Positions 1-47,230 of a DNA stretch of 47,230 bases are shown in pieces. The notes beneath the pieces were generated by a model, which worked only from the letters and a program-made list of their open reading frames with translations, was not told the origin of the DNA and ran no database searches. Both the position numbers and the translations under genes were made by a program. The DNA comes from Methanomassiliicoccales archaeon (lineage in GTDB: Archaea; Thermoplasmatota; Thermoplasmata; Methanomassiliicoccales; JACIVX01). Positions within the stretch are counted from its first letter, which is position 1; each line of letters starts with the position of its first letter. The stretch spans positions 1 through 47,230 of the forward strand of contig JARYLV010000013.1 of NCBI GenBank assembly GCA_029907465.1. The letters run 5' to 3'.

Positions 1-2
1 CG

Positions 3-110
3 ATCGCGATCGCGGCAGCTGAAGTTGCCGTCGGGCTTGCAATACTGTTGGCGCTTTCAAAGGCGAGGGACACAATCAATCTCGACGAAATCAATCTGCT
101 GAGGTGGTGA
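3..110 (+). CDS. nuoK: NADH/F420H2 dehydrogenase-like subunit K, C-terminal fragment
   Basis: Only the last 35 codons are in the window; the gene begins upstream. The fragment carries the conserved end of NuoK/FpoK, with [15 protein letters not shown], a helix bearing a buried Glu that in this family belongs to the proton path. It then has a polar tail ending in a TGA at 108-110. Subunit K is a small three-helix membrane protein between subunits J and L of the complex I membrane arm. It is directly followed by subunit L, whose Shine-Dalgarno sequence lies in these last codons. Identification is firm from the motif plus the L-M-N genes that follow. Whether the complex takes electrons from NADH, F420H2 or ferredoxin cannot be told from this part. 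Confidence 0.9.
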
Positions 111-112
111 GA

Positions 113-2077
113 TTGCAGGCGGTCGAATTTGCATGGCTCATCCCGATCTTTCCCTTGATCGCTGGGCTGATAGTCGGTTTGATCGGTCATCGATTGAGAG
201 AGGGCGGTGGTTACGTTGCGATCACTGGTTCTGCGATATCTCTCATCATCACAGCATTTGTTGTCGCCCAGGTTCTTGATGGGTCTTTCGACGCGGCCGA
301 CGGGGTCATCGACGGAGTCTTCGAACAATCGCGCAGTTGGCTTACTTTATCTGAGACCTATTCCTTCGAAATAGGTATCTATATCGATCAGCTGACGGCG
401 CTTATGCTCGTCGTCGTTTCCCTCGTCTCGACACTCGTCATCATCTATTCGATTGCATACATGGGTGAAGAGGGCGGGAGGAAGAGGCGTTATTACACTG
501 AGATATCGCTTTTCGTCGGGGTCATGCTCGGCCTCGTCCTCGCGAACAATTACCTCGAACTCTTCATCTTCTGGGAGCTCGTCGGGCTTTGTTCGTATCT
601 TTTGATAGGGTTCTGGTATCACAAGCCATCAGCAGCTTCTGCGGCAAAGAAAGCGTTCATTGTGACGAGAGTAGGCGACATCATGTTCATGGTGGGGCTG
701 ATCATCCTCTTCACGACATTCAAGACCTTGAACTTCCGCGAGCTCTTTGAGATGGAGGTCTCAGGTAGCGACCTTGGCCTCCTAACGATAGGCACTTTTA
801 TGATTTTCGGCGGTGCGATCGGGAAGAGTGCGCAGTTCCCGCTACATGACTGGTTGCCGGACGCAATGGAAGGCCCTACGACAGTCTCAGCGCTCATTCA
901 TGCGGCAACGATGGTCAAGGCGGGTGTGTATCTCGTTGCGCGATCGTTCCCGCTGTTCGTCCAGACCCCAGATACGTTGATGGTCGTGGCGATCATCGGG
1001 GGAGTAACCGCGTTCATGGCGGCCACGATGGCACTCAATAATCCCAATATCAAACGTGTGCTTGCCTATTCGACAATCAGCCAGCTCGGCTACATGATGC
1101 TCGCGCTCGGTGCTGGTGGATATATCTTCTACTATCTGCACGGCGCGGAGGGCTATACCGCTTCCATGTTCCACTTGATGAACCATGCCTTCTTCAAGGC
1201 GCTCCTCTTCCTGTGCGCCGGTAGCGTTATTCACGCTGTCAATACAGAGGACATGCGGCTGATGGGAGGTCTTGGCAAGAAAATGAAAATCACATCATTC
1301 ACGATGCTCATTGGAGCTCTCTCCATCTCGGGCATACCTCCGTTCAGCGGCTTTTGGAGCAAGGACGAGGTGCTTGCAACGGTTTTCGAAGCATGTGAGC
1401 TAAATTGGGTCTTCGCTTTACTTTACATCCTCGGTATCGCGACAGCCTTCATGACCGCCTTTTATATGTTCCGCCTCTGGTTCATGACGTTCGCAGGGGA
1501 AGAAGGCGAAGCGAGTAGTCATGCACATGAATCGCCGAAGATTATGACCATCCCATTAATCATCCTGGCGCTTCTCGCTGCCGGCTCATTCCTTGTTCTG
1601 TTCGTTGGCGGAGGATTTGGGTCCCAAATCTTCTTTGAAGAACCTCATGCCCTTACAGCCAGTGAAATTCTAGCGGTGACATTCACCGATCCTCTCACCT
1701 ACCTATCGATTGCAGTCGCACTTTGCGGGGTCGGAATGGCTTACGCAACTTACTACAAAAGGACAATCTCTCCAGAGATTTTTGTTTCCACAAAAGCTCG
1801 AAGAACTTTATACAACATCCTCCTCAATCGTTACGGATTTGCTGTCGGCTATAACGCATTCGCTGAGAAAGTCGTGTATGGGTTTGCGATTGTTGTCGAC
1901 GCGTTTGACAGATACGTCATCGATGGCATTGTTAACGGCGTTGCCTTCCTTCTAACGAGGGCAGGCCACTATATCAGGAAGATCCAGACAGGATACGTGC
2001 AACTCTACGCGACGATCATTATCGCGGCGATTTCGGTCATTATTGTTCTTCTTTATCTCATTGGAGGTCTGAGATGA
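113..2077 (+). CDS. nuoL: NADH/F420H2 dehydrogenase-like subunit L
   Basis: Largest antiporter-like subunit of a complex I-type proton pump, an integral membrane protein of about 650 residues with some 14-16 hydrophobic helices. It has the family hallmarks FWELVGLCSYLLIGFW (the Glu of the proton channel), LHDWLPDAMEGPTTVSALIH, and a long amphipathic C-terminal helix region. The frame is open from GTG at 104. I prefer TTG 113 because GAGGTG at 101-106 sits 6 nt before it, the same spacing as at the next gene. The product then starts MQAVEFAWLIPIF. It belongs to a K-L-M-N operon and its end overlaps nuoM by 4 nt (ATGA). The symbol fpoL would apply if the complex oxidises F420H2. Confidence 0.93.
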   Translation: MQAVEFAWLIPIFPLIAGLIVGLIGHRLREGGGYVAITGSAISLIITAFVVAQVLDGSFDAADGVIDGVFEQSRSWLTLSETYSFEIGIYIDQLTALMLVVVSLVSTLVIIYSIAYMGEEGGRKRRYYTEISLFVGVMLGLVLANNYLELFIFWELVGLCSYLLIGFWYHKPSAASAAKKAFIVTRVGDIMFMVGLIILFTTFKTLNFRELFEMEVSGSDLGLLTIGTFMIFGGAIGKSAQFPLHDWLPDAMEGPTTVSALIHAATMVKAGVYLVARSFPLFVQTPDTLMVVAIIGGVTAFMAATMALNNPNIKRVLAYSTISQLGYMMLALGAGGYIFYYLHGAEGYTASMFHLMNHAFFKALLFLCAGSVIHAVNTEDMRLMGGLGKKMKITSFTMLIGALSISGIPPFSGFWSKDEVLATVFEACELNWVFALLYILGIATAFMTAFYMFRLWFMTFAGEEGEASSHAHESPKIMTIPLIILALLAAGSFLVLFVGGGFGSQIFFEEPHALTASEILAVTFTDPLTYLSIAVALCGVGMAYATYYKRTISPEIFVSTKARRTLYNILLNRYGFAVGYNAFAEKVVYGFAIVVDAFDRYVIDGIVNGVAFLLTRAGHYIRKIQTGYVQLYATIIIAAISVIIVLLYLIGGLR

Positions 2078-3570
2078 TGCTAGAGAATGTGCCGATACTT
2101 TCGCTCCTCATCCTTATTCCTCTGATTGGTTCGATTCTGGTATTTGCACTTGGCAATACGAGGAAGGCTGCTGCGAGTATCGCTTTAGTCTTTTCCGCGA
2201 TCCCACTCGCCCTATCGATATTCCTCCTGCTTGATTTTCATATAGGGGCTATTGGCTATCAATTCATTGAAAAGTACACCTGGATTGAAAGCTACGGAAT
2301 CGCTTATCACTTGGGTGTCGATGGCATCAGTGTTCCAATGGTTTTCCTGACAGCGCTCCTCTGTTTCCTCGCGATCCTGTTTTCCTGGGATGTCGAACAC
2401 CGAACAAAGGAGTACATGGGGTTGATGCTCGTCCTCGAGGTCGGTGTCCTCGGGGTATTTACGGCCCTTGACTATTTCCTCTTTTATGTCTTCTGGGAAG
2501 TCGTCCTGATCCCGATGTATTTCCTTATAGCGATTTGGGGAGGACCTCGGCGCGCTTACGCTTCGATCAAATTCTTCATCTACACGCACGTTGCGAGCCT
2601 TGCGATGTTGATCACCATCATGGCCCTGTACTTCGAAGCGAAACCGATCCTCGGGTATGCGACGTTCAGCATCGTAGATATCGCAAGCGTCAGTGGGAAT
2701 TTCAATTACCTCTTCCAGGTTGGTGCGTTCGCAGCGCTCTTCTTTGCATTCGGCGTCAAGATGCCAGTTGTACCATTTCATACGTGGCTTCCAGACGCCC
2801 ACGTCGAAGCGCCGACAGCGGGAAGCGTTCTGCTTGCCGGACTCCTGCTCAAAATGGGGTCCTACGGTATTATCAGGATCGCATTGCCGACGCTTCCAGA
2901 TGGCGCGAATGCGCTCATGCCCTTGATGCTTGCGATCGCGATCCTCTCGATCCTCTATGGGTCCCTGGTCTGTTTGGCTCAGAGGGACCTCAAGAAAATG
3001 GTGGCCTTTTCGTCGATCAGTCACATGGGCATTGTTCTCCTTGGCATTTCGACTGGATCTCAACTCGGTATCGCGGCAGCGGTGCTGCAGATGTTCGCAC
3101 ACGGACTCATCACAGCTGTTCTCTTCATGATGTGTGGCGTCGTCCAGCACAAGGTCGGAACAAGGGAAATACCGCTCCTCGGTGGCCTGGCGCCAAAAAT
3201 GCCTCTTGCTGCAACATTCATGACGATAGGCTTCCTCGCGTCGCTCGGCTTGCCTGGGATGATCGGGTTTGTGGCGGAGTTCTCAGTGTTCATTGCCACA
3301 TTTGACGCATACGCGTGGATACTGATGCTTCCGATTGCAAGTGTCGCGATCACGGCTGGTTATTACCTATGGGCATTGCAACGCACAATGTTCGGCCCGC
3401 TGACCGAGAAAATCGATACATCGCATGCCCACGATGTCAACTGGTACGAGGCGGTGCCACTGGCTATTCTGGCGATCTTAATCGTCTTCTTTGGCATGTT
3501 TCCGGGTGTTGTCATGGATTACATCACGCCATCGGCGAACATCATTTCTGCGATTCTGGGGGTGGGCTGA
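2074..3570 (+). CDS. nuoM: NADH/F420H2 dehydrogenase-like subunit M
   Basis: Second antiporter-like subunit of the complex I membrane arm, 498 residues and about 14 membrane helices, the usual family size. Visible markers are FYVFWEVVLIPMYFLIAIWG, with the essential channel Glu, and VPFHTWLPDAHVEAPTAGSV, with the Lys/His/Asp set typical of NuoM/FpoM. The ATG overlaps the nuoL stop (ATGA), with GGAGGT 5 nt upstream, so start and coupling are clear. It should pump protons together with subunits L and N. Nothing looks truncated. Confidence 0.95.
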   Translation: MMLENVPILSLLILIPLIGSILVFALGNTRKAAASIALVFSAIPLALSIFLLLDFHIGAIGYQFIEKYTWIESYGIAYHLGVDGISVPMVFLTALLCFLAILFSWDVEHRTKEYMGLMLVLEVGVLGVFTALDYFLFYVFWEVVLIPMYFLIAIWGGPRRAYASIKFFIYTHVASLAMLITIMALYFEAKPILGYATFSIVDIASVSGNFNYLFQVGAFAALFFAFGVKMPVVPFHTWLPDAHVEAPTAGSVLLAGLLLKMGSYGIIRIALPTLPDGANALMPLMLAIAILSILYGSLVCLAQRDLKKMVAFSSISHMGIVLLGISTGSQLGIAAAVLQMFAHGLITAVLFMMCGVVQHKVGTREIPLLGGLAPKMPLAATFMTIGFLASLGLPGMIGFVAEFSVFIATFDAYAWILMLPIASVAITAGYYLWALQRTMFGPLTEKIDTSHAHDVNWYEAVPLAILAILIVFFGMFPGVVMDYITPSANIISAILGVG

Positions 3571-5025
3571 TTGGTCGATCTCTCACCTGTTTATTCGGAA
3601 ATCATCATACTTCTATTTGCGGTTGGGTTACCAGCAGTCTATTATCTCACGAAGTCTGAGAAAGCACTTAGTATCGTATCGCTGGTTGGCATCATTGCGG
3701 CGATGATCCCTCTATTGATTTTCTATATTGACGGTTCCCAACCAGTTGTTTTTGCGGGGGGATTGCTGAGGCTCGATGCGTTCGCTGTTGCGTTCAAACT
3801 GGTCTTCCTTGCTGTCGCGCTGTACGTGACCATTGCCTCGATCCGATACGTTAAGGGAGAAAGGCATCTGGCCGAGTATTATTCATTGATTTTGCTCGCC
3901 ACCCTCGGTATGATGGTCGTCGCCTCATCTCTCGACCTTATCACCCTATTTGTAGGGCTGGAGCTTGCAAGCCTCTCCTCATATGCACTCGTTGGATTTA
4001 GAAAAGCTGATAAGAGGGGAATTGAAGCGGCGACAAAGTATCTTATCATCGGCGCACTTTCTTCGGCGATCTCCCTCTACGGTATCTCCCTCATCTACGG
4101 GATTACTGGTAGCACTGTGTTTGCGGACATCGGCACTGCAATCGCCACGGCTAGTGGTATGGATCCGATAATCCTGTTGGCCATTGGTCTCCTCATAGCG
4201 GGATTTGGATTCAAAGTTGCCATCGTTCCATTTCACATGTGGGCACCTGATGTTTACGAAGGCGCACCCACGACGATCACCTCGCTCCTCGCCTCGAGTT
4301 CAAAGAAAATGGGTTTCGTCGCACTCTTCAAAATATTCCTCATAGGTCTCATCGCGATCAAGGCTGATTGGGATGTTGTCGTCGCGGTCATCGCCGTCCT
4401 CACGATGACAATCGGCAATCTCGTTGCCATTTCGCAGACGAACATCAAGCGGATGCTCGCATACTCTAGCATTGCTCAAGCTGGTTACATCCTGATCGTC
4501 CTTCCGATCGGCACTGAGTACGCGCTGGCAGGTGGCATCTTCCACATCATTACACACGCTTTCATGAAGGGAGGCGCCTTTATCATTGTCGCTGCATTAT
4601 CAACTGTCGCACTCGGAGAAAGCCTGGCAGACTATAAGGGGCTCGGTAAACGCTCACCGTTCCTCGCATTCTCAATGGGCGTCCTTCTCCTTTCGCTCGC
4701 AGGCATTCCACCGCTTTCCGGGTTCGCGAGTAAATTCTGGCTATTCTCAAGTGCAGTCGATGCGGCGATCGCCCCAGAGCAGAGCTGGGTCCTATGGCTT
4801 GCGGTCTTCGGTGTGATCAACAGCGCGATCTCGCTTTACTATTACGTTCGAGTAATCAAGTACATGTACGTCGAATCGGGTCCAGAAGAACCGATCAGAG
4901 TTCCAAACTCGATGATCCTCGCGATTGCGATAACGGTCGTCGCGACGATCGTCATCGGCCTGTTCCCGTCGCCAATCCTCGAACTTTGCAGAGAGGCGGC
5001 GCGCGCGTTCTTCTCAGGGATGTGA
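3571..5025 (+). CDS. nuoN: NADH/F420H2 dehydrogenase-like subunit N
   Basis: Third antiporter-like subunit, 484 residues with about 14 membrane helices. It shows FVGLELASLSSYALVGF (channel Glu) and VPFHMWAPDVYEGAPTTITS, both diagnostic of NuoN/FpoN. The TTG start follows the nuoM TGA with no gap and a G-rich ribosome site precedes it (GGGGGTGGG). The gene ends the operon: the next gene, a CBS protein on the other strand, is convergent with an 11-nt gap. No FpoO-like gene follows, unlike the Methanosarcina fpo operon. Confidence 0.94.
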   Translation: MVDLSPVYSEIIILLFAVGLPAVYYLTKSEKALSIVSLVGIIAAMIPLLIFYIDGSQPVVFAGGLLRLDAFAVAFKLVFLAVALYVTIASIRYVKGERHLAEYYSLILLATLGMMVVASSLDLITLFVGLELASLSSYALVGFRKADKRGIEAATKYLIIGALSSAISLYGISLIYGITGSTVFADIGTAIATASGMDPIILLAIGLLIAGFGFKVAIVPFHMWAPDVYEGAPTTITSLLASSSKKMGFVALFKIFLIGLIAIKADWDVVVAVIAVLTMTIGNLVAISQTNIKRMLAYSSIAQAGYILIVLPIGTEYALAGGIFHIITHAFMKGGAFIIVAALSTVALGESLADYKGLGKRSPFLAFSMGVLLLSLAGIPPLSGFASKFWLFSSAVDAAIAPEQSWVLWLAVFGVINSAISLYYYVRVIKYMYVESGPEEPIRVPNSMILAIAITVVATIVIGLFPSPILELCREAARAFFSGM

Positions 5026-5036
5026 AACATCGACCC

Positions 5037-5462
5037 CTACTTCTTTCTTTTTGACATCTCATCTTCGTATGCTCTGAGTGCATCGAGGAACGAAATCGTG
5101 CCGACAAACTCGCCAGCTGAATCGACCACGAGAACCCTACTCACCCCACCTATTAACATGAGTCGCAACGCGTCGATGACATATCCATCCTCATGAATCT
5201 GGATGCAGGGATTTTGTCCGACGAGGGTGCAGGCGGTCATAAATTCCTTCACCTTGACGGTCGAGGGGTCACGACCTTGTACGATGACCCTCGTTACATC
5301 CGTCGAGGTAATGACGCCGAGGACGATATCTTCCTCTTTCACAACGACGCCCGTCTGGTGCCGCTGCACCATCAATTTCACGACATCTTCTAGCGTTGCC
5401 CCGTAGTCGACAACGGGAGGATCGCGGTCGACATAATCCTTTACTTTTGCCTTGACTTGCAT
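5037..5462 (-). CDS. Two-CBS-domain protein
   Basis: 141 residues made almost entirely of a CBS pair. The first repeat runs about 10-70 (VVKEEDIVLGVITSTDVTRV) and the second about 75-132 (VLVVDSAGEFVGTISFLDAL). CBS pairs bind adenine nucleotides such as AMP, ATP or SAM and act as stand-alone sensors or regulatory modules. No catalytic or DNA-binding domain is present, so the partner is unknown. It is monocistronic and convergent with nuoN. Family assignment is solid; the role is not known. Confidence 0.85.
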   Translation of the reverse strand: MQVKAKVKDYVDRDPPVVDYGATLEDVVKLMVQRHQTGVVVKEEDIVLGVITSTDVTRVIVQGRDPSTVKVKEFMTACTLVGQNPCIQIHEDGYVIDALRLMLIGGVSRVLVVDSAGEFVGTISFLDALRAYEDEMSKRKK

Positions 5463-5691
5463 GTGGTCGGAATGATTGGAAGTCGTCTCACTTAAACTTT
5501 TTCTTGTAGCAGATCTCTTGTCCCGACTCTGAATCTTCTATAAGATCTGAGACAGGCACCGTTTTCTTGCGACCTGTCGTCGCTTGATCGGTTCAACCCT
5601 AAACACTCAATAAAATCCTCAACTTCTTCACATGCAATCACTGCGAGAAATCGTCCAGCCTGGTGAGTGAGGGAATTTGAAGAATCGAGAC

Positions 5692-5700
5692 AATTAATAA
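5692..5700 (+). promoter_or_regulatory. Putative TATA box for the prenyl synthase gene
   Basis: An AATTAATAA stretch lies about 37 nt before the preferred ATG at 5733, giving a predicted transcript with a leader of roughly 10-15 nt. The longer open frame from 5667 would begin upstream of this box, which argues for the later start. Weak because the region is AT-rich. Confidence 0.4.
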
Positions 5701-5732
5701 GTACATTATCATCATTAGGCATCTCGATATTG

Positions 5733-6692
5733 ATGAGCTGGGACCTTCCAATCAGAAAGGAACTAAACATGGTGGAAGAGGAGATCAGGAGAAGTGTACA
5801 CTCCCAGCAGCAGCTATTGACGGAGATCTCGATGCACGTGATCGGTGCAGGGGGGAAAAGAATTCGCCCTGGTGTTTCGATCCTTTGCTACAAGGCAGTG
5901 GGGGGCACAGAAGTCTCCAATGTCATTGGAATCGCCGCCGCGTTTGAACTCATCCACAGTGCGACCCTCATCCACGACGACATTAACGATGGAGGGACGA
6001 TGAGGCGGGGCAAAGTCTCAGCATTCAAGAAATACGGTGTCCAGCTCGCGCTGGTGGCTGGTGACTTCCTCTTTGTCAAAGGTTTTCGTGCAGGCGGTTC
6101 TTTCAGCAAAGAAGTGGTCGAAATCATCGCGGACTCCTGCGCGTGCATGGCTGAAGGAGAGATCCTCCAGGTCGGACACATCAATGACGCGTCGACATCG
6201 ATCGATACCTATCTCAAAATCATCGAGGGGAAGACGGCGAAACCGATCGAGGCGAGTGCAAAGGTCGGCGCGTTCCTCGGGGGCGGGTCGCCGGTGATGA
6301 TCGAAACCCTCGGAAGCTATGGCCTCAACCTCGGTATGGCCTTCCAGATCATGGACGATATTCTTGATATTGTTGGAAAGGAAGACGTCCTCGGCAAACC
6401 GAAAGGGATGGATTTTTCGGACGGGACGCCGACGTTGCCGATTATCCTGGCGATGGAAGACGGTCACAAAGGAAAGAGGTTGTCCGAACTTTTTGAAAAG
6501 AAAAAGAAGCGCCGTTGGGAGGTCGAGGAAGCCTTGAAAATTTTGATGGAATCGGATGCCATTCGGCTTTCGAAAGAGAAGGCGCTTGAGTTCTCAAATA
6601 GGGCGATTGAGTCGTTATCGATTCTGAGGCCGTCGGTCTACGAAGAAGCACTGAGATCCCTTGCCAGGACTGTCGTTGAACGGGAATCGTGA
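5733..6692 (+). CDS. Geranylgeranyl diphosphate synthase-type polyprenyl synthase
   Basis: Trans-prenyltransferase that condenses isopentenyl diphosphate with allylic diphosphates to make the C20 or longer chains of archaeal ether lipids. From ATG 5733 it is 319 residues, usual for the family. GGKRIRP is near 40-46, the first Asp-rich motif HDDIND at 81-86 and the second MDDILD at 207-212, both with all Mg2+-binding Asp residues. The residue block before the first motif (AFELIHSATLI) sets chain length but I cannot call C15, C20 or longer from it. The frame is open back to 5667, but a TATA-like box at 5692-5700 favours 5733. The next gene is a geranylgeranyl reductase, fitting a lipid role. 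Confidence 0.88.
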   Translation: MSWDLPIRKELNMVEEEIRRSVHSQQQLLTEISMHVIGAGGKRIRPGVSILCYKAVGGTEVSNVIGIAAAFELIHSATLIHDDINDGGTMRRGKVSAFKKYGVQLALVAGDFLFVKGFRAGGSFSKEVVEIIADSCACMAEGEILQVGHINDASTSIDTYLKIIEGKTAKPIEASAKVGAFLGGGSPVMIETLGSYGLNLGMAFQIMDDILDIVGKEDVLGKPKGMDFSDGTPTLPIILAMEDGHKGKRLSELFEKKKKRRWEVEEALKILMESDAIRLSKEKALEFSNRAIESLSILRPSVYEEALRSLARTVVERES

Positions 6693-6784
6693 TAGAACTC
6701 ATGGAGAATGGGTAATGTCTTCGATCTGCACATGGAAAACGATAAATCTGGCTATATCACACTAACAGCGCAGGGGAATCGCCG

Positions 6785-7873
6785 ATGGCAGAGAGATTGT
6801 CGACTGATATCCTGGTCGTTGGTGCGGGACCAGCAGGATCAACAGCGGCGGAGCACGCAGCTCTTCACGGCGCAGACGTCCTGCTCATCGAACGCAAGAA
6901 AGAAATCGGCATCCCTTTCGCCTGCGGTGAATTTCTCCCGTCCATTGATGAGGTGAAAAGGATATTTCCTGGTGCCCGTGATATCGATACACTGTTCGAC
7001 ATCCCCAGAGAACTAATTTCTTTGGAGACTCACCGATTGAGGATCTATTCGCCAGAACTACGTGTCTACGAATTTGATTTCGACGGCTTCACGACATACC
7101 GTGATCGATTTGATCAGTATTTAGCCTCAAAAGCACTTAAGGCTGGAGCGAAGGTCCTGACAGGGTGTACCTTTATTTCTATTGACGGGGACAGAGTCGT
7201 GACGAATCAATGTGAGGTGAAAGCGAAACTCGTGATCGGGGCCGACGGACCGCGGTCCCGCGTTGCCAAGAGCCTCGGTCTTCCGAAGAACAGAGAATTA
7301 TGTCCTGCTGTAACAGCCCAGGCGGTTGGTAACTTCGAGCCGGTTGCGGAGATGTATTTTGGCAATATCGCACCGGGGGGATATGCCTGGATCCTACCGA
7401 AGCGCGGCGGTGCCAACGTCGGGGTCGGTATATCGCCTCGATTTGCGAGCAAGACCGTCGGAGAGTACTTCAAGGAATTTATCGACTGGAAGCAGATTGA
7501 TGTAGGAAAACCGGCTGGAAAGTATGTGCCTATGGGAGGTCCACTGCACCCCAATTACAACGATAAAGGCCTCATCGTCGGTGATGCGGCCGGTCATGTG
7601 ATGGCCGTCAACGGTGGCGGAATCCCGATAGCATTGATCTGTGGAAAGATCGCTGGCGAAGTGGCGGCTGCTTGCGTCAGATCTGGTGAATCTATATCTC
7701 GATACGGTGAGGAGTGTCGCAGGCAAGTGGAAAAACCCCTCAGGATCGCGCTTCGGACAAAAGTTCTTGCAGATCTTTGCTGGGGGAGTCGGAGAAGGCT
7801 TGAACTTGCGATGAGGGTACTTGGTAAGAGGCGAATGGCCAATATCATCAGATGCAAGCGCCTATTTCCGTAG
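6785..7873 (+). CDS. Geranylgeranyl reductase family FAD protein
   Basis: 362-residue flavoprotein with an N-terminal dinucleotide fold (VVGAGPAGSTAAEHAA at about 11-26), an FAD ribose-binding ERKKEIG, and the second FAD motif GLIVGDAAGHVMAVNGGGI near 259-277. This family (digeranylgeranylglycerophospholipid reductase and relatives) saturates the isoprenoid chains of archaeal lipids using FAD. The loop FACGEF carries the Cys usually seen near the substrate site. It lies 92 nt after the polyprenyl synthase, so the two probably serve the same pathway. Other members reduce quinones or chlorophyll side chains; context favours lipids. Confidence 0.85.
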   Translation: MAERLSTDILVVGAGPAGSTAAEHAALHGADVLLIERKKEIGIPFACGEFLPSIDEVKRIFPGARDIDTLFDIPRELISLETHRLRIYSPELRVYEFDFDGFTTYRDRFDQYLASKALKAGAKVLTGCTFISIDGDRVVTNQCEVKAKLVIGADGPRSRVAKSLGLPKNRELCPAVTAQAVGNFEPVAEMYFGNIAPGGYAWILPKRGGANVGVGISPRFASKTVGEYFKEFIDWKQIDVGKPAGKYVPMGGPLHPNYNDKGLIVGDAAGHVMAVNGGGIPIALICGKIAGEVAAACVRSGESISRYGEECRRQVEKPLRIALRTKVLADLCWGSRRRLELAMRVLGKRRMANIIRCKRLFP

Positions 7874-8043
7874 TCCTTGAGGTCGACGACCCCCCTTTAG
7901 CCGTCATTTTGTGTTTGCATCAAAATTTCCAACTAATGGAATTGTACAGTATTGTAAGAATGGCCTACGTGTCCGATTAGCTGTTCAAAAGGGATTTCTT
8001 CGATTTGGGAGACATCTTCGAGGTTCGGATGCATTGTCGGAAA

Positions 8044-8517
8044 TTACTTTTTCTTTCTGGATCGCCTGCATTTAAGAGGACTTCCGCATACGGGGCATTC
8101 CTTAATCTCCTTATCAAAAGCTCTTCCGCAACCGAGGCATCTCATCTCCCATGAAAAGATCTCTTTGATACCCCTCGTGACGATATTGATATAATCGATG
8201 CCCATAGTCCTCGCCACATTTTGAATCGAATAGTCCTCTGTCAGGATTGTTGCTTTGAGGTCAAACGCAAGTGCTAGAACTTCTATGTCGGTATCTGACA
8301 ACTTGTGTGTATCCCCAGTTTTTTGAGCAGCAAGTCTAACCGCTTCTAAAGACGTGGTGGATGGATGCGTTATTTTGATTTTGAATTCCCAATAATCTAG
8401 GCGTCTGTCCTTGTATTTCTTCAGCTCGGACAGTACGCCTGGAGGCACGAGGATCTCAGCGTCTTGCGGCAGATCTTCCATTGCGAAGAAGGCAGAGGTG
8501 TCGACGACGTACTTCAT
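8044..8517 (-). CDS. nob1: Ribosome maturation endonuclease Nob1
   Basis: 157 residues: a PIN nuclease domain (VVDTSAFFAMED at the N-terminus, acidic residues in LSDTDIEVLALAFD and ILTEDYSIQNVA) followed by a C-terminal zinc ribbon (MRCLGCGRAF ... CPVCGSPLKC). That architecture and length are those of archaeal Nob1, which cuts the 3' end of precursor 16S rRNA. The basic tail CRRSRKKK probably contacts RNA. It is monocistronic on the minus strand. Unlike the PIN proteins at 39-41 kb, it has no antitoxin partner and is a housekeeping gene. Confidence 0.92.
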   Translation of the reverse strand: MKYVVDTSAFFAMEDLPQDAEILVPPGVLSELKKYKDRRLDYWEFKIKITHPSTTSLEAVRLAAQKTGDTHKLSDTDIEVLALAFDLKATILTEDYSIQNVARTMGIDYINIVTRGIKEIFSWEMRCLGCGRAFDKEIKECPVCGSPLKCRRSRKKK

Positions 8518-8652
8518 AGAGATTTAATTGCGCCTGCCCTAATAACTTCTTTTCTCTAGTCATGCTAGTGCACAAGTGTGTCATCCAGATATTCTTCATT
8601 GTAAAGGGAACAAGGTATTGTTAAATAGGATTACTGCAATCTCACCGCGGGA

Positions 8653-8913
8653 ATGAAGGAAATCGAAGTTGAACAGGAAGTCATCGACTTCATCAAGAAG
8701 CACAAGAGGGATTACAGGGTTTCGACGACGTGCTATGGACCAGTGATCCTCCCGACCGATGTGAAGCCTCCAAAAGATACCGATCTTAGGATCAAGATCG
8801 GGAAGAACACGCTCTTCGTCTCGATCGTCCAGGCGAGATATATCACGAAGGTGACAAAATCGATGCTCTACGAAGTCGATGAGGTTGCACGCAAGAAGTG
8901 CCCGATCCTGTAG
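8653..8913 (+). CDS. Conserved small archaeal protein, unknown
   Basis: 86 residues, charged, with alternating helix and strand propensity and no membrane segment. Features are a single Cys near position 28 (STTCYGPV), a proline-rich middle (VILPTDVKPPKDTD) and a C-terminal KKCPIL. A TATA-like GTTAAATAGG about 30 nt upstream gives a short-leader transcript beginning near the ATG. Codon use matches the neighbouring housekeeping genes and the frame is clean, so I take it as real. I do not recognise the family. Confidence 0.7.
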   Translation: MKEIEVEQEVIDFIKKHKRDYRVSTTCYGPVILPTDVKPPKDTDLRIKIGKNTLFVSIVQARYITKVTKSMLYEVDEVARKKCPIL

Positions 8914-8960
8914 CCTGGCCTATCTGTCATCGCGAGCCTCAATGAATTCTTATCAATCTC

Positions 8961-9605
8961 TCAAAATTCAAGTTGCCTAATCTCAGAGATCGCTTGGCGC
9001 GCGATCTCCTCGAGGCCAGCTTTCTGTGCTTCCTGCAGTGCTTTATTGAGGCTCGCGCGTGTGGCCGGCCTCTTCGGTACGAAAGAGCACGGGAGGACCT
9101 TCTTTATTGATATCTCGTAGGTTCCGATACTCTTTGCGATGTTTTCGATTTCGAGCTTATCGAGTCCGATGAGAGGTCTCAGAACCGGAAGAGAAATGCC
9201 ATGCTGCTCCACCCTAATATTGTGCAAGGTCTGCGATGCGACCTGTCCGAGTGACTCCCCGGTCACAATCGCGTCAGCGTTCAATCTTTGTCCTAAACCA
9301 TCGGCAACTCGCAGCATAAGCATCTTGCACAGCACGCACCGATAGCCAGGATCACAACGGTCTGCAATAATCTCCTGATTCTTTCCGTGCGGTGCGATGT
9401 ATACCCTCACATTCTTTTCTAGTAATTCAGCCAATTTTTGCGCGATATCGCGGATCTTTTCGGTCATTCTTTGATCACTGAATGGCTGGTGGTCGAGGTG
9501 CAAGAGGTTTATCTCAAATCCCCTCCTCCCGATGAGAAATGATGCGACGGGTGAATCAATTCCTCCAGAGATCAAGCAAATCGCTTTCATAGCCTCTTTC
9601 CCCAT
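8961..9605 (-). CDS. ThiI-like PP-loop sulfurtransferase lacking the THUMP domain
   Basis: 214 residues matching only the AANH/PP-loop half of ThiI: the ATP-binding SGGIDSPVAS near the N-terminus, then CVLCKMLMLRVADGL and VTGESLGQVASQTL. ThiI makes 4-thiouridine in tRNA and in some organisms supplies sulfur for thiamine. The usual N-terminal ferredoxin-like and THUMP tRNA-binding domains are missing here, and the rhodanese domain too. The start is placed at ATG 9605, with AAGAGG 5 nt upstream; ATG 9590 is possible. Either a separate THUMP protein elsewhere acts with it or the substrate is not tRNA. Confidence 0.8.
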   Translation of the reverse strand: MGKEAMKAICLISGGIDSPVASFLIGRRGFEINLLHLDHQPFSDQRMTEKIRDIAQKLAELLEKNVRVYIAPHGKNQEIIADRCDPGYRCVLCKMLMLRVADGLGQRLNADAIVTGESLGQVASQTLHNIRVEQHGISLPVLRPLIGLDKLEIENIAKSIGTYEISIKKVLPCSFVPKRPATRASLNKALQEAQKAGLEEIARQAISEIRQLEF

Positions 9606-9718
9606 AACTCCCTCTTCTTACCAGTCTGCCTGTGTCAGCTTCGCTAATCGGTTTACAGCAGTGGAATCCTGCGATTAACGAAATGCTTTGTACGACCAAA
9701 AAAGGTTTTCAAAAAGGT

Positions 9719-9901
9719 TTAGTTATTCAATCTATTCTGGTCAATCCCCCCGAACATGGGGTAATCTAAGTACTCTTCGACGTCGTCGTCTTCTGACTCA
9801 ACGACTATGCTAAAGAGTATGTTAACGATCTCTCTCATCTGCCTCAGTTCATTTCTGAGCTCGTTTATTTCACGGACCAAGTCTTCTGTGGTCTTCGTCA
9901 T
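9719..9901 (-). CDS. Small coiled-coil protein, unknown
   Basis: 60 residues. The first 40 form an amphipathic heptad-like helix (EDLVREINELRNELRQMREI), followed by an acidic patch ESEDDDVEEY and a short tail. A GGGAGAA ribosome site precedes the ATG. It is likely a dimeric helical protein. No family is recognised; the composition and ribosome site are the reasons for calling it a gene. Confidence 0.55.
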   Translation of the reverse strand: MTKTTEDLVREINELRNELRQMREIVNILFSIVVESEDDDVEEYLDYPMFGGIDQNRLNN

Positions 9902-10024
9902 TCGTTCTCCCTGATTTTGTTTAACATCGATGGGGGATATATCCTTTTGCCTAACCCTTCAAATTCTTTTCGATGATCGAATTCTTCAATGAAATTTCAC
10001 GACAGCGTATAGATATCATAAAAA

Positions 10025-10585
10025 TCAGAATTTGACCTCTCCGTAGTCATCTGCAAGCTTTCTCATGTCTGTTCTCTCACAGCGTTCGCAGTACAGTGTT
10101 CTATTTCTCTTCTTGAGAGGGGCGCGGCATTTCTTGCAGAGCGCAAGAATGACGCCAAAGTGATGACCAACCGTTGATAGCTGGAGGGATGGCTTCACCT
10201 GAATGACTTTCGCCCTGATTATATCGCTTGGCCTCAATTCTTTCCCGACGTCCTGTGTATATCCTGAGGAAACCTTTGAGATATGAATCGTCGCACTCGT
10301 ATCGCCACTGATATCACGCTCTTTTCCCTCGACAGCGATCACCTCACAGATGGCCATACTGTTCCTTACGTCCGTCACTTCGGCGTAAACCACGTCGCCG
10401 ACTTTCAGCGTGACGGGAGGGTTCTTAGCGGAAACCTTGGCAATTTTCTCTTCATGATCAAGCTCGAGATCTCCGCAGTACGCGGAATAGATCTTACCAT
10501 CTATCTCATATGTCCCCTCGCCCGGGATAAATTCCTCAACGACAGCTACTTCATCTCCTGGCAGAACACATCTTCTTTTTTTCAT
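10025..10585 (-). CDS. csl4: Exosome cap subunit Csl4
   Basis: 186 residues with the three Csl4 parts: an N-terminal barrel beginning PGDEVAVVEEFIPGEGTYE, a central S1 RNA-binding domain (VGDVVYAEVTDVRNSMAICEV ... RPSDIIRAKVIQV), and a C-terminal zinc ribbon (CKKCRAPL ... LYCERCERTD). Csl4 caps the archaeal RNA exosome and helps bind substrate RNA and DnaG. It overlaps the upstream methyltransferase gene by 4 nt, so the two are co-translated. Confidence 0.92.
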   Translation of the reverse strand: MKKRRCVLPGDEVAVVEEFIPGEGTYEIDGKIYSAYCGDLELDHEEKIAKVSAKNPPVTLKVGDVVYAEVTDVRNSMAICEVIAVEGKERDISGDTSATIHISKVSSGYTQDVGKELRPSDIIRAKVIQVKPSLQLSTVGHHFGVILALCKKCRAPLKKRNRTLYCERCERTDMRKLADDYGEVKF

Positions 10586-11238
10586 CTCTTTTCACCCGAT
10601 CTTCGAATGCAAAGGAGCAGAACATCGAAGTCCTTTTTCATCTTTTTGTGGAATTCAAACATATGCGGAATTACGAATTTATATCTTTTTTGAAGGACGA
10701 TCTCCCATCCGCTGTTCATTACAAAATTCAAGACAAATTCGACGGTCTCAGCATTATGCATCGTGTAAATAACACTCGCAACCGACATCGCTGTTTCGAG
10801 AAATGGACGATCCGCCCCGCGCCTCTGAGATCCAAACGGCGGATTCTGAATTGCGACGTCCGCCCTTGCGGAGAAATGTGGTATCCTCGCGAGGACAAAT
10901 TCCACATCTGCTCCTATGGCAGAAGCATTCGCCTTCGCCTCTTTCAACGCGAGGGGATCCGCATCAACCCCGATCGACATTTTAGAATTAAGAAGCGAAG
11001 CACCAATCGCGAAAATTCCATTTCCACATCCCAAATCGATTACGATCTTGTCCTCGATATCATTATTCGCATAAGCCGTAAAGAGAACATCAGCGGCTAT
11101 CGTGGCTGGAGTTGAATACTGTTCGAGAAAAGGCTTTGGCTGAGAAAGTGGAGGTATTTGCTGCAGCAGTATCTCCAGCGCTCTTTTTTTCATTTTGAAT
11201 TCAAGAACGGGGTCAATAATATCAAAGTTTGCTGTCAA
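10582..11238 (-). CDS. METTL5-like N6-adenine RNA methyltransferase
   Basis: SAM-dependent methyltransferase of the COG2263/METTL5 type: LEQYSTPATIAADVL before the SAM pocket, motif I VIDLGCGNGIFAIGA, acidic GVDADPLALKEA, and the catalytic NPPF in IQNPPFGSQRRGADRPF. Eukaryotic METTL5 methylates an adenine of 18S rRNA; archaeal members are thought to modify rRNA. The frame is open from TTG 11238, but homologues usually begin near MKKRALEILL, which would be ATG 11193; neither start has a clear ribosome site. It overlaps csl4 by 4 nt, linking it to RNA metabolism. Confidence 0.85.
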   Translation of the reverse strand: MTANFDIIDPVLEFKMKKRALEILLQQIPPLSQPKPFLEQYSTPATIAADVLFTAYANNDIEDKIVIDLGCGNGIFAIGASLLNSKMSIGVDADPLALKEAKANASAIGADVEFVLARIPHFSARADVAIQNPPFGSQRRGADRPFLETAMSVASVIYTMHNAETVEFVLNFVMNSGWEIVLQKRYKFVIPHMFEFHKKMKKDFDVLLLCIRRSGEKR

Positions 11239-11263
11239 CGGCCATTGAACAGCCTCGAAGAAA

Positions 11264-11911
11264 TCATCTCTTTATCCCGATATTGAGAAAGTCTGCGCTC
11301 GTCAGGATCCCAATGACGACACCTTTCCTAGAAACGAGGACTGCCTCCTGCCTCTGTAGGTGGAGAGATGCCAGCTCTATCGGTGTATCCTCGCTGAGGA
11401 TCGGGAAGGGCGCTTCCATGATTTCAGAAACTGGGGTCTTCATCACCTCGTCGTAGCTCTTTTCCTTATTCTTTGTCTGCTCAATCGTATAATTTCTGAT
11501 GATGTCGTCTGTGATGCTCCCGACGACGCGATCTCCAACAACAACAGGAAGCTGTGTGAACCTCCCTTTCACCATCCTTTCAATGGCTTCGGCAATTGTA
11601 TCATCAGGTGAGATTGAAACGACGCCACGAGTCGCGAGATCCCCCACCGTCAGGTGAATCCCCGTCTTTTCCGCGTCGATAATTCCTTCCTTCAGTACTT
11701 CTTCAAATGCCTGGAAAATTTTTCTCACGTTGCCATACGACGGATCGATGGTTCCTTTCTCGATTTTGGCAATAAGGGATTGGCTGACCCCTGCGCGAAC
11801 AGCAAGCTCCCTTTGAGAAAGCCCTAGTTTTTGCCTGATCTGCCTGATCTTCTCAAGTTCTGGAAGCTGTGGCATGATGGCAAGCTCAATCGGATCTATT
11901 TTTGGACTCAT
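11264..11911 (-). CDS. HTH (XRE-type) regulator with CBS pair
   Basis: About 215 residues. An XRE-type helix-turn-helix (IRQIRQKLGLSQRELAVRAG ... SLIAKIEKGTIDPS) is followed by two CBS repeats (VGDLATRGVVSISPDDTIAE and VSEIMEAPFPILSEDTPIEL). The arrangement is a known archaeal transcription regulator type in which CBS ligands, probably adenine nucleotides, tune DNA binding. ATG 11911 is taken as the start; TTG 11920 is also in frame. Target genes are unknown. It is divergent from gltB1 across 443 nt, so control of glutamate synthase is possible but only a guess. Confidence 0.85.
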   Translation of the reverse strand: MSPKIDPIELAIMPQLPELEKIRQIRQKLGLSQRELAVRAGVSQSLIAKIEKGTIDPSYGNVRKIFQAFEEVLKEGIIDAEKTGIHLTVGDLATRGVVSISPDDTIAEAIERMVKGRFTQLPVVVGDRVVGSITDDIIRNYTIEQTKNKEKSYDEVMKTPVSEIMEAPFPILSEDTPIELASLHLQRQEAVLVSRKGVVIGILTSADFLNIGIKR

Positions 11912-11920
11912 ATCGATCAA

Positions 11921-12354
11921 CTACTGCAATCTCATCTACCCAATATTACGATTCTTAGTCCCTTTGACTTCTTTGCGAAGTATTTTCAGCTTAACGGCCG
12001 TATAGCTTTTTATGTTATTATAAAAATTCGTATCTCGATTGAAGCCTAGATTTTCGATATTGGAATAATCATATCGAATTCATGTCCTCATTATGAGATT
12101 TTATTCGAAATTCGCATAAATTAATTCTAATAAGATTCGAATGAATAACAAACAATAACTAGTCGGTCTCACGTGAGTTTAGCGAGGTCCAATTGATGTT
12201 CCCATTGGGTGTTGATAAATTTGACGAATTGACGAATACTTCCCCAATGCCTATACTCTGTTCTCTCTATAGTGGCTTCCCCGCTCCTCACAGACAATTG
12301 GACATATTCTGGCTTGTAAGTGACTGATAGGAATTGCTGGCAAGGTGATTTGAT
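11921..12354. other. Intergenic region between HTH-CBS regulator and gltB1
   Basis: 434 nt, AT-rich, especially 11990-12160. No convincing open frame, tRNA or strong hairpin is seen. It must hold divergent promoters for the regulator and gltB1. Several AT-rich stretches could be TATA boxes, none clearly spaced. Confidence 0.5.
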
Positions 12355-13605
12355 TTGGATGAAGAAAGGTCATTTCCGAAATCATCGTTTTTCCTTTCAA
12401 ATGGTGCTTTTAGCTCTAATGAGAGCGGAGAAATGTCGCTCCGATCAGGATCAATGCGCAGAAGAGAGGGTTATCAGTTGGGAGGTTGTGGTATAGCTGG
12501 TTGCCTATCACTCGACGGAGAACCTATATCTGGGGAGAAAATCGCCACCATGCTGACAACGATGAGTGAGCGTGAAAACGGTCTCGGGGCAGGCTATGCC
12601 TGTTATGGGTTGTTCCCAGAACGTCGGGATGAATTCTGCCTCCAGTTTTTCTTTGACGACGAGGACGTCAAGAATTCTGTTGAGGAGTTTCTCAAAGATC
12701 ACGGGAACATTACAAAGGATGAAAAGGTCTTTACGAAGAAGTCGACGACGCTGAAACCGCCTTTTCCTCTCGTCTGGAGGTTCTTTTTCAGACCGGTTGA
12801 ACGGAGAGAATGGAGGGGAAACCAGAAGCTTTCAGAAGAGGACTATGTCGTTCGACTTGTCATGCATGTAAACCAACACGTAGATGGAGCGTTTTGCATC
12901 TCGAGTGGGAAGGACATGGCCGTTTTTAAAGGGAATGGATATTCCTTTGAAATTTCTGATTTCTACGATATCCAGAGATACAGGGGGAAGATGTGGATCT
13001 CCCATTCAAGATTTCCAACGAATTCTCCTGGCTGGTGGGGGGGTGCCCATCCGATAAGTATCCTCGACTGGGCCGTCTGCCACAACGGCGAGATCACTTC
13101 ATACGGCGTCAACAGGAAGTTCGTAGAAATGGAAGGCTACAGCTGCACACTCTTGACCGATACGGAGGTGGTCGCGTATCTTTGGGACATTCTCGTGAGA
13201 AAACATGGTCTGCCGATCAACCTCGCAGCGTTTGCGATGGCGCCGTGGTACTATCACGATATTAAACACCTCGATCCGCAGAACCAGAAGCTAGCAACAC
13301 TGATAAGGGTCACTTACAAGGAAGCATTTCTCAACGGCCCCTTCAGCATCTTGGTAGGAAGGAGAGAGCCAGAGATCACTATGATCGCCCTTGCGGATAG
13401 AAAGAAGCTCAGGCCTTTGATTGTCGGCCAATCATCAGATGAGGGGATGTTTTTCGCAGCGAGCGAGGAATGTGCGATCAGGGCAATCGAACCGAATGCG
13501 GAGACGTGGACCCCGAACGCTGGGAGTCCCGCCATCGCGCAGGTCCGCAATGGGATCATAAGAGATGGTCTAGAATCACCTTTCTGGGGGGAGTGGAATG
13601 AGTGA
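12355..13605 (+). CDS. gltB1: Glutamate synthase amidotransferase subunit, archaeal type
   Basis: Class II glutamine amidotransferase domain (416 residues) of the split archaeal glutamate synthase; it frees ammonia from glutamine for the FMN subunit. The catalytic Cys is predicted at position 45 in GGCGIAGCL, followed by SHSRFPTNSPG and CHNGEITSYG, which bind glutamine. TTG 12355 has AAGGTGA 5 nt upstream, giving a 44-residue propeptide that would have to be removed to expose Cys45; propeptides of about that size are known in bacterial GltB. Starts at 12433 or 12454 would shorten it. It overlaps gltB2 by 8 nt. Confidence 0.85.
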   Translation: MDEERSFPKSSFFLSNGAFSSNESGEMSLRSGSMRRREGYQLGGCGIAGCLSLDGEPISGEKIATMLTTMSERENGLGAGYACYGLFPERRDEFCLQFFFDDEDVKNSVEEFLKDHGNITKDEKVFTKKSTTLKPPFPLVWRFFFRPVERREWRGNQKLSEEDYVVRLVMHVNQHVDGAFCISSGKDMAVFKGNGYSFEISDFYDIQRYRGKMWISHSRFPTNSPGWWGGAHPISILDWAVCHNGEITSYGVNRKFVEMEGYSCTLLTDTEVVAYLWDILVRKHGLPINLAAFAMAPWYYHDIKHLDPQNQKLATLIRVTYKEAFLNGPFSILVGRREPEITMIALADRKKLRPLIVGQSSDEGMFFAASEECAIRAIEPNAETWTPNAGSPAIAQVRNGIIRDGLESPFWGEWNE

Positions 13606-15139
13606 TTCATTGAATTTATCACAGGAAAGGATCGCTCAAGAACTGCCAGATAGATACAGACCCGTTATCGATTATGAACTCTGTAAGGGTTGCAAAAGAT
13701 GCGTCAGGGAGTGCAGTTACAGCGCCCTGGAGTTTCGTGATGGCAAGGTGCGACCGCTTCGGGGGTGCGTCGCATGCGGCCGTTGCACTGCAATATGCCC
13801 TACTGGCGCTATAGAAATTCGCCTCCTCCCATACCATTTCCCGCCTCATTCGACCTTTACCGAGAGAATCAGACGAAGTATTATCTCCCAGGCAAATACT
13901 GGCGGGGTCCTGCTATCGTCGTGTGGCACCGATCTTGAATACCCGATGATCTTTGACGAACTATTGCTCGATGCAGCACAGGTAACAAACCCATCGATCG
14001 ACCCGCTGAGAGAACCGATCGAGACTATAACATTTCTCGGCAGGAGGGGTGGGAAGCTCACAAGCTCCGAAAAGAAAGGTCTGCTGGAGGACGAGGATAT
14101 CGGCCCCGTTATCATGATGGATATGCCGATCATGATTGGCCACATCAGCTTGGGCGCAGTTAGCTATCCAGCGCAAAAGGCCCTTTTCAAAGCGGCATGC
14201 GACCTCAATATAATAGCCGGCTCAGGCGAGGGTGGCCTTCATTCAGACTTCTATGCTTATGCGGATCACATCAATAGCGAAGTGGCGAGCGGGAGGTTCG
14301 GCGTCACACCAGATTACTTGAAAAGGGTTGCCGCCGTTGAAATCAAAATAGGGCAGGGCGCAAAGCCTGGGCACGGTGGTCATCTCCCTGGTGAGAAGGT
14401 CACTGATCTCATCTCGCAGACGAGAATGATACCGACCGGTACCGATGCGCTCTCGCCATACCCACATCACGACATCTATAGTATCGAAGACTTGCAGCAG
14501 CTGATCTGCGCCTTGAAGGAGGCAACGGACTACAGGATCCCTGTCGGCGTCAAGATCGCAGCGGTGCACAACGTCGCCGCAATAGCATCTGGCATTGTGA
14601 GGGCAGGAGCTGACTTCATAACGATCGATGGTTTTCGAGGAGGGACTGGCTCGGCACCACGTGTCATAAGGGACCACGCTGGCCTTCCGATCGAGGTGGC
14701 TGTTGCTGTCGTTGACAAGCGTCTCGCAGAGGAGGGGTTAAGGAACAAGATCACACTCTGCGCTGGTGGGAGCATAAGGTCCTCTGCCGACATGATCAAG
14801 ATTCTGGCACTTGGAGCGGACGTGGCGATGGTATGCACCGCCGCACTCGTCGCAATGGGGTGCAGGGTTTGCCAGCAGTGTCATCGAGGTCTGTGTGCTT
14901 GGGGAATTGCAACACAAAAACCAGAGCTCACTGCGAGGCTCGACCCAGAGATCGCATCTGCGAGAATTACGAGGCTTTTCACCGCATGGAATGAGGAGCT
15001 TAAGGAGGTGCTGGGGGCGATGGGCATCGACGCCGTTGAGAGCTTGATCGGTAATAGGGACAGACTGAGGTACATCGGGCCAAACCCGAAGATTGCCGAA
15101 ATCATGGGAGTGAAGCATGTTGGCGAAGGGTGGGGTTGA
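13598..15139 (+). CDS. gltB2: Glutamate synthase FMN/Fe-S subunit, archaeal type
   Basis: 513 residues. The N-terminus has two 4Fe-4S motifs (CKGCKRCVRECSY and CVACGRCTAICPTG), then the FMN-binding TIM barrel of glutamate synthase (GSGEGGLHSD, KIGQGAKPGHGGHLPG, ITIDGFRGGTGSAP) with cysteines CRVCQQCHRGLCAWG for the 3Fe-4S cluster. It reduces 2-oxoglutarate plus ammonia to glutamate. The ferredoxin module suggests electrons come from ferredoxin or a separate donor subunit rather than directly from NADPH. It is translationally coupled to gltB1 and followed closely by gltB3. Confidence 0.93.
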   Translation: MSDSLNLSQERIAQELPDRYRPVIDYELCKGCKRCVRECSYSALEFRDGKVRPLRGCVACGRCTAICPTGAIEIRLLPYHFPPHSTFTERIRRSIISQANTGGVLLSSCGTDLEYPMIFDELLLDAAQVTNPSIDPLREPIETITFLGRRGGKLTSSEKKGLLEDEDIGPVIMMDMPIMIGHISLGAVSYPAQKALFKAACDLNIIAGSGEGGLHSDFYAYADHINSEVASGRFGVTPDYLKRVAAVEIKIGQGAKPGHGGHLPGEKVTDLISQTRMIPTGTDALSPYPHHDIYSIEDLQQLICALKEATDYRIPVGVKIAAVHNVAAIASGIVRAGADFITIDGFRGGTGSAPRVIRDHAGLPIEVAVAVVDKRLAEEGLRNKITLCAGGSIRSSADMIKILALGADVAMVCTAALVAMGCRVCQQCHRGLCAWGIATQKPELTARLDPEIASARITRLFTAWNEELKEVLGAMGIDAVESLIGNRDRLRYIGPNPKIAEIMGVKHVGEGWG

Positions 15140-15141
15140 GG

Positions 15142-15990
15142 ATGAATTCAGACGGTAAATTCAGTATTAATGGATTCATTGACCACCATATTGAGTTCAG
15201 TTTCGAAGCAAGTGGTGTCGTCAAGACAGCTACGATTCGCGCAGACAAACGTGATCACCTAGGTCATCCTCTTGATTACAAAATTCTCAATCTCGCGATA
15301 AAGAAATGCATTAACGCTGGCTATAAACACATCGTGATCGAAGGTGCGCTTGGGCAGAGATATATCGGCGCTGCTCTATCAGATCCAGATGTTAAGATTG
15401 AGGTACATGGAACCCCTGGCAACAATCTCGGGGCGTTTCTCAACGGGGCGACAATCGAGGTCTTTGGTAACGCCCAGGATTTGACAGGAAATACGATGAA
15501 CTCGGGCAAAATTATCGTGCACGGTAACGCAGGGGATGTAACTGGACTCGCTGCGAGGAGCGGTATTATCCTTATCAAGGGGAATTCTGGTTATCGAACG
15601 GGTATCCACATGAAGGAGTTTGCTGGTCTGAAGCCTGCAATCGTTGTCGGAGGAGGCGTCAAAGATTATCTCGGAGAATACATGGCTGGCGGTACGGTCT
15701 TGGTACTTGGTATTGGTATGGACGAGCGGGTGGTCTCTGGAGCTAACATAGGTGCGGGGATGCACGGTGGAACCATCTTCATTAGGGGCAGGCTTAACCC
15801 TAATCAGTTAGGATCAGGAGCGGTCATCAAAGAAAAAACGGAGAACGATCTGGTACAATTGGAAGCGCTCATAAGGGAGTACGAGGCTGCATTCGGGGTG
15901 GAAGTCCCGCGGGATTGGGAAGACTATACAAAGGTAGTACCGCACACACACCGACCGTTCCACGGACATTATGACCCTACGCTCATCTAG
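15142..15990 (+). CDS. gltB3: Glutamate synthase GXGXG-domain subunit
   Basis: About 282 residues forming a right-handed beta-helix of repeated G-x-x-x-G-x-x-x-G turns (GNNLGAFLNGATIEVFGNAQ, NSGKIIVHGNAGDVTGLAAR, and so on). This is the C-terminal structural domain of glutamate synthase as a separate archaeal subunit. A 3-nt gap follows the gltB2 stop. ATG 15142 is preferred over the in-frame codon at 15130 because it follows GTTGAGG. It has no catalytic residues of its own and is thought to hold the other domains together. Confidence 0.9.
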   Translation: MNSDGKFSINGFIDHHIEFSFEASGVVKTATIRADKRDHLGHPLDYKILNLAIKKCINAGYKHIVIEGALGQRYIGAALSDPDVKIEVHGTPGNNLGAFLNGATIEVFGNAQDLTGNTMNSGKIIVHGNAGDVTGLAARSGIILIKGNSGYRTGIHMKEFAGLKPAIVVGGGVKDYLGEYMAGGTVLVLGIGMDERVVSGANIGAGMHGGTIFIRGRLNPNQLGSGAVIKEKTENDLVQLEALIREYEAAFGVEVPRDWEDYTKVVPHTHRPFHGHYDPTLI

Positions 15991-16001
15991 GAAATCCTTA
16001 G

Positions 16002-16445
16002 TCAAAGTCCAGGAAACCTCATCACAGATTCGAGGACGATTTGGACTTCCAGGTCGACCAGGCCGATCGGTATTATTTTCTTTGTGATAATATCTTCGAG
16101 GGCTCTATTATCTGGTGCGTGGACTCTGATCATGATACTTCTTTCGCCAGAAACATTGAGAACTTCCATCACACCTGGAACATCCCTCAATTTTTTCAAA
16201 TCATCGGCGACGACATTCTTTGCGAGATTTGCGAAAATCACTGCGTCCGCTTTCATGCCAGTCTGCTCAGTATTGACAATCGCCACATAACCAAGAATGA
16301 CACCGTCATCCTCCAATCTCCTTATCCTGTCTCGAATCGTCGACGGAGACCGGCGCAGTTTAGAGGCCACTTCGTTGTAAGTCATCTTGCCCTCAGTGGC
16401 AAGAAGCTTGATGATCTTTCGATTCATTTCGTCGATGACTACCAA
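16002..16445 (-). CDS. Lrp/AsnC family transcription regulator
   Basis: 147 residues: an N-terminal winged helix-turn-helix (MNRKIIKLLATEGKMTYNEV, SPSTIRDRIRRLEDDGVILG) and a C-terminal RAM ligand-binding domain (about 65-140). Members bind amino acids and form octamers on DNA. It is convergent with gltB3 with 11 nt between stops. A link to nitrogen or amino acid status through the adjacent glutamate synthase genes is plausible but inferred from position only. Confidence 0.9.
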   Translation of the reverse strand: MVVIDEMNRKIIKLLATEGKMTYNEVASKLRRSPSTIRDRIRRLEDDGVILGYVAIVNTEQTGMKADAVIFANLAKNVVADDLKKLRDVPGVMEVLNVSGERSIMIRVHAPDNRALEDIITKKIIPIGLVDLEVQIVLESVMRFPGL

Positions 16446-16810
16446 GCTCGGTCCCCCCTAACGCCGTTTAGTTATTACGGATTCCTTGAATATATTCTTT
16501 TTTGAATTCTTGCGCTTATGACGGAAAAAACGCTTGATGTTCGCCGATCGAGCGTATTTTTTTGCGTTCGTGGCAGAGTCATTTCGTAATAACTCTTTTC
16601 GGAAGTACATATCTCTGCTCAATTTGTTTTCAACCGCTCTGTTTTGCGCTATCTCACGCGATTTCTTCGAGATGGAGTTATGCGCCCCTTCTCTGCCACC
16701 AAGGCCTATGCGAGCCAGGTATACAATATACGCAATTGCGTCAGTTAAGCGTACCGTATTTTTATCGCAGAAGAGACGCTTCCTTGATTGTATCTGGTCG
16801 AGCGAAATTA
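16446..16810. other. Intergenic region upstream of the Lrp-type gene
   Basis: 365 nt between the divergent end of ACR3 and the Lrp-type gene. A frame on the plus strand exists but has no ribosome site and poor composition, so I do not call it. The right edge probably holds T-rich termination for ACR3; otherwise nothing recognisable. Confidence 0.45.
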
Positions 16811-17899
16811 TTAGGCAGGCGCAGCGCTTTTTACCCTTCCATTTGAGTCGTAGTATTTTCTCCTAAACCAAAATGCTACATTCACTAGACTGATCAGAAC
16901 AGGCACTTCGACGAGCGGACCAATGACGGCGGCAAATGCAACTCCAGATCCAATGCCAAATATCGCAATTGCGACGGCGATAGCCAGTTCGAAGTTGTTG
17001 CTCGCAGCAGTGAAACTCTGAGCGGCGGCATGCGGGTAGTCGAACTTCAAGCGGATTGAAAGGCGGAAGGAAAGGAGGAACATGATGGTAAAGTAAAGCA
17101 GCAGTGGGATCGCGATTCTCAGCACATCAATCGGCAGCTGCAATATGTACTCTCCTTTCAAGGAGAACATGACGACGATCGTAAAAAGCAATGCGAGCAA
17201 TGAAACCTTGCTGAGCCTAGGGATGAATTTGTTATCGTACCATTCCGCTCCCTTTCGTGGTAAGAGGGCGTATCTCGTAATGATACCGGCAAAGAAAGGA
17301 ATCCCAAGATAAATGAGTACAGATTGGGCAACCTCCCATATCGATATGCTGACGGCGACACCAGATCCCGGTGCAATAAACTCCGAGAGCACGAAAATCA
17401 TGAAGTAGGCGTAGAATGAGTATGTGAGAATCTGGAAGATGGAATTCAGTGCGACCAATATGGCAGCATATTCGGAATCGCCTTCCGCCAACTGATTCCA
17501 TACGAGAACCATTGCGATGCATCTCGCGAGGCCTGTCAAAATAAGACCTATTCTGTACTCAGGGAGATCTGGCAAAAATATCCATGCGAGCGTGAACATT
17601 AGAAACGGTCCGAGAATGTAGTTTAATGTGAGGGAAGTGCCAAACATCATTTTAGACTCAGGCATTCGCGTGAGCTTTGAAAGTTCTTCATACTTGACCT
17701 TGGCCAGTGGCGGGTACATCATTAGAATGAGGCCGATCGCAATGGGTATTGAGGTAGTGCCAATGCTCATCGAATTAAGTATGTCAGCCACCGCAGGAAA
17801 AACAGCCCCAAGGCCAACACCAATGAACATCGCAAGGAAAATCCATAAAGTTAGATAACGGTTGAGAAATGAGAGTTTCTTTGATATCTGCTCTGCCAT
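16811..17899 (-). CDS. acr3: Arsenite efflux transporter ACR3
   Basis: 362 residues with about ten membrane helices. It shows family features of the ACR3/BASS fold: [12 protein letters not shown], the conserved Cys region [15 protein letters not shown], and the discontinuous helix near [23 protein letters not shown]3 exports As(OH)3 using the proton gradient. GGTGAG lies 6 nt before ATG 17899, which I prefer over the in-frame codon at 17920. The promoter shows a TATA box at 17991-17998 and an inverted repeat over the predicted start at 17961-17978. It is divergent from the permease operon, which carries a related repeat. Confidence 0.92.
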
Positions 17900-17960
17900 G
17901 CTATGCTCACCGCCTCGCACTTAGAGATATCTGCATCAATTGTTCATGAATGAAATGGCA

Positions 17961-17998
17961 TTTCAACAAATTTAGAAATACGTCTAGTCGTATAAAAA
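17961..17998 (-). promoter_or_regulatory. ACR3 promoter with ArsR-like operator
   Basis: On the minus strand a TTTTTATA box (17991-17998) is followed, 25 nt centre to centre, by TTTCTA-AATTTG-TTGAAA (17961-17978), a near-perfect inverted repeat with one arm mismatch from TTCAA-N6-TTGAA. A second interrupted palindrome ATACGtCTAGtCGTAT (17978-17993) overlaps the box. The positions fit repression by blocking the start site. Confidence 0.6.
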
Positions 17999-18273
17999 CA
18001 ATAGGCTACTCTCATATCGAACATGAGAGCTTTTTGGATCAAAGTGAATGGTACGCATTTCAATCATGATTCTAATCCTTTTTCTAGCACTCATTCTTGA
18101 AGTTCCAAGTCTTCGGAAGTTCTTGTTTGGTTCAGGTCTCGATCGCGTTATTTTAGTCTAGAGGTCCAATGGAATTCAATTTTTCTATCATAAGTCCGAG
18201 CGCTCAGGTTTCCAGGTCTATTCCAATCACAATCGTCAATGCATCGGGGTTCATGATCAATTTTGGCAAAAGG

Positions 18274-18314
18274 TTTATTTATCGCATTTTGATAGTGATT
18301 CAAAAAATATTGAA
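18274..18314 (+). promoter_or_regulatory. Permease-operon promoter with ArsR-like operator
   Basis: TATA-like TTTATTTAT at 18274-18282, then a perfect TTCAA-AAAATA-TTGAA repeat at 18299-18314, centred about 28 nt downstream, over the predicted transcription start and just before the ATG at 18328. ArsR/SmtB operators of bacteria commonly have the form TCAA-N6-TTGA. Confidence 0.65.
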
Positions 18315-18327
18315 ATAGGCGACATCA

Positions 18328-19395
18328 ATGGGAGACCCTCTAATTGATTCACTTATCAGCGGCTTCAACAGCATCATGGACTATCTGAGTCAGCATACGC
18401 TTACTTGTCTTATTCCAGCGTTCTTCATCGCTGGAGCTATCGCTGCATTCGTCAAGAAGGAAGCGGTTCTCAAATACTTTGGGCCAAGTGTTAAGAAGAT
18501 CAAATCCTACACCATCGCCTCAGTCTCAGGGACAATACTCGCGGTCTGTAGTTGTACAATATTACCGCTCTTCGCGGGGATCTACAAAAAGGGGAGTGGT
18601 ATCGGTCCGGCAACGACTTTCCTTTTTGCGGGACCAGCAATTAACATTCTGGCCATTGTTTATACAGCTCAAGTATTGGGTTATGATCTCGGGGCTGCAC
18701 GGGCGATATCTGCAATCGCTTTGTCGATCGTCGTCGGGCTTATCATGGCTCTCGTTTTCAGCAAACATGACAAGGCACTTCTTAAGGAAGAGAAGATCTT
18801 CGTCGCTGCACAACCTTCCGATCCAAGGCCGAGATGGGTAGTTCCAATCTTCTTCATACTTCTCATCGCGATTCTTCTTATCGGGGCATCAAAGCTCGAA
18901 TGGGTTCCAAAGCTTGCTGCTATCTACGTGCTTACAATTATCGTCGCAGTCTTGCTTATCTATTATTTTGAAAAGGACGAGGTCACTAACTGGGCCATGG
19001 AAACATGGGATCTGACCAAGAAGATATTTCCGATATTAATTGCTGGTACCTTTATCGTCGGCGTTATCGCATATTTTCTTCCCCCAGAAACTTTCCGCCC
19101 GTATCTCGGCGATAATTCAATCGGGTCAAACCTCCTCGCATCGGTCATCGGTGCGATCCTTTACATGCCGACGTTGCTTGAGGTTCCCATTATTGGGACG
19201 ACTTTTGGCTATTCGACAGGTGTCATGGCTTCTGGACCGGCATTGAGCCTACTGCTAAGCGGTCCGACGACAAGCCTGCCCTCGTTGATCGTCCTCTATA
19301 GGATCATAGGTGCGAAGAAAACGTTTGTCTACTGGATCTCTGTTGTTCTCATATCTACAGCTGCTGGTTTGATATATGGCGCACTGGTGGGATAG
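18328..19395 (+). CDS. Permease of the ArsP/DUF318 type
   Basis: 355 residues, two sets of about four to five membrane helices around a charged loop (residues about 150-180). The first half has AVCSCTILPLFAGIYKKGSG, with Cys74 and Cys76, and LFAGPAINILAI; the second half repeats the pattern as PTLLEVPIIG and SGPALSLLLSGP. Relatives include ArsP (methylarsenite export) and other metal-linked permeases. The operon partners (a thioredoxin-like protein and a DGC protein) and the operator shared with ACR3 support an arsenic or soft-metal role. Whether the substrate is inorganic or organic arsenic cannot be decided. Confidence 0.82.
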   Translation: MGDPLIDSLISGFNSIMDYLSQHTLTCLIPAFFIAGAIAAFVKKEAVLKYFGPSVKKIKSYTIASVSGTILAVCSCTILPLFAGIYKKGSGIGPATTFLFAGPAINILAIVYTAQVLGYDLGAARAISAIALSIVVGLIMALVFSKHDKALLKEEKIFVAAQPSDPRPRWVVPIFFILLIAILLIGASKLEWVPKLAAIYVLTIIVAVLLIYYFEKDEVTNWAMETWDLTKKIFPILIAGTFIVGVIAYFLPPETFRPYLGDNSIGSNLLASVIGAILYMPTLLEVPIIGTTFGYSTGVMASGPALSLLLSGPTTSLPSLIVLYRIIGAKKTFVYWISVVLISTAAGLIYGALVG

Positions 19396-19396
19396 T

Positions 19397-19648
19397 ATGG
19401 GTCAGGAGAAACCGTGTTGCCCGGAATCTGCCGCGAGGAAGGTCAAAAAGCTGAATGTTGGGGGTTTTCAGGTTGGAATTGCCCATCTCGATGAGATCAT
19501 CGAAGAAGTCAAAAATCTGGGACTGAGGGACAGCGGAGAAATCGGAAAGCAATTACTCAAACGCGCCAAGATCTATAATTACATCCCCCCTGGTGCGGAA
19601 GGGGAGTATGCTGAAGCGCTTTTGAAAGAATATCTGAAGAGGAGGTGA
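19397..19648 (+). CDS. Small Cys-pair protein of the permease operon
   Basis: 83 residues starting two bases after the permease stop (ATG 19397; an earlier in-frame start inside the permease is unlikely). CC at positions 7-8 (EKPCCPESA) could bind a soft metal. The rest is helical and soluble, including IAHLDEIIEEVKNLG and NYIPPGAEGEYAEALL. I do not recognise a named family, but its place between a permease and a thioredoxin-like gene suggests an accessory or metal-delivery role. Confidence 0.7.
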   Translation: MGQEKPCCPESAARKVKKLNVGGFQVGIAHLDEIIEEVKNLGLRDSGEIGKQLLKRAKIYNYIPPGAEGEYAEALLKEYLKRR

Positions 19649-19653
19649 AGAAT

Positions 19654-19893
19654 GTGAAGATTGAGGTACTCGGAACAGGATGTCTGAAGTGCAAGAGGCT
19701 GGAAAAGCTCGTGCACCAGGCAGTAGAGGAGCTCGGTATAACGGCGGAGGTCGTCAAAGTTGAGGACATCGAAGAGATCATGAACCGGGGAATTATGATA
19801 ACCCCAGCTCTGTACATCGATGGCGAAGCGAAGGCCGTCGGAAGGGTTCCTACTCTTGACGAGATCAAATCGATGCTCAAAGGAGGGAATTAA
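19654..19893 (+). CDS. Thioredoxin-like redox-active disulfide protein
   Basis: 79 residues from GTG 19654, chosen because GGAGGTG lies 6 nt upstream; the frame opens at 19645. It has a compact thioredoxin fold with CxxC at the start of the first helix (GTGCLKCKRLEKL, Cys10 and Cys13) and the cis-Pro loop ITPALYIDGE. This family (redox-active disulfide protein 2) accompanies ArsP/DUF318 permeases in many genomes and may reduce or pass on the substrate. Its stop overlaps the next start by 1 nt. Confidence 0.85.
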   Translation: MKIEVLGTGCLKCKRLEKLVHQAVEELGITAEVVKVEDIEEIMNRGIMITPALYIDGEAKAVGRVPTLDEIKSMLKGGN

Positions 19894-20300
19894 TGGGAGT
19901 TCCTAAGCAAGAGGAGTGCCTCTGCGGTGGCGGTCCGATTTTGGTCTATGCTTGTTCAGGCGGCTCGAATGTAGGACAGATCACGAACGAGGTCGCCAAG
20001 ATGCTAGCTATGTCGGGAAGGGCGAGGATGTCATGCGCCGCTGGGATAGGCGGACACGTCAGTGGGATTGTCGAGTCTGCAAGGGCAGCAGAAACCTCGG
20101 TGGTCATTGACGGGTGTCACCTTGCTTGTGCGAAGAAATCATTCGAACACTTAGGACTTAAGCCAGCAATTCACGTCGTTGTCACGGACTTGGGCATAAA
20201 GAAATCATACGATCTGAATTCAATGCAAAAAGAAGAAGTCGATTTGGTCTTAAGTCACGTCGCGAATCTACTTCCGGCGCCGTTGAAAGTTAAAATTTAA
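19893..20300 (+). CDS. DGC-domain putative metal-binding protein
   Basis: 135 residues with the family's conserved parts: an N-terminal ECLCGGG, then YACSGGSNVGQITNEVA, CAAGIGGHVSG, and the name-giving DGCHLACAKKSFEH. The several Cys residues are thought to bind zinc or another thiophilic metal; no reaction is established. It is the last gene of the permease operon, and a second copy at 24361 sits behind a matching operator. T-rich sequence follows at about 20318-20323. Confidence 0.85.
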   Translation: MGVPKQEECLCGGGPILVYACSGGSNVGQITNEVAKMLAMSGRARMSCAAGIGGHVSGIVESARAAETSVVIDGCHLACAKKSFEHLGLKPAIHVVVTDLGIKKSYDLNSMQKEEVDLVLSHVANLLPAPLKVKI

Positions 20301-20881
20301 TTACAAGACTCAAATCTTTTTTCACATCAGCGATCTGTTCTCAAAGAGATGAGACGACTTTCTCTCTTTTCGGTGGGCCTACTCTTTCATATACTCGAGA
20401 GCGCGCATGATCCCTTTATTCCATTTAATTATCGAGGTTGATGAAACAAATCTCCTTAGATTTCCTCCCCTAAGCGAAAAACAATGCCAACAACATTAAT
20501 GCATACCGTTACAAAATGATTGGAACCCTATTCTTCGGTCTTTAACTCTCTTCGAACGGTGAATCAAAGTGTTGATCTTGAACTCGCTCTCTCGGTGGCT
20601 ATCTATCTAATTGTGTTTTTGACTTCCAACTTTGTTTTTACCGAACCGTCCTTGTTTTTATAGCTATGGAGGAATCCAAGGGATGATAGTTTTGTGCGCA
20701 TAGAAAAGAGAACACTTTCGTGCATCTCCACCTCGTCAGAAGACGTTTACATGAGTTGGATCCCCTCCAAAAAATCGATTTTTGAGATTTGCTCCGGATT
20801 TACCAGGTTCACAATGGCGAATATTAACGATAGTTTAATGCATTTCATCTCTTATACCTCTGATGAAAGAGGGACAGGGTC
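20301..20881. other. Intergenic region upstream of the ThiN-PurM gene
   Basis: 581 nt. An 82-codon frame overlapping the next gene has no ribosome site and unlikely composition. GTTTTTATAG near 20655 and CTTATACC near 20850 could be TATA boxes, and the second would give a very short leader. No RNA gene was recognised. Confidence 0.45.
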
Positions 20882-22528
20882 ATGGAGTTTGAAGATAGAG
20901 TCGAGATGTACGGAAAAATGGTACTCGCCCTCGAAATCATAGAGAATTCCAGAGATTTTGCATTCTTAATTCCAGAGGTCAGAACGAATCTCGTCTTTGC
21001 CTCGCCCAATGCGGCATCGCCTAAAGATGTCCTTGCCGTCGAGGGGAGAATTACAGTCGTTGATGGCTTCCCACGAGCTGCTGGCCCGATAAGATTCGGG
21101 GCATCGAATCATATGGCAAGGCTGATAATAGAAATCAACAAAAGGGATTCAAGTGTCCGCGCTGGCATCAATTTCGCGGGCACACCAGAATTGACAGAAT
21201 GGCTCAAAGGTTTTTGTGAGGGAAAGGGCTGGACCTTCGGCGTCATCGACCGGTCAAAAGAACCTGTTGAACTCTCATTAATAGACGGCGAGTCAATGCC
21301 CTGGAAAGTTGATGAACTGGTTCGATCCTCAGGCGGTAAGGTACCAAAAGTCTTCTATGAAACTGGCGCCGTTGGAAAAGAGCCCGTTTCCGTTCTAGTG
21401 GGAAAGGATCCAGTTGAAGTAGCGAGGGAAGCGTGCGAGATCGCAAGCGCGTTTTCTAGGGAAACCAGGGGAATGATTCGAAAAGGAGCAAAAGTCGGGA
21501 AAATAGCACCAGAGGAGTTCGAATCGATCATCGTCGGCAGATTCGGTGCAGTCGATAACACGGTAATCATACCCCCGAAAGCGGGTGTTGATGCGGGCGT
21601 GATCGATTTGGGCAACAACCTGGTCCTCGTGGTTGCGGAAGACCCGATTTTTTCTATTCCATCCCTTCCATTGGAGATGTTTGGGTGGTATACAGTCCAC
21701 ATAGGCGCGAGTGATGTGGCAGTGATGGGCGTTAAACCGCGGTACATGTGCTATACATTACTTGTACCGCCCGGAACTGGAAAATCGGATCTCGAGATCA
21801 TCGTCGATTCAATACATCGAGCTGCAATCGAACTCGATATAGCCATTGTCGGGGGCCACACGGGTTATTATCCCGGAATTACCACGCCTCTTATCGGTGG
21901 GATTACGGTCTTCGGGATTGCTGCGAAGGGGGAGTACGTCACTGCCGCTGGAGCAAAGCCTGGAAACGACATCATTTTGACTAAGGGGCCAGCGATCGAG
22001 GCTGTCGGAATCCTCGCATCTGTCTATGAAAAAGAACTGGTCAGGAGTTACGATGTTGACACGATTGAAAAAGCCAAGTCATTGATGCGGAAGATCTCTG
22101 TTGTAAAGGATGCGATGATTGCCATGAACACAAGCGGAGTAACAGCGATGCACGATGCGACGGAGGGCGGCGTGATCGGTGGTCTCTTTGAGATCGCGCA
22201 AGCAAGTAATGTCGGAATGGAGGTCGACGAGTCGCAATTTATAATTCCCGATGAGGTAGAGTTGATCTGCAAAGCGTTTAATATCGATCCTATCGAAGCG
22301 ATTTCTGAGGGATCCCTCATTATTACTGCGGCAGCGGAAAAGTCCTCTCAAATCATCGGCAACCTCAAACGTTCCGGTATCGAGGCATCTGTGATAGGGA
22401 AAGTCGTTGCCTCCACTGAGAAAAGAATTCTGAGGCGTAGAAATGGTGAAATGGTCCCGTTGAGGATCCCGGAGCAGGACCCCTTCTGGCCCGTATTTTT
22501 CGAAGGCCTTCCCTCAACGCCGTCATGA
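20882..22528 (+). CDS. ThiN domain fused to a PurM/HypE-like (AIR synthase) domain
   Basis: 548 residues in two parts. Residues 1 to about 195 match ThiN, the archaeal thiamine-phosphate synthase domain: LIPEVRTNLVFASPNA, VEGRITVVDGFPRAAGP, RFGASNHMARLI with the conserved His, and KEPVSVLVGKDPVEVA. From about 210 on it is an AIR synthase/HypE-like ATP-binding module: GASDVAVMGVKPRYMCY, IVGGHTGYYPGITTPLIGG, DATEGGVIGGLFEIA. The C-terminus lacks the Cys of true HypE. ThiN normally occurs with ThiD or an HTH. As ThiL (thiamine-monophosphate kinase) belongs to the PurM superfamily, a synthase-kinase fusion is conceivable, but the second half looks closer to archaeal COG0309 proteins. Confidence 0.8.
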   Translation: MEFEDRVEMYGKMVLALEIIENSRDFAFLIPEVRTNLVFASPNAASPKDVLAVEGRITVVDGFPRAAGPIRFGASNHMARLIIEINKRDSSVRAGINFAGTPELTEWLKGFCEGKGWTFGVIDRSKEPVELSLIDGESMPWKVDELVRSSGGKVPKVFYETGAVGKEPVSVLVGKDPVEVAREACEIASAFSRETRGMIRKGAKVGKIAPEEFESIIVGRFGAVDNTVIIPPKAGVDAGVIDLGNNLVLVVAEDPIFSIPSLPLEMFGWYTVHIGASDVAVMGVKPRYMCYTLLVPPGTGKSDLEIIVDSIHRAAIELDIAIVGGHTGYYPGITTPLIGGITVFGIAAKGEYVTAAGAKPGNDIILTKGPAIEAVGILASVYEKELVRSYDVDTIEKAKSLMRKISVVKDAMIAMNTSGVTAMHDATEGGVIGGLFEIAQASNVGMEVDESQFIIPDEVELICKAFNIDPIEAISEGSLIITAAAEKSSQIIGNLKRSGIEASVIGKVVASTEKRILRRRNGEMVPLRIPEQDPFWPVFFEGLPSTPS

Positions 22529-22622
22529 ACTCTTCCACGATCTTTTCAATACCAGTTAGTGCGGGGTTTGAAATCACGAAGGTTTGGATTGGTATCCACG
22601 GCAGTTGCTGATTATCATTTTT

Positions 22623-23783
22623 CTACCATGATCTAATTGGAGAGATCTCTCTCAACGTTCTGACAGCCTCCGGGATAACATCGAGGAAGTAGTTGACCTC
22701 TTCAAATGTGTTCATCCTGCTCAGGCTAACTCTCAACGACCCCCTCGCCTGTTCAGGCCTGAGCCCGCATGCGAGTAGGACGTGTGATGGCTCGAGATCC
22801 TTCGTAGAACACGCTGAGCCAGTTGACGTCGCAATTCCTCTCATATCGAGTTGAAGCACGAGGGCCTCTCCCTCTACAAAGTCGAATCTGAAATTAGCAT
22901 TGTTGCAAAGACGCTTGTATCGATGGCCATTGAGATAGGAATCTGAGACTCTAGAAAGGACACCGTCAATGATGCGCTCTCTCATCGCCTTCATTTTTTC
23001 AACATCTTCTATCATGCTTCGCATACCGATCTCTACCGCCTTACCCAGACCGACGATTCCGCTGACATTTTCGGTCGACGAACGAAGCCCCCTTTCATGA
23101 CCGCCACCGTACATGATCGGCCTTATCTTTACTCCGTTGCGGACGTAGAGGGCACCGACGCCTTTTGGGCCATGGATCTTATGCGCTGAGAGTGATAGCA
23201 GATCGATTGAGTCCTTTACGACATCAATTGGCATTTTCATGAATGCTTGAACCGCATCTGTGTGAAATAGCGTCTTGTGATCATGAGCAATTTCGCCGAT
23301 CGCTCGGATCGGCTGAATCGTGCCGATTTCGTTATTGGCTGCCATGACTGATACAAGTATCGTTTGACGGGTCATTGCTTCTTTGACCGCTTCCTCAGAA
23401 ACAATTCCTTCGCTACTCACCGGCAAATAGGTGACGCTAAATCCCTGACTTTCCAAAAATCGGCAGGTGTGAAGTACGGCATGATGCTCAATCGCGCTCG
23501 TGATAATATGATTTCCTCGATCCTTATTTGCGAATGCGATGCCTTGGATGGCAAGATTGTCTGACTCCGTCCCTCCCGAAGTAAAAATGATCTCCCTTGA
23601 TGTTGCATTGAGCGCCTTAGCAACGATTCTCCTTGCCTCCTCCATTGCCTCCTGCGCCTCACGCCCAAAAGAATGGAGGCTTGAGGCGTTCCCGAATTTT
23701 TCATCGAAGAATGGCAGCATCGCCTCGACGACTTTCGGATCAACCCGCGTCGTTGCACTATTATCAAAGTAGACCTTCGGCAT
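22623..23783 (-). CDS. Cysteine desulfurase, NifS/IscS type
   Basis: 386 residues, PLP-dependent. It has YFDNSATTRVDPKV at the N-terminus, the PLP-Lys in SLSAHKIHGPKGVGAL, and the catalytic persulfide Cys in STGSACSTKDLEPSHVLLA. It takes sulfur from cysteine for Fe-S clusters or thio-cofactors. ATG 23783 is chosen because GGTG sits 7 nt before it and the usual family start is MPKVYFDNSATT; an in-frame start at 23789 is possible. No IscU-type gene is adjacent, but the surrounding genes are rich in Fe-S proteins. Confidence 0.92.
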   Translation of the reverse strand: MPKVYFDNSATTRVDPKVVEAMLPFFDEKFGNASSLHSFGREAQEAMEEARRIVAKALNATSREIIFTSGGTESDNLAIQGIAFANKDRGNHIITSAIEHHAVLHTCRFLESQGFSVTYLPVSSEGIVSEEAVKEAMTRQTILVSVMAANNEIGTIQPIRAIGEIAHDHKTLFHTDAVQAFMKMPIDVVKDSIDLLSLSAHKIHGPKGVGALYVRNGVKIRPIMYGGGHERGLRSSTENVSGIVGLGKAVEIGMRSMIEDVEKMKAMRERIIDGVLSRVSDSYLNGHRYKRLCNNANFRFDFVEGEALVLQLDMRGIATSTGSACSTKDLEPSHVLLACGLRPEQARGSLRVSLSRMNTFEEVNYFLDVIPEAVRTLREISPIRSW

Positions 23784-23789
23784 CGACAA

Positions 23790-24317
23790 ACACCTAATTT
23801 GATTAACTATTGTTACAATCTATCTCTTTTATACATATTTCGTTTTTGGCGAAGGATGATGGTCGACCGGAGATAAATAAATGAAGATTCCATTCATTTT
23901 TTTGAATACTGATTGATTATTTTTCGATAGTTTTGATTAGAAAATGCCTGATTTTTTGGATCGATTTATGCAATCGATCAGAAAGGGTCATAGGCTGAAA
24001 TAGATCACAAAGAAATAAATGTGATTGAAGGGCCACGGAGGGATCCGAGCAAGGAGGTTCGAAACATATAGATATCGTGAATTTTTACTAAATGGAGGAA
24101 TCACTCATTATTCTTCATATTTGCTGGTCATTCCCAAAATGCGTCAGGATTCATTCGATTGTCTATAACTTGCCATGCTTGTTTTTACTATCATAATCCT
24201 GTCAGCAAAATGATTAATGAATTGATCTGTCGAGAACAGCTCATTTCGAGTAATCAGAATATTTTGTTTTTTTACCGATTGTTTGCATTTTTTAATTCAT
24301 GATCTCGAAACCTTTCA
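23790..24317. other. Intergenic region upstream of the second DGC gene
   Basis: About 530 nt, very AT-rich, with no open frame of note. A short GC-richer island at about 24030-24060 contains GGTTCGAAAC but cannot be folded into a tRNA T-arm. The left end must contain the cysteine desulfurase promoter (TTTTATACAT on the plus strand at 23828-23837 is palindromic enough to serve either way). Confidence 0.4.
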
Positions 24318-24322
24318 ATAAA

Positions 24323-24361
24323 TTATATATAATATGGAAATAATTTCAAATTAATTTGAAA
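24323..24361 (+). promoter_or_regulatory. Promoter and perfect palindromic operator of the DGC/DUF169 operon
   Basis: TATA box TTATATATAA at 24323-24332, followed by TTTCAAATTAATTTGAAA at 24344-24361, a perfect 18-nt palindrome of the form TTCAA-N6-TTGAA. It covers the predicted transcription start and the first base of the open frame, the same layout as at 18299 and 17961. Confidence 0.7.
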
Positions 24362-24762
24362 TGGTGAGAAACGTGAATGAAAACTCTCAAAAAGAAAACG
24401 AAAAGGAAATCCTTCTGGTGAGCTGCAGCGGCGCTTCAAATACAGGGACACTGTCTGATTGTGTGGTGAGGGAACTTGTAAATGAAAATCCGAAAAAATA
24501 CAAGTTGCTTTGCTTACCAGCACTTGCTCTTGGCCGCAAGAACGCGATGGAGAGTTTGAAAAACGCCAGTCATATCATTGTCCTCGATGGCTGCGCGATG
24601 AAGTGTGCAACCCAAATTCTGCAAGAAAAGGGACGGTTACCAGACGTTTCGATTGAATTGGCAAAAGATTGTGGGATAAAAAAGAACATGATTCCCACTT
24701 GTGAAAAGGAAGATGTCAAAAAAATCAAAGAATTGGTAAAAAGGGCGACGGAAAATTGGTGA
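24361..24762 (+). CDS. DGC-domain putative metal-binding protein, second copy
   Basis: 133 residues if begun at ATG 24361; GTG 24373, preceded by GGTGA, is an alternative that would leave the operator fully untranslated. It shares with the copy at 19893 the pattern SCSGASNTGTLSDCVVREL, a Cys-containing middle (LLCLPALALGRK) and DGCAMKCATQILQEKG. It is probably co-transcribed with the ferredoxin-DUF169 gene 5 nt downstream. The two copies are divergent in sequence, so this is not a recent duplication. Confidence 0.83.
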   Translation: MVRNVNENSQKENEKEILLVSCSGASNTGTLSDCVVRELVNENPKKYKLLCLPALALGRKNAMESLKNASHIIVLDGCAMKCATQILQEKGRLPDVSIELAKDCGIKKNMIPTCEKEDVKKIKELVKRATENW

Positions 24763-24767
24763 TTTGC

Positions 24768-25700
24768 ATGGTCGAAAAGATCATTTTTGACTCTGACAAA
24801 TGTACGATGTGCGGGAAATGTATCGAAATATGTCCGGGCAACGCCCTCGAAATGGGTGACAATGCTCCCCGTCTAATCAACAGCGAACTCTGCTCCCTCT
24901 GTGGAGTATGCGAAGATCAGTGTCCCGTTGGTGCGATTACTATCCCGTCAAAGCCTGCTGCGGTCTATCAAGCGACGATTATCACAGGTGATCCAGGTAT
25001 TGTTGAAGTATCAGAAAAAATCGCTAGCTTACTCGACCTCAAGAAAATGCCTGTTGGGGTAAAATTACTGAACCAGCAAGAATCGCCTTCTCCAGGATTT
25101 AGAAAGGTCGATATTCCACTCCGACACTGCGTTTCCGTTCATATGGCGTCACTTGGTGCAAGCCTTTATCTCCCCGGTGAAATGCACGCTTGTTCTGCCG
25201 CCAAAGCCGCACTCGGGATTGCGGAATTACCTGAAAAAGTGAAATCTGGTAAGGTTCCATATATGCATGGTCTTGCCGCATCGGAGAAGATCGCTGCGCG
25301 GATTATGGAAGAAGTTCCAAAGCTTGAGCCGGGTAGTACGGGAGGGACTTTGGTTGCCCCCCTTAAGAGTTTTGTTGATGCCCCCGACGTTGTAATTATC
25401 ACCTGCCTTCCAAAACAGGCGATGTGGATTGCTAACTCCCTTCTATATTCGACTGGTGGCCCACGGATTACAGCAAATTTCGCAGGTATGCAAGCTTCTT
25501 GCGGAGATGTGACGACAATACCGTTGAAAACAGGTAAAGTCAACTTCTCACTCGGCTGTTATGGCTGTCGGTCAGCCGGTAAGCTCCGAGATGAAGAGAT
25601 GTACGTGGGCATTCCGTGGTCTATGATTCATTCAGTTGTCGGAGGGCTTATTGGTCTGAGAAAGGCGATGGGAAAGCTGGAAGCGCGTATCCAAAGCTAA
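24768..25700 (+). CDS. Ferredoxin-DUF169 fusion protein
   Basis: 310 residues. The first 60 hold two 4Fe-4S motifs (CTMCGKCIEICPGN and CSLCGVCEDQCPVG). The rest is a DUF169 domain (about 75-305) with MHACSAAKAALGIAE, VIITCLPKQAMWIANSL, MQASCGDVTTIPL and SLGCYGCRSAGKLRDEEM. DUF169 proteins occur in anaerobes and the function is unknown. ATG 24768 is chosen with GGTGAT just before it; TTG 24756 and GTG 24759 are also in frame. With the DGC gene it forms an operon under the TTCAA-N6-TTGAA operator, which hints at a redox or metal response. Confidence 0.85.
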   Translation: MVEKIIFDSDKCTMCGKCIEICPGNALEMGDNAPRLINSELCSLCGVCEDQCPVGAITIPSKPAAVYQATIITGDPGIVEVSEKIASLLDLKKMPVGVKLLNQQESPSPGFRKVDIPLRHCVSVHMASLGASLYLPGEMHACSAAKAALGIAELPEKVKSGKVPYMHGLAASEKIAARIMEEVPKLEPGSTGGTLVAPLKSFVDAPDVVIITCLPKQAMWIANSLLYSTGGPRITANFAGMQASCGDVTTIPLKTGKVNFSLGCYGCRSAGKLRDEEMYVGIPWSMIHSVVGGLIGLRKAMGKLEARIQS

Positions 25701-25712
25701 TTGTTACCTCCC

Positions 25713-25720
25713 TTTTTTTT
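25713..25720 (+). terminator. T8 terminator after the DGC/DUF169 operon
   Basis: A run of eight T starts 12 nt after the stop codon, followed by further T-rich sequence. This is the usual form of intrinsic termination in archaea, which needs no hairpin. Confidence 0.55.
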
Positions 25721-25820
25721 CGATTTTCTTGCTTTTGGGAATTCTTGAGTTGTAGTTTGCTTACATTACATTCAATGTCGATAGATGTGGATTCTTTCAG
25801 CAATGCATTTTCTGGTGATT

Positions 25821-26138
25821 TCAATCGGATGAGGTGTTGCTCAGACTGCGAGGTTGCCCGTCGACTAACTCATAGATCAATTTGCAAACTTTTTCAGCAT
25901 CGTCTTTCATATTCGCTTTGATTAGGATCTTACCATTTGGATAAATATGGCAAACAGTTCCAGTATCTTCAAATAGAACGAGCAAAAAACATCCGAGGCG
26001 CGTAATTTCCTGAACACCAACATTCTTGAGTTTCGATTCAAGGTTCTCGAGATTAATCTCTAGTCTCTCTTTTGGTGTTGCCTCAAATTCTTCAATTCCA
26101 GAACAGAGTTTTCTCATAACAAATTCAACAACTGTCAT
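25821..26138 (-). CDS. Small protein, TBP-like half-domain, unknown
   Basis: 105 residues. The central part (GCFLLVLFEDTGTVCHIYPN, GKILIKANMKDDAEKVCKLI) has the strand-turn-strand-helix pattern of TBP-like or related folds and resembles the first domain of the neighbouring Fe-S protein. It overlaps that gene by 4 nt and is probably its partner. Two or three Cys residues are present but no complete cluster motif. I do not know the function. Confidence 0.65.
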   Translation of the reverse strand: MTVVEFVMRKLCSGIEEFEATPKERLEINLENLESKLKNVGVQEITRLGCFLLVLFEDTGTVCHIYPNGKILIKANMKDDAEKVCKLIYELVDGQPRSLSNTSSD

Positions 26139-26683
26139 CTCTTATCCCTTTTCAGCCCTGCCTGGATTAGCAGAGAATCAATCTTCTCCCTCGTTGATCT
26201 GTAGTTTTCTTGGGATAACGGTTGACAGCTTTCTATTTGGGCTCGGCCTTCGAGAATCTCCACCGCAAACGCCATGCACGTCGGGAAACCGCATTTGCCG
26301 CAGTTACTCCTCGGCAGAAGTCTGAGAAGATCGATTATCCCGACCTTTTTCCGTTTCTTATATTCCTCTGGGTCGATTTCGTTTTTCCTCTCTTTCACAT
26401 CCTCTATCCAGTCAACAACTTCTTTAATGACCCGTTCCGCTTCATCTAGATCAGTTAGCTGAGTTATCCCTACATTGCCCTCCCCATCGATTGAGATGAT
26501 TCTTTCCTTTGATTTATATGATAAGACATTGGCCCCCTCATTATAACTAGAACCAAGTCGATCGCTTGCGAGGTATGGTAAAAGGGATTGGATATCGCCT
26601 TCGATTCTGTAGATCGCTCTGATTTTCCTGCTGTCCGCGATACATGGCAGCGTTTCGACAAGCGCCCATTTGAAACTACCCAT
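26135..26683 (-). CDS. Fe-S protein with CODH/CFeSP-type 4Fe-4S domain
   Basis: 182 residues. The N-terminal domain (about 1-95) has the pattern LGSSYNEGANVLSYKSKE, IISIDGEGNVGITQ, LDEAERVIKEVVDWI. The C-terminal part (about 118-160) is the 4Fe-4S domain found in the corrinoid protein of CO dehydrogenase/acetyl-CoA synthase and in Rnf/NADH-linked proteins: SNCGKCGFPTC then ESC, i.e. C-x2-C-x4-C-x16-C. It may supply electrons for reactivating a corrinoid protein or for another low-potential reaction; no such enzyme is in the window. It is transcribed away from the gene at 26845. Confidence 0.75.
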   Translation of the reverse strand: MGSFKWALVETLPCIADSRKIRAIYRIEGDIQSLLPYLASDRLGSSYNEGANVLSYKSKERIISIDGEGNVGITQLTDLDEAERVIKEVVDWIEDVKERKNEIDPEEYKKRKKVGIIDLLRLLPRSNCGKCGFPTCMAFAVEILEGRAQIESCQPLSQENYRSTREKIDSLLIQAGLKRDKR

Positions 26684-26748
26684 TGGATCTAACCATCCTT
26701 ATCAGGGATTCACAGAGATTCTTTTTTTCAGAATCGATTTGTCATCAG

Positions 26749-26785
26749 TATTAAATAGCCCTGAGCTATTTCAACTTTTTTGAAA
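26749..26785 (+). promoter_or_regulatory. Promoter with a related inverted repeat, spacer one base shorter
   Basis: TATTAAATAG (26749-26758) followed by TTTCAA-CTTTT-TTGAAA (26769-26785), centred 23 nt downstream. The arms match the operators at 18299 and 24344 exactly, but the spacer is 5 nt rather than 6, so membership in the same regulon is less certain. The box is nearly symmetric and may also serve the divergent Fe-S gene pair. Confidence 0.5.
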
Positions 26786-26844
26786 ATTCGTGTATGGGCG
26801 AAATATTAAGGAGCGATCAACTCGGTTTCGGATTGGTGAAATCA

Positions 26845-27174
26845 ATGACGTCAAAAGTGAAGGTCAACATGAGTGTGTGCGGCAAAACGACGATTATCAA
26901 AGTCACGCAAAATGAAGACGGAGACTTTGAAATCGAGGCAGAGACAGATTGCGACAATGTGAAGGAATTCATTGGTCTGCTTGGAAAATTGACACTGACA
27001 GATATTTCAGATAAGCCAAACAGTCGAATCTGGGAGTGCTTCAAGAAAGCAAAGATGAGCTCGACTTGCTTGACACCGGCTGCAGTCGTCAATGCCGCAT
27101 GGCTCGAGGCGGGAATGTTATCGAAGAATCTCGCACTTTCAAAAGGAAAAATCTGCGTGGAATATCTTGAATGA
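26845..27174 (+). CDS. Small Cys-containing archaeal protein (DUF6951-like)
   Basis: 109 residues from ATG 26845, which has GGTGA 5 nt upstream; the frame opens at 26794. Cys residues recur: NMSVCGKTTIIKV, ETDCDNVKEF, IWECFKKAKMSSTCLTPAAV and KGKICVEYLE. The CLTPAAVVNAAWLEAGML segment is typical of a small archaeal family of unknown function that I believe corresponds to DUF6951. The promoter carries a variant of the operator found in the arsenic-linked operons. A metal-binding role is possible but unproven. Confidence 0.72.
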   Translation: MTSKVKVNMSVCGKTTIIKVTQNEDGDFEIEAETDCDNVKEFIGLLGKLTLTDISDKPNSRIWECFKKAKMSSTCLTPAAVVNAAWLEAGMLSKNLALSKGKICVEYLE

Positions 27175-27329
27175 AGTCTTGAATCCTTGTCCAAACCAAA
27201 TTCAGTTAGGATGGGTTGATCGACAGACTTTTAATGGGAATTCGTTAGAGAGTGATAACATTGTTTATAGAATTGTAATCCGCTCCGCATCCAAATCAAT
27301 ATTTCTAATGAGAAATGAATGGTTGATTC

Positions 27330-28115
27330 ATGAAAGATTCTGAAAAGACTCTCGACAACGAGCTGATCGGCAAAAGATCAGATCCGCTTTTCATCCTGTG
27401 TGCAGGGGGCGGGCCGTTTGGATTAAGAGCTGCAGAGATCGGCAAATCTTATGGTACAGTATTGGTCGTCGATCGAGACCTTAAATGCCCTTGCGCGGGA
27501 AGAGCGGACTTCATCCTCGATCAAATTCATGATCTTGATCTTTATTCTCTTGGCAAAATTCAATTCCTTGTTGGAGATGCTTCAGGTATCCTTTTAGAGC
27601 TGATCCGTCTTAACAAGCCTCCAGATTTTGTCATTCCCGCAATTAGAGGACATTTTGCCGCGAAACTGGCTTTGGAATTCCTTGTCAGAAATGGATACGA
27701 GGTTTTGCCAAATCCGGGTCTAATGGCTAATGTGGTCAAGAGATTGCCTGACAATCTCTGCTCACAAGCGGACGAGAAAAGTGCAGTTCTCTCATTGAGT
27801 TACATGTCTTTTCATGAACAATGCGATGAGATGTGCGAATACCCATTGATATGTCCAAAAACTGGATTGAAAAGGGAAATCTCGATGTACGAGTTCATTT
27901 CGAGGTCTCTCTCAGAGGTGACCAGCAGTTTTATGGTTTTGGTAACACGGAATTTCGGTGGATTAGGTGCACTTACGATCTCTGATATTGAGAGTCTACT
28001 AAAACATCTATCGTCTCTCAAATCTGGTGATTCTTTTTGCGTGGCCACATCTTGTGAATGTCACGGAATAGTCAACTTTCTGATTGTTGGAGATCAAAGG
28101 GAAGAGATGCCATGA
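27330..28115 (+). CDS. Unknown protein with an N-terminal Rossmann-like segment
   Basis: 261 residues. The start FILCAGGGPFGLRAAEIGKS and TVLVVDRDLKCPCAGRADFI resembles a nucleotide-binding Rossmann turn with an acidic residue after strand 2. The middle carries a Cys-rich stretch CDEMCEYPLICPKTGLKRE and the end CVATSCECHGIV, enough Cys for a metal or cluster site. I do not recognise the family. TTGTTTATAG at about 27261-27270 is a likely TATA box. It heads a possible operon with the small frame at 28112 and the PP-loop gene at 28261, joined by ATGA and GTGA overlaps. Confidence 0.7.
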   Translation: MKDSEKTLDNELIGKRSDPLFILCAGGGPFGLRAAEIGKSYGTVLVVDRDLKCPCAGRADFILDQIHDLDLYSLGKIQFLVGDASGILLELIRLNKPPDFVIPAIRGHFAAKLALEFLVRNGYEVLPNPGLMANVVKRLPDNLCSQADEKSAVLSLSYMSFHEQCDEMCEYPLICPKTGLKREISMYEFISRSLSEVTSSFMVLVTRNFGGLGALTISDIESLLKHLSSLKSGDSFCVATSCECHGIVNFLIVGDQREEMP

Positions 28116-28264
28116 TAATGGTCTATCGCCGTGCGAGAGCCTTTTCAATGGCATGTTTGAACAGACTCATAAGAACAAACGGAGGAATAGACTGGGACGC
28201 GTTTGTGTCTGTATTTATCTTAGATCTTTTTTCATTTCTCAACATGAGATCTGAGAAAACGTGA
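28112..28264 (+). CDS. Possible small ORF bridging two genes
   Basis: 50 codons. Its ATG overlaps the stop of the gene before (ATGA) and its TGA overlaps the GTG of the gene after (GTGA). GGGAAGAG lies 7-8 nt before the ATG. The product would be basic at the start (VYRRARAFS) with a hydrophobic end (FVSVFILDLFSFL). The double overlap argues for translation; the lack of any recognised family argues for caution. Confidence 0.3.
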   Translation: MIMVYRRARAFSMACLNRLIRTNGGIDWDAFVSVFILDLFSFLNMRSEKT

Positions 28265-28965
28265 GAAAAAGAGTTTTATTCGATCAATTTCTAACACCGC
28301 ATATGCTCGCCTGTTCTTGGAGCGGTGGGAAGGATGGTTGTTTCGCTTTTTGGAAAATGGCATGTGCCGGATACGAGATCAAATACTTATTGAACACTTA
28401 TCGAAAGGAAAGTGGAAGAGTCGCTTTTCACGGCGTGAGGGCATCATTGATTGAAGAGCAGGCAAGATCGATTGGTGTCGAGCTTCTTCAGAAAGAAGTA
28501 GCTGGTAATGACTACGAGAAGCATTTCCTCGAAGCTCTTTTCGAACTCAAATCTTTAGGCGTTGATGGGATTGTTTTCGGCGATATTGATATAGAACAGA
28601 ACAGGCAGTGGTGCGAAAGCGTATGCAAGAAAGCTGGTGTCCGATCATATTTCCCTCTTTGGAATCTCGATCAGGCGCGTATCCTCAAAGACTTTATAGC
28701 TGAGGGTTTCAAAGCGGTTGTCGTTGCCCTGAATTCAAAATTCCTCAATGAGGAATGGCTGGGAAAAATTATTGGTTTGGAATTTTTAAATCAAATTGAA
28801 GCGATCAATGTTTATAGATCAGCAACAAAGATAACGCCCTGTGGTGAGATGGGCGAGTATCATACATTTGTTTTTGACGGTCCTCTTTTCCGATTTCCTA
28901 TTCGTTATAGACTTGGAGAGAAAGTTTTCAAAGAGGGGTATTGGCTGATTGATCTTCTACAGTGA
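28261..28965 (+). CDS. PP-loop ATPase, diphthine-ammonia ligase (Dph6) family
   Basis: 234 residues. The ATP-binding PP-loop is SWSGGKDGCFAFWKM near the start, followed by GVRASLIEEQARSIG, DGIVFGDIDIEQNRQWCE and the C-terminal family motif TPCGEMGEYHTFVFDGPLF. Dph6 adds the amide to diphthine on elongation factor 2; archaea often have paralogues of uncertain job. Family homologues usually start near the PP-loop, so ATG 28303 is an alternative to GTG 28261, but the GTGA overlap supports the longer form. Confidence 0.82.
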   Translation: MRKRVLFDQFLTPHMLACSWSGGKDGCFAFWKMACAGYEIKYLLNTYRKESGRVAFHGVRASLIEEQARSIGVELLQKEVAGNDYEKHFLEALFELKSLGVDGIVFGDIDIEQNRQWCESVCKKAGVRSYFPLWNLDQARILKDFIAEGFKAVVVALNSKFLNEEWLGKIIGLEFLNQIEAINVYRSATKITPCGEMGEYHTFVFDGPLFRFPIRYRLGEKVFKEGYWLIDLLQ

Positions 28966-29048
28966 AAACTCAAATTGAGCTCTCTGCCGTTAACCGACTA
29001 GCCCTTTGGTAAAAAAAGAAGTCGTAGAGTCCCGACTTGACAAAAATC

Positions 29049-29056
29049 TTATATAT
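29049..29056 (+). promoter_or_regulatory. TATA box of the polyamine operon
   Basis: TTATATAT, about 110 nt before the speD ATG at 29159, predicts transcription from about 29075-29082. It lies inside the longer open frame that begins at 29006, showing that the 51-residue upstream extension is not part of SpeD. Confidence 0.6.
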
Positions 29057-29158
29057 GATTCCTCTCTCTTTAAAAAATGCTCTATCTATTATTCAATCAA
29101 TTACTTCTGGAACAGGGCATTTCCGAAAGAATTCGACGATGACGGGGGTGTTCGATAT

Positions 29159-29563
29159 ATGGGCATTCACGTTATCGCCGAATTGCTCGGCGTCGACGCT
29201 CGAAAGATCTCTCGCGTCGAGATTGTCCGCCCGATCTTGAATAGAGTTATTTCTAAATCTGGATTGAACTGCATTTCCTCCCATTATCATCAATTCGAAA
29301 AATATGGCGTCTCCGCTGTATATCTATTGAGTGAGTCTCATTTGAGCTTGCATACATGGCCCGAGTATGGGTATATCGCTCTTGACATTTTTACTTGCGG
29401 CCCTGATGAGCCAGCGTTGAAAGCATTTCGTTTGATCGTTGAAGAATTCAGACCAAGGTTTGTGAAGAAAAAGATCATCAGGAGGGTTCCCTATGCAAAA
29501 GGTGGATGCGCAGATTTTGAAGATTCTTTCGGAATCGAAGAAGTCCATTTGGGAACTGCTTGA
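29159..29563 (+). CDS. speD: S-adenosylmethionine decarboxylase proenzyme
   Basis: Pyruvoyl enzyme that decarboxylates SAM to give the aminopropyl donor for polyamines. From ATG 29159 (GGGGGTG about 6 nt upstream) it is 134 residues, the size of archaeal SpeD, beginning MGIHVIAELLGVD. The self-cleavage site is Glu59-Ser60 in LLSESHLSLHTWPEYG; His65 and Cys80 (DIFTCG) are the usual catalytic residues. The last 24 residues (after KKIIRRV) are encoded in sequence that also encodes the start of bpsA; the two frames overlap by 71 nt. The product feeds BpsA directly. Confidence 0.92.
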   Translation: MGIHVIAELLGVDARKISRVEIVRPILNRVISKSGLNCISSHYHQFEKYGVSAVYLLSESHLSLHTWPEYGYIALDIFTCGPDEPALKAFRLIVEEFRPRFVKKKIIRRVPYAKGGCADFEDSFGIEEVHLGTA

Positions 29564-30551
29564 TGCTTTTGATTTCAATTTAAGAGAATTGATTTGCGGA
29601 CTAAGGCGACTTCACGATGCTGGCTTAATTTTTGTGGATGAAGAAGGATTTGCTCTTACTGAAAGAGGGAAGAATACTCTCGATCCTAATATCGCAACAT
29701 TAAAATCCGTCAAATGTGGGGAATGTTTTGGGAGGAGATTCTTACTGGCTGGTAGATTCAAAGAAATCTTCGAAGAATTCAAGGAGATCACTAAAACGAG
29801 GCCTCAACCGACTTTTGACTACTTCCAGGGATATATGGATGAGATTGATGTGATATCGAGGGTAGCTTTCATGCACTATTATAACGATCTCTATGACAAA
29901 GATATCCTCCTTGTTGGTGATGATGACCTTCTAAGCGTTGCCCTTTCTCTGACGTACATGCCCTCGAAGATCTGCGTACTTGATATCGACGAGCGGATCG
30001 GTAATTATCTTAGCCAGGTGAACAAAGAGCACGGATTTGATATCGAGTTCCGCAAGTACAATGTCGCGGAGCCTTTACCGGACGATCTTATTCACAAATT
30101 TGATGTCTTCTCTTCTGAGCCTCTCGAAACGATCAGTGGTTTGAAAGCATTCATTGGAAGGGGAGTGAGTTGTCTTAAAGCGAATGGTGTTGGCTATTTC
30201 GGTCTAACGGTTGCCGAGGCATCTCATGAAAAATGGCTCAAGATTGAAAAATTGCTTGCGAATGGAAATTGCGTGATTACCGATATATTAAGAGGTTTTT
30301 CACGGTATCCAATGAAATACGGTGATGTGAATTATGAAACATTTGTCGCAAAGTTAAAATTCCCCGTGAAGGAGAACCCGGGAATCCATTGGTATAAGTC
30401 AGCTCTCATCAGATTTGAAATTTTAGGAGAACCAAAACATATCATCGACCCGAAAAGAAGGCTTAAGGTAGAATTTGTTGACAAAGCGGATGATATCACT
30501 CATATCAGCGTCAATCAATGTGGGGAAAATGGAGGTGAAATTAAGGAGTGA
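29493..30551 (+). CDS. bpsA: N4-bis(aminopropyl)spermidine synthase
   Basis: Makes branched-chain polyamines by adding two aminopropyl groups to the same nitrogen of spermidine, using decarboxylated SAM. 352 residues: an N-terminal winged-helix segment (about 1-65), KCGECFGRRF, then the SAM-type fold with the diagnostic GDDD at 142-145 (LVGDDDLLSVALSL), VLDIDERIGNYL and FDVFSSEPLETI. AGGAGGG lies 6 nt before the ATG. The acidic and flexible C-terminus is also typical. Such polyamines are best known from thermophilic archaea and bacteria, which suggests warm growth. Confidence 0.9.
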   Translation: MQKVDAQILKILSESKKSIWELLDAFDFNLRELICGLRRLHDAGLIFVDEEGFALTERGKNTLDPNIATLKSVKCGECFGRRFLLAGRFKEIFEEFKEITKTRPQPTFDYFQGYMDEIDVISRVAFMHYYNDLYDKDILLVGDDDLLSVALSLTYMPSKICVLDIDERIGNYLSQVNKEHGFDIEFRKYNVAEPLPDDLIHKFDVFSSEPLETISGLKAFIGRGVSCLKANGVGYFGLTVAEASHEKWLKIEKLLANGNCVITDILRGFSRYPMKYGDVNYETFVAKLKFPVKENPGIHWYKSALIRFEILGEPKHIIDPKRRLKVEFVDKADDITHISVNQCGENGGEIKE

Positions 30552-30709
30552 GCTTCGAATCTTCAGGTGGAGAAGCGGTGGCGAGAATAAGGAAGGCAAA
30601 CGGAGGGGAAATAGAAATCGCAAGAAGAATATCATTTTATAATGTGAAGAGGGGGAAGGCCATTGACATCAGCTTTTCACTTAGGTTGGTATCGCAGCTG
30701 ATGTCATAA
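30548..30709 (+). CDS. Possible small basic ORF after bpsA
   Basis: 53 codons beginning at a GTG that overlaps the bpsA stop (GTGA), with AAGGAG close upstream and GGAGGTG further up. The product would be basic and soluble (ARIRKANGGEIEIARRISFY). It ends right at the stop of the convergent DUF996 gene. No family is recognised; kept only because of the overlap and ribosome site. Confidence 0.3.
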   Translation: MSFESSGGEAVARIRKANGGEIEIARRISFYNVKRGKAIDISFSLRLVSQLMS

Positions 30710-30710
30710 G

Positions 30711-31319
30711 TTATACCTGTTGGGGTCTTATCTTGAAGAAAGCGATGGCAAGCAATAGTGCTGAAATCCAGATTAGAATTAATCCTATGCCAAACAGAAT
30801 GATTAACACTGCGCCTATTAGAAGTAGTAACCCAGCGGTTGAGAATAAGCCGACGCCTGATTTTATTGAAAGTGTTCTAAGCGAGCGCCTGACAAAGAAT
30901 GCTGAAATTATTGAAAACACCCAGATGACAATGAACACTGCGAAAATTCCCGCAAGGAAAGGCATGATTTGATCCAAAGATAAATTCGATGGATCAGGGG
31001 TTAAACCTGAAAGAGTTGTCCAGTCACCATTCCAGTCTGGAAAGAGTGCATATAGGAAATCAGTTAGCGAATTTAGAACCACGATAATAATAAGCACTAT
31101 TGAAATTACAACGCCAACTATCCCCGTTATCAATCCGTAGAGTGCATTGTTAAAAATGCCCTCTTCTTTGTAATGGCTAGCCAAATTATATAGGGCAACC
31201 ATGACAAGTACTAGACCGACAAACTCGATTATGCCAAAGTAATTGATGTATGGAAAAACCCCAATAAACATCAGTAATGCGCCCACCCCGCCCAATATTT
31301 TACCAATTTCTAATGACAT
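30711..31319 (-). CDS. DUF996 family membrane protein
   Basis: 202 residues with about five hydrophobic helices: IGKILGGVGALLMFIGVFPY, FVGLVLVMVALYNLA, ITGIVGVVISIVLIIIVVL, FLAGIFAVFIVIWVFSIISA and a final pair. LGGVGALLMFIG followed by VGLVLVMVALYNLA is typical of DUF996, a small archaeal membrane family of unknown role. It is convergent with the polyamine operon and no partner is evident. Confidence 0.8.
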   Translation of the reverse strand: MSLEIGKILGGVGALLMFIGVFPYINYFGIIEFVGLVLVMVALYNLASHYKEEGIFNNALYGLITGIVGVVISIVLIIIVVLNSLTDFLYALFPDWNGDWTTLSGLTPDPSNLSLDQIMPFLAGIFAVFIVIWVFSIISAFFVRRSLRTLSIKSGVGLFSTAGLLLLIGAVLIILFGIGLILIWISALLLAIAFFKIRPQQV

Positions 31320-31931
31320 TTTTTTTTACTCCATCCATCATCTAGGTGAATTAAGAATAAAAAGGTTATCAAGGTGTTGAGTTCTTCATATTAAACTGAA
31401 GACAAGAAATAACAGAACTCAATAAGTGAGTCGAAACAATGTCGGTTTTTAATGTTGGCTTTGCTGTTTGCGTTTGAAGTTTACACCTAAGTGGTTTAAC
31501 TCCACCAATTATGCCAAAAATGAAACGCTTATGAATCCTCTTCCCGTGATTATAATGAGTTGGAGAATGATATTATCAATATGCGACACGCTTTCGTGTC
31601 TCCTGGTTTAATACGTAGCATTATGCTACAAATATTATTGAGGCACAGAATTTCAGCCTTACATTGCCATTCACAACAAATATGACCGACCTCTATGGAT
31701 TCAAATCACTAGCGCATGGCTTGGCGTACGAACTCTTCTTTGCGCCAATCTTTTCTCTTTTTCGTCTTTTGCATGCTTACTCTACTTTAGCTAGTTACCC
31801 CCTTCCGCGCGTATCCGTCTGACTATTTCCCGTATTTTCTGAATCGTTGTGGGGAATCGGATGCGGCGCCGTGACAGAAACCGTACGCACCTGACTCGAT
31901 CGGCTATTTCGCACACATAAAAGAAAGGGAA
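31320..31931. other. Intergenic region at the housekeeping/accessory boundary
   Basis: 612 nt without a credible gene. It contains two short perfect hairpins (see 31585-31629). The stretch 31700-31900 is T/C-rich with no clear structure. It marks the change from operonic metabolic genes to the accessory region. Confidence 0.45.
31585..31629. other. Two tandem perfect short hairpins
   Basis: GACACG-CTTT-CGTGTC (31585-31600) is followed 14 nt later by GTAGCAT-T-ATGCTAC (31615-31629, a palindrome with a single central base). Both stems are perfect. They could be part of a small RNA, a transcript end, or a protein site. Confidence 0.4.
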
Positions 31932-32282
31932 TTGGTGAGACACAAGGACAGGGGGCTATTCACGAGGCAGCCCGTCGTGAGGAGCCCTGAGGGGAAAGTG
32001 AAGATCGAGGACAACCCGCATCTCATGGAAAAGGCCCTGAAGGGGAGGAGGGCACTGAAGTCCGTCGACGAGAACTTCGCGAAGAGCCGCATAGCACACC
32101 TGAAAATTACTGAGGGACCAATGGAAGCGATCGACCAGTACTACACGATCATGAAAAAGGGACAGCCAGTCATGAACGTGCACGTGTACTCGCCAGAGGG
32201 GAAAAAGGCGGTGCCGGAGGTGGGAAAAGGCGAGGAGCTCTATGAGTGGAGGGATGGGAAGAAAGTGAAGGTCAAGACATAG
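31932..32282 (+). CDS. Small basic protein, unknown
   Basis: 116 residues, 116 codons without a rare-codon bias shift and distinctly richer in G-ending codons (AAG, GAG) than its surroundings, which suggests good expression. Lys-rich and soluble. The N-terminus FTRQPVVRSPEGKVKIEDNP and the later VHVYSPEGKKAVPEVGKGEE look like two related strand-turn segments. The start is TTG 31932 or GTG 31935, with AAAGGGAA upstream. I do not recognise the family. Confidence 0.6.
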   Translation: MVRHKDRGLFTRQPVVRSPEGKVKIEDNPHLMEKALKGRRALKSVDENFAKSRIAHLKITEGPMEAIDQYYTIMKKGQPVMNVHVYSPEGKKAVPEVGKGEELYEWRDGKKVKVKT

Positions 32283-32387
32283 TCTCTGGCGATCTCTTGA
32301 CATGAGACATCAGGCATGTTACCCACTCCGACTTTGTCTTATGCCCCCCATCTTCCCTTCTTTTTCTAAAGCTGTGTGATAAGGCAA

Positions 32388-32397
32388 TTTATAAATA
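32388..32397 (+). promoter_or_regulatory. TATA box of a probably leaderless transcript
   Basis: TTTATAAATA, about 22-25 nt before the TTG at 32414, so that transcription would begin at or next to the start codon. No ribosome site precedes the TTG, consistent with leaderless translation. Confidence 0.6.
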
Positions 32398-32413
32398 GAA
32401 TATTGGCTCTCAA

Positions 32414-33052
32414 TTGTACCGTGGTGGGAAGATTACGGAGGAAGCAGGCCCAGGAGTTGATAAACAATCGAAGAAGAGGAAGTTCAAGATTGCTGTGATG
32501 GTCTTGGCCTTTTTTACAGCCATAACCATCGTAGTATACTTTGTGATCTTCGACCCAGCGACATCACTTTTACCCTCAATTCACGACAATGACGGAGACG
32601 GGATCGCCGATAGCCAGGATTTTTATGATTACGGGAATGGCAAGATCAAGGTAAGCATTACCTCGTATCAGGGAGACGAGAGCGCTGACCTGTTCTCAGC
32701 TTCTGACCCCTATTTCGCAATTTACGTCTATTACCCAGCCGACTCATACTACTACTATGATTACGACCAGAGTGCGGTCTTCCAAGACGCCGAGTACCTC
32801 GACAACCCCTTCTATGCGGTCTTTGACATACCCGACAACGCGACGTCGATTAGTTTTGTGATAAAGGTGTACGAATCGGATGTCGGTGAACCCCAGATGA
32901 TGGACTACAACCCTTCCGCGTCGGTGGAATTCTGGGTTGTACAAACTGTCGACGCGCCCTTTTCAGGGGACTGGTCGAACGATGGCAGTGAGGACGGGAT
33001 ATCAAGTGAGGTCGATTGTGAGTTGAGTTACAGTATCCAGGTGGTAGGCTAG
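32414..33052 (+). CDS. Membrane-anchored extracellular protein with Ca-binding loop
   Basis: 212 residues. There is a basic cytoplasmic N-terminus (KQSKKRKFK), one membrane helix at about 29-48 (IAVMVLAFFTAITIVVYFVI), then an outside domain that starts with a calcium-loop type HDNDGDGIADSQDFYD, as in thrombospondin type 3 and dockerin-like repeats. The remainder is beta-rich and Tyr/Asp-rich (PADSYYYYDYDQS), resembling a C2- or jelly-roll-like sandwich. Function is unknown; a cell-surface role is likely. The promoter suggests a leaderless mRNA. Confidence 0.65.
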   Translation: MYRGGKITEEAGPGVDKQSKKRKFKIAVMVLAFFTAITIVVYFVIFDPATSLLPSIHDNDGDGIADSQDFYDYGNGKIKVSITSYQGDESADLFSASDPYFAIYVYYPADSYYYYDYDQSAVFQDAEYLDNPFYAVFDIPDNATSISFVIKVYESDVGEPQMMDYNPSASVEFWVVQTVDAPFSGDWSNDGSEDGISSEVDCELSYSIQVVG

Positions 33053-33059
33053 CTTCGAA

Positions 33060-33090
33060 TTTTTTTGGAGTCCTCCTCCTTCCTTTTTTT
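33060..33090 (+). terminator. T-rich terminators after the surface-protein gene
   Basis: Two T7 runs at 33060-33066 and 33084-33090 follow the stop at 33052, a typical archaeal T-run terminator. Confidence 0.5.
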
Positions 33091-33184
33091 ATATTGGCTA
33101 TTAGAACACTTGGTGCCAGCAGGGAGTACTGAAATAGATTTGTCGGTAAGAAGAAACGGAATTACGGATGATAATCATCGAGAT

Positions 33185-33199
33185 AAAAAAAGGGAAAAA
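33185..33199 (-). terminator. Probable terminator of the Argonaute operon
   Basis: On the minus strand T5-CCC-T7 lies 115-130 nt past the Argonaute stop at 33315. No other T-run of that length is nearer. Confidence 0.4.
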
Positions 33200-33314
33200 T
33201 CGCTGATGACGTTTTAATCAATGCTTTGTGTATCTTGATGATTGTATATGCTCATTAGTGATATCGAAAGTAAAAATAATCTAAACTGAAGCTACGTTTG
33301 ACGTGATATGTTAG

Positions 33315-34826
33315 TTAATAGAGAAATGACACGTCAAAATCATTTTTTTCAAGCCCTCGAGCTGCTAGTTTGGCTGCCCTTTGCCCGAGTCTGATCGTTG
33401 ATGGTAATTTTATTCTCGGGAGATCTATTGTATAGTAGTGCATCCTGGTCAAGCAATAAATGTGCCAGAGGTCGTCTTTCGTCAGCTCTGAGCCTTCGCT
33501 TCCTTTTACAAAATTCACTTGGAGGGGAGAGAGATCGCGGGCCCCGATCACGTATGGTTTTTTTCCACTTTGGAATGAGTACCTCCATGTACCGATGGTA
33601 TAGAGAAACGCTATCTTTCCTTTTTCCAAGTACCAATAGCTTCCTTCTTGTGGCCAGGCATAGTTTGGCTTCTCATTCGGATCATATAGCCTTAAACCGC
33701 CATATTCCTGGATGTGAATAATCTTAAATCTCTTGAAACCGCGAGAGGCTATAGTCTCTGCTATCTCTTCATAGACTTTTTTCGCATACCTATCTTTTAC
33801 ATGAACTATCACAAAATCATTTTCTTTCGTATATCTGAAGTCTCCAACCGATTTCTCGATCGTATGCAGAGCGCTCTCGAACATTGAGCTAACTTCGCTG
33901 GGGTCTATGGCTATAGCCCTCTCTTCTTTTTCCTTTTCAACTCTTGCCTCACGGTTCAAGAGCCTGGTTATTGGTTCACCCCAATTATTGATGATTTCGA
34001 GGGCTACAACTCCCTTTCTCTCGACGACGCTCGAGCAGGAAGATGAGACTGTGTTTAATCCGATAAAGGCCGATACACCGCTGAGTAGGTTTTTTAATTT
34101 CCAGGGAATGCCTCCGAGTTTTGAGAATATGCCAAGAGACAAGTTCCAAAGGAATTCGCCCTTCCAATTGTTGTCATTTTTTGGGTAATTGAAAATGGTA
34201 TTCTCTCGAATCATTTGTGTTTGGACGCGTTTTGAAATAGAATGAATCTTGATATCATAATAATTAAAACTATCCAGATCTAAATCATCATAATCTGATT
34301 CATCGGAAAACGCATCTTCCTTAAGATCACTGCTGGATACTATCAAGAGGACATGAGATTCCTTGTGTCTCGACTGAGATACTTCATCTATTTTCTTACG
34401 TACATCATTCAAATCGATGTATTCAGTATAACTGCCTGGTTCTTCTATTTCCAAATTGAGTCTGCAAAAATTTGCGAATCCAGGATATTTCGATCGATCA
34501 AAAATAACTCCTGGCACCCCCTCATTTATATCAGTCAAAATCTTGGCAATTCCTTTGCGTCCTTTACAGCCTTTGGGAATCAGAACACTGATCTTTGGGG
34601 GCTCGCAGAGATTCGGTCTCTTGAAAGGCGAACAATTGTGCACGGCGAAAGATAGAACTGGATCGGTGCCAGTCTTTTCAGCATCGAATAGCAGCAAAGG
34701 CGGATCTAAACGTGCGAGAAACTCCTCATCGGGTATTATAGTCAACCCCCCTGCTGGCAAAATTAACCCTTCGAAACGATAGCAGTTTTTTGCCCCCACC
34801 ATCCAGTGTGATGCTGAAGGAGTCAT
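33315..34826 (-). CDS. Prokaryotic Argonaute, MID-PIWI part (second frame)
   Basis: Open frame of 503 codons, of which the part from about residue 13 continues the Argonaute begun in the upstream frame. MID domain: HVLLIVSSSDL and IHSISKRVQTQMI, which resembles the guide 5'-phosphate pocket. PIWI: FLWNLSLGIFSKLGGIPWKL, AFIGLNTVSSS, FVIVHVKDRYAKKVYEEI, and the end LTRMHYYTIDLPRIKLPSTI. By alignment from memory to Pyrococcus Ago, the tetrad is Asn258, an unclear Glu, Asp345 and Gln482, so slicing is predicted lost. No ribosome site precedes ATG 34826, arguing that this half is made by frameshifting, or that the gene is broken or mis-sequenced. Confidence 0.8.
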   Translation of the reverse strand: MTPSASHWMVGAKNCYRFEGLILPAGGLTIIPDEEFLARLDPPLLLFDAEKTGTDPVLSFAVHNCSPFKRPNLCEPPKISVLIPKGCKGRKGIAKILTDINEGVPGVIFDRSKYPGFANFCRLNLEIEEPGSYTEYIDLNDVRKKIDEVSQSRHKESHVLLIVSSSDLKEDAFSDESDYDDLDLDSFNYYDIKIHSISKRVQTQMIRENTIFNYPKNDNNWKGEFLWNLSLGIFSKLGGIPWKLKNLLSGVSAFIGLNTVSSSCSSVVERKGVVALEIINNWGEPITRLLNREARVEKEKEERAIAIDPSEVSSMFESALHTIEKSVGDFRYTKENDFVIVHVKDRYAKKVYEEIAETIASRGFKRFKIIHIQEYGGLRLYDPNEKPNYAWPQEGSYWYLEKGKIAFLYTIGTWRYSFQSGKKPYVIGARDLSPLQVNFVKGSEGSELTKDDLWHIYCLTRMHYYTIDLPRIKLPSTIRLGQRAAKLAARGLEKNDFDVSFLY

Positions 34827-35640
34827 TATTCAATATACGGTGGAAATTCCTCTCGAGAAATTTGAACGAACTGTCTATATCCTCCTCGTTATCTCTAAAC
34901 TGAGCAAAACGCAGCATGTCCTCGTAAACACCGCGCTTCTTCAGAGTAGCAGGCCTCGCCGGGACGTAAAGTTCTTTCAAGGGAATCTTGTCCCTAAATT
35001 TCCCATCGGGGCTTTCGATGATTCCGTATTCCTCGCTAACGCTTTTCAAAATTGTCAACCCCCGATAGGACTTGTTTTTTCTATTTACTACGACAGGATG
35101 GTTGATCCACTTTGACCAAGCATGCAGAGGTACATATATCTTAAACTTTGATCGTGTTTCAAACAGTATTTTGACAACCCCAGGAGCTGGTGCAGCATAG
35201 ACCTTCGGCCCAATTCCTCGATAAGCTACATATGTCCCCTCGCCACCTCCTTGTTTTTTCATAGCATATGCGGGATCATCGGAAATGATGTAGATACTCT
35301 CATAAGCCCTCCCACCAATGTTCTCGAAATTCCTGCTAGATAGGTACGCATCAATGGCCTGGTAAAGCATCCTCCCAATGATCCTTGCACCATTTTCTGT
35401 TGTATTTGAAATTTCAGCAAGTTTGACCTCCCCCGTCGTCATTTCCCTGAAGAACTCCGCCTGCGAAAGATAGCTATCTGTAAAGTATATCTCATTCCCA
35501 ATGACGAAATACGGAGAACCCGTTCTATATCCCTCTAGGGCTTTCCATGCCTCCTTCTCAGAGACACGCAACGTCTTCTTAAAGCAAGAAAACCGAGAAT
35601 AATCAGTTTCCGTAGACTGGAAAAGATTACTCCAATACAT
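34726..35640 (-). CDS. Prokaryotic Argonaute, N-terminal part (N-L1-PAZ-like)
   Basis: 304 codons; the first 283 look like the N-terminal lobe of a long pAgo. An N/L1 region (to about 150) is followed by a PAZ-like segment (KSYRGLTILKSVSEEYGIIE, IPLKELYVPARPATLKKRG) and an L2-like helix (SFKFLERNFHRILNN). After SITLDGGG the frame runs on for 21 unrelated-looking residues, while the other frame continues with the expected L2/MID sequence YRFEGLILPAGGLTIIP. The ATG follows directly on GTGGAGG, 6 nt after the membrane-protein stop, so effector and Argonaute are one operon. Confidence 0.75.
   Translation of the reverse strand: MYWSNLFQSTETDYSRFSCFKKTLRVSEKEAWKALEGYRTGSPYFVIGNEIYFTDSYLSQAEFFREMTTGEVKLAEISNTTENGARIIGRMLYQAIDAYLSSRNFENIGGRAYESIYIISDDPAYAMKKQGGGEGTYVAYRGIGPKVYAAPAPGVVKILFETRSKFKIYVPLHAWSKWINHPVVVNRKNKSYRGLTILKSVSEEYGIIESPDGKFRDKIPLKELYVPARPATLKKRGVYEDMLRFAQFRDNEEDIDSSFKFLERNFHRILNNDSFSITLDGGGKKLLSFRRVNFASRGVDYNTR
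34786..34797 (-). other. Frameshift point in the Argonaute gene (G5-C-A6)
   Basis: On the coding strand the sequence is GGTGGGGGCAAAAAACTG. Reading with one base fewer in the G5 or A6 run joins the two frames as DGG(G)KNCYRFEG and gives about 774 residues, close to the roughly 770 of long archaeal pAgos. This could be a true lesion, transcriptional slippage, or a sequencing/assembly error in a homopolymer. Confidence 0.75.
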
Positions 35641-35646
35641 CCTCCA

Positions 35647-37029
35647 CTATTCCCCCAGACCCAATGAGCTTTCAAGATTTTTACGTATTTTCTTCTTAAT
35701 ATCTTTTTTCTTGCACAACAAGCCAATCAAATTAATCAGTGAGTATTCTGGCGTTTTCTTAATAAGATAAATGATTTCTATAATAATAGAATAAGCTATA
35801 ATCCAAACTGGAGAATAGGCTATTAACCCCGTTATCCAAGATAGCGCAATAATTATGACAGGAACGACAAAAAATAATAAGAGACTTCTTGCGACCAATA
35901 CTAAGTACTCGCAATTTGATGCCCTCTCAAGAACATCTTCCAGGCCTTCTTTTTTCACGCTGCGATATTTGTCTTCTTTCCGGCTTGCTTTGAATTGATA
36001 GTACTCGTCTCTTTCGTGGCCTGGAATGGTGTATACATAACAGAATCCAGCGCTACACAGGGCTAACGTGATCTTGCAAACAAATGAAACCTGTGGCACT
36101 TGCCTTAGAAGAGTGTGGAGTTTATCACCAGAAAGTCTCATTGATATTTCATATACATCATCTTCGATTTGTTCAATGGAGAGATGGAGTCCATTTTTAT
36201 TAATATTATCAAGCCCGCCAAAAGTGGAATAACGAGTGAGTGATTCACGGATGTCGCGTTCCATAACACCTATTGGATTTTCTCGGAAGTATCTTTTCAG
36301 GTCGGAGATGATTGTCCTATAACATTGGATCCCGAGCAGCGTATAAGGTTTCACGAGGAGGGCGCTTTGATCCATATTATTGACCCTTTTTCTGAGGCCT
36401 TCCACGTCCTCCTTAAACCCCTCATGGATCTTTTTCAGTTGCTCTTTAGTTTTCGAGAATGATGCGAGAATGTACAGTAGTTTGGTCTTGGTCTCATCAT
36501 CAATGATTTCCCTGTTGTAGAGCTTCGAGAGCTTCTCTGCAAGGTCTTGGGCTTTTCCTATAGTTTCCTTGAACTCGGTTCGGACATCATCTCCAATTAG
36601 GCTGAAAAAGTACGACATGCTGAATAAGTATTCGGTTGAAAACTGCCAACGCTTTGATTGCATTTCTTCTTCGGCGCGTTGCAGAACTTCATGGAGCACC
36701 TTACTTATGGCTTTCTTCTGTCGGAAGTAATGTTTGTATCTGACGAACTGCCCTAAAATGAAAGGGAGGAGATATTCCCTATCTGAGACAAATCGTTTTT
36801 CCGCCTCATGCAAAAAGTCATCAAGGTGTACAAGGTAGTTCTCATCTAGGGAGTCGTTAAGGAAAGTTAATAACGCCAAACCATAAAGATTATTCTTTGC
36901 TTTCTCTCCATCATCCTCACCGCCCCAAGAATAATCGCCCTGTTTCATATAAAGAACGCGCTCTTCAAGTTCTCGGATAAACCCGTAAACCTCCCTCTCG
37001 CTACAAGCCTCTTGAACCATTGTATTCAT
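35647..37029 (-). CDS. Argonaute-associated membrane protein, putative effector
   Basis: 460 residues from ATG 37029, which follows AAAGGGGAAAG; the frame opens at TTG 37050. The first 330 or so residues are soluble and mostly helical with coiled-coil-like stretches (EELQRAEEEM-type, KEQLKKIHEGFKEDVEGLRK). Two adjacent membrane helices lie at about 373-423 (LLLFFVVPVIIIALSWITGL, WIIAYSIIIEIIYLI), and a basic tail KKKDIKKKIRK follows. It is 6 nt upstream of the Argonaute. In known inactive long-pAgo systems (BPAM-type) and the Sulfolobus SiAgo-Aga system, a membrane protein partner kills or depolarises the infected cell. I recognise no closer family. Confidence 0.75.
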   Translation of the reverse strand: MNTMVQEACSEREVYGFIRELEERVLYMKQGDYSWGGEDDGEKAKNNLYGLALLTFLNDSLDENYLVHLDDFLHEAEKRFVSDREYLLPFILGQFVRYKHYFRQKKAISKVLHEVLQRAEEEMQSKRWQFSTEYLFSMSYFFSLIGDDVRTEFKETIGKAQDLAEKLSKLYNREIIDDETKTKLLYILASFSKTKEQLKKIHEGFKEDVEGLRKRVNNMDQSALLVKPYTLLGIQCYRTIISDLKRYFRENPIGVMERDIRESLTRYSTFGGLDNINKNGLHLSIEQIEDDVYEISMRLSGDKLHTLLRQVPQVSFVCKITLALCSAGFCYVYTIPGHERDEYYQFKASRKEDKYRSVKKEGLEDVLERASNCEYLVLVARSLLLFFVVPVIIIALSWITGLIAYSPVWIIAYSIIIEIIYLIKKTPEYSLINLIGLLCKKKDIKKKIRKNLESSLGLGE

Positions 37030-37050
37030 TTCTTTCCCCTTTGTTGTCAA

Positions 37051-37586
37051 TCAATAGGTTAGATGAGTCAGCATATTTCTTATTTATTGTGGCTTAGAAG
37101 TTTAAGTATGAAAATAGGTGGAGGTTCTCATCGTCACGCCAAAAGACGCTATTTGATTTCTTGATCAGAGAAAACATAAGGAATGAGATAATCGGCTATT
37201 GGTAAGCAACAAACCCGCAATTTCAACAGGTCTGTTCCACGTGCATTCCAGAGGTTAGACTAAGTAAAGTGTCGTTCAAATCTGGAAAATCAATTATCGT
37301 AGTCTTAGAAGAATTGTTTACGCTGAAAAATGTTGAAGACTCTGACGTCATCTGAAAGCCCGCCGCGGGAGTTTGCTTCATCGATTTCTTTAAAGTCGTC
37401 AAACATCTGCAAATATGTCTGATGGCGAGTGGATGAATTCCAATGAGTCCTGAGCTGGAAAAGCGCATTAGAAACTGACGATAGTTTCTTTTCAATTATA
37501 ATTCAAATATGCAGAATACAATCGTAGCCACAATCAAAAATAGTTGTTATTAGTATCCAAGAGATTTATGATAAGTTGTGAATTAT
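37051..37586. other. Intergenic region upstream of the Argonaute operon
   Basis: 536 nt between divergent units. A 90-codon minus-strand frame at 37223-37495 has no ribosome site and improbable composition, so it is not called. The stretch 37300-37450 is less AT-rich than the rest and may be a gene relic. The operon promoter must lie near 37050-37110 (minus-strand AATAAATAAG near 37080). Confidence 0.4.
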
Positions 37587-37748
37587 ATGCCTAGATGTCC
37601 TAACTGTAACGATGAAATAAGAGAACCGAATAAGATGTGGAAATACGATCAATTCATGGTTCAACCCTTTGCGTGCAACAAGTGAAATATCCAATTCCGG
37701 GAGTACCTCAATAAAAACGGAAAACACAGCTTCACACTAAAATTTTAA
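37587..37748 (+). pseudogene. Small zinc-ribbon protein with in-frame TGA at a Cys position
   Basis: The frame begins MPRCPNCNDEI and runs to FACNK, where a TGA (37683-37685) interrupts it, then continues NIQFREYLNKNGKHSFTLKF to TAA at 37746. Intact archaeal relatives have a second C-x2-C in exactly this place, before a FREYL-type strand, so the TGA replaces the fourth zinc Cys. One base change from TGC or TGT explains it. Selenocysteine reading cannot be excluded from sequence alone but is unlikely outside the known Sec-using archaea. Confidence 0.65.
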
Positions 37749-37976
37749 AACAGAAAAAGCTATAGAAAGGCGTAGAATCCTTTGGGCATGCCCTTTTCTT
37801 TAGGATCTTGAAGAAGTCATAAACCAGTTTTTTCAATTTCCCTTAATATCTTTGATGCCTTCCTCTCTGCGCGGTAGAACCAATGTGTGCGGATCACCAC
37901 CACTTTCGCCCCCTCTCCCGCCGCTTAATTTTTAATTCATGGGCGTGTTCCACAAGACCCAACGGAGGAGGTCAAA

Positions 37977-38194
37977 GTGAAGTTCGAAAGGAATATACGA
38001 CTGGAGAAGTTCTTGGAAGCGCTTGTAGAGCAGTACACGTTCGATTTAGGAGAGAAGATTGCGAAGGATGCCCCGTGCTGCGGAGCATGTCGGAGTGCCT
38101 CGGGGCCGTTAAGGCCAGCAATAACGCGGAGATACGCGTGGAAATTGGGATCGTCAGGAGCATGAAGAAATGCCCATGCTGGAGGCGTCAATAG
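37977..38194 (+). pseudogene. Small Cys-rich protein broken by a frameshift
   Basis: A strong GGAGGAGGT ribosome site precedes GTG 37977. The frame reads MKFERNIRLEKFLEALVEQY and then passes into unlikely sequence. The -1 frame from about 38046 reads CEGCPVLRSMSECLGAVKAS, VEIGIVRSMKKCPCWRRQ and stops at 38192-38194. Together they look like one roughly 72-residue protein with Cys pairs that lost a base between about 38045 and 38060. No family is recognised. Confidence 0.5.
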
Positions 38195-38386
38195 ATGATA
38201 TCATTGTCGTTTCTCTTTCTAATTTGAAATGCCAACAAACGCGACTCTTAATATATTCTAGAATTTCCGATGGCGACTACCCAACATGCGATGTCTGAAA
38301 CAAGGTTTTATTACCGCCGCTGTCAATAGAATTCTTCGATCAGAAATGAAAAAACGATAAAGATTGGGGGCTGGAGGAGAGGCAAG

Positions 38387-39511
38387 ATGGGCGAGGTCAA
38401 GAAGTCGCTGAGATCTTCGATCGAAGAAGTTATTGTGTCCCCCTCAGTCTTAAGGGCGCTCCGGGAGTCATCCGGATATTCTGAGGAGGAAGTCGCGAGA
38501 AAACTCAATACTTCCCTAGAGAGGGTCAGGGCCGTAGAGGATGGGAAAGGGCATTTTACCCTGAGGCAGATAAAGAAGCTCGCGGACATATACAAGCGTC
38601 CGCTCGCTGCTTTTTTCTCCGAAACCATCAATCCTCTACCAGAACTCTCAGACTTCAGGACCAAGAGGGACGGCAAGCTCCCCCCCGAAGTCTACCTCGC
38701 AAAGAGGAGGGCGGTTTACCTCGCGGAAAAGCTGATGGAGCTTACTGGGAAGAAGAGTAGCATCCCGGAAATCCCCCTGAATTACGAGCCGGAGGACCTT
38801 GCTGGTTGGTTGAGGAAAGAACTGGATATAAGGCCGCCCTCATCTTTGGGCCAAGCCGGACGACTCACGCCGGTGAAGATACTCGATTACTATAAGAAGT
38901 CCTTCGAAGAGAAGATGGGACTTTTGATCATCGAGTTCCCGATGAACAATGGGGATGTCAGGGCTTTCTGCGTGGCTTCGGACATCTCCGTTATTGTGCT
39001 CAACGAGAACGAGGCACCGCAGGCAAAACTCTTTTCAATCGCCCACGAAGTTTGCCATATCCTCAGGAAGACCCCCAGTATCTGTTCCATAGACATCGAG
39101 GAAAAAGATAAGCAGGAAGTGTTCTGCAACAGGTTCGCTGCTGAGCTCCTCGTGCCGGCTCACGAGCTGAGGCAATTGCGAGAGGAGGTAAACGAAGAGT
39201 CCGTCAGAAGGCTGGCCAGGGAATACGGCGTGAGCAGGCAGGTGATCGCAATCCGCCTTAAGCGTCTCGGTTTGATCGGCAGGGCTAAGTACGAAGAGCT
39301 TACGAAAAAGATGGAGGATGAAGGTGAAGTAGAGAGGAAGACAAGAGGAAAGGGTGGCCGAGACTGGACAAGGACATTCTTCAACAGGGCAGGAGGGCTC
39401 GCGGTCTCCGAGATGAGGAGGGCGATTGTAGAGGACAAGGTCAGTCTCTACGAGGCCGCACGCATTCTAGACCTGAAAATGAAGTACGCTGAACAGCTTC
39501 TTGCCGAGTGA
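38387..39511 (+). CDS. XRE-type HTH with ImmA/IrrE metallopeptidase domain, putative antitoxin
   Basis: 374 residues. The helix-turn-helix is at about 18-75 (LRALRESSGYSEEEVARKLN, VRAVEDGKGHFTLRQIKKLA). The ImmA/IrrE domain has HEVCHILRK near 220 and the third zinc ligand in NRFAAELLVPAHEL near 250. The last 75 residues are charged, with a second small helical domain. Proteins of this build act as antitoxins or as proteases that relieve repression. GGAGGAGAGG lies before the ATG. The stop overlaps the DUF4411 gene (TGATG/GTGATG), a known pairing. Confidence 0.88.
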   Translation: MGEVKKSLRSSIEEVIVSPSVLRALRESSGYSEEEVARKLNTSLERVRAVEDGKGHFTLRQIKKLADIYKRPLAAFFSETINPLPELSDFRTKRDGKLPPEVYLAKRRAVYLAEKLMELTGKKSSIPEIPLNYEPEDLAGWLRKELDIRPPSSLGQAGRLTPVKILDYYKKSFEEKMGLLIIEFPMNNGDVRAFCVASDISVIVLNENEAPQAKLFSIAHEVCHILRKTPSICSIDIEEKDKQEVFCNRFAAELLVPAHELRQLREEVNEESVRRLAREYGVSRQVIAIRLKRLGLIGRAKYEELTKKMEDEGEVERKTRGKGGRDWTRTFFNRAGGLAVSEMRRAIVEDKVSLYEAARILDLKMKYAEQLLAE

Positions 39512-40044
39512 TGGGGATGGGGAAGCCGCATATACAGAAGACCATTGAGAAAATCTACATTATTGACTCATGCGCCCTGATAAACCTCTTCAGACACAGC
39601 GGTTTGCCTTATGAGCCCTACCCAGAAGACCTCTTTCCGAACCTCTGGAAGAAGATCAAGGGCATGACAAACAGCGGTATACTCATTTCACACACGAGCG
39701 TGTACAAAGAGATTTCACGGAAGGACGACCAGGCAAAGGATTGGTGTGAGAAGAATAAGAGGATGTTTAAGGACGTAGACGAATGCCAGCTAGAAGTCTT
39801 CCAACAGGTCCGGCAGTCCTATGACCCGCATTATTGGAAGCGCGAATTGAACAAAAACAGCGAATGGGCGGACCCGTGGATAATAGCACTCAGCGTGTGT
39901 CATGGAAATGCGACCATTGTAACTGACGAAAAGATGACGGATCACAACAACCCTAACGTCGGGAATAGAATACCTGATATCGCTCGAAAGCTAAACATTC
40001 CGTGCATGAATCTGATGGATTTCCTAAGGGAGGTCGGAATATGA
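39511..40044 (+). CDS. DUF4411 PIN-like putative toxin
   Basis: About 177 residues (ATG 39511, overlapping the previous TGA; GTG 39508 and ATG 39517 are other in-frame choices). The PIN-like acidic residues are visible in IYIIDSCALINLFR, an inner Glu (SVYKEISRKDDQAKDW), EWADPWIIALSV and TIVTDEKMTDHNNPNVGN. DUF4411 genes regularly follow XRE-ImmA genes and are taken as RNase toxins of a toxin-antitoxin module. No third gene is present. Confidence 0.85.
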   Translation: MGMGKPHIQKTIEKIYIIDSCALINLFRHSGLPYEPYPEDLFPNLWKKIKGMTNSGILISHTSVYKEISRKDDQAKDWCEKNKRMFKDVDECQLEVFQQVRQSYDPHYWKRELNKNSEWADPWIIALSVCHGNATIVTDEKMTDHNNPNVGNRIPDIARKLNIPCMNLMDFLREVGI

Positions 40045-40132
40045 AAAGAAGGGACCGAACTCCCGAAGTGAACGTGTGAAAAAAGCGTGACTCAAAGAAA
40101 AAAAGCGGGCCCGAGGGAGCGCTGAAGGGACT

Positions 40133-40273
40133 CTATTTCTTTGACTTGGACTTCACCGGCTCCATCGGGATCCCGCAGCAGATCAGGTCGCACGCGGTGC
40201 ACCCGCACTCCTCGTCCACGACCACGACGATCCCGCACTCCTTGCACTTGTACTTGTCGCCTTTCTTCGCCAA
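40133..40273 (-). CDS. Desulforedoxin-like small iron protein
   Basis: 46 residues: MAKKGDKYKCKECGIVVVVD, then CGCTACDLICCGIPMEPV and a basic tail. KYKCKEC, a beta strand and a downstream CC-GIPME match the rubredoxin-like Fe(Cys)4 site of desulforedoxin and of the N-terminal domain of desulfoferrodoxin; two extra Cys (CGC) are present. The TTG start follows GGGGTGAT. It is independent of the flanking toxin-antitoxin genes and probably takes part in electron transfer or oxidative stress defence. Confidence 0.75.
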   Translation of the reverse strand: MAKKGDKYKCKECGIVVVVDEECGCTACDLICCGIPMEPVKSKSKK

Positions 40274-40595
40274 GAAGGATCACCCCTAAATCGAGATCCT
40301 CCGCGGAAATTCTACATTCCTAGGTGTATAAAAATTTTTCAACGTCGACTAATAGAATGAGGTGCCAGGCTTACCTACCTTGGAACTGCGGTATAAGAAT
40401 CATGCGGAAGGACGTCCGATACCAACGCCTCAGTTATCTCGAGGTTGTCATTGGTGACTTTATCCTTTCCTATTTAGATTGCCACTCAACTGACTTCATA
40501 TCGAAATGATACGACGACGCGCGAAATTAAAAAAGGACGGAAAACCTGAAGTCTTTGGATCCCGATAAAGAATTGAAAGATGAGGGGTCGGTGAA

Positions 40596-41168
40596 ATGCG
40601 AGGGGAGGAGCTGGAACTGGAGGAGCAGGTGGTACTTTATTGCATCGGTGCACTTAACAGACCTCTCCGCAGCGAGCTGTATCTCCAGAAGTTGTTGTTT
40701 CTTGTCTCGAATGTGTTCCCTGAGTTAAAAGATGAGCTGCGGTTTGAACCGCACCTGATGGGGCCGTATTCTTTTAAGGTCAGTCAGATACTGGAAGACC
40801 TCATCACCGATGAACTGGTGGAAAAGCGCAAAGGCGGGTACAAGCTCACGCAGACGGGGGGGAGGACGTTTTCTTCATTGACGCTGCCCAGAGAGCTCAG
40901 AAACGTGATTGAGGAGTTCAAAGACATCCTCCCCGATCTTACTGAAGATGAACTTCTCGTCTTTGTCTATGCGCTCTACCCAGATTATATTTCGGAATCG
41001 ACGCGGTGGGACCGGCTAAGGCCAAAGAGAAAAGAGCTAGCGGCGTCTATTTTAAGGAAGTCCAAGGTCTCCTTCTCTCAAGCTGCGAGAATAGCTGGAA
41101 TGAACAGCGTTTCATTCGCGGACTATTTGAAAAAGCGGGGCATCAGGATTGACTGTCAAGGTCCTTGA
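40596..41168 (+). CDS. Putative antitoxin: Panacea-like N-terminus, UPF0175-like HTH at the C-terminus
   Basis: 190 residues. The first 110 resemble a Panacea/SocA-type or related winged-helix fold (LYLQKLLFLVSNVFPELKDE, HLMGPYSFKVSQILEDLI). Residues about 145-185 (AASILRKSKVSFSQAARIAG, FADYLKKRGI) look like the UPF0175 helix-turn-helix used by antitoxins of archaeal PIN toxins. It overlaps the PIN gene by 20 nt. GGTGAA precedes the ATG. The combination of the two modules in one protein is unusual; the assignment of the first is tentative. Confidence 0.6.
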   Translation: MRGEELELEEQVVLYCIGALNRPLRSELYLQKLLFLVSNVFPELKDELRFEPHLMGPYSFKVSQILEDLITDELVEKRKGGYKLTQTGGRTFSSLTLPRELRNVIEEFKDILPDLTEDELLVFVYALYPDYISESTRWDRLRPKRKELAASILRKSKVSFSQAARIAGMNSVSFADYLKKRGIRIDCQGP

Positions 41169-41700
41169 TACATCAGGAATGATCCTCGGCCTGAAGGAAA
41201 TCCGTTGCGTCGATATCTTCGACCTCTGCTCGTCCCGATATAGGCTCGCCATTTCTTCTGCAGTCCGCGATGAAATATTGCCTCCTTTCGACAAGTTGCC
41301 ATCATGTGTCAAAGTGCTGGCTCCTTCAGACTTCCGTTTCAAGCCCATGCTCAATCACGTCATCGCCAGGTATCCCAATATCGGCATAGGAGAGCTGTCG
41401 ACATACCTTGTCACTCTTTTGGAATTGGTATCAAAAGGCAGGAAGGCGTTCATCGTAACAGACGACAAAAGATTCAGAAAGACGCTTCCCACATTCAGAA
41501 AAGACCAAGAATTGGAAAGACTCTACGGGGGGCCGATACCCAATGTGCCGTACATTTGGACACTCTCGCTGGTAAAACAAGTTGTGAAGAAAGAGGGCAT
41601 AGACTCAGAGATCCTCAGCAAAATAGCGGGGGACGTCAGGACTTCTACGTTCAGGTACTCGGAGGACTGGCTGAGGAAATTCGAAGATACGCCAGACTAG
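41149..41700 (+). CDS. PIN-domain putative toxin
   Basis: 183 residues from TTG 41149. The opening VKVLDTSGMILGL has the first PIN Asp, SSAVRDEIL the second acidic residue, GIGELSTYLVTLLEL a further one, and AFIVTDDKRFRKTL the last. It is probably a VapC-like RNase held in check by the protein encoded just upstream with overlapping frames. The C-terminal 60 residues (from about 125) are an extension beyond the usual VapC length. Confidence 0.75.
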   Translation: MTVKVLDTSGMILGLKEIRCVDIFDLCSSRYRLAISSAVRDEILPPFDKLPSCVKVLAPSDFRFKPMLNHVIARYPNIGIGELSTYLVTLLELVSKGRKAFIVTDDKRFRKTLPTFRKDQELERLYGGPIPNVPYIWTLSLVKQVVKKEGIDSEILSKIAGDVRTSTFRYSEDWLRKFEDTPD

Positions 41701-41705
41701 GCACT

Positions 41706-42806
41706 TCAGGTCAGTTTCTTCTTGAAACTTCTTAGAGATCTGATTAGTTGCTGGCCTAACATGGTTTTTCTGCTCAGGTACGGTCTGAGGGTTTTGCTCT
41801 CGGAAAGCTCCTTCCTCAGGACGGATGTTTCAGCAATCTGTTCCCCGATGTTGTAATTTTTTATCGATTCAAAGACATTGTCCGTGCTAACGCCAATCAT
41901 TTTCGCTGCATCGTCCACGCCTATGCGGTGGTATCCGTATGTGTCCCGAGAGAACTTTTGCACCTTCCTTTTTGTCCGTTCCGAGACCTCGTCTTCTCCC
42001 CTGGTCTTACCGCCTTTCTCAGATCGCCAGACTGAGATATGGTTACACCCCAGGACATCGATTCCGAAGCCAAAAGACACAAAATCCTTCGCAGGGACGG
42101 CATCGACTTTTTTTGCAAAAGTGCCGGCACGGGCATTGACCGCATAAATAAACGTGCTCTCGAGCATATCTTCCTGCTTCAGCTTCCTGAGGACGGCCCT
42201 CAACTTGGTCTCGTTGTTGTCCGGGAAACTGTTCCTGAAGTCCACCGCAAAGAACTCTACACCGCACTCAATGAATGAATCGATAATCCTGCCAAGCATC
42301 TGCCTCGTTGCCTTGTGCGGTATGAGGCCCACGAGCGTCTTGTGGTTCCGCATTTCGACGGCTTCGACCCACCGCTGATTTAGGTCAACGAGGGCTTCTG
42401 CGAGTCTGCTTCCAGTCAGAGATTTCACAGGTCCGCCCCATATGGGCGATACTAGTACATCGGCTGCGCAGTATTGAATGTCGGCAAGTGCTTCCATTTC
42501 CAGATCAGGAATATTCTTGTAATCTCCCGCGCACTCGACGACCGAAAAATTGATCATGTCGGCTTCTGAGCGCCTCTGGGACTTCATATCTAGTAGGCAC
42601 TTTCTTTCCCAGCTCGAGTCATTCGTTATTCTTTTCAGCGTATCGAGTTTAAATCGCCGGTACATCTCATTTATCAGCCCGCGACCAGCTCCCGGCAGTG
42701 TTGCCTTGATAGGTGTTGTAATCGGGCTGTCCCATCCTGAAATCCTGACCATGCGGTAGGCGAGCTCCTCGTCCGGTTTGATCTCCTCGGCCTTGAGCTT
42801 AACCAT
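41706..42806 (-). CDS. Unknown protein, possibly TIM-barrel (TGT-like)
   Basis: 366 residues, soluble. Alternating strands and helices such as INFSVVECAGDYKNIPDLEM, VLVSPIWGGPVKSLTGSRLA, TLVGLIPHKATRQMLGRIID, VEFFAVDFRNSFPDN and TFIYAVNARAGTFAKKVDAV suggest a TIM barrel, and the layout is loosely like tRNA-guanine transglycosylase or DpdA-type enzymes. The catalytic Asp positions could not be confirmed. The C-terminus has a helix-turn-helix-like IGVDDAAKMIGVSTDN. GGGGAG precedes the ATG. A membrane-anchored gene lies 24 nt upstream. The TGT resemblance is weak. Confidence 0.5.
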   Translation of the reverse strand: MVKLKAEEIKPDEELAYRMVRISGWDSPITTPIKATLPGAGRGLINEMYRRFKLDTLKRITNDSSWERKCLLDMKSQRRSEADMINFSVVECAGDYKNIPDLEMEALADIQYCAADVLVSPIWGGPVKSLTGSRLAEALVDLNQRWVEAVEMRNHKTLVGLIPHKATRQMLGRIIDSFIECGVEFFAVDFRNSFPDNNETKLRAVLRKLKQEDMLESTFIYAVNARAGTFAKKVDAVPAKDFVSFGFGIDVLGCNHISVWRSEKGGKTRGEDEVSERTKRKVQKFSRDTYGYHRIGVDDAAKMIGVSTDNVFESIKNYNIGEQIAETSVLRKELSESKTLRPYLSRKTMLGQQLIRSLRSFKKKLT

Positions 42807-42830
42807 CTGCGTCTCCCCACTGAGACCTCT

Positions 42831-43325
42831 TCATTTTCCGCACCGCTGGTCTGCTATTGGTCTTGTCTCACTTATTTCTTCCGTCTCCGGACCTTTGATA
42901 TTATCTTTCTTATTTTTCCATTTTTTTTTCTCCAGGTCTTGCAACAACTTACTCGCTTTATCGAGTATTGGCCCCGCTGTTTCAGGACTAATCATACCGC
43001 TTTGCTCGAATGTGCCCTTGAGCAGCCCGATGAATTCCTCACGTTGTTTTTCCGACAAGAGACCGAGCGAGTCGCCGCAGCTCTGCATGGCATGGTCCGC
43101 CCACCAGGGTAGCTTGTCCGTGAGCAAATTGGCGTCTAATTTTTTGCTCTCCACCTCATCAAGATAAAACTCGAGCCACCTGAGCCAGCCCAAAATCTTC
43201 AACCTTCTTTGCTGCTTGTCCCTCCGGAGTTCCAAAAGATGAATCGCCACAGCCGTTAGCACCGACGCAAGTACAGCTGAGAGAATGGCCGCAACCACTC
43301 CATCGAAGCCGGCAAATTCGCTCAT
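42831..43325 (-). CDS. Membrane-anchored protein with charged tail, unknown
   Basis: 164 residues. One N-terminal membrane helix at about 9-29 (VVAAILSAVLASVLTAVAIHL) is followed by a charged, helical cytoplasmic part (ELRRDKQQRRLKILGWLRWL, EKQREEFIGLLKGTFEQ) and a Lys-rich end. GGGAGGAG precedes the ATG. It is 24 nt upstream of the TIM-barrel-like gene on the same strand, so the two probably work together. Function is unknown. Confidence 0.6.
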   Translation of the reverse strand: MSEFAGFDGVVAAILSAVLASVLTAVAIHLLELRRDKQQRRLKILGWLRWLEFYLDEVESKKLDANLLTDKLPWWADHAMQSCGDSLGLLSEKQREEFIGLLKGTFEQSGMISPETAGPILDKASKLLQDLEKKKWKNKKDNIKGPETEEISETRPIADQRCGK

Positions 43326-43336
43326 TTAACTACTCC

Positions 43337-43362
43337 TCCCTCAGTATCTCCTCTATCTCCGC
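43337..43362. repeat. Short direct repeat, copy 1
   Basis: TCCCTCAGTATCTCCTCTAT and the following CTCCGC match 43984-44009 at 24 of 26 positions. On the minus strand both copies read as a C-terminal AEIE(E/V)ILRE peptide just before a stop, like the 3' end of a duplicated gene. Confidence 0.45.
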
Positions 43363-43417
43363 AATTTTCCACATAGTCAGAACGACCCAGCGATGTTGCC
43401 TTTAGCCAGCGCATCAA

Positions 43418-43900
43418 TCAGGTGAATTCCCCCTTCGATATGGCGATCAGGATCAGGGCTATGATCGACAATATGATCAAGGGCATTGCAAAAAACACGA
43501 AGAACATGATCGTATAGATCCTGAGGGCAGGTGCGAGGATCGAGAGAAAGCCTTCAACTAGAACCAGCAGGCTCCCGATTACCGCGAGTTTGTAGTGCCT
43601 TCGTCTGATCGATGATATCCCGCCGATGATCCCGACAGCGAACCCGACCCAGCCCAAAATGATGACGCTCAATTTGACGACCAGTGACGCATCTCCTCCC
43701 TGGAATCCCTCAGCAGGGGGCAAGAAAAATCCGACAAGACCAGCGAACAGACATACGCACGATGCAATTATACAGACGATCCCACCCGCCGCAGGCAGGC
43801 ACGATTTTTTCGCTCCTGTCCCTGCGAGCGGCGAACCGCAGCTGGAACAATAGAGCGAGTTCTCTCCCACTTCCTTCCCACACTTCGGACAATACGGCAT
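43418..43900 (-). CDS. Zinc-ribbon membrane protein
   Basis: 160 residues. The N-terminal zinc ribbon has CPKCGKEVGENSLYCSSCG at about 4-22, then four membrane helices (IVCIIASCVCLFAGLVGFFL, VVKLSVIILGWVGFAVGIIG, IGSLLVLVEGFLSILAPALR, MFFVFFAMPLIILSIIALIL). This build is common in archaea (zinc-ribbon plus DUF4064-like) and of unknown role. A TTTAATAA stretch about 8 nt before the ATG is too close for a TATA box. Confidence 0.8.
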   Translation of the reverse strand: MPYCPKCGKEVGENSLYCSSCGSPLAGTGAKKSCLPAAGGIVCIIASCVCLFAGLVGFFLPPAEGFQGGDASLVVKLSVIILGWVGFAVGIIGGISSIRRRHYKLAVIGSLLVLVEGFLSILAPALRIYTIMFFVFFAMPLIILSIIALILIAISKGEFT

Positions 43901-43983
43901 GGTTATTAAATCGAATTTGCGAGATATTTAGATTATTCTCGATCCTGCGTCTGAATGCGAAGGATCACTAATTCTCGAATCCT

Positions 43984-44009
43984 TCCCTCAATATCACCTC
44001 TATCTCCGC
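43984..44009. repeat. Short direct repeat, copy 2
   Basis: Second copy of the 26-nt repeat at 43337-43362. On the minus strand the flanking codons read KKGRRVAEKVAEIEVILREG and then a stop at about 43970, with no gene body upstream. Probably the relic 3' end of a lost gene. Confidence 0.45.
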
Positions 44010-44571
44010 GACCTTCTCGGCGACGCGGCGGCCCTTCTTAGGGGAGGGGGAATGTCTTAGTGAATGGTGAAAATTCTATACGATTTCTTTCAAGTCTTTT
44101 AGATGTAATAAAAAACAGAAATCACAAAAAAAATGAATCCATCTCTTTACGCGCTATTTGAAAACGTTCGACAACACTGCTTCTGTCGGCTCCACGATTA
44201 GCTTATTGCCGCTTTGAATGGTTGGTTCAATGAGGTCTTCAGCGGGCAAAGAGGTTGTTTATATCGTGGTTGCGCGGCAAATGTTAATTAAATTTCTCAT
44301 TTGTCGATTCAAAATCTGAAGATGGAATGAATTGTAACAAGGCGCAGGAATAAGGATTTGAGACCTCAGGGTATATCGCCAATACACATTCGATGCTAAA
44401 GGTCGTAGACGAACAAAAATTGATAAAAGGATATTGAAGATTGCTGTGACAGCTTAGAATCCAATTTGAAAAAAATCAAACCTTGACCACTTTCTTTCTG
44501 TTATGAAAGAATTTTGAAAAAAGTGATCAAGAATAAATAAGATTGGCAATTAATCTGTTTCTCATTTTCCG
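44010..44571. other. Gene-poor AT-rich spacer
   Basis: About 560 nt with frequent stops in all frames, no ribosome sites and no strong hairpins. Together with the repeat copy to its left and the broken frame to its right it looks like a zone of gene loss. Confidence 0.4.
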
Positions 44572-44873
44572 ATGAAATTCACGTCATTTGTTACAACTGT
44601 TGGGTATGTAAGTTTGTGTTGGATGGTCGTTGGCTACTATCGCTTATGAACTGGAATTATTTTACTTATTTATCTGGCGGACTATATTGTAATCCCTTAA
44701 GGCATCGTACTTTTATTCTGGGTAATTGTTTGTATGGTTTCAATTTTTATATTTGATGTAGAAGTTAAAAATTTGGATAAACTTAAAGTGGAATGGTCGT
44801 CTTATTTCCATTCATACTTCAGAAGTGGTATATATGTCGCTAAAGAAAATTGGGATTACTGGTTTAAGTTTTG
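44572..44873 (+). pseudogene. Possible decayed small membrane protein
   Basis: From ATG 44572 one frame reads KFTSFVTTVGYVSLCWMVVG, then TGA at 44647, TGIILLIYLADYIVIP, TAA at 44698, and GIVLLFWVIVCMVSIFIFDV before a hydrophilic end and a TGA at 44871. Three hydrophobic segments broken by two stops look like a degraded membrane gene. T-rich DNA gives hydrophobic codons by chance, so confidence is low. The end overlaps the helicase start. Confidence 0.3.
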
Positions 44874-47230
44874 AAGGACGTGGCGAAAGGATAGCTCGAA
44901 GTTTTTACATTCCTGTTTTAAAGGAATCGGTTGCTTATGATCGTGCTACTGGTTACTTTTCGGTTGAATCTCTCGTGCATGCAGCGAGCGGTGTTGCCGG
45001 TCTAATAAATAATGGCGGGAGGATGCGTTTGATTTTGGGGGCACACGATGTTCCCAAGGAACTTTGGGAAGCTTATCAAATGGGTTTGCGTTCTGGGAAG
45101 GAGATTGTTGAGGAGATTGCGCGGAAGATTGCTGAGGGGTTAGAGAAGATTGAGGACGTCCTCATTAAGAGGCGTTTGGAAGCTCTTGCTTGGATGTTTA
45201 CAAGAGGTATTTTGGAAGTCAAGGTTGTTCTGCCTCGTCATCTTTATTTAGGGCAAACTGGAATTTTTCATTATAAGATTCTTATTTTCAAGGACAGGGA
45301 GGGAAACATTATTGCTGCAGAGGGAAGTGCAAATGAGACGGAGCCTGCTTATACCGTAAATGGTGAGCGAATTGTTGTTTTCTATTCGTGGCGTGAGGGC
45401 GATAAAGAGCGAGTTGCTGATTTGGTGCAGTCTTTTGAGCGCATTTGGAATGCCGAGCATCCCGATTTTGAGGTTTTCAGTCTTCCTGAAGCTGTTTACA
45501 GGGCCATTGTAAAGTTTGAGCCTAAGTCTGTCGCGCTATTGGAAATGCATGAGTCTGGGTCGCGAGTTGTTGCTCACGGTTTGTTACCTGCTTGCCGTTT
45601 TGTGAGAATTTTGCCTAGGGTTCGTTGTTTGGCGCACATGGGTTTGGGTCCTGTCAGATTGTATCCCCATCAAGCACGCGCGGTTAGTTTGGCCCGTGAA
45701 CGCTATCCGTTTCGTGTTTTGTTTGCTGACGAGGTTGGACTTGGTAAGACCATCGAGGCAGGTGCGTGCATCAAGTTGTTATGGATGACTGGTTATGTGC
45801 GACGGGTTTTGGTTTTGGCGCCTAAGAATGTGACTAGACAATGGTGGGACGAGCTTCGCGGTAAATTTGGGTTGCCTGCGTATTTATTCAGCCCGCCCAA
45901 TGGTTTTTTGGCACCAGACGGGAAGACTTTTACTGTTGATGGTAATCCTTTTGATGTTATCGATTTGATTGTGGCTTCATGGCATTATGTTCGGGGTAGA
46001 CGTGGTTCCGAGCCTGAGTTGTTGAAGGCAAAACCTTTTGATTTGGTTTTGATCGATGAAGCTCATGCGGCTCGTGTAACGCGTTCAGAATATGGTTCAC
46101 CAAGGCCGACGAGGCTTAATGAGTTGGCGACAGCTTTGTCGGCGTTGACGCCGCATGTCTTCTTGTTAACTGCGACTCCTTTGCAGCTAAATGAGTTGGA
46201 AATGTTAGATTTGTTACGAATTTTGGGATTGGGTGGTCCATGGGTGCATGAAGATGCTTTTCAAAGGTGTTACGACGCGCTAAATCGAAGCCCTAGTGAT
46301 AGAACAGAGCGTGACTGGCTGCACTTGTTCAGTTTGGTTTCATGGTTTGCTCGAACTTATTTAGAGGATAGACATAGGCGGGCAGTTGTAGAGTGGTGTT
46401 TCAGTAAGGCTGGGGGGAAGGAACTCTTGGATTTGTTGGTTTCTGGCGACGAGGCTCTGTTTAAAAATTTCTTGAGACGATTGGATGATGTCGGTTATGA
46501 AAGTCTAGATCGGGTTTTGAGAGGATTGATGCCGACTTCGTGGTTTATGGTTCGCAATACGCGGGATCGGTTGAAGAAAGAGGGTTATAAATTCCCTGAG
46601 CGGAAAATTGAGAACGTCGATGTGGCTTTAGATGAGAAGCATGCTGGTTTGTTGGCGGAGTTGAATGATTATTTGGAAAACTACTATGATGAGTATAAAG
46701 CGTTTTTGAAGGAAGTGGAGCATGGCGGTTTTGGGTTGATTAGATCCGTATATTATCAGCGTTTTGTGAGCAGTTTCGCATCTGCTTATCAGACTATTCG
46801 GCGCAGACGTGAGGCTCTCGAAGCCTTGTTAGAGGGTGATGAAGAACGGTTGTTGAAGTTGGCATCTGACATGGTTGAGGATGCTGGTGAGGATGTGGAT
46901 GAGCAGGAGCTTTTGAATGCTATGATGGCTGCCGTTGAGCATGCTCGTAGTTTGGTTGAGAAGGAGTTGGGTAAGCTACGCGAGTTAGAGAAGAGATTGA
47001 CTCCCTATAGTATGGCGGCGACAGCTGCTGATGATCCGAAGTTGCGCGAGATTCGGCGTGTTGTTCAGGATTTGCGGAGCGAAGGGCGAAAGGTGCTCGT
47101 CTTTTCAAAGTTTACGGATACTGTTGATGTTGTTCGTGATTTTCTTGGTCAGTGGCTTGGTGCGGATAGGGTTGGCACTTATACTGGTCGTGGTGGTGAG
47201 GTTTGGGATTCGCAGTTGAAGGCTTGGCGG
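44834..47230 (+). CDS. PLD-nuclease/SNF2-type helicase fusion, C-terminus off the window
   Basis: 799 codons with no stop before the right edge. An N-terminal phospholipase D-type nuclease domain (about 1-190) has HYKILIFKDREG and AEGSANET, one HKD-like motif. The SNF2-type ATPase follows: FADEVGLGKTIEAG (Walker A, near 298), LIDEAH (about 405), LLTATPLQLNELE (about 445). The second helicase lobe starts near 735 (GRKVLVFSKFTDTVDVV) and is cut off. Codon use is strikingly TTG/GGT/GTT-rich, unlike the housekeeping genes, which suggests recent transfer. Such proteins occur in DISARM-like and restriction-linked islands; the downstream genes would decide. Confidence 0.85.
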   Translation, partial: MSLKKIGITGLSFEGRGERIARSFYIPVLKESVAYDRATGYFSVESLVHAASGVAGLINNGGRMRLILGAHDVPKELWEAYQMGLRSGKEIVEEIARKIAEGLEKIEDVLIKRRLEALAWMFTRGILEVKVVLPRHLYLGQTGIFHYKILIFKDREGNIIAAEGSANETEPAYTVNGERIVVFYSWREGDKERVADLVQSFERIWNAEHPDFEVFSLPEAVYRAIVKFEPKSVALLEMHESGSRVVAHGLLPACRFVRILPRVRCLAHMGLGPVRLYPHQARAVSLARERYPFRVLFADEVGLGKTIEAGACIKLLWMTGYVRRVLVLAPKNVTRQWWDELRGKFGLPAYLFSPPNGFLAPDGKTFTVDGNPFDVIDLIVASWHYVRGRRGSEPELLKAKPFDLVLIDEAHAARVTRSEYGSPRPTRLNELATALSALTPHVFLLTATPLQLNELEMLDLLRILGLGGPWVHEDAFQRCYDALNRSPSDRTERDWLHLFSLVSWFARTYLEDRHRRAVVEWCFSKAGGKELLDLLVSGDEALFKNFLRRLDDVGYESLDRVLRGLMPTSWFMVRNTRDRLKKEGYKFPERKIENVDVALDEKHAGLLAELNDYLENYYDEYKAFLKEVEHGGFGLIRSVYYQRFVSSFASAYQTIRRRREALEALLEGDEERLLKLASDMVEDAGEDVDEQELLNAMMAAVEHARSLVEKELGKLRELEKRLTPYSMAATAADDPKLREIRRVVQDLRSEGRKVLVFSKFTDTVDVVRDFLGQWLGADRVGTYTGRGGEVWDSQLKAWR

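Follow-up and report, generated by a model that had tools for sequence, protein, structure and literature searches.

A conserved palindrome at arsenic transporter and DUF gene promoters of a Methanomassiliicoccales methanogen is a probable operator of an ArsR repressor

Four transcription units of a Methanomassiliicoccales methanogen carry similar inverted repeats at their promoters, which raises the question whether these units form one regulon and, if so, which protein and which signal control it. The window analyzed here (47,230 nucleotides) is one whole contig (C13) of a draft genome of 1.72 Mb that is 96% complete. A preliminary description of this DNA had claimed that the four promoters share the arms of a TTCAA-N6-TTGAA motif, and when the sites were read directly, all four were found as described. 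The genes and the putative control elements are as follows:

16811-17902, minus strand, ACR3 arsenite efflux transporter (TIGR00832 equivalog, 432 bits vs. a cut-off of 282.8)
17961-17978, minus strand, putative operator O1 of ACR3, TTTCTAAATTTGTTGAAA, one mismatch, read directly
17991-17998, minus strand, TATA-like box of ACR3, TTTTTATA
18274-18281, plus strand, TATA-like box of the ArsP operon, TTTATTTA
18298-18315, plus strand, putative operator O2 of the ArsP operon, with an exact core at 18299-18314, TTCAAAAAATATTGAA
18328-19395, plus strand, ArsP-type permease (PF03773, 248.8 bits vs. a cut-off of 32.3) with a C-S-C motif
19397-19648, plus strand, small CC-containing protein, between permease and thioredoxin
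19645-19893, plus strand, MTH895/ArsE-type thioredoxin (TIGR00412, 106.8 bits vs. a cut-off of 62)
19893-20300, plus strand, DGC-domain protein 1 (PF08859, 113.3 bits vs. a cut-off of 27)
24323-24330, plus strand, TATA box of the DGC2-DUF169 operon, TTATATAT
24343-24362, plus strand, putative operator O3 of the DGC2-DUF169 operon, perfect 20-nt palindrome, ATTTCAAATTAATTTGAAAT
24361-24762, plus strand, DGC-domain protein 2 (PF08859, 82.7 bits)
24768-25700, plus strand, 2[4Fe-4S] ferredoxin fused to DUF169 (PF02596), profile match
26749-26756, plus strand, TATA-like box of the DUF6951 gene, TATTAAAT
26769-26785, plus strand, putative operator O4 of the DUF6951 gene, TTTCAACTTTTTTGAAA, spacer of 5, arms exact
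26845-27174, plus strand, DUF6951 protein (PF22263, 63 bits vs. a cut-off of 27)

For O3, a perfect palindrome of 18 nt had been recorded. Its inner 18 nucleotides (24344-24361, TTTCAAATTAATTTGAAA) are indeed palindromic, but the perfect repeat extends over 20 nt. Among the gene products, the identity of ACR3 is certain from its profile score. The permease resembles the cluster-1 ArsP organoarsenical permeases (PMC4435449) in its PF03773 domain, its C(S/T)C motif, its signatures (LAVCSC and HTLTCLIPAFFIAG in the translation) and its co-occurrence with ACR3, but it differs from them in its operon partners (small CC protein, thioredoxin and DGC protein). Assignment of the permease as SaoE or SO_0444 efflux transporter was rejected, the scores being below the cut-offs (105 vs. 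325 and 97 vs. 300 bits). No Pfam family matched the small CC protein, and similar small CC proteins accompany ArsP throughout the order (L080, L084, L095, L096). The true start of the DUF6951 protein is probably 26845 and not 26794, because the similarity to proteins of other genomes sets in only around residue 17 of the longer frame. The stretch 25821-26683 encodes a protein of 105 amino acids that matches the TBP domain weakly (22.6 bits, slightly below the cut-off) and is adjoined by an Fe-S protein with a PF04060 domain. This TBP-like protein recurs within ars clusters of relatives (L080, L082, L085, L086, L119).

When TTCAA-N6-TTGAA was counted in the window with at most one mismatch, we observed seven matches vs. 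an expectation of 3.9, and at least as many were obtained in 9 of 100 shuffles. This number is within the chance level, and thus the window by itself proves little. For the whole genome, in which the chance level was gauged with a reversed-pattern control, the exact 16-mer occurred nine times vs. once for the control. Seven of these nine matches are located in coding frames or at the 3' end of a gene. A genome-wide motif scan had been proposed in the preliminary description, and it can be seen that the only two intergenic exact 16-mers of the 1.72-Mb genome are those at the ArsP permease and DGC-DUF169 promoters. For the 18-mer with at most one mismatch, 3 of the 22 genome matches fall in the 6.4 kb of this locus (binomial P of about 8e-5 per given 6.4-kb stretch), and the one-mismatch sites that were inspected elsewhere in this genome lie in coding frames or are not accompanied by a clear promoter layout.

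To compare the promoters across species, we used orthologous loci from 120 relatives, with loci on the minus strand re-oriented, and scored TTTCAA-N5/6-TTGAAA in the 220 nt preceding the gene, allowing for one mismatch. For ferredoxin-DUF169 fusions, 600 nt were used, because DGC2 precedes the fusion. Among the relatives from the Methanomassiliicoccales, the computed site was present upstream of 24 of 25 ArsP genes and of 25 of 30 ACR3 genes. The sole ArsP exception (G018) carries an exact site farther upstream, past a small ORF. The site was also found at all four ferredoxin-DUF169 fusion operons tested and at 5 of 30 DUF6951 genes, and at none of 26 DUF169 paralogues without a ferredoxin part. 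Shuffled upstream regions gave means of 0.05-0.22 sites per set and a maximum of 2. The sister species G002 has retained the whole layout with a site at all four promoters. O1 has the same site in G001 and an N5 form in G002, O3 is identical in G001 and has one mismatch in G002, and O4 has an N5 site at the G002 orthologue too and is shared with this sister species and a few others. The exact 18-mer occurred 85 times in the 120 relatives vs. 3 times for the control. Across the wider class, 59 of 400 genomes carry the 20-mer vs. one control match, and 8 of the 14 loci outside the order are at an ArsP promoter.

Conservation across species thus confirms, at the level of sequence comparison, that the palindrome is a real site. 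The concern, raised in the preliminary description, that the motif might be equally common in random intergenic DNA is not borne out. That AT-rich palindromes happen to fall near promoters would agree with the window-only count, but for O1-O3 this reading is refuted by the conservation at orthologous promoters across families, the absence from paralogue promoters and the large excess over the control pattern in relatives, which leave it a negligible likelihood.

When 47 promoters were aligned, their consensus was [A/G]TTTCAA-N6-TTGAAAT, a 7-6-7 palindrome, and an AT-rich octamer occupied positions -23 to -16 relative to the left edge of the palindrome. Archaeal transcription initiates about 25 nt past the TATA box. 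Since the spacing between TATA box and site is constant, the predicted start falls inside the palindrome. This agrees with the earlier placement of the site at the predicted start, downstream of TATA, and it can now be added that the spacing is fixed in 47 promoters. Such a position fits a repressor that would block the polymerase or initiation. In the promoter region of ACR3, we also observed a second element, TAAC-N4-GTTA (e.g., TAACAATGGTTAGGAA), which lies just 5' of the TATA region in many relatives (L180-L185, L192, L193, L203). The same form is present in the window upstream of a cysteine desulfurase gene (23807-23818, TAACTATTGTTA).

For ArsR/SmtB proteins, inverted repeats overlapping promoters have been reported; a 12-2-12 repeat was described for SmtB, and shorter forms such as 6-2-6 have also been reported in the family. 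The operator candidate shares with known ArsR/SmtB operators that it is an AT-rich inverted repeat overlapping basal promoter elements (PMC5658604). However, it is not the 12-2-12 imperfect repeat, its conserved part being 7-6-7, and in contrast to the systems of E. coli ArsR and Thermus TtSmtB it is a 20-nt palindrome at the predicted start of an archaeal TATA promoter. A literature match for TTCAA from Listeria turned out to be a primer and was discarded, and nothing was found in the open-access literature on the footprint of an archaeal arsR.

Which protein might read this operator? There is no arsR gene in the window, as stated in the preliminary description. HTH_5 was matched there by a single gene, which is of the Lrp/AsnC type (16002-16445). 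The genome encodes exactly one CxC-type ArsR, and its gene is located on another contig (G000:C12:25526-25924, 'PLCVCLIK...DSKLSYHL'). Both congeners likewise have one CxC-ArsR per genome, so that this holds for all three species of the genus. The C12 ArsR has a PF01022 winged helix (49.9 bits vs. a cut-off of 22), and its PLCVC aligns with the metalloid box ELCVC of E. coli ArsR. The CxC of its subfamily is retained in all 38 relatives aligned, and its recognition helix DSKLSYHL is identical to that of site-linked ArsRs. Distances to genes were computed from the matches listed, and the counts are therefore lower bounds: of the 75 exact sites listed for the relatives, at least 34 have a CxC-ArsR gene within 6 kb, vs. 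an expectation of 0.25. These site-linked ArsRs belong to one subfamily, which is characterized by the CxC box and a DSKLSYHL-type recognition helix.

The nearest homologues of the C12 ArsR in other Thermoplasmata families include three whose arsR is divergent from ArsP, with the palindrome in the shared promoter (G120, G196, G202; L254, L262, L263). The arsRs of L254, L262 and L263 form a group with the C12 ArsR (support 100/99), separate from the remaining ArsRs of the order. This grouping with ArsP-divergent, palindrome-bearing arsRs is the best evidence for the inference that the C12 ArsR reads this operator. Taken together, the ArsR/arsenic character proposed earlier for the shared operator was upheld in the 120 relatives as well as in additional families of the class. 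The system resembles those of E. coli ArsR and Thermus TtSmtB (PMC5658604) in its ArsR-type HTH, its LCVC metalloid box and its ars targets, but differs from them in that the regulator of this genus is unlinked to its targets. In fact, the C12 gene is not near the four-site cluster but lies among unrelated genes, which on sequence reading resemble methanogenesis-marker, GIY-YIG/DUF123-like and MoaA-like genes, and this setting is kept in the genus. The C12 ArsR may have further targets among the methanogenesis-marker-like neighbors. No site was found at its own promoter, and thus the autoregulatory layout of relatives with a divergent arsR (L254, L262, L263) is absent at the C12 gene. Two genomes of the congeneric family (G004, G005) retain a C12-type ArsR and lack both ArsP and any exact site.

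It is conceivable that the operators are real but are read by another protein, either the Lrp/AsnC-type protein (16002-16445) or an ArsR encoded in the 4% of the genome that is not assembled. The Lrp-type gene adjoins ACR3 here and in G002, and the C12 ArsR is neither linked to the sites nor under the control of one. Elsewhere, however, the sites adjoin CxC-ArsR genes rather than Lrp genes, each of the three species in the genus has a single CxC-ArsR, and the recognition helix of this protein matches those of the site-linked ArsRs. We consider another regulator improbable on these grounds.

The preliminary description had tied DGC, DUF169 and DUF6951 proteins to arsenite export. For DGC and the ferredoxin-DUF169 fusion, this link has gained support; for DUF6951 it remains weak, and for ordinary DUF169 proteins it did not hold. 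The ars operon of Ca. Methanomassiliicoccus armoricus MXMAG1, a member of the same order, has been described as arsRDABC-type with acr3 (PMC7824343). The corresponding cluster (L082/L237) comprises ACR3, ArsR, ArsD, ArsA and an ArsC-like phosphatase, has the same operator at several promoters and includes the gene order site-DGC2-ferredoxin-DUF169-ArsD-ArsA. The passages of PMC7824343 consulted here make no mention of the operator, DGC or DUF169. In contrast to the MXMAG1 cluster, the window has no genes for ArsD, ArsA, ArsC or ArsR. In an independent Thermoplasmata lineage (L235/L283), the order ferredoxin-DUF169-ArsD-ArsA is found 3' of ACR3. Because the site is present at every fusion operon tested and arsD-arsA is adjacent in two lineages, DGC2-ferredoxin-DUF169 is tied to arsenic, and these sequence data argue strongly for membership of DGC and ferredoxin-DUF169 in the arsenic regulon. 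Ferredoxin-free DUF169 paralogues are present nearly everywhere among the relatives, and since they do not carry the site, the arsenic link is limited to the fusion and does not apply to DUF169 at large.

The DUF6951 gene is multicopy, and of the 93 copies listed at least 22 have an ACR3, ArsP or ArsR gene within 6 kb (0.7 expected), but few copies bear the site themselves. DUF6951 would thus be the weakest member of the regulon, its inclusion being suggested by O4 and by the sister species. The DUF169 part of the fusion has five conserved cysteines (C121, C142, C245, C264, C267), and together with the 2[4Fe-4S] domain they would fit a role in electron delivery or metal transfer. An AlphaFold model of the fusion had low confidence (pLDDT 64) and no PDB match. 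When the PDB was searched by sequence, nothing was found for DGC2 or DUF6951, and for the fusion the best 60 of 182 matches were all to the ferredoxin part. We found no assigned role for ferredoxin-fused DUF169, DGC or DUF6951 and no relevant literature joining DUF169 or DGC to arsenic. Tentatively, DGC and ferredoxin-DUF169 could constitute an unrecognized arsenic-detoxification module of anaerobic archaea, in which a ferredoxin-powered redox or thiol-chaperone step would deliver arsenic to ArsD-ArsA or ACR3 under an ArsR regulon spanning several Thermoplasmata families; we give this proposal slightly less than even odds.

In our preferred reading, to which we assign a probability of roughly 0.8, ATTTCAA-N6-TTGAAAT is the operator of a CxC ArsR/SmtB repressor, most likely the C12 ArsR, and an arsenite-type release would derepress the four units jointly. 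An apo-ArsR dimer would sit on the palindrome over the predicted start, about 28 nt past the TATA box (centre to centre), and block the initiation complex at the four units, although the operators are not uniform (one mismatch in O1, a 5-base spacer in O4). Binding of arsenite, or a related trivalent metalloid, to the ArsR cysteines would release the repressor. Derepression of ACR3 would then allow arsenite export, and that of ArsP, the small CC protein, the ArsE-type thioredoxin and DGC1 would probably serve export and handling of organoarsenicals or thiol-bound arsenic. DGC2 and ferredoxin-DUF169 would feed the pumps by a redox or chaperone reaction, and DUF6951 would be derepressed along with the other three units.

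The regulon may be real but respond to a signal other than arsenite, for which antimonite, a soft metal (e.g., Cd or Cu) or an arsenical in methylated or thiolated form would be candidates. The permease is ArsP-like, and this family includes organoarsenical exporters (PMC4435449). Moreover, one relative carries the site at a promoter that serves a heavy-metal P-type ATPase. However, the arsenite exporter ACR3 is the most regular neighbor and target of the site, and ArsD, ArsA and an ArsC-like phosphatase are encoded in the same clusters, so that we regard another signal as unlikely. The ATPase in question has an HMA domain and carries the same operator at its promoter (L086:10822-10839), which suggests that other metals are likewise served by related ArsR paralogues whose sites are similar.

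ArsR regulons are well known, and what is new here, and well supported by the sequence comparisons, is an archaeal regulon with new gene members; the targets differ from those of E. coli ArsR and TtSmtB in that they would include DGC, ferredoxin-DUF169 and DUF6951. A probable archaeal ArsR operator is thereby defined, with a named candidate regulator, and the regulon gives a testable function to ferredoxin-fused DUF169, to DGC and, more weakly, to DUF6951. The arsenic tolerance of methanogens, in turn, bears on the arsenic chemistry of gut and sediment.
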